From the IMG/VR virus record IMGVR_UViG_3300045936_000227, positions 1-30,586 of that record: a stretch of DNA of 30,586 nt; one strand, given 5' to 3'. The DNA comes from a virus. A program made the position numbers and the translations under genes. Shown one piece after another: positions 1 to 30,586 of this stretch (its first letter is position 1; each line of letters opens with the position of its first letter). The notes under the pieces were generated by a model that saw only the letters and a list, made by a program, of their open reading frames with translations, had not been told where the DNA came from and did no database searches.

Positions 1-269
1 CGCACCGACTTGACGGTGGTCGTGCGCGGCTCCCAGACCGTGCGCGTGGTGCCCTTCGTCTTGCCGGCCACCTTCACCGGCACCGTCTGATGCTCGGTGA
101 ACCAGAGCGCCGCGTCGTCGCTCACCCGCTGCCGATCCGGGCGGGCCGTGCACACCCGGCGCAGGACCTCCTCCGGCACGAACACCGAGCAGACGATCAG
201 CAGCGAGCGGTCGTCGTGGAGGATCTGGAAGTCGCACACCGGCGTGTCGTCCACCGGAATGATCGTCAC
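1..269 (-). CDS. hypothetical phage protein, C-terminus cut by window edge
   Basis: Reading leftward from a GTG at 269, the frame stays open to base 1, giving at least 89 residues beginning MTIIPVDDTPVCDFQ. The GTG overlaps the TGA of the upstream gene in a GTGA tetranucleotide, the junction type used repeatedly in this operon, which supports the start. The visible part is mixed alpha/beta in character, with no membrane segment. It contains the segment DDAALWFTEHQTVPVKVAGK and later a Thr-rich stretch. I do not recognise a family. Position downstream of an ERF recombinase suggests an early or DNA-metabolism role, but that is only inference from context. Confidence 0.6.
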   Translation of the reverse strand, partial: MTIIPVDDTPVCDFQILHDDRSLLIVCSVFVPEEVLRRVCTARPDRQRVSDDAALWFTEHQTVPVKVAGKTKGTTRTVWEPRTTTVKSV

Positions 270-682
270 GCGCGCCCCTCCGTCTCGATGACCTCTCCGA
301 AGATCGTGCCCTTGAACCGATGGATCACCGCGAGGCTCTGCTGCGTCTGCGGCGACACGGTGCGCGCCTCGGGATGCTGCGCCAGGTAGGCCGCCAGCTC
401 GGCCGCCGAGACGTCCGGCGGCTTGCACCGCGGGCACCGGCACGCCCGGTAGCGCCGCTGGTAGAGCGCGCCGAGCCGCCGCTCGTCGAGGATGCGCTGC
501 ACGCTCTCGCGGAGCAGCGTGCGGAACACCGTGCGCCGCTGCTCGCGCGTGGCCAGGCGGCGCTCCAGCCGCGCGTGCTCGGCGAGCCGCCAGACGAGGT
601 AGGCGTCGCGGTCGCCTTCGCCCCAGTCTTCGGGATGCGCGGCCTCGATCCCGCGGGCGCGACACCACTCCTCGCGGGTCAC
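266..682 (-). CDS. hypothetical protein with a C-x-C-x2-C cluster
   Basis: 138 residues, GTG start at 682 overlapping the stop of the ERF gene (GTGA). The N-terminal half is highly charged and predicted helical (many Arg/Glu, e.g. RLERRLATREQRRTVFR). The middle has the cysteine cluster CRCPRCKPP around residues 80-88, which could be part of a small metal site, although only three cysteines are close together. The C-terminal part ends in the segment HRFKGTIFGEVIETEGRA. No family is recognised. It is translationally coupled behind the recombinase and ahead of the edge-truncated gene, so it is probably co-expressed in the early operon. Confidence 0.6.
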   Translation of the reverse strand: MTREEWCRARGIEAAHPEDWGEGDRDAYLVWRLAEHARLERRLATREQRRTVFRTLLRESVQRILDERRLGALYQRRYRACRCPRCKPPDVSAAELAAYLAQHPEARTVSPQTQQSLAVIHRFKGTIFGEVIETEGRA

Positions 683-1422
683 GGCTTCGCCTGCGTCGCC
701 CGGCGTTCCTGCAAGGCGAGCGACTCCGCCAGCGGCCGGAGCTTGTCGAGCGGCACCTTGCGCAGGTCGTGCGGGCTATAGCCGCGGCCGACGTGGGTCT
801 CCCACATCGCGTCCTTGGCGCCCTGGCCCAGGTTCAGCGCTCGCGTGAGGTTGAGGATCGTCTCGATCACCTGGTCGAGCTCGGACGGCGCGCCGTCGTC
901 GTCGCCCTCATCGAGATCGACGAGCGGGATCTCGTTGCCCGAGTCGTCGACGAGCACGCCGCTCGCCTTCGGGGCCTCGCGCGGCACCGAGCGCTTCTCC
1001 TCGCGGGTGGCCCGCTTCGGCGGCGTGAGCGAATTGCCGTCGTCGTCCTCCTCGTGGGCCATGACACAGCCGAGCGCGCCGAGGCTGATCTTCCGGCCGT
1101 AGGTCACCGCGGCCGCGATGCTGTGGGCATCGGGCTTGGGCACGGGAATGAACGTCGGATCACTCTCGATCCACTGCCCGTCCTTGCCGAACCGCGTGCT
1201 CACCCCGATGCCCACGCTGCCGGCGAGCTCCAGGAACGCCACGTTCTGCGCGACGCTCACGCCCTGCTCGGCCAGGCACCGCACGGCCGGGTCGTAGGCG
1301 TAGAGCGTGGTGTAGCCCGAGCCGAACCGCGGGTTCACGGCGTCCTTGACGAGCGGCGGGACGAGCAGGCGCGCCTTGGCCATGGCCGCGTCGATCAGGT
1401 CCGTCTGCGGACTGGTCTTCAC
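679..1422 (-). CDS. erf: ERF-family single-strand annealing recombinase
   Basis: This is a phage recombination protein of the ERF family, which binds single-stranded DNA and anneals complementary strands during phage recombination and genome circularisation. Family hallmarks are visible: an N-terminal helical segment ending in NPRFGSGYTTLYAY (about residues 30-43), the central beta region, the block TYGRKISLGALG (about 107-118) and the acidic signature EEDDDGN (about 124-130). The C-terminal half is linker-like and acidic, followed by a short helical tail, a layout common in this family. I chose the GTG at 1422 because it forms a GTGA overlap with the preceding small frame; GTG codons at 1431 and 1437 are alternatives. 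About 247 residues, a normal length. No partner exonuclease or SSB is seen in the window. Confidence 0.85.
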   Translation of the reverse strand: MKTSPQTDLIDAAMAKARLLVPPLVKDAVNPRFGSGYTTLYAYDPAVRCLAEQGVSVAQNVAFLELAGSVGIGVSTRFGKDGQWIESDPTFIPVPKPDAHSIAAAVTYGRKISLGALGCVMAHEEDDDGNSLTPPKRATREEKRSVPREAPKASGVLVDDSGNEIPLVDLDEGDDDGAPSELDQVIETILNLTRALNLGQGAKDAMWETHVGRGYSPHDLRKVPLDKLRPLAESLALQERRATQAKP

Positions 1423-1517
1423 CGCCGCCACCGCCACCGGAACCAGGCCCAGGTCGACGAGCGCGCGAGCACCGTCAGGGCCAGGTACACGGAGGGGATC
1501 TCGCAGCGCCGCGTCAT
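1419..1517 (-). CDS. very small hypothetical protein (32 aa)
   Basis: A 32-residue frame beginning MTRRCEIPSVYLALTVLARS and ending in an Arg/Trp-rich tail. Its ATG overlaps the stop of the upstream 58-residue membrane gene in ATGA, and its stop overlaps the chosen ERF start in GTGA. These two precise junctions are the main evidence that it is translated. Without it, the ERF gene would start after a gap of about 75-90 bases with no convincing ribosome binding site. The peptide has a short hydrophobic core and a strongly basic C-terminus. It may serve only as a coupling cistron. Function unknown; the composition could also be that of a chance frame. Confidence 0.35.
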   Translation of the reverse strand: MTRRCEIPSVYLALTVLARSSTWAWFRWRWRR

Positions 1518-1690
1518 CGCGACCGCCACGGGCGCGACCTCAGCCGGTCGAGCTCGTCCTCGGCGTCGTCGAGGTCGTTGCGCCAGAGCAGACACACCCA
1601 GACGAACAGGACGGCCGCGCAGGCCAGCCACAGCACCCCCACCGCTCTGAGCACGCCCCAGGTCACCGTCATGCCGTCGCAGTAGTCCAT
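1514..1690 (-). CDS. small single-span membrane protein (58 aa)
   Basis: A 58-residue frame starting MDYCDGMTVTWGVLRAVG, with one clear membrane segment at about residues 14-36 (VLWLACAAVLFVWVCLLW at its centre). A short charged helical tail follows (DDAEDELDRLRSR). The ATG shares one base with the stop of the upstream gene (TGATG), and its own stop overlaps the next frame (ATGA). It was found by reading the strand directly, because it is under 60 residues. Small membrane proteins in phage early operons are common and varied; there is no motif to assign a role. It could be a host-takeover, superinfection-related or lysis-related protein, none of which the sequence decides. Confidence 0.65.
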   Translation of the reverse strand: MDYCDGMTVTWGVLRAVGVLWLACAAVLFVWVCLLWRNDLDDAEDELDRLRSRPWRSR

Positions 1691-2028
1691 CAGCGTCCTC
1701 GCTTGCGGCGTGGGGGTTCGCGTCGGAACTCGGCGAGGTAGGCGTCGCGGAAGCCGCTCTCCGCGATCGCCGCCGCGAGCAGCATCTCGGCCAGCGCGGG
1801 ATCATCGGTGATCCACGGGATCGTGCCGGTCTGGGTGTTGCGCCGCACGACCGACTCGCCCTCGGGCGTCGCGATCACCACGGCCAGCAGGCGCTCCACC
1901 GTGCGCGTGCGCCGCCGCGAGCAGCCGATCGCCGGCTCCTTGCCGCCCAGGCGGCCGAGCTCCGCGAGCTCGTCCCACGGGCTCGTGACCTCGCGGGCCT
2001 TCCAGTCGTCGTAGCTGCGGCGGGCCAT
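1690..2028 (-). CDS. hypothetical phage protein (112 aa)
   Basis: 112 residues starting MARRSYDDWKAREVTSPWDE. The ATG at 2028 shares one base with the upstream stop (TGATG). A longer reading from 2349 is rejected because its first 107 residues are Arg-rich out-of-frame sequence of the preceding gene. The middle contains a basic stretch (CSRRRTRTVERLLAVVIATP), then a helix-rich acidic segment (DDPALAEMLLAAAIAESGF). It ends in a strongly basic tail (PPRRKRGR), suggesting possible nucleic-acid contact. No family is recognised. Located in the same operon as the ERF recombinase. Confidence 0.6.
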   Translation of the reverse strand: MARRSYDDWKAREVTSPWDELAELGRLGGKEPAIGCSRRRTRTVERLLAVVIATPEGESVVRRNTQTGTIPWITDDPALAEMLLAAAIAESGFRDAYLAEFRREPPRRKRGR

Positions 2029-2342
2029 CACGCGGACTCGGGCACGCGCAGCGCGCGGCGGCGATCGAACTCGGCGGCGACGGCATGCACCTCGGCGAAC
2101 GTGCGCGCCGGGTCGTCGTTCCAGTCGAAGATTCGGCCGAGCCCGTAGGTCCCGCCGAGCCCGATGATGTCGCGGAGCAGCGTGATGTCCTCGCCGGGCA
2201 GGCACTCCTCGCCGCGAGCGTCCGGAGGCTTGCCGGTCAGCGCCTCGCGCACCGCGAGATAGAGACACGTCTGCCCCGTGAACCGCAGCGGGCCGCCTCG
2301 CCACCATTGTTCGGGCCGCGCGAGCAACTCCGCTACCTTCAT
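2028..2342 (-). CDS. DUF6197-like protein, first gene of leftward early operon
   Basis: 104 residues starting MKVAELLARPEQWWRGG. The overall pattern (LL..P..W..G, CL..A, a helix-rich centre, then WNDDPARTFAEVHAV near residues 73-87) resembles the small phage and actinobacterial proteins grouped as DUF6197, whose function is unknown. Assignment is by recall of the pattern, not by search. The start is well defined: the sense strand has GAGGAGGT seven bases before the ATG, one of the strongest ribosome binding sites in the window. It is followed by a chain of overlapping genes that includes the ERF recombinase. It therefore marks the head of the early transcript. Confidence 0.6.
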   Translation of the reverse strand: MKVAELLARPEQWWRGGPLRFTGQTCLYLAVREALTGKPPDARGEECLPGEDITLLRDIIGLGGTYGLGRIFDWNDDPARTFAEVHAVAAEFDRRRALRVPESA

Positions 2343-2420
2343 GTCGCACCTCCTCGGCAGAGTCAGGAGGGTGGCGCCCAGGAGCAGGCAGACCGCGACA
2401 CCGAACCGAAACGCTTTGAA

Positions 2421-2449
2421 TTGCGCCGGCTAGCCGTGCGCGCTATCCT
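2421..2449 (+). promoter_or_regulatory. candidate sigma70-type promoter for the rightward gene
   Basis: TTGCGC at 2421-2426 and TATCCT at 2444-2449 are separated by 17 bases, the optimal spacing for a housekeeping promoter. Each hexamer matches consensus at four of six positions. Start of transcription would be near 2456, leaving a leader of about 185 bases before the preferred ATG at 2642. No experimental support; in GC-rich DNA such matches are uncommon but not rare. Confidence 0.35.
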
Positions 2450-2454
2450 GTCGT

Positions 2455-2472
2455 GCTGAGCGCGGCTGAGCG
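2455..2472 (+). repeat. tandem GCTGAGCG direct repeats at candidate start site
   Basis: The octamer GCTGAGCG occurs at 2455-2462 and again at 2465-2472, a period of ten bases, close to one helical turn. The pair sits just downstream of the candidate -10 element. That is where a repressor or autoregulator would block initiation. Two copies only; could be coincidental. Confidence 0.35.
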
Positions 2473-2641
2473 AACCCTGTGCCCGTGACTCTCGCCCCGA
2501 AAGGTGAACCCAAGAGCATGGGCTGTCAAGGAAGATCGAAAGGAACCACAATCCCAGATGAAATCAGGGGGGTCCCGGCCTACCTATAGTGGTTTGAGCA
2601 AAGTTTCACGACGTACCGCCGAACGTCCGACCTCGGAGCGC

Positions 2642-3160
2642 ATGTCTGCCCGCGAGTTTCAGGGCCTCCTCGGATGGACCCAACTCGAATACAATCAATG
2701 GCTTACGGCGAAGGGATACGGCACGCGCTCGAACTACAAGCGGCGCGGCATCCCGGCGGCCATCGCGGTCAATGATCTCTTGAAGTATTATCGCGAGGGT
2801 GAACGCGCACTTACCGAGGCGGTGGCCGCCGGACGCGAAAGCGCCTTCTTCTCAGGTAGTGATTTGGGGGGCCTGCTGGCCAGGCTGCGACGCATGAGTC
2901 GCCTCCCCGACGCTGCCCTGGCGGTCCTACTGGAGCTCGCCTACGAGCTCTGGGAAATCCAGGTCTCCGATCCCGAGCGCTACCGCACCGTGCTTGCCCA
3001 CATCAAAGATGTCCGCCAACTCCTCGGGCTCGAACCGCTGGCCCCGAAGATCCGCGTCGGCGAGATCCGCACGAAAATCAGGCGGGCGCGCCGTGCCCTC
3101 CGCACGCCCGCGGCGCTCCCGCCGTCGCCACCCCCGGCGCCGCCGCCGGCCACCGGCTAG
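2642..3160 (+). CDS. rightward hypothetical protein, possible DNA-binding regulator
   Basis: The only plus-strand gene, 172 residues from the ATG at 2642 (MSAREFQGLLGWTQLEYNQW). Its N-terminal 45 residues have the size and helical pattern of a compact helix-turn-helix domain. A helical central part follows (about 55-130, including LLARLRRMSRLPDAALAVLL). It then has a basic segment (KIRRARRALRT) and a Pro/Ala-rich tail. Earlier in-frame starts at 2504 and 2558 are possible, but codon use before 2642 looks non-coding; a GGAG lies only three bases upstream of the chosen ATG. Its stop shares a CTAG with the stop of the converging membrane gene. Lone divergent position next to the early operon suggests a regulator, but no family is recognised. 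Confidence 0.55.
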   Translation: MSAREFQGLLGWTQLEYNQWLTAKGYGTRSNYKRRGIPAAIAVNDLLKYYREGERALTEAVAAGRESAFFSGSDLGGLLARLRRMSRLPDAALAVLLELAYELWEIQVSDPERYRTVLAHIKDVRQLLGLEPLAPKIRVGEIRTKIRRARRALRTPAALPPSPPPAPPPATG

Positions 3161-3387
3161 AGTTTCGGGAGCGCGAACCAGCCGCCCGGCATACTGCCCG
3201 TCAGCACCGCGACCAGCACCAGCAGCATCAACAGGCCGACGATGGCCCAGACGCTCCAGGCGATCCAGGATTTCGGTGGCTCGGGCAACGGCGAGCTCGC
3301 GACGACCCAGGACAGGATCGCGCCGGCCAGGCCGAGCACGAGTAACACGACCACGACCTTGATCAACAACAGCAGGACCGCGACCAT
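3157..3387 (-). CDS. small two-span membrane protein, holin candidate
   Basis: 76 residues from the ATG at 3387, preceded by GGGGAGGGG as a ribosome binding site and sharing one base with the upstream stop (TGATG). An extended start at 3432 is rejected because it would read an Arg/His-rich out-of-frame leader. There are two hydrophobic segments, about residues 1-29 and 42-62, joined by the polar loop PLPEPPKSW. Two-span proteins of this size at the end of a late operon are often holins, which permeabilise the membrane at lysis. No adjacent endolysin is visible, so the holin label is only a candidate. It converges on the plus-strand gene. Confidence 0.6.
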   Translation of the reverse strand: MVAVLLLLIKVVVVLLVLGLAGAILSWVVASSPLPEPPKSWIAWSVWAIVGLLMLLVLVAVLTGSMPGGWFALPKL

Positions 3388-3500
3388 CAGTCCCCTCCCC
3401 GCATGACGATGCGAGCGGCGTCGCTCTCGCATCGAAACGCCACGCCGAGCAGCAGCGCGACCATCAGGCCCGCGAGCACCAGCAGCGTCGCCCGCGTCAT
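3387..3500 (-). CDS. very small single-span membrane protein (37 aa)
   Basis: 37 residues beginning MTRATLLVLAGLMVALLLGV, one N-terminal membrane helix and a short polar tail (RCESDAARIVMRGGD). Its ATG overlaps the stop of the large upstream virion gene as ATGA, and its stop overlaps the next gene as TGATG. Both junctions fit the rest of the operon and argue for translation. A cysteine follows the helix, but the preceding residues do not make a proper lipobox, so it is not called a lipoprotein. It may work with the neighbouring two-span protein in lysis; this is inferred from location only. Confidence 0.6.
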   Translation of the reverse strand: MTRATLLVLAGLMVALLLGVAFRCESDAARIVMRGGD

Positions 3501-5311
3501 TTCTTCTTCTTCGCCTTCTCGTCCCGCGCGCGCTGCTGCGCCGCGGCGCCGCTGCGCAGCACGTGCTCGCCCAGGTAGCCGAGGCCCTTCGGAACTTTGG
3601 TGATCACGTTCGCGGTCGGCTCCACCCAGGCCGGCGCCGTCAGCGGTTCGAGCTTGCCGACGTACTTGGTCCCGAGGTTCGGCAGCCCGATCGCCGAGAG
3701 CACCGAGCGCTTGAGATTGCCGGAGCCGGTGTTCGTGCCCGCGACGGTCTGCCGCAGCGGGTCGAGGAGCTCGCCGCCGCCCGTCGCCGGCTTGTCGGCG
3801 CCCATCGGCTTTTCGCCACGGAACAGCGCCTGCTGGAACTTCTCGAAGTCCTTCTCGCCGAGGGCGCGCTGCAGCTTCGCCGCGCGCTCGGGATCGGTCG
3901 AGATCATCAGCTGCAGCTTGCGCATGTTCAGCATGCCATCCTGGTCGAGGACCTTCGAGTCGCGTAGGAAGTCGTACAGCACGCGCCCCTTGCGGTAGTC
4001 CGTCTGACCGGCCTCCCACAACTCGCGGGCGAGGTTGTCGGCGCCGTGCTTCGGTTCCCAGCGCGGCCGCGCCATCGCGTTCCGGGCGGCGACGTCGACC
4101 CCGGTCTCCGCGGCCTCGATGCCCTCGCTGATCTCGCGCCGCACCTTCGCGTAGAGCCGGGCCGGGTCCTGGTTGCCGTAGCGCGGATCGAGAACTTTCT
4201 TGCCGCGCATGGCGTCGCCGATGTCGGACAGCACGGCGTTCGCTTCCTTCACGGTCATCACCGCCGGCTTGCCGTTCTCGCCGAGCGACGGGATCGCGAT
4301 CTGCCCCGCCCCGAGCTTCACGTCGTAGGGCGGATTGAATCCGGCCCCAGGGCTGGCCTCGGTGCCGGGCAGGTTGCCGGGCAGTCGGTTCTCGACCACC
4401 CCTGCGACGCGCTCCTTCTCGGCGTTCATGCGCGGCAGCCCCGGCCCGCTGGTGTCCTTCGTGGCCTCGCGCCAGACGAGCTTCTGGACGTCCTCCGGCG
4501 TCTCGGCGCCGCGCAGCGACGGGTTGATCTCCCCGACCGCGCCCATCACCCGCCGGGTGTCGGCCTCGTTCACCCGCTTCTTGCCGCCGGGGCCGACGCG
4601 CAGCAGCCACTGCGTGACCTTCGGCGCCGCCGCCATCAGGGCCTCGCTCGGCCCCTGCGTCGCCAGGGCCTGGCCGGCACCGGCACCGCGCGGCTCGCCT
4701 GTGAGCTCGCCGGTCACCTCGCCCGCGGTCGCCCCGACCAGCAGGCGCGCGAGCGCCGGGTAGTTCTCCAGGGCCTCCAGGCCGGCGACCTTGAGGCCCT
4801 GGCGCACGAGGGGCGGCGCGAGCTTCGTCGCCGCCTTGCCGACGCGCACCGCCCGGCCGGCCTGCCCCGTGGCCAGGTCGATCGCCAGCTGGGTCGGCGT
4901 GTTCGGCAGCAGCGCGCGGGGCAGCGCGGGCGCGACCGCTTCGCCCGCACGCTGTCCAGCCTCGGCCTGCGCCTGTTTCACGGCCGGATCGTTCATGCCC
5001 GGCGTCAGCTTGAGCGTCGGGTTCGGCTCGTACTGTCCGGCGATCACGTTGGCGCCGGCGGCGGCGCCGGTGCCGATCGCGCGGCTCACGGCCTCGTGCG
5101 CCTGCGAGTAGTAGCTCGGCGGCTCCGGCTGCGGTCCCGCCGTCTTGGGGCTCACGTACTCGCGGTTGGGCGGGACCTGCGGCGGCGGGCCGGCCGTCGC
5201 CGTCGAGATCGAGGAACTCGACTCCACGCCCTTCAGGGCCTTGGCGACATCGGCGTCGGTGAAGTCGTCCGGAAACTGGTGCCGCGTGCCCTGGTACTCG
5301 ATCTCTCTCAT
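3497..5311 (-). CDS. large virion-associated protein (internal/ejection candidate)
   Basis: 604 residues. The N-terminus MREIEYQGTRHQFPDDFTDA, continuing into VAKAL, matches the short motif (x-FPDDxTDxxVxKAL) seen at the front of many phage virion proteins, especially internal or ejected ones. A Pro/Ser-rich linker (about 30-70) follows. Next are Ala/Gly-rich helical segments (about 75-230) and a long polar helical region (to about 510). The end is a lysine-rich tail (EKAKKKK). No peptidase or transglycosylase signature is found. The ATG overlaps the preceding stop (ATGA). Late position, size and low-complexity helical makeup suggest a protein packaged in the head and delivered with the DNA, but this is inference. 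Confidence 0.6.
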   Translation of the reverse strand: MREIEYQGTRHQFPDDFTDADVAKALKGVESSSSISTATAGPPPQVPPNREYVSPKTAGPQPEPPSYYSQAHEAVSRAIGTGAAAGANVIAGQYEPNPTLKLTPGMNDPAVKQAQAEAGQRAGEAVAPALPRALLPNTPTQLAIDLATGQAGRAVRVGKAATKLAPPLVRQGLKVAGLEALENYPALARLLVGATAGEVTGELTGEPRGAGAGQALATQGPSEALMAAAPKVTQWLLRVGPGGKKRVNEADTRRVMGAVGEINPSLRGAETPEDVQKLVWREATKDTSGPGLPRMNAEKERVAGVVENRLPGNLPGTEASPGAGFNPPYDVKLGAGQIAIPSLGENGKPAVMTVKEANAVLSDIGDAMRGKKVLDPRYGNQDPARLYAKVRREISEGIEAAETGVDVAARNAMARPRWEPKHGADNLARELWEAGQTDYRKGRVLYDFLRDSKVLDQDGMLNMRKLQLMISTDPERAAKLQRALGEKDFEKFQQALFRGEKPMGADKPATGGGELLDPLRQTVAGTNTGSGNLKRSVLSAIGLPNLGTKYVGKLEPLTAPAWVEPTANVITKVPKGLGYLGEHVLRSGAAAQQRARDEKAKKKK

Positions 5312-7377
5312 GGCAGTTTCACCGGGTTACCCTGCGCGTCCTTGCCCCACTTCTGCACCGGGGCGGCACCCGCCGGCTTCGCCGCCCCGCCCTGGGGCCG
5401 CGGCTCCGTGGGATCGGGCGGCACCGCGTAGCGATTGCCGCCGCCCCGCAGGATGTTGATGATCGCCGCGCGGTCGTTCTTGAGCACGCGCTGGGCGCCG
5501 CGGAGCTTCGACATGATCACCGGCAGCGGGTCCTCGTTGCTCCAGACGTACTCGCGCAGGTAATTCAACTCGGCGGTGGTGTTGGCCAGGCCGGCGATGT
5601 CGCGGCGGAGCAGGCCAGCCGCATGCGCGGACTTCGCGATCGTGTCGCGCTGCTCCTCGGTGAGCAGCCAGCCCGTCCACTTGTCGAGCTTGCGCGCGAT
5701 CCACCCCTCGGGGTTCGAGATCCACGTCCCGAAGGTCGACGCGATGGCGGGATCTTCGTAGGCCTTCAGGAGCTCCGTGATCGTCAACGCGCTCCGGTCG
5801 AGCTTCTGCAGGTCGCTGCGCTCGCCGGGCGGCGTCGGCTGCGGCGGACCTTCGAGCGTCCGTCCGCTCGGCAGCCGGAGCAGGCCACCCATCTGCACCG
5901 AGGCCCCGGGCTTGAGGGCGTCCATCTTGTCCGCGGCCCGGAGCGTGTCGGGATGCTGCGGTCCCCGCTTCGGATCGTGCATGGCCGTGAACCACTCGTT
6001 GACGGCCACCACGAAGGCCTGATCGCTGCTCGTCTGCGTCGGCTTCGGACCGACGCCAGGAATCCGGGTCACCGTCGGCTGGTTGGTCGCCGGATCGACC
6101 GCGACCAGGTACGGCCCCTTGGCGTCCTCCTCCATGTAGGTCGTCCACTTGTCGGTCTTGCCCTGCACCCCCTCGACCTGGCGGGTCTGCATCTTGCCGT
6201 CCGCGTCGCGCCACATGGCCCACTCCCGGCCCTGCGCATCCGTGATGTAGCGCGGCTCGGAGGCCTTGGGAGCCTGGCCGACGCCCGTCGGCCCCTCGAC
6301 CGGACGGCTCACCATCTGCCCGTCCGCCCCGCGCCACATCACCCACTCCTTGCCACTGGCGTCCGTGACGTAGCGCGGCTCCGAGGCCTTGTCGGTGTCG
6401 GGCTTCTTGGTGGCATCGGGCACGAGCTGGGACTTGAGCTCGCCCGTCTGCGGGTCCAGCCACGTCGCCATCAGGCCCCTGTCCGTCCACTGCAGTTGCG
6501 GCGCCGGCTGGCGGACGGCTTCGGGGAACAGCTTCTTGAGCAGCGGCTCACCTTCCTTGCCCATCTCGATGAGCTGCAGCATGAGCTGCAGGTCGGCGGG
6601 GTCCTTCACCATGCTGAGCGGCGAGGGGCGCATCACCGGGCCGGCGCCGGTCGGCGTGGCCGGCGCGGGGCCTCCGGCCTGCGGCCCGCTGGTGATCGGC
6701 GACGCGGCGACCTCGCCGGGCCTGGTCGTCGGCGGCGCCTTCGGGGGCGGCGGCACGATCGTGCTGGGCGCCGTCTGCAGCGCGCCCATCTCCTGCTCCA
6801 TGCCGTAGGCGTCGCTGGGCTGCTCGGGCGGCAGCGGCAGCGTGCCCGCCCCGCCTTCGCCCATCGGGGCAGCCCCCGTCTGCTGCGCCTCCGTCAGCAG
6901 ATCTTTCTCGCGGAGCAGGCGTTCGACGCGGCCCTGCTGTACCCGCGTCGCGTACTCCTCCTGCGGCGTCATCGGCGTCGGGCCGGTAGGCGCCGCCGGG
7001 GCAGGCCCCTGCGGCGGGGCGCCCGCAGCCCGGAGGGCGATCAGCTTGGTGAGCTTCTCGATGTTCTGCGCCCGCAGCGCGGCCTCGCGCTCCTTGCGCA
7101 GCTCGGGCAGCATCGCGGTGTACGCCGCGGTCGGCATCCGCCAGGGTCCGGTGAGCCCGGCCGGCCTCTTGAACATCTCGGGCATGGCCTGGGCGAGCGG
7201 CTCCATGTCGATGAAGGCGGCCTCCTCCAGCCGCTGAAGCTCGCGCTCACGCAGCTTGCGATCGGCCGCCTTCTGCTCGGCCTCGAACTGCAGGCGGCGA
7301 TTCTCTCGCGCGACCTCGCCCCAGCCGCCGATGCCGGTGCCGATACCGCTGAAGATCGCCGCCAGTGGACTCGCCAT
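5308..7377 (-). CDS. large repeat-containing virion protein
   Basis: 689 residues, starting MASPLAAIFSGIGTGIGGWG. A charged coiled-coil-like helix spans about residues 22-55, then helical and Pro/Gly/Ala-rich linkers to about 260. At 330-406 there are two near-identical repeats beginning KASEPRY(V/I)TDA, each with an EW(V/A)MWR core and ending at (R/Q)xVEG. Related strands flank them (WLDPQTGELKSQLVPD before, AVDPATNQPTVTRIPG after). The C-terminal third is helical, with a low-complexity Pro/Gly end. No enzyme motif is recognised. The stop overlaps the next gene's ATG (ATGA). By position and composition it belongs with the presumed internal or tail-tip proteins. Confidence 0.6.
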   Translation of the reverse strand: MASPLAAIFSGIGTGIGGWGEVARENRRLQFEAEQKAADRKLRERELQRLEEAAFIDMEPLAQAMPEMFKRPAGLTGPWRMPTAAYTAMLPELRKEREAALRAQNIEKLTKLIALRAAGAPPQGPAPAAPTGPTPMTPQEEYATRVQQGRVERLLREKDLLTEAQQTGAAPMGEGGAGTLPLPPEQPSDAYGMEQEMGALQTAPSTIVPPPPKAPPTTRPGEVAASPITSGPQAGGPAPATPTGAGPVMRPSPLSMVKDPADLQLMLQLIEMGKEGEPLLKKLFPEAVRQPAPQLQWTDRGLMATWLDPQTGELKSQLVPDATKKPDTDKASEPRYVTDASGKEWVMWRGADGQMVSRPVEGPTGVGQAPKASEPRYITDAQGREWAMWRDADGKMQTRQVEGVQGKTDKWTTYMEEDAKGPYLVAVDPATNQPTVTRIPGVGPKPTQTSSDQAFVVAVNEWFTAMHDPKRGPQHPDTLRAADKMDALKPGASVQMGGLLRLPSGRTLEGPPQPTPPGERSDLQKLDRSALTITELLKAYEDPAIASTFGTWISNPEGWIARKLDKWTGWLLTEEQRDTIAKSAHAAGLLRRDIAGLANTTAELNYLREYVWSNEDPLPVIMSKLRGAQRVLKNDRAAIINILRGGGNRYAVPPDPTEPRPQGGAAKPAGAAPVQKWGKDAQGNPVKLP
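6160..6390 (-). repeat. tandem ~40-residue protein repeat inside virion gene
   Basis: Codons for residues 330-406 of the 689-residue virion protein encode two adjacent units sharing the sequence KASEPRY(V/I)TDA(S/Q)G, then (K/R)EW(V/A)MWR, (G/D)ADG(Q/K)M and VEG. The two copies are closely similar in protein and still similar in DNA, indicating an internal duplication. Weaker relatives occur on both sides, suggesting a beta-hairpin repeat array of about four units. Confidence 0.75.
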
Positions 7378-7380
7378 CGC

Positions 7381-8400
7381 TTACGACCCCCCGCTCGACT
7401 TGGACGGACCAAAGATCCCGGCCAGGCCGCCGATGCCGCCGGCGATGCCCGTCGCAATCAACTGGTTGCGCTGCATCTCCCGCGCGAGATCGTGTCGGCG
7501 CTTCTCCAGGTCCTCGCGCGAGTTGACCTCGGCCATGAACTGGTTCTGCTGCTGCTCGCGGTTCGCGCGGTTCGTGTAGTTGGTGCCCGCGGTGCTCACC
7601 GCGAACCGGTTCGCATCGGCCTCGTTCTTGGCGTTGGTGAAGGCGATGTTGGCGTCGGACTGGATTTGGCCGGTCCCCGTTTCATACGCCTGCCCCAACG
7701 CCGCCCGCCGCGCGGCCTCGTCGGCGCGCGCCTCCGCGCCGGCCCCGAGGATCGCCTCGCGACGCGCGCGTGCGGTGGCGTCGAACGTCTCGCGGTCGAT
7801 GTCGGCCTTGCGATCGTTGAGAATGGTCGAGAGTCCGACCCCGCGATGAAACACGTCCTGCGTGGCCTTCTGCCGCTCGGCCAGGGCCGCGCGGTCGATC
7901 TCTTCCTTCGCCCGATCGTAGAGCGCCGCCTCGATGCGCGCCTGCCCCTGCGCGGGATGCGCGAGGACGTCCTGCAACCCGCTCATGCTGGAGAGCTGGA
8001 GCCGGCGCGCCGCCTCCAGCGCCTGCGGCGTCATGGGAACGTTGAAGGGCGTCGGCCGCGTGTACGCGCCGATCGCCTCGGGATCTTCCAGCAGGGACGC
8101 GAGCCCGCCGCCGGCCGCGCCGCCAAGCGTCTTGGTCGCCGAGGGGCCGGCCCCGATGGCCTGGCCGATCATCCCGGTTTTCGCCGTAAGTCCGCCGCTG
8201 GAGTAGGCCGACGGGGCTCCGTAGCTCGTGACCGTGCTGGTGGGCGCGTACGACGGCCCCGTGTACGGCGTGTACGGCGTGCCCGCCGGGACCCCCTGAA
8301 GGAGGTGATCGTTGGCGAGGTTCCCCCCTCCGCCGCTGTTATTCCACTCGTCCCACCACTCGGGTTCGATGCTCCCGGCCGGCTTCAGCGTCACCGCCAT
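7381..8400 (-). CDS. virion-associated protein, helical (339 aa)
   Basis: 339 residues starting MAVTLKPAGSIEPEWWDEWN, with a GGGAGGG ribosome binding site just upstream. The first 110 residues are Gly/Ser/Thr/Tyr-rich linker. From about 125 to 300 the protein is a long charged helical region rich in Ala, Arg, Glu and Gln (e.g. RRLQLSSMSGLQDVLAHPAQ, later NREQQQNQFMAEVNSREDLE). It ends in a Gly-rich hydrophobic stretch (ATGIAGGIGGLAGIFG) that could insert into or cross a membrane. This arrangement is like internal core or ejection proteins of short-tailed phages. No catalytic motif is recognised, and the assignment rests on position and composition. Confidence 0.55.
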   Translation of the reverse strand: MAVTLKPAGSIEPEWWDEWNNSGGGGNLANDHLLQGVPAGTPYTPYTGPSYAPTSTVTSYGAPSAYSSGGLTAKTGMIGQAIGAGPSATKTLGGAAGGGLASLLEDPEAIGAYTRPTPFNVPMTPQALEAARRLQLSSMSGLQDVLAHPAQGQARIEAALYDRAKEEIDRAALAERQKATQDVFHRGVGLSTILNDRKADIDRETFDATARARREAILGAGAEARADEAARRAALGQAYETGTGQIQSDANIAFTNAKNEADANRFAVSTAGTNYTNRANREQQQNQFMAEVNSREDLEKRRHDLAREMQRNQLIATGIAGGIGGLAGIFGPSKSSGGS

Positions 8401-8402
8401 GG

Positions 8403-9098
8403 TTACCGCCCTCCCCGGGCCATCAGGCGCTCCAGCGCGCCGGGCTCCTGCGCGATCTCACTGAGCCGGGGCACGAAGGGTGTGAACGCCGCGGCCATCT
8501 CCGAGCCGCTCGGCTGCGGCAGCACGTCCGGCTTCGGCACCGTCATCGCACTGACCGAGGACGGCACACTCGGCTCGCCGAGCGCCAGCAGCTTGCTCGC
8601 GCCCTTCTCCGCCCCGCCCAGCACCTTGCCGAGGACATCGCCGAGCCCACCCCCGGTGATAGCGTTCTTCGCGCCGCTGAGGATTCCCCCGAGCCCGCCC
8701 GGCTTGGGCATCTGATTCTCGGAGCGCTGGTCGATCGGCACCGTGGTGCCCGGGATGTCCGGATCGAGGTTCGCGCTGCCGAAAATCGGATCGTTCGACA
8801 GCGAGCTGGCATCGGCGGCGAGATTCGGATCGTAGATGCCACCTCCCACGCCCTTCACGATGCCACTGTCGTCCGTCATGTCGCCGTAGTCCCCGACGGA
8901 CTCCCCGGCGCCGGTGTAGTCGATCGTGGAGTAGCCTGGCTCCGTGTACAGCGAGCCGTAGTCCGGCACCGCGTACTCAGCCCCGGTGTAGTCCGGGAGT
9001 GCAGGGACATCGGACCACCCCGAAATACCGCCGAAATCATCCGGCAGCCCGCTGAGATCAATGTCGCCCCACCAGTCGCCCCACGGGGAATACGCCAT
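8403..9098 (-). CDS. acidic, Gly/Tyr/Asp-rich virion-associated protein
   Basis: 231 residues beginning MAYSPWGDWWGDIDLSGLPD, behind a good ribosome binding site (AGGAGAGG). The N-terminal 110 residues are acidic and rich in Tyr, Gly, Asp and Ser, with loose repeats of the type PDYxxxYxxPGY. The middle has a Gly-rich segment (GGLGGILSGAKNAITGGGLG) that is weakly hydrophobic. The C-terminus is a short helix (ALERLMARGG). It lies between two other presumed internal virion proteins and is likely expressed with them. No family is recognised. Confidence 0.55.
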   Translation of the reverse strand: MAYSPWGDWWGDIDLSGLPDDFGGISGWSDVPALPDYTGAEYAVPDYGSLYTEPGYSTIDYTGAGESVGDYGDMTDDSGIVKGVGGGIYDPNLAADASSLSNDPIFGSANLDPDIPGTTVPIDQRSENQMPKPGGLGGILSGAKNAITGGGLGDVLGKVLGGAEKGASKLLALGEPSVPSSVSAMTVPKPDVLPQPSGSEMAAAFTPFVPRLSEIAQEPGALERLMARGGR

Positions 9099-9107
9099 CG
9101 TCCTCTC

Positions 9108-10769
9108 CTACCCGAGCGCGCGTTCCAGGCCGCGCTTGCCCGCGATCGCCTGCCGCAACACGTCGGACGAGACCGGCCCGTACTGCTGCGCCTCGTCAAT
9201 GCGCCGCTGCCGTTCGTCGCGCGCCCACCGTTCCATCGTCGCGGCGTCGGCGTTGTAGTACTGCGACTTCGGATCGTCGTAGCCGAGATATTGCCGATAC
9301 GCCTGGCGCGCGCGCTCCTGCACCGCCGGGTCCTTGTTGATCAGGTTCTCCAGCGCCGACTGCGCGCGCGAGCCAAACTGCTGCCCCATCTTCCGCGCAG
9401 CATCGAGCCCGGGATTCGGGGCCTCGTCCCCTGACTGGTAGCGCTCCAGATACTCGGGCGAGGCGATGTACGCCTGCGCCTCGGCTGCCGCCTTCGATCT
9501 GGCGTCCTGGAGCCCCGCGAGAATGCCCTTCGCCTGCGTGTTCCCCGACAGCGCGTCGGCGTGCAAGCGCAAGGTCGCGTCGAGCCACTCGGTCAGGCGC
9601 TGGGACTCGTCCTTCAGCTTGCCGGGATGCACGCCCGCCTGGAGATCGCCGCGGATCTTGCCGCCCTCTTTCAGGATGCGCGCGGCGTCCGCGAAGGAGA
9701 GCTGCGGGATGCCCGGATGGTTGCCGTTCAGCTCTCCGAGGTGGTTGCCGGCCTTGTCGTACATGTTCACCGCCGCCATCGCCTCGGCGCCGGGCTTCCA
9801 GAGATGCTTGACGGCATCCATCCACTCGGCCGGGTTCGCGGCGTAGCGGAGATTCGAGAACTCCTGCCGGTTGCCCTGGATCGTGCGGCCAACCTCCATC
9901 GCCTCGCGCACGGCATGAGGGACGTCGGGCGCGAGCGCCTTCGCGAAGTTCCGCATGATCGCCTGCGTGATCAATCCCGTCACGGGTCCCACCACGCCGC
10001 CGAGCGCGGCGCTGCTCGTTGACGCCAGCGCCGTGAGGCCGGTAGTGGCGGCGTTCATGCCGAAATTCAACCCCGCGGCAGCCGGCGTCATCTTCCCTTC
10101 CAGGACGTTGTAGATGTCCGCGCCCGTGCCCAACGCCAACTGCGCGTAGGGCGCGGCGGCCCCGACCGCCGACAACGCGGGCGTCGCATATCCGAGCGCC
10201 TTCGCCGCCTCGATGCCGCCCTTCACGGCCGTGGTCACCCCGCTGGCCACCCCGAGCCCGCCCAGCACCGGATCACCGCCTTTCGCGATGTTGTAGGCGT
10301 TCTGCCCGGCGTTGACGAGCCCTCCCAGCCCGCCGACCGCCGCCGATCCGGCGTTCGCGAGGCCGCCGAGGTTCGTATCCTTGCCGAGCAGGGTCCCGAG
10401 GCCGCCGAGCGCGCTCGCGCCGAGCTTCGTCGCGCCTCCGGCCACCCCCAGCCCGCCCAGCACGGCCAGATCGTCCTTGCTCAGGCTCTTCGGCTGCGGC
10501 AGCGGAGGCGTGACCTCCGAGCCCAGCTTGCCGAGCGTGGTCGTGGGCGTCGTCGGCGTCGTCGGCGTCGTCACCGCTGACGTGGCCGACGGCGTGGCCG
10601 AGGGCGCGGCGGACGGCGGCGTCGGCGTCGTGGTCTTCGCCGCGTCGAGGGCCGGCGTCGCCGAGACCGCGGGCGTCGGGGTCGGCGTGAAGTCGTAGCG
10701 CCCCGAGCTGCGGAAGCGCCGCTGCTCCGCGGGCACGTCGCCGAACACGCGCGCTAGACCTTGAGCCAT
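9108..10769 (-). CDS. virion-associated protein with glycine-rich hydrophobic core
   Basis: 553 residues. After a short polar N-terminus comes a low-complexity Thr/Pro/Ala linker (about 28-79, including several TPT units). A long Ala/Gly/Leu-rich stretch (about 84-265) with repeated GGLG motifs follows and could form amphipathic or membrane-active helices. The C-terminal half (about 275-553) is polar and helical, ending QYGPVSSDVLRQAIAGKRGL. The ATG at 10769 lies 16 bases inside the end of the upstream gene. It fits an internal or ejection protein: big, helical, part hydrophobic, next to similar proteins. No lytic transglycosylase or peptidase motif is seen, so its job is not proved. Confidence 0.6.
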   Translation of the reverse strand: MAQGLARVFGDVPAEQRRFRSSGRYDFTPTPTPAVSATPALDAAKTTTPTPPSAAPSATPSATSAVTTPTTPTTPTTTLGKLGSEVTPPLPQPKSLSKDDLAVLGGLGVAGGATKLGASALGGLGTLLGKDTNLGGLANAGSAAVGGLGGLVNAGQNAYNIAKGGDPVLGGLGVASGVTTAVKGGIEAAKALGYATPALSAVGAAAPYAQLALGTGADIYNVLEGKMTPAAAGLNFGMNAATTGLTALASTSSAALGGVVGPVTGLITQAIMRNFAKALAPDVPHAVREAMEVGRTIQGNRQEFSNLRYAANPAEWMDAVKHLWKPGAEAMAAVNMYDKAGNHLGELNGNHPGIPQLSFADAARILKEGGKIRGDLQAGVHPGKLKDESQRLTEWLDATLRLHADALSGNTQAKGILAGLQDARSKAAAEAQAYIASPEYLERYQSGDEAPNPGLDAARKMGQQFGSRAQSALENLINKDPAVQERARQAYRQYLGYDDPKSQYYNADAATMERWARDERQRRIDEAQQYGPVSSDVLRQAIAGKRGLERALG

Positions 10770-11110
10770 GCCTCGAACGCCGCACAGAGGCGCCGCACCA
10801 GCGGATCGGTGTGCATCGCCTCCCGCACGGCCACCAGCGCGTCGAGCACGTCTCCCAGCGCGGTCTCGCGCCGCTGCTCGACGGTGGGCGGCGGCGGCGG
10901 CAGCGGCTGGCCGTCGCTCTGGATCACGTCGATCACCGTCGCGAGGTCTTCGTCCTCCACCTCGCGCGTCTCGAAGGACAGCCGCTCCGGCTCGACATGC
11001 AGCGCGTCGGCGAGATCCTGCCGGTGCGCCTCTTCCGGCACCCCGGCGCCGGTCACGTACCAGCGCAGGAGCGTGCTATCGAGAAAGGCCCGTCGTACGG
11101 TCGTCGTCAT
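10754..11110 (-). CDS. hypothetical phage protein (118 aa)
   Basis: 118 residues from the ATG at 11110 (MTTTVRRAFLDSTLLRWYVT). It is mostly helical, with an acidic middle (FETREVEDEDLATVIDVIQS), a short polyproline turn (PLPPPPPTVEQ) and an amphipathic C-terminal helix. Its ATG forms an ATGA overlap with the stop of a tiny membrane frame, and its end overlaps the next gene by 16 bases. No family is recognised. The location between the fibre gene and the internal protein genes suggests a virion or chaperone role (fibre-assembly chaperones sit here in some phages), which is only a guess. Confidence 0.55.
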   Translation of the reverse strand: MTTTVRRAFLDSTLLRWYVTGAGVPEEAHRQDLADALHVEPERLSFETREVEDEDLATVIDVIQSDGQPLPPPPPTVEQRRETALGDVLDALVAVREAMHTDPLVRRLCAAFEAWLKV

Positions 11111-11190
11111 TCGTCGTCCCTAACAGCCACGCCGCCCACGAGCAACCCGACCACGATCGTCACGAAGTACACCGCTTGCCCATCGCCCAA
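11107..11190 (-). CDS. tiny membrane peptide, TTG start, overlapping fibre gene end
   Basis: A 27-residue frame from a TTG at 11190, with GGGGGGAGG ending seven bases before it, a near-ideal ribosome binding site. It encodes a polar start (GDGQA), one hydrophobic span (VYFVTIVVGLLVGGVAV) and the tail RDDE. Its stop overlaps the next gene's ATG as ATGA. It lies entirely within or just beyond the out-of-frame end of the fibre-like gene, whose last 30 codons give an Arg/Gly-rich product untypical of that protein. The precise junction and ribosome binding site argue for translation. Role unknown. Confidence 0.45.
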   Translation of the reverse strand: MGDGQAVYFVTIVVGLLVGGVAVRDDE

Positions 11191-13906
11191 AGATACGCCT
11201 CCCCCCGCGTTGGCCTGGCGGACTGCACGTCACCAGCCCCACCGGCGTCCGGACCGACTCGCCGACGTCGCTCTCGCCGATCGCACTCACCTCGATCCGC
11301 CAGGTGCCGACCGCGAGTTGTACCGTCCAGGTCGGCGCCGTGGTGATCGCCCTCCGCTCGTCGTTCACGTACCAGGCCCAGCCCGTGTGGACCTCGCCCG
11401 CGTGCCGCGCGTCGGGCACCAGGGTCACGGTGATCTCGCCGGTGACCTCGGCGACCTCGGGCGGCTCGACGACGCTGCCGATCGGCGGGCCGTACTTGTA
11501 GGCGTTCGTCCGCGAGTCGAGGAACAGGATCAGATCGTCGATGTCCTCGTCGGATAGCTCCGGGCGCGGCACCCCGGTGCCCCAGCCCGCACGGATCTCC
11601 TCGGCGAGCGCCGCGCGGTCGATCTCCAGCCCGCGCTCGTCGAGCGCGTGCCGCATCCAGAGATCCATCGCCGCCGGCCCGATGTAGTTCTGGAAGTCCG
11701 GCCCGTAGAGCTTCAGGAACGACGGGCGATGGTACACGGGCTCGCCGGGACTGGTGCCGTTGCCGTAGATCCACTGCCCGCGCTCGATCGCCTCGAACTC
11801 GGTATCGGTCCAGCGGCGATCGGTCTCGTTGCGCGAGCGCACGTAGACCATCCACGGGACATTGGCCGCGTGGAAGATGAAGCCCTGCGGCCCCACGTCC
11901 TGATGGTTGATCGAGACCGCGAGCGGGTACGCCGGGTCCGGCAGACGGTTCGCCGGCCCGTCGAGCATCCGCTTGGTGCCGATATTGGGACGCGTCCGGA
12001 TGATCGGCCCGCTGTTCACCCACGTGTCACCGCTTGGTCTCCACCAGCGCCCGGTGTTCGACTGCCAGGCCCCGGTCGCGATCGAGTCGATCGGCCCGAC
12101 CTTGGCGCGACGATCCGCCACGAACGAGCAGCCGCTGAACACCCTCGTGCCGACCTCCTCGTCGGGGTCGGGGGAGAAGTCGAGGTCGAACGCCTTGGCG
12201 ACCTGCTCGCCGACGAGGTCGAAGCTGTAGGCGTCCCACACGTGGAAGCCCGAGGCCATCAGGCGGCCGTCCGAGAGCTCGGTGAGGGCCTGGGGGCGCA
12301 GGACGCTCGCGTTGCTGAACGGCCCCGGGCGGACCATCGCGCGCAGGACCTCGGGCGGCAGCTTGCTCACCTTGCCGCGCTGGCCGAGCGCCTCGCGGTC
12401 CGTGTCGGCGCCGCCGATGCGGAGCTCCTTGTCGGTCGGCTCGAAGGGCTCGCCGGCCTCGGTGCGCGACTGGAACACCGTCCGGACGATGCCCGTCCCC
12501 GCCAGGCGGTTCGGAATGATCTCCACCAGACGCCCGCTCACCGTCACCGTCGCGTAGAACTTCCCGTTGCTGTGCCGGAGGATGTCCCACGGCTCGCGGA
12601 AGCGGGCCTCGGCGCCGTCGCCGTCCTCGTTGCCCTCGGCGCCCCACGGATCACCGCACCACGTCCGGACCGGCGTGTCCGCCACCGTCTCATCGTCGTA
12701 GTCGAGGAAATCGCTCTGCCGCCACGGGCCGACGATGAGGATGCGGTGATGCAGGGTGTCGGTGATGAGCCCGATCTCCTGATCCTCCGCAGCCTCGGCC
12801 AGCAGCACGGACGCCGGACCGACCCAGGTGCCCCACGGCTCGCCGAGCCCAGGCTTGCAGTCGATCCACCGCCCGCAGAGCTCCAGGCGCGACATCGCCT
12901 TGTCGTGCTCCTGCTGCTCGGACGGCGACATCACTTCCACGCGCGTGTTATGCCACTCGTCCCAGTACAGGTGCGGACTGTTGCTCTTGGTCCTCCAGCC
13001 GACCAGCGTCCGCGAGAGCCCCTGCTCGACGTCGGTGTACCCGAAGCGTCCGCGCGTCTCCAGGAACCAGAACCAGCCGTTGTGCCACGCCCCGGGGCTG
13101 CTCGGCCACTGGTGGTGGATGACGCAGTGCTGCCGGCAGCCGTCCGTCATCAACGTCTTTTGCGTTTCGAGATCCGCGTCGTAGTAGTGCTGCCGCACCC
13201 AGATCCCCAGGCGATCGTGGCTGTCGGCCGCGGCGTAGAGCGGCATGCCGTGATGCCACGACCACGCCATCCGATCGACCTCCAGGGTGTCCGGCTGCGT
13301 GGTGTCGATCGGCACGGTCACGCGCGGGAGCAGCGGGCGATGCACGTGGGCCAGCAATCCGCCCGGCCACCACACGGGCACCGGACGGTCGGTCGTCTCG
13401 ATCAAGGGCGACCCGTTGATTTCGTACTTGGTGACCACGCTCCACAGCCACTGCGGACGGTTCACGTCGCCCTGGCCGTCGAGGGCCACCGGCTCGCCGA
13501 GCACGCAGATCGGCGGGCCGTCGACGCCGGCGGGCCAGCGCGCCTCGCCCCACAGCACGGTGGAGTAGCCGGGCACGGTGAACCGCGACCAGTCGATGGT
13601 GGCCGCCCACGGCGCCGGCCCTGGCAGCCAGTCCGACGCCGGCTCCAGGCGGTCCTCGACGCCGACCAGGAACCGGAATTCCGGATAGCCGTGCGGCGGC
13701 ACGTTGGCCGTCGCCGGCGGCGGCTTGTCCGGCCGGTAGGGATAGATCACGATCGGCGTCTCTTCCACGCTGCCGAGCCACGCCGATTCGACGCGCGGTG
13801 CCGCGGGGGCCTCGAACCGGGTGATCTCGCGGTGATAACGGTTCCAGAGTTGCGTGCCCCGCACGCCCGCGGCCGCGTAGAAACCGATGTAGTACCCGAA
13901 GCTCAT
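11120..13906 (-). CDS. large tail fibre-like protein with NHL-type propeller repeat
   Basis: 928 residues from the ATG at 13906, sharing one base with the upstream stop (TGATG). A longer reading from 14071 is rejected as out-of-frame Arg/His-rich sequence. Residues 1-340 are Trp/Tyr/His-rich beta-type sequence. Residues 380-465 show an NHL-type repeat: TDTLHHRI, then GNEDGDGAEARFREPWDI, then GKFYATVTVSGRLVEI, typical of beta-propeller blades that bind ligands. Further propeller-like segments continue to about 730. Residues 735-800 are helical and end LSDEDIDDLILFLDSR, similar to the last helix of cytochrome-c domains but with no CxxCH heme site. Residues about 815-895 look like an immunoglobulin-type beta sandwich. 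Probably a receptor-binding or tail-tip protein; family not identified. Confidence 0.6.
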   Translation of the reverse strand: MSFGYYIGFYAAAGVRGTQLWNRYHREITRFEAPAAPRVESAWLGSVEETPIVIYPYRPDKPPPATANVPPHGYPEFRFLVGVEDRLEPASDWLPGPAPWAATIDWSRFTVPGYSTVLWGEARWPAGVDGPPICVLGEPVALDGQGDVNRPQWLWSVVTKYEINGSPLIETTDRPVPVWWPGGLLAHVHRPLLPRVTVPIDTTQPDTLEVDRMAWSWHHGMPLYAAADSHDRLGIWVRQHYYDADLETQKTLMTDGCRQHCVIHHQWPSSPGAWHNGWFWFLETRGRFGYTDVEQGLSRTLVGWRTKSNSPHLYWDEWHNTRVEVMSPSEQQEHDKAMSRLELCGRWIDCKPGLGEPWGTWVGPASVLLAEAAEDQEIGLITDTLHHRILIVGPWRQSDFLDYDDETVADTPVRTWCGDPWGAEGNEDGDGAEARFREPWDILRHSNGKFYATVTVSGRLVEIIPNRLAGTGIVRTVFQSRTEAGEPFEPTDKELRIGGADTDREALGQRGKVSKLPPEVLRAMVRPGPFSNASVLRPQALTELSDGRLMASGFHVWDAYSFDLVGEQVAKAFDLDFSPDPDEEVGTRVFSGCSFVADRRAKVGPIDSIATGAWQSNTGRWWRPSGDTWVNSGPIIRTRPNIGTKRMLDGPANRLPDPAYPLAVSINHQDVGPQGFIFHAANVPWMVYVRSRNETDRRWTDTEFEAIERGQWIYGNGTSPGEPVYHRPSFLKLYGPDFQNYIGPAAMDLWMRHALDERGLEIDRAALAEEIRAGWGTGVPRPELSDEDIDDLILFLDSRTNAYKYGPPIGSVVEPPEVAEVTGEITVTLVPDARHAGEVHTGWAWYVNDERRAITTAPTWTVQLAVGTWRIEVSAIGESDVGESVRTPVGLVTCSPPGQRGGRRIFGRWASGVLRDDRGRVARGRRGC

Positions 13907-14598
13907 CACACCCCCAGGAGTTCGAAGACGCGCACGTTGGCCGCCCCCACCGTGATGACGCCGCCCGTGTTCCGCCCGCGGATATCGAGCGACGTGATGG
14001 TCGTGGCGACCGAGAACGGCGCGCCGCGGATCAGCCCCGTGCCGGCGCCCGCCGCGGACGCGATCAGCCACACCACCGATTGCGCGTAATTCGTCTGGCG
14101 CGGACCGATGAACAGCACCGACTGCCCGGAGTCGTTGGACGTCGAGGACGCGAGCACCGTGGCCTCCGCGACCATCGTGGTGCCGTTGGCGCGCACGTCC
14201 ATCAGCATCGAGTCGGCCGCCGCGTTGTTCTTCCGGAACGCGAACAGGATCAGCAGCGCCGACGTCGCGGGGACGTTCAGCGAGCTGATCGTCTTCAGCG
14301 TGCTGATCGCCGAGGACGTGCTCGTGGCCTCCGCGTCACTGACCGCGAGCAGGGTGCTCGACAGCGACACCCACGACGGCACGCTGCCGCCTCGCAGCAC
14401 CTGCGTGGCCAGGCCGGCGCCGAGCCGCGCGATCACGTTGGCGCCGGCGCCGTACAGCAGCTCGCCCGTGGCGATCGCGGACAGCCCGGTGCCGCCGGTC
14501 GTCACCGGGCGCACCTCCGTGTTGAGCGCCGAAAAATTGCCGTTGAACATTGCCGCGGTCGGCACCGTGCCGTCGACCAGTTGCGTCAGCGTCGCCAT
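13906..14598 (-). CDS. short tail fibre/structural protein
   Basis: 230 residues from the ATG at 14598 (MATLTQLVDGTVPTAAMFNG). Both ends share one base with neighbouring genes (TGATG). Residues about 33-68 carry the motif TTGGTGLSAIATGELLYGAG, followed by the pattern ARLGAGLATQVLRGGSVPSW. This matches a repeat common in phage tail fibres (GGTGL, GxLLYG, L..G..GQVL, PxW). The rest (about 85-230) is beta-rich and ends VGAANVRVFELLGV, compatible with a C-terminal knob. It is likely a trimeric fibre or collar component attached near the propeller-like hub encoded just upstream. Confidence 0.7.
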   Translation of the reverse strand: MATLTQLVDGTVPTAAMFNGNFSALNTEVRPVTTGGTGLSAIATGELLYGAGANVIARLGAGLATQVLRGGSVPSWVSLSSTLLAVSDAEATSTSSAISTLKTISSLNVPATSALLILFAFRKNNAAADSMLMDVRANGTTMVAEATVLASSTSNDSGQSVLFIGPRQTNYAQSVVWLIASAAGAGTGLIRGAPFSVATTITSLDIRGRNTGGVITVGAANVRVFELLGV

Positions 14599-16163
14599 CA
14601 GTCTCCTCGCCGGATGATCCGCCGATCGCGGTAATGCGCCTCGTACCCAAGGAACGTCCACGGCTCGCTCGCGCCCAGCCCTTCGAGCGTCAACCCGATC
14701 ACGTCGCCCAGCCCGCGCGTGTCAATCCGCAGGATCACGCGCGACTTCGCCCCCAGCGGATCTTCGCCGAGCACCCACGTCAGCCCGAGCAGGTGCGTCG
14801 TCGGGTCCACCAGCGAGGCCATGTACGTCTGCCCGCCGCTGGTGCCGAAGTCGAACTCCGTGGTCACCCGCAGCGTGGTGTTCGCCTCGGAGTCGAAGTA
14901 GAGATAGAGCCGGCGCAGCACCTTCTCGACGCCCGGCTCGCCCAGCGCGGTGATGTGCTTGAAGGTCGCCGTAATCGGGTTCGTGGAGTCGCGATGCGGA
15001 ATCCGCACGAACCCGTCGTAGCCGCCGATGTAGGGCTCCTGCACCCCGGTCGTCGCGTTCCGGACGAGCCACATGGAGGCGATGCCCCACTTCGTCGCGC
15101 CCGTCCGCGTCGGCCACACAGACCAACTCTTCGTCAACAGATGGAACACCAGCAGCAGGTCGTTCTGGCCGTCACCGTCGCTGTCGACGCCGAAGAACAG
15201 AATCCGGAAGTGCCGATCGCAGCACGCGACCGCGGTGTCGAAGGACGAGAAGGTGAGGGCCTCGTCCGTGCCGGGCAGGAAGTAGTGCTCGATCGGATCG
15301 CTGAGCAGCCGCGGCACGAGATCGCCGAACTCCGTCACCCCGGCGAGCGTGTAGATGCCCTCGGGCGCGACCCAGAACGCCTCGGTGCCCGCCGAGCACA
15401 CGCCGGACAGCGAGAGGCAGCCGATCGAGGACGATTGCGGGACGCGCGTCCACGTCGAGAACCCGCTGCCCTGGAGGCGATGCAGGCTGTACTCGCGGAA
15501 GAGGATCACCTCGCCGCTGGTGAGCGCCACCATGTCGGTCAGCGGCCCCGTGCTGTCCTTGGTGTCGACCAAGATGACCGCGGCGTCGTTCGCCGTCGTG
15601 TAGTCCTCGGGGTTGTCGATCGCGGAGATCGTCAGCCGCGACGGATTCGTGCGGTCGAACAGCAGGACGTGATTGCGGTGCACGAGCACCTTGCTGGCGG
15701 CGGTGGGCGGCGAGCCGCCCAGCAACGTCGTGCCGCCCGGCGTCCCATCCGTCTTCCGCGGGGCGTCGACCCCGTTGCAGCAGATGAGCAGGTCGTTGTA
15801 CTGGTCAAACGACCACCGAATCCCCGACCCCGTGGACAGCCCGGTCGCGAGGTTCGTCGTGGTGCCGTCCGCGTTGAGCCGCACGATCCGCCCATCGGTC
15901 GTGCCGCAGATCACACGGTTCACGCCCGTGCTCTGCCGCAGCTCGCGGCCGCCGGTGATCGCCACACCGCCGCCGAGCGTCGTGGTGTTCGCCGTCACGC
16001 TGTCGCGTCGCTTCGTCACCCCGCCCGAGGGCGTGAAGACCAGGTTGTCGGCCTGCGTCAGGAACGTGTTCGTCTTCGCATAGGCCAGGATCGTCGGGCT
16101 GGTGTGATTGTCCAGGCCCCCGCTGAAGTCGAACGCCCGGTAGCGCTTGAGCGCCTGCGCCAT
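14598..16163 (-). CDS. tail hub/nozzle beta-propeller protein (P22 gp10/T7 gp12-like)
   Basis: 521 residues from the ATG at 16163 (MAQALKRYRAFDFSGGLDNH), sharing one base with the upstream stop. The start pattern F.GGLdn..sp, then QADNLVFTPSGGVTKRRDS, is typical of tail tubular/nozzle proteins of short-tailed phages, which form the conduit below the adaptor. The body shows repeated beta-propeller blades (e.g. GTTDGRIVRLNADG, VLVHRNHVLLFDR, EAFWVAPEGIYTLAG, and a calcium-loop-like VDSDGDGQNDLLL). A longer start at 16628 is rejected, as its first 155 residues are out-of-frame. Its position two genes after the adaptor supports the assignment. Exact subfamily cannot be fixed without a search. Confidence 0.7.
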   Translation of the reverse strand: MAQALKRYRAFDFSGGLDNHTSPTILAYAKTNTFLTQADNLVFTPSGGVTKRRDSVTANTTTLGGGVAITGGRELRQSTGVNRVICGTTDGRIVRLNADGTTTNLATGLSTGSGIRWSFDQYNDLLICCNGVDAPRKTDGTPGGTTLLGGSPPTAASKVLVHRNHVLLFDRTNPSRLTISAIDNPEDYTTANDAAVILVDTKDSTGPLTDMVALTSGEVILFREYSLHRLQGSGFSTWTRVPQSSSIGCLSLSGVCSAGTEAFWVAPEGIYTLAGVTEFGDLVPRLLSDPIEHYFLPGTDEALTFSSFDTAVACCDRHFRILFFGVDSDGDGQNDLLLVFHLLTKSWSVWPTRTGATKWGIASMWLVRNATTGVQEPYIGGYDGFVRIPHRDSTNPITATFKHITALGEPGVEKVLRRLYLYFDSEANTTLRVTTEFDFGTSGGQTYMASLVDPTTHLLGLTWVLGEDPLGAKSRVILRIDTRGLGDVIGLTLEGLGASEPWTFLGYEAHYRDRRIIRRGD

Positions 16164-16618
16164 CAGACCGCCACCACGCGCAGGAAGAAGAGCGTCACGC
16201 GCACGCGGCCGGCCGCACTCGCGGGCACCGCGTTGGGCGTGAGCCGCAGGCTCGTGGCCGCCGCGTACAGACTCGGCGTCGTGGTCCCCATGCTGACCGA
16301 GCTGGTGACGCCGATCGCCGTCGAGATCCCGGTGCCGTACCGCGTGGTGGCGCCGGAGACGCCCACATCGAACGTGGCGGCGGTCGGAATCGCCACCGAC
16401 ACGCGCACGGCGGTCCCGAGCCCCATCGAGGCCGCCGGGAACTTGATCCCCGTGTCGGTGAAGGCGGCGGCGGCGATCGTCGTCACCTCGGTCAGCGACT
16501 CGATCCGGACGTCGATCCCGGTCTCGGCGACCCAGCGCATGGAGCCGGCGATCGACCAGAGCCGCGAGGCGGCGGAGAGGAGGGTGCTGTTGAGCATCTC
16601 GGCGCTCAGGCCCGGCAT
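16163..16618 (-). CDS. small beta-rich virion protein
   Basis: 151 residues from the ATG at 16618 (MPGLSAEMLNSTLLSAASRL), which shares its A with the TAA of the upstream adaptor gene (TAATG). After a short helix, the protein is a run of beta strands rich in Thr, Ala, Val and Gly (e.g. FPAASMGLGTAVRVSVAIPT and TPNAVPASAAGRVRVTLFFL). It reads like a single beta-sandwich or jelly-roll domain used as a fibre knob or decoration in phage tails. Sitting between adaptor and hub, it probably attaches to the tail. Confidence 0.6.
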   Translation of the reverse strand: MPGLSAEMLNSTLLSAASRLWSIAGSMRWVAETGIDVRIESLTEVTTIAAAAFTDTGIKFPAASMGLGTAVRVSVAIPTAATFDVGVSGATTRYGTGISTAIGVTSSVSMGTTTPSLYAAATSLRLTPNAVPASAAGRVRVTLFFLRVVAV

Positions 16619-17400
16619 TACCAGCCACTCAGGTACGGCACGACGTACTCCGGGTCCATCGTCTGCCGGCGGTGACTGCCCATGAAGTTCGCGACGATCG
16701 TCGAGCCCTTCTGCTCCCACACCGCGCTCGTCTCGTCGCGGTCCATCACCTGGAGGTGCGCGACCGCGTAGTGCTCGACGGCCATGTACAGCGGGTGCGG
16801 CATTTCGAGCTGGTCCTCGTCGGCGCTCAGATCCGCGAGGATCGGCACGTACCAGAGCCGCAGATCGAGGGTCATGTCGAGGGGCGGCGAGATCAGCAGG
16901 GTGCGCTCGGCCACCAGGTCGAAGGCGATGGTGTTCGGCGCCTGGTGCTCCGTGGACGACCGCAGCCCGCGCATGGCGTCCGAGTTCAGATCGCGGTGCA
17001 CGAACCGCACCCACTCGTAGCCCGACGTCACGACCTCGATCAGCTTCACCTCGGTGACGTCGAAGGGGAGCTCGTACTCGGTGGTCCCCGCCACGAGGCG
17101 GAAATTGGTCGCGGCGTAGGCCACGCCGAGGATCGAGAGCGTGCCATCGGTGCTGCGCGGCGAGGACAGCAGGTAGTCGTCCTTCAGCCGCTTGACGTCC
17201 ATCCACACGCGATCCTTCGCGCGGTTGATGGCCTCGATCATCTGGCTGTCGCTCCAGAACGCCGCGATCGGCTCATCGAGCGAATTCCTGACCGCCGTCT
17301 TCAGCGACGCGAGCGTCTTGCGCTGCGGATTGGTCGCGGTGGTGGGGCTCGGGGCTCCGGACCGGATGAATCCGCGCGTGACGACATGCTTGATCGGCAT
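16618..17400 (-). CDS. head-tail adaptor protein (phage adaptor, DUF6682-like)
   Basis: 260 residues. The N-terminus has the short motif HVVTRGFIRSG. Then comes the adaptor pattern: helix LKTAVRNSLDEP, FWSDSQMIEAINRAKDRVWM (about 48-67), a beta region with TTEYELPFDVTEVKLIEV (about 105-122), later the block LLISPPLDMTLDLRLWYVPI, and a helical C-terminal part (PHPLYMAVEHYAVAHLQVMD). This order is typical of the ring proteins that sit under the portal of short-tailed phages (P22 gp4/T7 gp11 type; often annotated phage adaptor). Adjacent upstream and downstream genes are tail components, and the stop overlaps the next ATG. Subfamily is from recall, not search. Confidence 0.7.
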   Translation of the reverse strand: MPIKHVVTRGFIRSGAPSPTTATNPQRKTLASLKTAVRNSLDEPIAAFWSDSQMIEAINRAKDRVWMDVKRLKDDYLLSSPRSTDGTLSILGVAYAATNFRLVAGTTEYELPFDVTEVKLIEVVTSGYEWVRFVHRDLNSDAMRGLRSSTEHQAPNTIAFDLVAERTLLISPPLDMTLDLRLWYVPILADLSADEDQLEMPHPLYMAVEHYAVAHLQVMDRDETSAVWEQKGSTIVANFMGSHRRQTMDPEYVVPYLSGW

Positions 17401-18471
17401 CTACGTCACCCTCGTGCGGCTGGTCGGTTCGCTGGTGTCATCCAGCAGATAGGTTTCCGCCGCCGTGCTCTTGTCGAGCTTCTTGGTCGTCCACGTGCCG
17501 GCGACGACCTCGAACTCGCAGAGGTTCTGCATGATCCTGTAGAGCGCCTGCGGGATGGTGGGGAGCACCCCGTCTGCCGCATAGGACTCGGCCATCGCCG
17601 TCGTAAAGAAGCCCGAGACGATCTCCGCGACCGCATCGGCGGCGAGCTGCGAGGCGCCGACCGCGTTCGGCCCGAGCGCGGTGACGCTGCCGACGCTGCC
17701 CACGACGTTGCCGCCGACGTTCCCGAGCACGCTGCCGACACTCCCGACGACGTTCCCGCCGACGTTGCCGGTCACGCTGCCCACGGCGCCGGCGACACTG
17801 CCGACGCTCCCGACCACGTTGCCGCCGACGTTCCCGGTGACGCTCCCGACGGCGCCGGTCACGCTGGCCACACTCCCGTTCACGTTGCCGGTCACCGTGC
17901 CGACGCTGCCGACGACGCCGAGGCTGCTGTTGGGGCTCGCGTAGCCGGTGCCGTCGAACCACGCCTCGGCGTTGTCGGCCGCCGCGGTGTCACCGCTGAT
18001 CTGGGCCAGGTTCGCGTCTTGCTTGATCGTGCCGCCCGCGTAGCCGGTGCCGTCGAAGAATCTCTCGAGGTTCGTGCTCGCGGTGCCGCCGTCGATTAGC
18101 ATGTCGTTGAGCGCGGCGCGCCGGAAGCCGATCACCGGCCCGCGCCACGGCAGCACGCCGGTCACCAGGCCCGAGAACCACCCGTACCCCTCGGTGTCGT
18201 TGTTGATGCTCGCGCCGGCCGAGGCGGGAATCTCGATCGTGTAGAGACCGTCGCCGAGGTGCGTCCAGTCGTAGCTTCCGCCCGACGTCGGCGTCACCGC
18301 GGTCTGCGTCACCACGCCCGCGCTGGTCACGAAGTTCCAGACGAGATCCATGCCGGCGGCGTTGAACGCGATCGCCGTCTCGCGCGTCTTGAAGTCGGTG
18401 TCGTCGAGCAGCGCGAGCAAGTTGACCGGCACCACCACCGCGGCGTCCACGTCGACCCACAGGTCAGGCAC
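17401..18471 (-). CDS. virion protein with GNV/GSV repeat array (tail/fibre type)
   Basis: 356 residues from a GTG at 18471, with TAGGAG five bases upstream; that motif also carries the stop of the previous gene. A start at 18582 is rejected as out-of-frame. Residues 1-130 form a beta-rich domain (LLDDTDFKTRETAIAFNAAG and GDGLYTIEIPASAGASINND) that I recall from many environmental phage structural proteins. FDGTGYA occurs twice (about 139-145 and 172-178). Residues 186-263 are an array of V-spaced G/S/N repeats, and the C-terminal 85 residues are helical. It likely forms an elongated oligomeric fibre or whisker. Function is inferred from repeats and context. Confidence 0.65.
   Translation of the reverse strand: MPDLWVDVDAAVVVPVNLLALLDDTDFKTRETAIAFNAAGMDLVWNFVTSAGVVTQTAVTPTSGGSYDWTHLGDGLYTIEIPASAGASINNDTEGYGWFSGLVTGVLPWRGPVIGFRRAALNDMLIDGGTASTNLERFFDGTGYAGGTIKQDANLAQISGDTAAADNAEAWFDGTGYASPNSSLGVVGSVGTVTGNVNGSVASVTGAVGSVTGNVGGNVVGSVGSVAGAVGSVTGNVGGNVVGSVGSVLGNVGGNVVGSVGSVTALGPNAVGASQLAADAVAEIVSGFFTTAMAESYAADGVLPTIPQALYRIMQNLCEFEVVAGTWTTKKLDKSTAAETYLLDDTSEPTSRTRVT
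17683..17916 (-). repeat. G/N/S-V repeat array encoding fibre shaft
   Basis: Codons 186-263 of the 356-residue virion gene. Valines recur every 3 or 4 residues, separated by G, S, N and T. A longer unit of about 22 residues (VGSVTGNVGGNVVGSVGSV plus two or three more) is present almost identically twice and partially a third time. The DNA copies are close enough to recombine, so unit number may vary between related phages. Confidence 0.8.
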
Positions 18472-18479
18472 GGCGGCTC

Positions 18480-19166
18480 CTATTGCTGGGCATAGGCGTA
18501 CCAGGGTTGCGTGCCGCCGCCGCCCGCAGCCACCGCGTTGAACCCCGCCATCGCGATGGCGCAATTGCGCGCGGTGGCCCACGTGTAGCCCATCGTCACA
18601 CTCGCGGCGCCGCCCTCGGTGGAGGTGGCCCCGAAGACGTTGTTCGACGCGGTGGCGTTGGTCGTCACGTCGTTCGTGTCGTTGGCCTGGCCCGCGTTCG
18701 CGGTGGGGGCCTCCGTCGAGTCGCGCTTGCTGAGGAACGCCACGTAGAGCTTGTCCACCGACGCCGCGGCGTCGGTGACGGAGAGCGCCGCGGCATTCAC
18801 CCCGCCGTTGTTCGAGACGGTGGCCGTCCCAAGCGCGTCGGCCGGGTCGACGCCGGTGGCGGAGCAGGCCATCCCGACCATCTGGGAGGCCACGGACAGC
18901 GTGATGACCACATCGTTGGCCCCCGACGCGGGCGCGTTGAATTCCCAGAGGTCGATGAGCGCCTGCGTGTTCCTGGCGCTCCCGATCGACGTGCCGCCGA
19001 CGCCGTTGTACGTCACGCTGGAGACGACGGCCGTGGTCGACCGCGCGGCGACCCCCACCGCGAGGCCGAGATTCGCCCCGGTGTTCGTCTTCGAGAACGT
19101 CAGCGACAGGAGCGCCGTCGCGCCCGCGTCGACGACGACGTTATCGTCGAAGACTGGCGCGGCCAT
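18480..19166 (-). CDS. beta-sandwich virion protein
   Basis: 228 residues beginning MAAPVFDDNVVVDAGATALL. It is almost entirely beta-strand sequence rich in Ala, Thr, Val, Ser and Gly. The pattern LGLAVGVAARSTTAVVSSVT, continuing into a YNGVGGT turn and then LIDLWEFNAPASGANDVVIT, is one I recall from immunoglobulin-like surface domains of phage and bacterial proteins. The C-terminus ends GGGGTQPWYAYAQQ. It starts 26 bases inside the previous small gene. Probably a decoration or fibre component on the virion surface; no enzymatic motif. Confidence 0.6.
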   Translation of the reverse strand: MAAPVFDDNVVVDAGATALLSLTFSKTNTGANLGLAVGVAARSTTAVVSSVTYNGVGGTSIGSARNTQALIDLWEFNAPASGANDVVITLSVASQMVGMACSATGVDPADALGTATVSNNGGVNAAALSVTDAAASVDKLYVAFLSKRDSTEAPTANAGQANDTNDVTTNATASNNVFGATSTEGGAASVTMGYTWATARNCAIAMAGFNAVAAGGGGTQPWYAYAQQ

Positions 19167-19338
19167 CCTCTGCCTCTCGGCACAGCGTGACCCAACGCTG
19201 GGCCGCCCACGCCTCGGGCGGCAGCCACGCCGGGCGGCCCTGGCGGTACTCGGCCTCGGTCAGCTCGACGGCCCGGGAGAAATCGAGGATGCCCGTCGCA
19301 GGATCCCGAGGGACCGCCTCGTACACAACGTCGCGCAT
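19141..19338 (-). CDS. small hypothetical protein (65 aa)
   Basis: 65 residues from the ATG at 19338 (MRDVVYEAVPRDPATGILDF), sharing one base with the upstream stop (TGATG). The longer reading from 19956 is an out-of-frame shadow of the previous gene. The sequence is polar and acidic, with a Trp-containing middle (WLPPEAWAAQRWVTL) and no membrane segment. It ends inside the next gene. No family is recognised. It sits among virion genes and is likely expressed with them. Confidence 0.55.
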   Translation of the reverse strand: MRDVVYEAVPRDPATGILDFSRAVELTEAEYRQGRPAWLPPEAWAAQRWVTLCREAEDGRASLRR

Positions 19339-19970
19339 CAGCGGCCTCGCCACCTCTCGCCTTGCACTCGCCCAAAGTCCCGCCGCGACGGCGTCGGGGG
19401 AATCCTGGCACTCGGCGGCGGCCCGAGCGACGCGCCCGGCGGGATGTGGCCGCCGGTCGGGATCGGCGGTCCCGGAACCGCGCCGGGCAGCATCGGATTG
19501 CTCTGGAGGCTCATCAGGGCCCGCTCGGCGTCGGCCATGTTGAAATTGCCGTGGAACGGCGGGCCGGAGAACCGCGTGCTCAGCGCCTCCATTTCTTCCG
19601 GCGTGGCCTTCAGCCCCCGCTTGGCGAAGTGCGAGAGGATCGCGTCGCGCGCCTCGGCCTCCCGCCGCACCAGCTCCTGGTCGGCCAGCACGCGCTGGCC
19701 GCGGCTCATCACCGGCGAGCCCCGCACCGGCACGTTCGGGTCGATCGGCGGTGCTGCCTGCGAGGCCGACAGGCGCATGGGCGCGGCCAGGCCCACCAGC
19801 GACGCGAGGCCGGACAGCCAGTCCTGCGCTCCCGCCTGCGGACGCTCGGCCGTCATGCCTTGCGCGTAGCGATCGAGCATCGTCCACGGATCCTGGTTCA
19901 CCTCGGCGTCTTGCGGCGCCTGTCCGGGGTCCATCAGCAGCCGCGACAGGCCCCACGGCACGCTAGGCAT
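19338..19970 (-). CDS. hypothetical virion-region protein (210 aa)
   Basis: 210 residues beginning MPSVPWGLSRLLMDPGQAPQ. The centre (about 85-150) is a charged helical stretch (LADQELVRREAEARDAILSH, then KRGLKATPEEMEALSTRF). The C-terminal 60 residues are Pro/Gly-rich linker with a basic end (GRVQGERWRGR). The start lies eight bases inside the previous gene's end. No known domain is recognised. Placement between capsid and tail-fibre genes suggests a structural or assembly role. Confidence 0.55.
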   Translation of the reverse strand: MPSVPWGLSRLLMDPGQAPQDAEVNQDPWTMLDRYAQGMTAERPQAGAQDWLSGLASLVGLAAPMRLSASQAAPPIDPNVPVRGSPVMSRGQRVLADQELVRREAEARDAILSHFAKRGLKATPEEMEALSTRFSGPPFHGNFNMADAERALMSLQSNPMLPGAVPGPPIPTGGHIPPGASLGPPPSARIPPTPSRRDFGRVQGERWRGR

Positions 19971-20478
19971 CGTGATGCCTCCGATCGCGGACCACGTAGC
20001 CCTCGCGCTGGATCACGTCGTCCTTGGGCGGCGCCGGGTCGCCGGGGACCTGGATCTTCCGGCCCTCGCGCCACGCCAGGGAATCGTGGAAGTCGTAGGC
20101 GGCGGCTTCCGCCCACGTCGACACGTCACGGTCCTTGCCCTGCTCCCACGCCTCGTCGGCGGCATCGAGCTTGGCCGCGTAGCGCTCGAACCCGCCGTGC
20201 CGGTAGGTGTCGCAGTCCGCGAGGACCTCGAACACGGGCGCGCCGAGGAGCGACGGGTGGACGAAGAGCACGTTGACGTACCCCTCGCGCCACCCGTCCC
20301 AGAGATCCTTCTGCTTGCTGTGCTTACTCCACGCCGCCGGCCGCTCGCTGACGTACTGCGGGTGCTGCTCGCGCATCTTCCGCTCGATGATCCACATCTG
20401 CGTGAACCGACCCCAGCGCACCCGCAGCAGGGGGTCGTAGGCGCGCAGGTCCTTGACGAACCCGGACGGCGGCGTCAC
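19963..20478 (-). CDS. hypothetical virion-region protein (171 aa)
   Basis: 171 residues from a GTG at 20478, three bases after the stop of the previous gene. It is rich in aromatic and charged residues (RWGRFTQMWIIERKMREQHP, then SKHSKQKDLWDGWREGYVNV) and predicted helical. The pattern LDAADEAWEQGKDRDVSTWA is followed by AAYDFHDSLAWREGRKIQVP. Similar small proteins occur near capsid genes in environmental phages, but I cannot name a family. No membrane segment or catalytic motif. Likely a head-completion or assembly protein by position only. Confidence 0.55.
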   Translation of the reverse strand: MTPPSGFVKDLRAYDPLLRVRWGRFTQMWIIERKMREQHPQYVSERPAAWSKHSKQKDLWDGWREGYVNVLFVHPSLLGAPVFEVLADCDTYRHGGFERYAAKLDAADEAWEQGKDRDVSTWAEAAAYDFHDSLAWREGRKIQVPGDPAPPKDDVIQREGYVVRDRRHHDA

Positions 20479-20481
20479 CGC

Positions 20482-20952
20482 TCACTTGTTCGCCAGGACG
20501 GTCACCACTGGCGTATCGGCGCCGGCCACGCCGGTCGCCCCGCCCGCGGTCGTGGTGGCGCCGAACGTGAGCGCGGTCGAGAAGATCGTGTCGTCGTTGC
20601 CCGGCAGGAACAGGAGCGTCACGCTCTTGGCCGCCGGCACCTTGAACGCGATATCCGCGCGCGTGGTGCCGAGGGTCACGCCGCCCGAGGCGACGTTGAA
20701 CACCTGGACGAACGCCGGATTGGACGCGCCGGTCGGCGACGCCGCGTGAATGGCGTACACGCGCACAGGCCCGGTGCCCCACGGGGTGGACGACACCACC
20801 GCCGAGGGCGAGATCACGGTCAGGGTCAGGGCGTCGGAGAGCTCTTCCAGGTCGCCCGCCCAGCGCTTCATGATCTCCAGCCCGCGCTGCAGGCCATCGC
20901 GCTCGTACTGCGCCTTACAAGCCAGCTGGTACAGCGTCGCGGTGTTGGACAT
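20482..20952 (-). CDS. beta-rich head or decoration protein candidate
   Basis: 156 residues beginning MSNTATLYQLACKAQYERDG, with a strong AGGGAGG ribosome binding site. The first 45 residues are helical (LQRGLEIMKRWAGDLEELSD). The rest is a beta-type domain (VISPSAVVSSTPW, VRVYAIHAASPTGASNPAFV, FKVPAAKSVTLLFLPGND). It is the second gene after the capsid gene and has its own good ribosome binding site, suggesting high expression, as for a head decoration or completion protein. The function is inferred. Confidence 0.55.
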   Translation of the reverse strand: MSNTATLYQLACKAQYERDGLQRGLEIMKRWAGDLEELSDALTLTVISPSAVVSSTPWGTGPVRVYAIHAASPTGASNPAFVQVFNVASGGVTLGTTRADIAFKVPAAKSVTLLFLPGNDDTIFSTALTFGATTTAGGATGVAGADTPVVTVLANK

Positions 20953-20962
20953 GGCGGCCTCC

Positions 20963-21406
20963 CTAGTGGTCGCGAATCAGGGTGCGGCTCGGCATCCCCT
21001 GATTGAAAAAGTCGGCGCGCACGGCGCCCACGGGAATGACCTGGGCCTGGCTCCGCATCGGATCGGCCGAGTCGACGTCCCACCCCTCGATCCGGCCGGT
21101 CTCGACCTGGACGGGGCTCGCATCGAGGATGAACTCGCCGCCGCACTCGATCACGAGCTCCGGCGGCGGGTTGATGGCGGCGAGCCGACACACAAAGCCC
21201 TCGTTGGTGTGCGCGTGCGCGTGGCCCTTCGTCAGGAGGTGCCGGGCCACCACGTAGGGCAGCGTCATCTCCTGGCGCTCGGGCGACCACTTGAACGGTT
21301 GCCCGTTGAACAGCACTTCGAGGGGCGGGGTGCCCTGCGCGCGGTCGCGCAGGGTCACCACCCGGTAGTCGATCGGCGGCGCGGACTGTTCGTCGTCGAG
21401 GAGCAT
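20963..21406 (-). CDS. hypothetical protein following the capsid gene (147 aa)
   Basis: 147 residues beginning MLLDDEQSAPPIDYRVVTLR. The ribosome binding site AGGAGG lies five bases before the ATG and includes the capsid gene's stop. The sequence is a mix of strands and short helices (LEVLFNGQPFKWSPERQEMT, VVARHLLTKGHAHAHT, ELVIECGGEFILDASPVQVE). No membrane segment. Families of this size directly after the capsid gene include stabilisation and head-closure proteins, but nothing diagnostic is visible. Strong ribosome binding site suggests abundant product. Confidence 0.6.
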   Translation of the reverse strand: MLLDDEQSAPPIDYRVVTLRDRAQGTPPLEVLFNGQPFKWSPERQEMTLPYVVARHLLTKGHAHAHTNEGFVCRLAAINPPPELVIECGGEFILDASPVQVETGRIEGWDVDSADPMRSQAQVIPVGAVRADFFNQGMPSRTLIRDH

Positions 21407-21415
21407 GGCCGCCTC

Positions 21416-22717
21416 CTAGTGGACGTGCGCCACGACGACAGTCGCGGTGACGCCTTCCAGGCGGAACGAGCTCGCGGGCTTCTCGAACGCCGAGTTGTCC
21501 CAGATCCGGTAGAAGGCCTCGAACGCATCCCTCGCCGCGGAGCCGGTGCCGACGCGGCAGAGGATCGCGCCGTCCTCGTCGGCCCACTCGCCATTGGTCA
21601 TGACGTAGCGGGTGAGGAAGCTCTCGTCGATGCCGAAGATCATTCCGTAGGGGGCGTATTTTTCCGCCATGACGGTGATCCCGCCGAAGCTGAGATCCCG
21701 CCCCTTGGCCGCGCGGGTGCCGGCGTCCGGATTCAGGAGCTCCGAGCCGACATAGCGCCGGGCGTCGTTGGTCACCGCCAGGTAGGCGCGTCGCACGCTG
21801 TGGTGCATGGCGAGCAGGCTGATGTCGCCGTCGCCGAGCTGGTCGGCGAGGTCGATGCCGCGCTGGATCACGTCGGCGGAGAGCGCGCCGACGCCGGTGA
21901 TCACGTTCGCGCACCACAGCGGGTAGGTGGTGCGGTTCACGTTGTGCAGGGTCTGGACGTAGGTGCCGTCGTCGATGAGCCCGAGGAGGCCCATCATCTC
22001 CTTCTGGTAGCCGGAGTCGCTGACGTCCGTCGCGCCGGTCGTGTTCACCCGCACGATGTAGTCGTTGTCGGCGACGGCCGCGGCCATCGCGCTATCAACG
22101 GTCACGGTCTGGCCGTTCGCCGCGATGGACTGGATGGTGCGGTTCGCGGACGCGCGCATCGTCCCGGTCGCCGGATCGACGAACGCCACCGCCATCCCGG
22201 GATTCAGGAACCGCGCGCCGTTGGTCGCGCCGGCGATGCCGCCCGGCGCATCGACGGTCACCGTGGTGCCGGTGCCCGGATCGCCGTTCACGAGCGCGAA
22301 CACGCCGCGCCCGTCGCCCCAGATCGCGCGCCCGCGCTCTGAGGACATGTCGGTGATGATGCCGCGCATCTCCTGCTCCATCGCCGCGGCGAACGCGTGG
22401 CGCTCGCCCTGCGAGGCTTTCATCACCTGGGCGGTGAGCAAAACGCGGCCGTACTGATACCGCATCGGGATGCGCGTGTTGGTGTAGCCCTGCTGCTGCG
22501 CGGCGGGCAGGTTGCCGTTCTCCGCCGCCCAGCCGCTCCCCTGGTTGCGGCGCACGTGCACGGGATACGTCACGACGCGGCCGCCCCAGTCGCGCGCTTC
22601 CTTCTGCAGGAAGCGATCGAGCATCTTGACCTTGGTCGGGATGATTTCTCGAATCCCGCCCTCGTAGACGTCCTTCAACACTTCGTCGTAGGCAGTGGTG
22701 TCCTGTCCGGCTGGCAT
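21416..22717 (-). CDS. major capsid protein, HK97-like fold
   Basis: 433 residues. The pattern fits a phage major capsid protein: N-terminal helical arm (YDEVLKDVYEGGIREIIPTK), an E-loop-like segment with the basic/Gly stretch YPVHVRRNQGSGWAAENGNL, and a spine-helix region (LTAQVMKASQGERHAFAAAM). A P-domain and A-domain core follows (LLAMHHSVRRAYLAVTNDAR, FGGITVMAEKYAPYGMIFGI), with a C-terminal beta end (SSFRLEGVTATVVVAHVH). It follows a scaffold-like gene by four bases and precedes genes with strong ribosome binding sites, the classic order. No protease gene lies nearby. Confidence 0.8.
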   Translation of the reverse strand: MPAGQDTTAYDEVLKDVYEGGIREIIPTKVKMLDRFLQKEARDWGGRVVTYPVHVRRNQGSGWAAENGNLPAAQQQGYTNTRIPMRYQYGRVLLTAQVMKASQGERHAFAAAMEQEMRGIITDMSSERGRAIWGDGRGVFALVNGDPGTGTTVTVDAPGGIAGATNGARFLNPGMAVAFVDPATGTMRASANRTIQSIAANGQTVTVDSAMAAAVADNDYIVRVNTTGATDVSDSGYQKEMMGLLGLIDDGTYVQTLHNVNRTTYPLWCANVITGVGALSADVIQRGIDLADQLGDGDISLLAMHHSVRRAYLAVTNDARRYVGSELLNPDAGTRAAKGRDLSFGGITVMAEKYAPYGMIFGIDESFLTRYVMTNGEWADEDGAILCRVGTGSAARDAFEAFYRIWDNSAFEKPASSFRLEGVTATVVVAHVH

Positions 22718-22721
22718 AGGT

Positions 22722-23537
22722 CTACCCCGGCATCAACTCCGCGAGCCGCTGCATGGCCTTCTGGTGCAGCCGCTGCTCGAATTGCCGCTCCTGGCCCGGC
22801 TCGGGCCGGTCCGGCAACTCGGCGCCGCGCGCACCTCCGCCACGGAGGGGCGTCGGGAGTCGCTGCATGCGCTGTTTCGTCGTGGAGAGCGCCGCGTGCT
22901 GCTGGCGACGCAGGCCCGTGAGGAACGAGGCGTTCACCTCGTTGAAGGCTTCGGCGATGACGCTGCCGTCCCCGGCCCGGAATCGCGCATCGAGATCGGG
23001 GTCCGAGCGAATGACCCCGGCCACCATCTCCTCGACGTGGCGCAGCGCCCGGGGGTCGGTCGACAACCCGGCCTCCTTGGCGAGCGTCGCGAGCTGCGCC
23101 GTGCCGTTCGACACGATGCCCCGCTGGTGCGCCTGGTGGAGCTGCTGGTAGCCCTGATAGACCTGGGGCAGCACCCGGAGCTGCTCCTGCGCCTGGAGGA
23201 TGGCGCGCAGCTCGGGATCGGCCTGCATCAGGGTCTTGAGCGTGCGGGCCGCCTCCAGGACTTCCTGGGTGGGCGGCTCGACGGGCGCACGCTGGGAAGA
23301 CTCGTAGCGGGCGAGGCGATCGGTGAGCTGGCGGATGTGGGCCGCGGTCTGCGCCTGGCCGGCGCGGAACTCGCGGTTCTGCGCGATCAGCTGCTGGAAC
23401 CGGGGATGCTGGTGAAACGGGACCTGCGCGTCGGGGTCCGTGTTTTGCGTCGCGGCCGACGTGGGGGACGCGCTGCTGTCGAATGCGGGGGGCGAGCCCG
23501 CGCCGCTGTCTGCGGCTACGCCTTCCATCTCGTCCAT
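22722..23537 (-). CDS. scaffold-like protein upstream of capsid gene
   Basis: 271 residues starting MDEMEGVAADSGAGSPPAFD; a second ATG at 23528 is an alternative. The first 45 residues are disordered Ser/Ala/Pro/Asp. The body (about 45-185) is Gln/Arg/Leu-rich coiled-coil-like helix (e.g. LIAQNREFRAGQAQTAAHIR, VLPQVYQGYQQLHQAHQRGI). The C-terminus is basic and Gln-rich, ending QKAMQRLAELMPG. Helical, Gln-rich proteins with a basic tail placed just before the capsid gene are typical of scaffolding proteins that nucleate procapsid assembly. It follows a candidate terminator at 23578-23621. Confidence 0.65.
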   Translation of the reverse strand: MDEMEGVAADSGAGSPPAFDSSASPTSAATQNTDPDAQVPFHQHPRFQQLIAQNREFRAGQAQTAAHIRQLTDRLARYESSQRAPVEPPTQEVLEAARTLKTLMQADPELRAILQAQEQLRVLPQVYQGYQQLHQAHQRGIVSNGTAQLATLAKEAGLSTDPRALRHVEEMVAGVIRSDPDLDARFRAGDGSVIAEAFNEVNASFLTGLRRQQHAALSTTKQRMQRLPTPLRGGGARGAELPDRPEPGQERQFEQRLHQKAMQRLAELMPG

Positions 23538-23577
23538 CGGACAACCCGCGCGACACCTCGACCGCCGCGAGCTCGGC

Positions 23578-23621
23578 CGAAACGAAATGAGGCCGTCGGG
23601 AAGATTCTCCCAACGGCCTCA
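23578..23621 (-). terminator. candidate intrinsic terminator and structured non-coding DNA
   Basis: Arms TGAGGCCGTCGGGA (23588-23601) and TCCCAACGGCCTCA (23608-23621) pair over 14 positions. The single non-Watson-Crick pair is a G-U only in leftward RNA. Leftward of the stem the sense strand reads TTTCGTTTCG, a short T-rich tail, so the orientation is leftward. The surrounding non-coding stretch 23538-23706 also holds two smaller inverted repeats near 23640-23658 and 23663-23674. The hairpin lies after the small gene at 23707 and before the scaffold gene. Confidence 0.6.
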
Positions 23622-23706
23622 CCCGTTCCGTTCTCAGGCCCCCGGCGCGAGGACCGGGGCTTACGGGTCCCCGTCGAGACCACCTGCGAGTTTGACTAGG
23701 TCTGCG

Positions 23707-23904
23707 TTACCGCTCCTCCATCAACCGCCCGAGGGGCCTCTTCTGGGCGCGAGCGCGATCCTTGGCGAACTCCTGAGGGGTGTGCGTGGCGCCGGTCGAG
23801 AGGTTTTTCGCCTCCACGACCTTGCCCTTGCCGCGAAAAGCCAGGCGCACGGGTTGGCCGCCCTTCTTCGTCACGCGATAGCGGACATTGCCTTTCAACG
23901 GCAC
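23707..23904 (-). CDS. small basic protein (65 aa), moron-like
   Basis: 65 residues from a GTG at 23904 (MPLKGNVRYRVTKKGGQPVR), with no recognisable ribosome binding site. It is strongly basic. The first 40 residues look like a small beta barrel or sheet (VRYRVTKKGGQPVRLAFRGK, then GKVVEAKNLSTGATHT), followed by a basic helix (QEFAKDRARAQKRPLGRLME). This pattern fits nucleic-acid contact, but no family is recognised. Base composition is somewhat less GC-rich than the flanks. A promoter-like element lies directly upstream and a hairpin terminator downstream, the arrangement of an autonomously expressed gene inserted in a late operon. An overlapping longer frame (23696-23941) is rejected as Arg/Gly-rich. 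Confidence 0.6.
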   Translation of the reverse strand: MPLKGNVRYRVTKKGGQPVRLAFRGKGKVVEAKNLSTGATHTPQEFAKDRARAQKRPLGRLMEER

Positions 23905-23910
23905 GGCGAC

Positions 23911-23941
23911 ACGATACCATCGGCATCGCCGATACCGTCAA
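23911..23941 (-). promoter_or_regulatory. candidate leftward promoter with palindromic spacer
   Basis: On the leftward sense strand, TTGACG (23941-23936, five of six consensus) and TATCGT (23916-23911, four of six) are 19 bases apart. That spacing is longer than ideal. The spacer holds the perfect palindrome ATCGGC-ATC-GCCGAT (23919-23933), and CGATACC is repeated at 23912-23918 and 23930-23936. The predicted start site falls at about 23904, the first base of the GTG, so the transcript would be leaderless. The palindrome could be an operator. Confidence 0.4.
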
Positions 23942-23948
23942 GCAGAAT

Positions 23949-24656
23949 CTACAGGTGGTGTGACACTTTACGGCACCGCTGCGCCGAGCGGGAGTGTGGC
24001 ACCGCCCCGTTGAGCCGCTTCCAGCGCTTGCGTTTGAAGATCCCCGGGATCGGTTCGATCTCCTGGGGCTCGGCGGCCAGGAGGGCGGCCAGGAGCTCGG
24101 CCTCGTGGGGGTCCTCCGGGACGACCAGGTCGTGCGAGGGCACCACCCCGTAGAGCTCCGGGTCCCGCTTCCTGGGCTCCGGGAAGAAGCCGAACACCCC
24201 CTTGCAGTAGCGCCAGGTGTAGGTGCCCGACGCCTTGATCTTCCGGGGCGGCGGCGTCGGGTACGGCTCAGGCTCCGGCGGCGCCGCCGGCCTGTCCGGC
24301 AGCGGCGCCCACACCGTGTAGGCGTCCAGCTGGCGGAGCGCCTGCAAGGCCCGAGACTGCAGGGAGGGCTGCGGCTGGGGCGCCGGGGCGTCGCGCCACT
24401 CCAGGTGCAGTTGCGCGCACCGGGTCTCGCCCGGCACCGGCGCGTGCGGGCACGGCGCGTACCGGGGAGCGATCGGCGGCCCGATCTGCACGGCCATCTC
24501 GCAGAAGACGGGCTCGGTCGTTGCCGCCTCCAGGCGGGCGACGATGGTGGCCCTGGGGTAGAGGCTCGCCCAGTAGGCGGCGATCTCCTTGTCGTTCGCC
24601 TGCAGCGCGAGCGGGACGTTCCACCACTGCGCCGCCGGCCGCTTCCGCCAGGGCAT
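23949..24656 (-). CDS. hypothetical protein, Pro-rich (235 aa)
   Basis: 235 residues beginning MPWRKRPAAQWWNVPLALQA. Residues about 20-90 form a folded-looking part with scattered cysteines (VFCEMAVQIGPPIAPRYAPC, then TRCAQLHLEW). A Pro-rich linker (about 90-140, PPEPEPYPTPPP) follows, then an aromatic segment (SGTYTWRYCKGVFGFFPEPR). The end is acidic, then basic (FKRKRWKRLNG). No known domain. Located between a Cys-motif small protein and the moron-like gene, it belongs to the accessory set between portal and scaffold. Confidence 0.55.
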   Translation of the reverse strand: MPWRKRPAAQWWNVPLALQANDKEIAAYWASLYPRATIVARLEAATTEPVFCEMAVQIGPPIAPRYAPCPHAPVPGETRCAQLHLEWRDAPAPQPQPSLQSRALQALRQLDAYTVWAPLPDRPAAPPEPEPYPTPPPRKIKASGTYTWRYCKGVFGFFPEPRKRDPELYGVVPSHDLVVPEDPHEAELLAALLAAEPQEIEPIPGIFKRKRWKRLNGAVPHSRSAQRCRKVSHHL

Positions 24657-24663
24657 CCCTACA

Positions 24664-24996
24664 TCACTTCTTCCCCGACGACCCCACGATGACCTCTCGC
24701 CGCCCCGCCGGCACCGGGGGTGGGGGGGGTGGGGGTGGGGGCGGCGGCGCGGGCGGCGGCGCGACCTTCTTCGGCGCGTGCTTCGCGGCCTCCGGCGGCC
24801 CGACGCGGTACTCGCCGCACCACTCGGAGGCCACCAGGCGGGGCCAGCGCGGCGGGCGCGCGAGATCGTAGATGCCGGGCGGCGAGGCGGGCGGCGCGGT
24901 GCGCCGGCACTCGCCGACCGCCTCGCCAGCGAGCTCGACCTCGGCCGGCAGGCTGAGACTCAGGTTGTTGAAGTAGACGCAATCAAGGCAGGGCAT
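24664..24996 (-). CDS. small four-Cys phage protein with polyproline tail
   Basis: 110 residues starting MPCLDCVYFNNLSLSLPAEV. Cysteines occur as C3xxC6, C30 and C60 in the pattern CLDCVYF, GECRRTAPPA, ASEWCGEY. This spacing (CxxC, then ECRRxxP, then WCGE) is one I recall from small phage proteins; the four cysteines could bind a metal ion. The C-terminal third is a proline run (more than ten consecutive prolines), then a short basic end. The polyproline codons give the G-tracts on the opposite strand at 24716-24741. Function unknown. Confidence 0.6.
   Translation of the reverse strand: MPCLDCVYFNNLSLSLPAEVELAGEAVGECRRTAPPASPPGIYDLARPPRWPRLVASEWCGEYRVGPPEAAKHAPKKVAPPPAPPPPPPPPPPPVPAGRREVIVGSSGKK
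24716..24741 (+). other. G-quadruplex-forming motif (template strand)
   Basis: On the plus strand there are four G-runs of 5, 8, 5 and 5 bases at 24716-24720, 24722-24729, 24731-24735 and 24737-24741, each separated by a single T. Runs of at least three G with one-base loops are the most stable parallel quadruplex design. The runs are the complement of proline codons in the small four-Cys gene, so codon choice partly explains them. They lie on the template strand of a leftward gene, where a quadruplex could slow polymerase. Confidence 0.8.
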
Positions 24997-24999
24997 AGC

Positions 25000-25203
25000 T
25001 CACCGATCCCTGTCGCGCGGCTTGCGCGACGGCGCGGGCACCTCGTCCTCGTGCAGGGCCTGGGCGATGGCCAGCAGGCCGGTGCGGATGTGGACGGCGG
25101 CTTCACGGATCGCCTGGGCGAGCTCGCGATCCCCGGGACCGTCGACCAGCAGGCCCTCCGTCGCGCTGGCCAGCCGTTCCAACGCCTCTTCGATGCGCGG
25201 CAT
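25000..25203 (-). CDS. small helical hypothetical protein (67 aa)
   Basis: 67 residues from the ATG at 25203 (MPRIEEALERLASATEGLLV). The ATG shares one base with the upstream stop (TGATG). A longer start at 25356 would be Arg/His-rich out-of-frame sequence. The product is nearly all amphipathic helix (AIREAAVHIRTGLLAIAQAL), ending in a charged tail (SRKPRDRDR). No family is recognised. It is one of four small genes between portal and the moron-like unit. Confidence 0.6.
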   Translation of the reverse strand: MPRIEEALERLASATEGLLVDGPGDRELAQAIREAAVHIRTGLLAIAQALHEDEVPAPSRKPRDRDR

Positions 25204-25490
25204 CACTCGACTCCCTTCTCGGGCGCCAGCAGCTTCACGCCGACCACCGGCATGCCCGTCGCATCGGCGACGAGGCGCAAGATGGCCGGGGTGACCGTCT
25301 CGTCGTAATACGAGACGTCGGTGCGCGGCCACGACGGCGACGGCTCGCGGTCCCACTCCACGCGGATGTGCCCGAGCGTGTCGAGGTAGACGTTGCAGGA
25401 ATTGCCGGACGGCAGGACGAACGAGCCCAGGTCGCGGCCCGATCCCCGCGCGCCGTAGTCGCAGTTGTCGTGCATCGGACAGCGGCCCAT
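25203..25490 (-). CDS. hypothetical protein (95 aa)
   Basis: 95 residues from the ATG at 25490 (MGRCPMHDNCDYGARGSGRD), one base after the portal stop. It has three cysteines near the N-terminus (C4, C10, C32), then a strand-rich segment (FVLPSGNSCNVYLDTLGHIR) and a helix (ILRLVADATGMPVVGVKLLA). No catalytic motif or membrane segment is visible. Not recognised; may be a head-completion or accessory protein. Confidence 0.55.
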   Translation of the reverse strand: MGRCPMHDNCDYGARGSGRDLGSFVLPSGNSCNVYLDTLGHIRVEWDREPSPSWPRTDVSYYDETVTPAILRLVADATGMPVVGVKLLAPEKGVE

Positions 25491-25491
25491 C

Positions 25492-27828
25492 TCACGCCCC
25501 CTTCTGCTGGCCCATCTCCTCGAACTCCCCTTCCATGCGCGCGGGTGAACTCCCGGCGTTCATGGGGTTCTGGTTCGGACGTCCGGGAGCGCCACGACCT
25601 GGCGGAGCGCCGGGACGCTGAGGCGTGCCCCCGCCCCCACCCTGGGCCTGCTGCATGGCCATCATCTGCTCGGCCGAGAGCTGGTCGTGCATGGCCTTGT
25701 GGCGCTCGGCCAGCATCTGCACCAGCGGGGGCAGGGTCTGGCTGTACTGGCCCTTCAGGAACCGGCCGTGCTCGCGGCTGTGAATGCCGTGATCGTCGAC
25801 GCTCGGGCGCACGCGCGGGAGCTGCACGCCCAGGCCGGCGAAGACCTGCACGATCGACTCGTAGTCGAGCATCTGCAGCTCGGCCAGCTCGTCGGGCGCC
25901 GCCTGCTGCATCCGCGGGTCCTGGGCGAGCGCCGCGAAGGCCTCGTCCTCCATGACGGCGTTCTTGGCGTCGAGCGCGAAGGTCTCGACGAACTTCGTGC
26001 GCCCGTAGATCTCCAGGATCTTGAAGCGCTGCTCGGGATCGAGGGGCTGCACGATGCCGAGCGACACCAGCTGCTCGATCTCCGCGCGCTCGGCCATGTT
26101 CGTCCTCGGCATGGCGCTGCCCGCCTCCGGGACGACGTTGACGTGCCCCTCCAGGTCGGCGCCGAGGAACTTCTCGACCTCCCACTGCCCGTCGCGCCCC
26201 ATGATCTGCAGCAGCCGGGGCTCGGTGACGTACTCCCGGAAGATGTCGACGGCCTGGGCCCCCCAGGCGGCCCAGGCGCTCTCCCACGTGATGAACAGCG
26301 GGGCGAAGCGGCTCTGGCCGCGTTCGTTCAGGATCTGCAGCGCGATGCCGGCGGACACGCCCTCCGGCCGCGAGCCCTTGATCACGTCGAACGTCGCCGC
26401 GAGCTCTTCGAGGTCCTGGTCGATCTTCTCTAGATAGGAGACGAAGCTGCCGTTGATCGGCTGGCCGGCGACCCGCTCGGGCTTCGCCGGCACCAGGGGC
26501 GAGTACCGGATCACCTGGCCCGGATGCCCGGTGAGCGTCACCACGTTGGCGCCCTCGGGCAGCAGCCAGACGGCATTGCCCATCGACATGCCGGCGAGCT
26601 CGATGATCGACTCCCACCGATTGCGCTGCGCTTGCTTGAGGGCGACGTCATCGGCGACGGTCTTGCTCCAGCCACTGCCCGGGACGAGCTGCTGCGGGAA
26701 CCACGTGAACGGCAGGAACGGCTGCCCGCGCGAGTCGTGATACGGCAGCGGCCCGGCGTGCGCGAGCTGGTGATTCTTGCCGAGGGTGATCGCGAGCAGC
26801 CCCTCGGGATACTCCTTGGTCGGCAGCTGCCAGAACCACGTCTCGGTGATCTTCTTGGCCAGGCCCACCACGCCGTCGGGCTTGCGGGCGCTCTCGCCGA
26901 GGTGCGCGCCGAGGGTGGCCAGCGACTCCTGATAGAAGGCCTCCTGCACGGAGCCCAGCGAGTCGGGCTGCAGGCGCTCGGCGAGCTCGGGCCACCGTTC
27001 CTTGGCATGATCCAACGGCATCGACTTCTCGCGCAGACACTCGCGCTGTTTCGTCCAGTCGGCGATCGACGGATCGCTGAACATCTCGAAGCACGACACC
27101 ACGTCGGTGTACATCCGCCCGATCGGCACCTGCTGGCCGAGCGGCTGGCCGTCCGGCCCCACGGCGGCCTCGGTGGGCGCCCCGCACGCCGCACACTGCC
27201 CGCCCGGCGTCGGCGGCTGCTGCAAGGCACACGCCGGACAGGCCTGATCGGGGATCAGGCGCGTGCCCCAGCGCGGATCGGGATCGTAGCCCGTCTCGAC
27301 CCAGGCATCGCCGGTGTGCCCCACCCACTGCGCGAGGTACTGCCGCTGCATGCGCAGGCCGACCTCGCTCTCGATCACCTCGATCACGCGGCCGGCCACC
27401 CGCGCGGCGGCCCGATCATCGGTGTCGTCGGTCGCCGGCAGGAAGTTCAGGCGCGGCTCGATGCGCGCGAACACGCTGATCACCGCGGCCATGGTCGAGG
27501 CGTAGCGGTTGGTCACCGGCATCGGCACGGTGGGCGGCAGGACCACGTCGCGATAGCGCGCCTGGCCGCGGTCCCAGCGAATCCACTGCCGCCCGCGCAG
27601 GAACAGGAGGTTGCGGTAGGCCGGACGCAGGCGATTGCTCCGCCCGTGGCTCCACTCCTCGCGCTTGCGCGTGATCAGGTCGACGATGGCCCCGGGGTCG
27701 TAGCGGGTCTCCGGCGGCCTCGGCGGGCCGGGCGGCGCGCCCATCGGGGCGGCCGGCATCCCGGGCGGCGCCATCGTGGACGGCGCGCCCCCCAGGGCGG
27801 CCCCGAGCTGGTCTTCACGCATCGCCAT
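25492..27828 (-). CDS. portal protein (P22-like) with embedded zinc-ribbon-like motif
   Basis: 778 residues. The portal forms the dodecameric ring through which DNA is packaged and ejected. Support: position two small genes after TerL, large size as in the P22-like family, N-terminal helical stretch with WSHGRSNRLRPAYRNLLFLR and GRQWIRWD (about 59-85), and MPVTNRYASTMAAVISVFAR (about 103-122). There is also a stem-type helix region (VADDVALKQAQRNRWESIIE) and a long Gln/Gly/Pro-rich C-terminus. Unusually, residues 197-215 carry two CxxC pairs (CPAC and CAAC, 11 residues between), which look like a zinc ribbon inserted in the wing region. The start has a GGAGAG ribosome binding site. Confidence 0.75.
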   Translation of the reverse strand: MAMREDQLGAALGGAPSTMAPPGMPAAPMGAPPGPPRPPETRYDPGAIVDLITRKREEWSHGRSNRLRPAYRNLLFLRGRQWIRWDRGQARYRDVVLPPTVPMPVTNRYASTMAAVISVFARIEPRLNFLPATDDTDDRAAARVAGRVIEVIESEVGLRMQRQYLAQWVGHTGDAWVETGYDPDPRWGTRLIPDQACPACALQQPPTPGGQCAACGAPTEAAVGPDGQPLGQQVPIGRMYTDVVSCFEMFSDPSIADWTKQRECLREKSMPLDHAKERWPELAERLQPDSLGSVQEAFYQESLATLGAHLGESARKPDGVVGLAKKITETWFWQLPTKEYPEGLLAITLGKNHQLAHAGPLPYHDSRGQPFLPFTWFPQQLVPGSGWSKTVADDVALKQAQRNRWESIIELAGMSMGNAVWLLPEGANVVTLTGHPGQVIRYSPLVPAKPERVAGQPINGSFVSYLEKIDQDLEELAATFDVIKGSRPEGVSAGIALQILNERGQSRFAPLFITWESAWAAWGAQAVDIFREYVTEPRLLQIMGRDGQWEVEKFLGADLEGHVNVVPEAGSAMPRTNMAERAEIEQLVSLGIVQPLDPEQRFKILEIYGRTKFVETFALDAKNAVMEDEAFAALAQDPRMQQAAPDELAELQMLDYESIVQVFAGLGVQLPRVRPSVDDHGIHSREHGRFLKGQYSQTLPPLVQMLAERHKAMHDQLSAEQMMAMQQAQGGGGGTPQRPGAPPGRGAPGRPNQNPMNAGSSPARMEGEFEEMGQQKGA

Positions 27829-27831
27829 GGC

Positions 27832-28098
27832 TTACTCTCCTGCGTTCGCGAACTCGGCGGTCTGGGCCAGGCGCTCCAGCACGTGCGCCTCGCGATCGCG
27901 CTGCTCGCTGGGCGTCGGGACGGTGACCGGGCCGTGCCCCTGCTGCGCCAGGAGGCGATCGACGGCGAACTCCGCCCGCTGCCGTTCGTGCACGAACTGT
28001 TCGCGCCAGAAGGCGATCTCCTCGCGGAGATGCGCAATGAACGGATCACGCTCCTCGCGACGCTCGTCTCGACGCTCGCGGCGCCCCCACCAGGTCAT
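27832..28098 (-). CDS. small charged coiled-coil protein (88 aa)
   Basis: 88 residues beginning MTWWGRRERRDERREERDPF. The N-terminus is Arg/Glu-rich, and the body is an amphipathic helix (LREEIAFWREQFVHERQRAE) likely to form a coiled coil, then a second helix (EQRDREAHVLERLAQTAEFA). Its ATG overlaps the stop of the previous small gene (ATGA). Located between TerL and portal; no family is recognised. May be a packaging or portal assembly accessory, but only by position. Confidence 0.6.
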   Translation of the reverse strand: MTWWGRRERRDERREERDPFIAHLREEIAFWREQFVHERQRAEFAVDRLLAQQGHGPVTVPTPSEQRDREAHVLERLAQTAEFANAGE

Positions 28099-28313
28099 GC
28101 CGCCGCCCCCACCAGGTCGACAGCCCCGCCGTCGCCGCGCGTGCCCCCGCCGCGCATCCTCCGCGGCCGCCGCGGGGCGGACGGCCGCGGCGGGCGGCAG
28201 ATCGCCACCGGCCCCGTGGCGCCCGGCGGCCCCGCGACGGCGCGCCGCGGGGGGCCAGGCTCGACGGTCGGCGTGCCCGGCGGCCCCGCGCTCCGCTGGC
28301 GACGCGCGCTCAT
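28095..28313 (-). CDS. small Arg/Pro/Gly-rich protein (72 aa)
   Basis: 72 residues from the ATG at 28313 (MSARRQRSAGPPGTPTVEPG). A longer reading from 28670 is an out-of-frame shadow of the terminase end. The ATG overlaps the terminase stop (ATGA), and its own stop overlaps the next ATG (ATGA); these junctions are the main evidence. Composition is dominated by Pro, Arg and Gly, with collagen-like GPP and GAT triplets (VAGPPGATGPV), but the Gly-X-Y register is not kept for long. Basic and probably disordered; could contact DNA. Function unknown. Confidence 0.5.
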   Translation of the reverse strand: MSARRQRSAGPPGTPTVEPGPPRRAVAGPPGATGPVAICRPPRPSAPRRPRRMRGGGTRGDGGAVDLVGAAA

Positions 28314-29938
28314 CGCCAGAAGTCTCCGCGCATCCCGATCGTTTCGGGTGGAGTGTCCGCCGCCGTCGACAGCCGGTGGAGGTCGTAGGCCAGGCGCAGG
28401 GCGCCGCGATCGAGGGGCGGGGCCTTCCGCTCGGCGCGCGTGGCGAGCAGGGCGAGCTCGAAGGCGGCGCGGGCGTCGAGCTCGGGATCCCCGCTCGTCG
28501 CCAGGGGCGCGGGCGGGGCCGGCCGCAGGCGCAGCTGGAACAGATCGACGACGGCGTCGAGGAGGTCGTCGTGCTCGCTCTCCTTGTACGTCCGGAACCG
28601 ACTGGCCTCTTCGAGGAAGTCGTCGAGCGCGGGACACTCCGTCGACACCCGGAGATTGCCGTGCTCCCAATGCGGTTGCAGGGCGCGGATCCGGATGTTC
28701 TTCTTCTGCCGGGTATCGCGTTCGAGTTTGGTGATGGGCAATTGATACCCGCGGCGCTCGCCTTCCTGGATGAGCAGCCGCCGGTAGATTTGCGCGAACC
28801 CGACCGCTTCGAAGCCGATCACCCGCACCCCGGGGATCGCGTCATAGGCGTCATAGATTTCGCGCAGGGTGCGATCCTCCGCCCAGCGCCCGCGGCGCAG
28901 GTCGAGGAGCCAGAGGACGCCGTTGCGATCGAACCCCCCCGTCGCGATGGCGGTGTAATCGGCCCAGGCCTTCGTGCTGATCGCGGGGTCGATGGTCATG
29001 GCGATCCAGAGCTGTTCGAGGCCGCCGGTCTCACTCTCGATCTGGGCGCGCGACTTGAGATAGGGCAGGATCTTGGCGCGGGCGAACACCGCGGTCGAGG
29101 CGTCCTCGGGATTGAGGAGCATCTGGGCGGCGAACACCTCGGCCCCCATCTCCGTGCGGAGCTCGGTCAGCCGCTCCAAACTGAAGCGCTCGGGAAACGT
29201 GGGCACCGTGCGGGCATCGGGCACGCTGGGCACGGTGCCGTCGGGGTTCTCCCAGCAGGCGATCTTGTAGACGCCCAGGCGCAGCCCCTCCTTCTGCTTC
29301 TGCTCCTGCAGATAGCTGTAGAGATCGGCGGTGGCCCAGGTGGTGCCGACGAGATCGAGGGTGGCGTGCGGTTCGAGCAGGGCGAGGGACTTGCGATACC
29401 AGTCCTTGACGCCTTCCAGGCCGTCGATGGTCTCGGAATTCTCCTTGCCCACCAAATCGTCAAACGTGCCGTGATCGTAGTGCTTACTGGTGAGCTCCCC
29501 CGTGATCCCAATCGCTTCGACACTGCATTCCCGGCGCGGCCGCCGCTTGATGGTCAACGCCGTCTTGGTCCACTTCTCCGCCTCCTTGCCGGGATCGTCA
29601 TAGAGGAGATCGGGAAACGCCCAGAGGAGCTCGGGGGTTTGCAGCTTGGCCTGGATCTCCCCGAGCATGGCGGCGGCGTTGTCCTCCTTGTTACTGGCGA
29701 TGAGGATGCGGATGGGCTTGGCGGGATCGCCTTTGACCCCGTCGTGGAGCAAGCGGCGGATGTTGCGGCCCACGGTGATGACCGACGTCTTGAAGTGCAG
29801 GCGCGGGCAGAGGTAGAGGTTCTTGGCGTAGGGGCTGGTATCGAGAAAGCGGCAGAGCGGCCCGTGAAAGGACGGGGTGAGATCGGTGTAGCCGAGGATG
29901 CGCTTGCAGAGGGCATAGGTATCGGTCAACGCGAGCAT
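28310..29938 (-). CDS. terL: terminase large subunit (TerL)
   Basis: 542 residues. The large terminase is the ATP-driven packaging motor with a C-terminal nuclease that cuts concatemers. Visible: a Walker A-type loop LCPRLHFKTSVIT (about 43-55, catalytic K50/T51 of the atypical PRxxxKTS form); Walker B-like HYDHGTFDDLV (153-163, D160/D161); and a coupling motif LVGTTWATADLY (196-207). The RNase-H-like nuclease has acidic residues D317 (MTIDPA), E377 (GFEAVGFAQ) and D457/D458 (SEHDDLLDA). The start at 29938 has a weak ribosome binding site. In-frame sequence continues upstream to a CTG at 29989, so an unusual start cannot be excluded. The small terminase precedes it. Confidence 0.88.
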   Translation of the reverse strand: MLALTDTYALCKRILGYTDLTPSFHGPLCRFLDTSPYAKNLYLCPRLHFKTSVITVGRNIRRLLHDGVKGDPAKPIRILIASNKEDNAAAMLGEIQAKLQTPELLWAFPDLLYDDPGKEAEKWTKTALTIKRRPRRECSVEAIGITGELTSKHYDHGTFDDLVGKENSETIDGLEGVKDWYRKSLALLEPHATLDLVGTTWATADLYSYLQEQKQKEGLRLGVYKIACWENPDGTVPSVPDARTVPTFPERFSLERLTELRTEMGAEVFAAQMLLNPEDASTAVFARAKILPYLKSRAQIESETGGLEQLWIAMTIDPAISTKAWADYTAIATGGFDRNGVLWLLDLRRGRWAEDRTLREIYDAYDAIPGVRVIGFEAVGFAQIYRRLLIQEGERRGYQLPITKLERDTRQKKNIRIRALQPHWEHGNLRVSTECPALDDFLEEASRFRTYKESEHDDLLDAVVDLFQLRLRPAPPAPLATSGDPELDARAAFELALLATRAERKAPPLDRGALRLAYDLHRLSTAADTPPETIGMRGDFWR

Positions 29939-29985
29939 CCGGATGCCGGCCTTGGTGACGGCGGCGGGCGAGGACTTGCGAGCGG

Positions 29986-30495
29986 TCAGGGGGTCGACGG
30001 CCGATCCTCCCCCTGGAGCAGGACGGTGTCCTCGACGTCGTCGTCCTGCGCCTCCTCCGGCTCCGCGACGGGCGGCTCGGGCAGGCGTTCCACGAGGGGC
30101 ACGCCGGTGGCGAGGGCGAAGGCGGCGGCGGTTTCCGGGCGGAGATCGCCGAGCATGGCGCGCAGGAGGGTGGCGGCCTCGCCGTGGCTGACCTTGTCCT
30201 GGTGCATGGTGAGGCCGAGGGTGATGTGCTTTTCCAGGTACAGGTGCGGCCGCAGGGCCTTGAGACGCACGATGGGGCCGACGACGTTCTTGGTCTGGGG
30301 ATGCACGAGGACCTGTTCGAGGCGATCGGCATAGAGCTCCAGGGCATCCTCGACCTGCTGCCCGAAGCTCGGGTTGCGGGCGAGCTCGTCGAGCACCTGC
30401 GTCCTCGTGACCCCGGCGGCGCGGGCGGCGATCCAGCGACCGCCGACCTCTTCGAGCTCGGCGAGGAAGCGGGGCTGCCAGCCGTTACTCGGCAC
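29986..30495 (-). CDS. terS: terminase small subunit (TerS)
   Basis: 169 residues from a GTG at 30495 (MPSNGWQPRFLAELEEVGGR). The N-terminal part has a helix-turn-helix pattern (FLAELEEVGGRWIAARAAGV, then TRTQVLDELARNPSFGQQVE), common to small terminases that recognise the packaging site on phage DNA. A helical oligomerisation region (YADRLEQVLVHPQTKNVVGP, about 56-110) follows, and the C-terminus is acidic (EPEEAQDDDVEDTVL), which fits contact with the large subunit. It lies directly before TerL with a 47-base gap. Supported by position, length and HTH; exact family not checked. Confidence 0.72.
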   Translation of the reverse strand: MPSNGWQPRFLAELEEVGGRWIAARAAGVTRTQVLDELARNPSFGQQVEDALELYADRLEQVLVHPQTKNVVGPIVRLKALRPHLYLEKHITLGLTMHQDKVSHGEAATLLRAMLGDLRPETAAAFALATGVPLVERLPEPPVAEPEEAQDDDVEDTVLLQGEDRPSTP

Positions 30496-30586
30496 GGGCG
30501 GCCCCGATCAACCCCAAGCGTTCCGCTTCGGCGCGCACGGCCCGGCACCCGAGGCAGGTGCATTTCGGGCCATGGGCGACGACCTG
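30485..30586 (-). CDS. C-terminal end of unknown protein, cut by window edge
   Basis: The last 33 residues of a gene entering from the right edge (KCTCLGCRAVRAEAERLGLI, then GAARAE and TAA). The fragment has a C-x-C-x2-C cluster followed by a helix. Its stop lies 11 bases inside the TerS start, in keeping with the overlapping layout. Too short to assign; a zinc-binding domain is possible. Confidence 0.5.
   Translation of the reverse strand, partial: QVVAHGPKCTCLGCRAVRAEAERLGLIGAARAE

Follow-up and report, generated by a model that had tools for sequence, protein, structure and literature searches.

We propose that the non-coding region at 2343-2641, together with the gene to its right (2642-3160, plus strand, 172 aa), is probably the switch between lysis and lysogeny in a temperate podovirus-like phage; the rightward protein would serve as its immunity repressor, CI-like but diverged and from a family not described so far. 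The analyzed stretch of DNA, here called the window, is a virus record of 30,586 bases and apparently a partial genome. A preliminary description had already suggested a repressor and an early promoter at this place, and this is still the best reading, although the promoter and repeat it had cited turned out to be near chance. The reading rests on one relative, contig IMGVR_UViG_3300045885_000359 (47,103 bases; hereafter G004), the only one found with the switch region. The intergenic gap and the gene layout of the window, the homolog of the rightward protein in the matching slot of G004 beside a divergent gene with helix-turn-helix (HTH) matches, the integrase of G004 and the XRE-like N-terminus of the rightward protein are results of our computations.

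In a lysogen, the rightward protein would bind, presumably as an oligomer, to operators within 2343-2641 and thereby turn off the leftward early promoter, for which TTGACA at 2524-2529 is the candidate -35 box. The repressed operon, encoded on the minus strand, would comprise a DUF6197 protein (2028-2342, 104 aa; PF19698, E 3.3e-10; phrog_762, E 3.7e-8), a 113-aa protein without Pfam or PHROG match (1690-2031, likely ATG at 2028), a small membrane-type protein of 58 aa that is hydrophobic by eye (1514-1690), and an Erf-like single-strand annealing protein, an early recombination gene (679-1437; PF04404, E 6.8e-9; phrog_2324, E 1.4e-17). DUF6197 is mentioned in an announcement of a temperate Gordonia phage. 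A narrow literature search on switches, repressors and DUF6197 returned nothing on the proposed repressor family. The phage's own integrase would then lie in the missing part of its genome.

With 30.6 kb, the window represents a fragment of a podovirus-like phage genome. Pfam and PHROGs searches detect in it, besides the Erf-like annealing protein, the major head protein, portal, large terminase and virion structural proteins. The closest record in the phage collection for capsid and portal is MW202554 (titled Podoviridae sp.; 47.7 and 34.3%, respectively), followed by Arthrobacter and Microbacterium phages; the phage might be P22-like. No tRNA was found in the window and no Rfam match in 1900-3500. 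Scanning with the terminase yielded three near-identical contigs and G004, and a repeated scan gave the same four loci; the three near-identical contigs have no real match to the gap DNA or to the rightward protein. With Erf and the leftmost frame as queries for a leftward extension of the window, no contigs matched. Genome contigs gave no match to a motif of the rightward protein or to the G004 integrase.

The gap at 2343-2641 (299 bp) is the longest intergenic gap of the window, as the preliminary description had stated, provided that the rightward gene begins at ATG 2642. This result depends on the gene set: because the gene caller uses the first possible start, its own gap stops short of GTG 2504 at 161 bp, and its next largest gaps are 211 bp (28099-28309), 183 bp and 169 bp. 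Where the caller chose plus-strand shadow frames, we counted the minus-strand open reading frames instead (18480-19166, 19338-19970, 24664-24996, 25000-25356), and the remaining other gaps are then at most about 171 bp. The GC content at the three codon positions is 0.57/0.61/0.50 in 2504-2641 and 0.70/0.52/0.79 in the rightward gene. As the former is unlike coding sequence here, GTG 2504 is an unlikely start and ATG 2642 a likelier one, and the extension of coding to 2504, which had been raised against the switch, did not appear. The ATG is preceded at 3 nt by a weak ribosome-binding site (GGAG, 2635-2638, plus strand), while the strong leftward site noted previously is confirmed as AGGAGG (2349-2354, minus strand), 6 nt before the ATG of the DUF6197 gene. 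The rightward gene also stands as the only plus-strand gene, since it alone among the called plus-strand frames shows the usual codon-position GC pattern: the calls at 97-291, 1808-2014, 18751-19869 and 24589-25308 have a high second-position GC, like shadow frames, and the pattern of 18619-18747 (42 codons) assigns it to neither class. A plus-strand open frame of 1030 aa at 5623-8715 faces minus-strand genes and is likely a shadow frame arising from the high GC content.

The region had further been described as less GC-rich than its surroundings. This applies to the gap as a whole (0.619 against 0.702 for the window, with 1.2% of all 299-base segments lower), but 2343-2400 has a GC content of 0.707 and is thus not low, and the minimum for segments of that length (0.569, 2498-2796) straddles the start of the rightward gene.

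The gap also contains the 17-bp-spaced promoter that had been pointed out, TTGCGC-17-TATCCT (2421-2449, plus strand; the hexamers begin at 2421 and 2444), yet it matches in only 7 of 12 positions and is near chance: five gap sites reach at least 7 of 12 (two of them with a common -10), while shuffled sequences give 1.5 (P about 0.06), and a stricter scan of 2200-3500 at 9 of 12 gave none. The direct repeat GCTGAGCG (2455-2472, plus strand) is likewise present with a helical-turn-like spacing of 10 (copies at 2455 and 2465; P about 0.02 when the gap is shuffled). Since 34 positions of the window start an exact 8-mer repeat with a spacing of 9-11, the pair is not notable. As judged from the sequence, a better early -35 box than the promoter originally put forward, and the best candidate, is the perfect TTGACA at 2524-2529 (minus strand, toward the early operon), one of two in the whole window, whose -10 at 17 bp spacing is only a poor CACCTT. 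The G004 gap also carries a perfect TTGACA in the early direction, with four TTGACA in the 40 kb of G004 examined; the joint occurrence toward the early genes in both gaps has a shuffle P of 0.003, a post hoc value, and the -10 boxes are poor. The word CATGGGC near both TTGACA sites was considered, and we make no claim for it. A -10-like hexamer without -35, TATAGT (2585-2590, plus strand; one found against a shuffle mean of 0.17), tentatively indicates a possible weak or activator-dependent promoter for the repressor gene.

Searches for operators were limited to particular forms. For dyads with spans of 14-26 bp, the best was no better than in shuffles (fraction reaching it 0.72 for the window and 0.23 for G004), in a search that would overlook degenerate operators. 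Words common to the window gap and the G004 gap did not exceed chance. As for stoperator-like repeats, the recurrence of 12-mers from the gap (up to two mismatches) does not exceed that of 12-mers from 18 other segments (30 against 45-140).

The main evidence for the switch comes from G004, which shares 94% identity with the window in the capsid protein, 85% in the portal and 78% in the terminase. G004 would be a circularly permuted genome, with which the order of the aligned pieces across the contig ends (first 6.8 kb not included) is in agreement. It encodes a homolog of the rightward protein (L014:1339-1863, minus strand; E 1.1e-14, 33% identity) that adjoins, convergently, the counterpart of the small membrane-type protein gene at the end of the window's late operon (3157-3432, minus strand; 72% over 54 aa), and hence occupies the matching slot. 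On its other side, a gap of 313 bp (L014:1864-2176, GC 0.556) separates the homolog from a divergent 116-aa gene with matches to HTH_3 (E 0.002, under the Pfam cut-off) and to PHROG transcription regulators (E 0.0007-0.002). Farther along lie genes for a protein with a weak PD-(D/E)XK match (E 0.004), for a DnaB helicase and, about 6 kb from the homolog, for a tyrosine recombinase (PF00589, E 2e-23; SAM-like domain, E 2.9e-12). A perfect TTGACA (L015 9229-9234) starts 29 bp before this integrase gene, and an SprT-like metallopeptidase (E 1.2e-7; weak M78, E 0.025) is encoded directly after it (L015 10600-11265). Between the end of the late operon and the counter-transcribed homolog, G004 has a strong, G+C-rich hairpin (L014 1285-1324, z -4.66); at the corresponding position of the window, the stops of 3157-3432 and of the rightward gene overlap tail-to-tail by 4 bp instead. 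The window layout, with the rightward gene divergent from the early operon across a control region, would agree with a regulator role, and the first gene of the early operon is DUF6197, not Cro-like, in the window, and the gene with the HTH match in G004.

The integrase itself bears on another alternative, namely that 2343-2641 is a plain intergenic gap beside an unrelated gene in a virulent phage, with no switch at all. The preliminary description saw no integrase, and we found no tyrosine integrase in the window or in its rightward extensions, the near-identical contigs; among the other capsid relatives, many of them fragments, 41 of 42 show no integrase and one (G011) has one. Together with the near-chance promoter and repeat, these counts speak for this alternative. 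Yet in the sole relative found with the region, G004, a tyrosine integrase occurs together with an HTH gene that diverges across a comparable gap, and we therefore regard the absence of a switch as most improbable.

The preliminary description had assigned the rightward gene to no recognizable family, which holds: Pfam, PHROGs, NCBIfam and PADLOC all lack a match to its protein, and none of these libraries detects an HTH in it. PDB sequences queried with the rightward protein or the G004 homolog gave nothing usable, tblastn against the phage collection and plasmids gave no match to the rightward protein, and viral contigs scanned with this protein yielded none; the two-sequence alignment and a back-translated motif as queries recovered G004 only. 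The proposed repressor family thus consists of two sequences. They share 46% identity over the first 52 residues and 42% over 66 N-terminal columns, the C-terminus being less conserved. An N-terminal profile found no matches in the 42 capsid-relative records, many of which are fragments, in a search run without positive control.

The conserved N-terminus resembles that of phage regulators. Aligned by hhalign to a profile of 13 phage XRE-type regulators, the N-terminal pair matches helix 2, turn and helix 3 with residues 1-23 (2642-2710, plus strand; score 18.55). This score was reached by one of 200 column shuffles and, among tiles taken from other protein pairs of the window and G004, by none of 145; the divergent G004 gene served as positive control and gave a score of 37 against the same profile. 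Random XRE sub-profiles gave the identical register in 8 of 8 cases (0 of 60 shuffles each). The hhalign probability is low (13% for the full profile, 4-25% for the sub-profiles), and the single sequences score below the pair; the resemblance is supportive, not conclusive. The profile was built from 10 of the 40 XRE matches listed (546 records) plus lambda and P22, i.e., 14 sequences of which 13 were kept; lambda Cro, which aligned poorly, was excluded, and JRok and Kaijohn, both kept, are nearly identical. The tiles overlap by half and derive from the window proteins that match the examined G004 parts (17 of 22 queried), with those of gene 3497-5311 counted twice (two overlapping G004 loci were searched).

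The AlphaFold model of the 66-residue pair (m7f33cd165b2d; mean pLDDT 69) has helices at residues 3-10, 14-23, 28-35 and 39-65, of which the first two, joined by a three-residue turn (11-13), fit a predicted HTH. The full-length model is poor (pLDDT 51), Foldseek with these two weak models returned no match at E below 1, and no confident fold emerged, whether DNA-binding or not. An HTH placed by eye at about residues 13-36 was dropped, as hhalign gives residues 1-23, which fit the predicted helices. In the G004 homolog, sub-threshold matches fall outside the proposed HTH (HTH_Tnp_1, E 0.1, residues 130-151; phrog_7898, E 0.4, residues 61-90). A search for HTH_3 in 26 of 47 records gave four matches at E up to 0.01, with none above the cut-off and none anywhere in the window.

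This HTH evidence is not specific for a repressor, and the recognizable HTH matches of G004 belong to the divergent gene. The rightward protein might accordingly be a DNA-binding regulator of another kind, activator- or excisionase-like, with the repressor encoded by the divergent G004 gene or by a gene not seen. We consider this distinctly unlikely: position and layout agree with a repressor slot, typical excisionases are shorter than 172 aa, and the G004 homolog is remote from the integrase.

The rightward gene could also be a moron, i.e., a single accessory gene transcribed from its own promoter that serves, for instance, superinfection exclusion or host manipulation, its low GC content reflecting a foreign origin. 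It is indeed a lone gene, counter-transcribed between the late and early operons and without family match; in G004 the hairpin parts it from the late operon, and its third-position GC content is below that of the neighbors measured (0.79 against 0.86-0.97 in the window, 0.69 against 0.86-0.89 for the homolog in G004). A recent arrival is nevertheless at odds with the retention of a 33%-identical protein in the matching slot by two phages, and the divergence of the G004 homolog from an HTH gene, the HTH-like N-terminus and the lack of a PADLOC match also make a moron unlikely.

If the rightward protein is the immunity repressor, its low identity to the G004 homolog would fit an immunity region, though such divergence is not unique to it. 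Whereas 17 of the 22 window proteins queried match the examined parts of G004, with most structural ones 60-98% identical, an identity of only 33% to the counterpart is also seen for the late gene at 3497-5311, which lies two genes from the proposed repressor (most other matched late genes, 60-98%); Erf has no match in G004, and DUF6197 none in the examined G004 loci. The argument from divergence is therefore weaker than it appears. Gene order differs as well. A relative of the 113-aa gene (1690-2031) is found in G004 just after the portal gene (L005 15011-15211, minus strand; 67% over 67 aa), where it and the terminase gene occupy opposite strands; this gene has therefore moved, and window segment 24742-24916, downstream of the portal, corresponds to L005 9610-9781, upstream of the terminase, in G004.

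Most likely, the switch is of an ordinary kind and the repressor gene is too diverged for the current family libraries. The earlier suggestion of a new regulator type has gained little, given an N-terminus that resembles a diverged XRE-type HTH. We consider it rather unlikely that phage repressors of a new family are represented by the 172-aa protein, with an HTH at the extreme N-terminus followed by an uncharacterized helical domain, where the window would carry a single-regulator switch without Cro partner and with DUF6197 in the cro position, to which G004 adds an HTH partner. Repressors missed by the libraries can make temperate phages appear virulent in metagenome surveys, and the slot between the last membrane-protein gene of the late operon and the early operon, in combination with the family sequence, would help to call uncultured relatives temperate. 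With nearly identical capsids and diverged proposed repressors, the two phages could represent a natural case of immunity divergence.

Compared to the cI-cro and c2-cro systems of lambda and P22 (NC_001416, NC_002371), the window shares the divergence of the regulator gene from the early operon, and G004 in addition has a gene with HTH matches in the cro position. In contrast, the proposed window repressor has no library-detectable HTH or other Pfam match, no operators were found in the window gap, DUF6197 occupies the cro position in the window, and the G004 integrase lies toward its early genes. In Cluster A mycobacteriophages, the repressor is more conserved in its N-terminal HTH part than toward the C-terminus, related phages carry diverged repressors, there is no evidence of a Cro analog, and a divergent layout is reported to be lacking (PMC6550527). 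The first two traits, a better conserved N-terminus and diverged (here proposed) repressors in related phages, recur in the window and G004, and the window shows no evidence of Cro either, but its layout is divergent, its gap has no excess of repeated words comparable to stoperators, and there is no sequence match in the phage collection. The gp33 repressor of mycobacteriophage BPs, a phage with attP inside the repressor gene, is likewise small and acts at an intergenic regulatory region (PMC4557955). Although the proposed window repressor has no sequence match in the phage collection, it resembles BPs gp33 in being small and in its association with an intergenic regulatory region.
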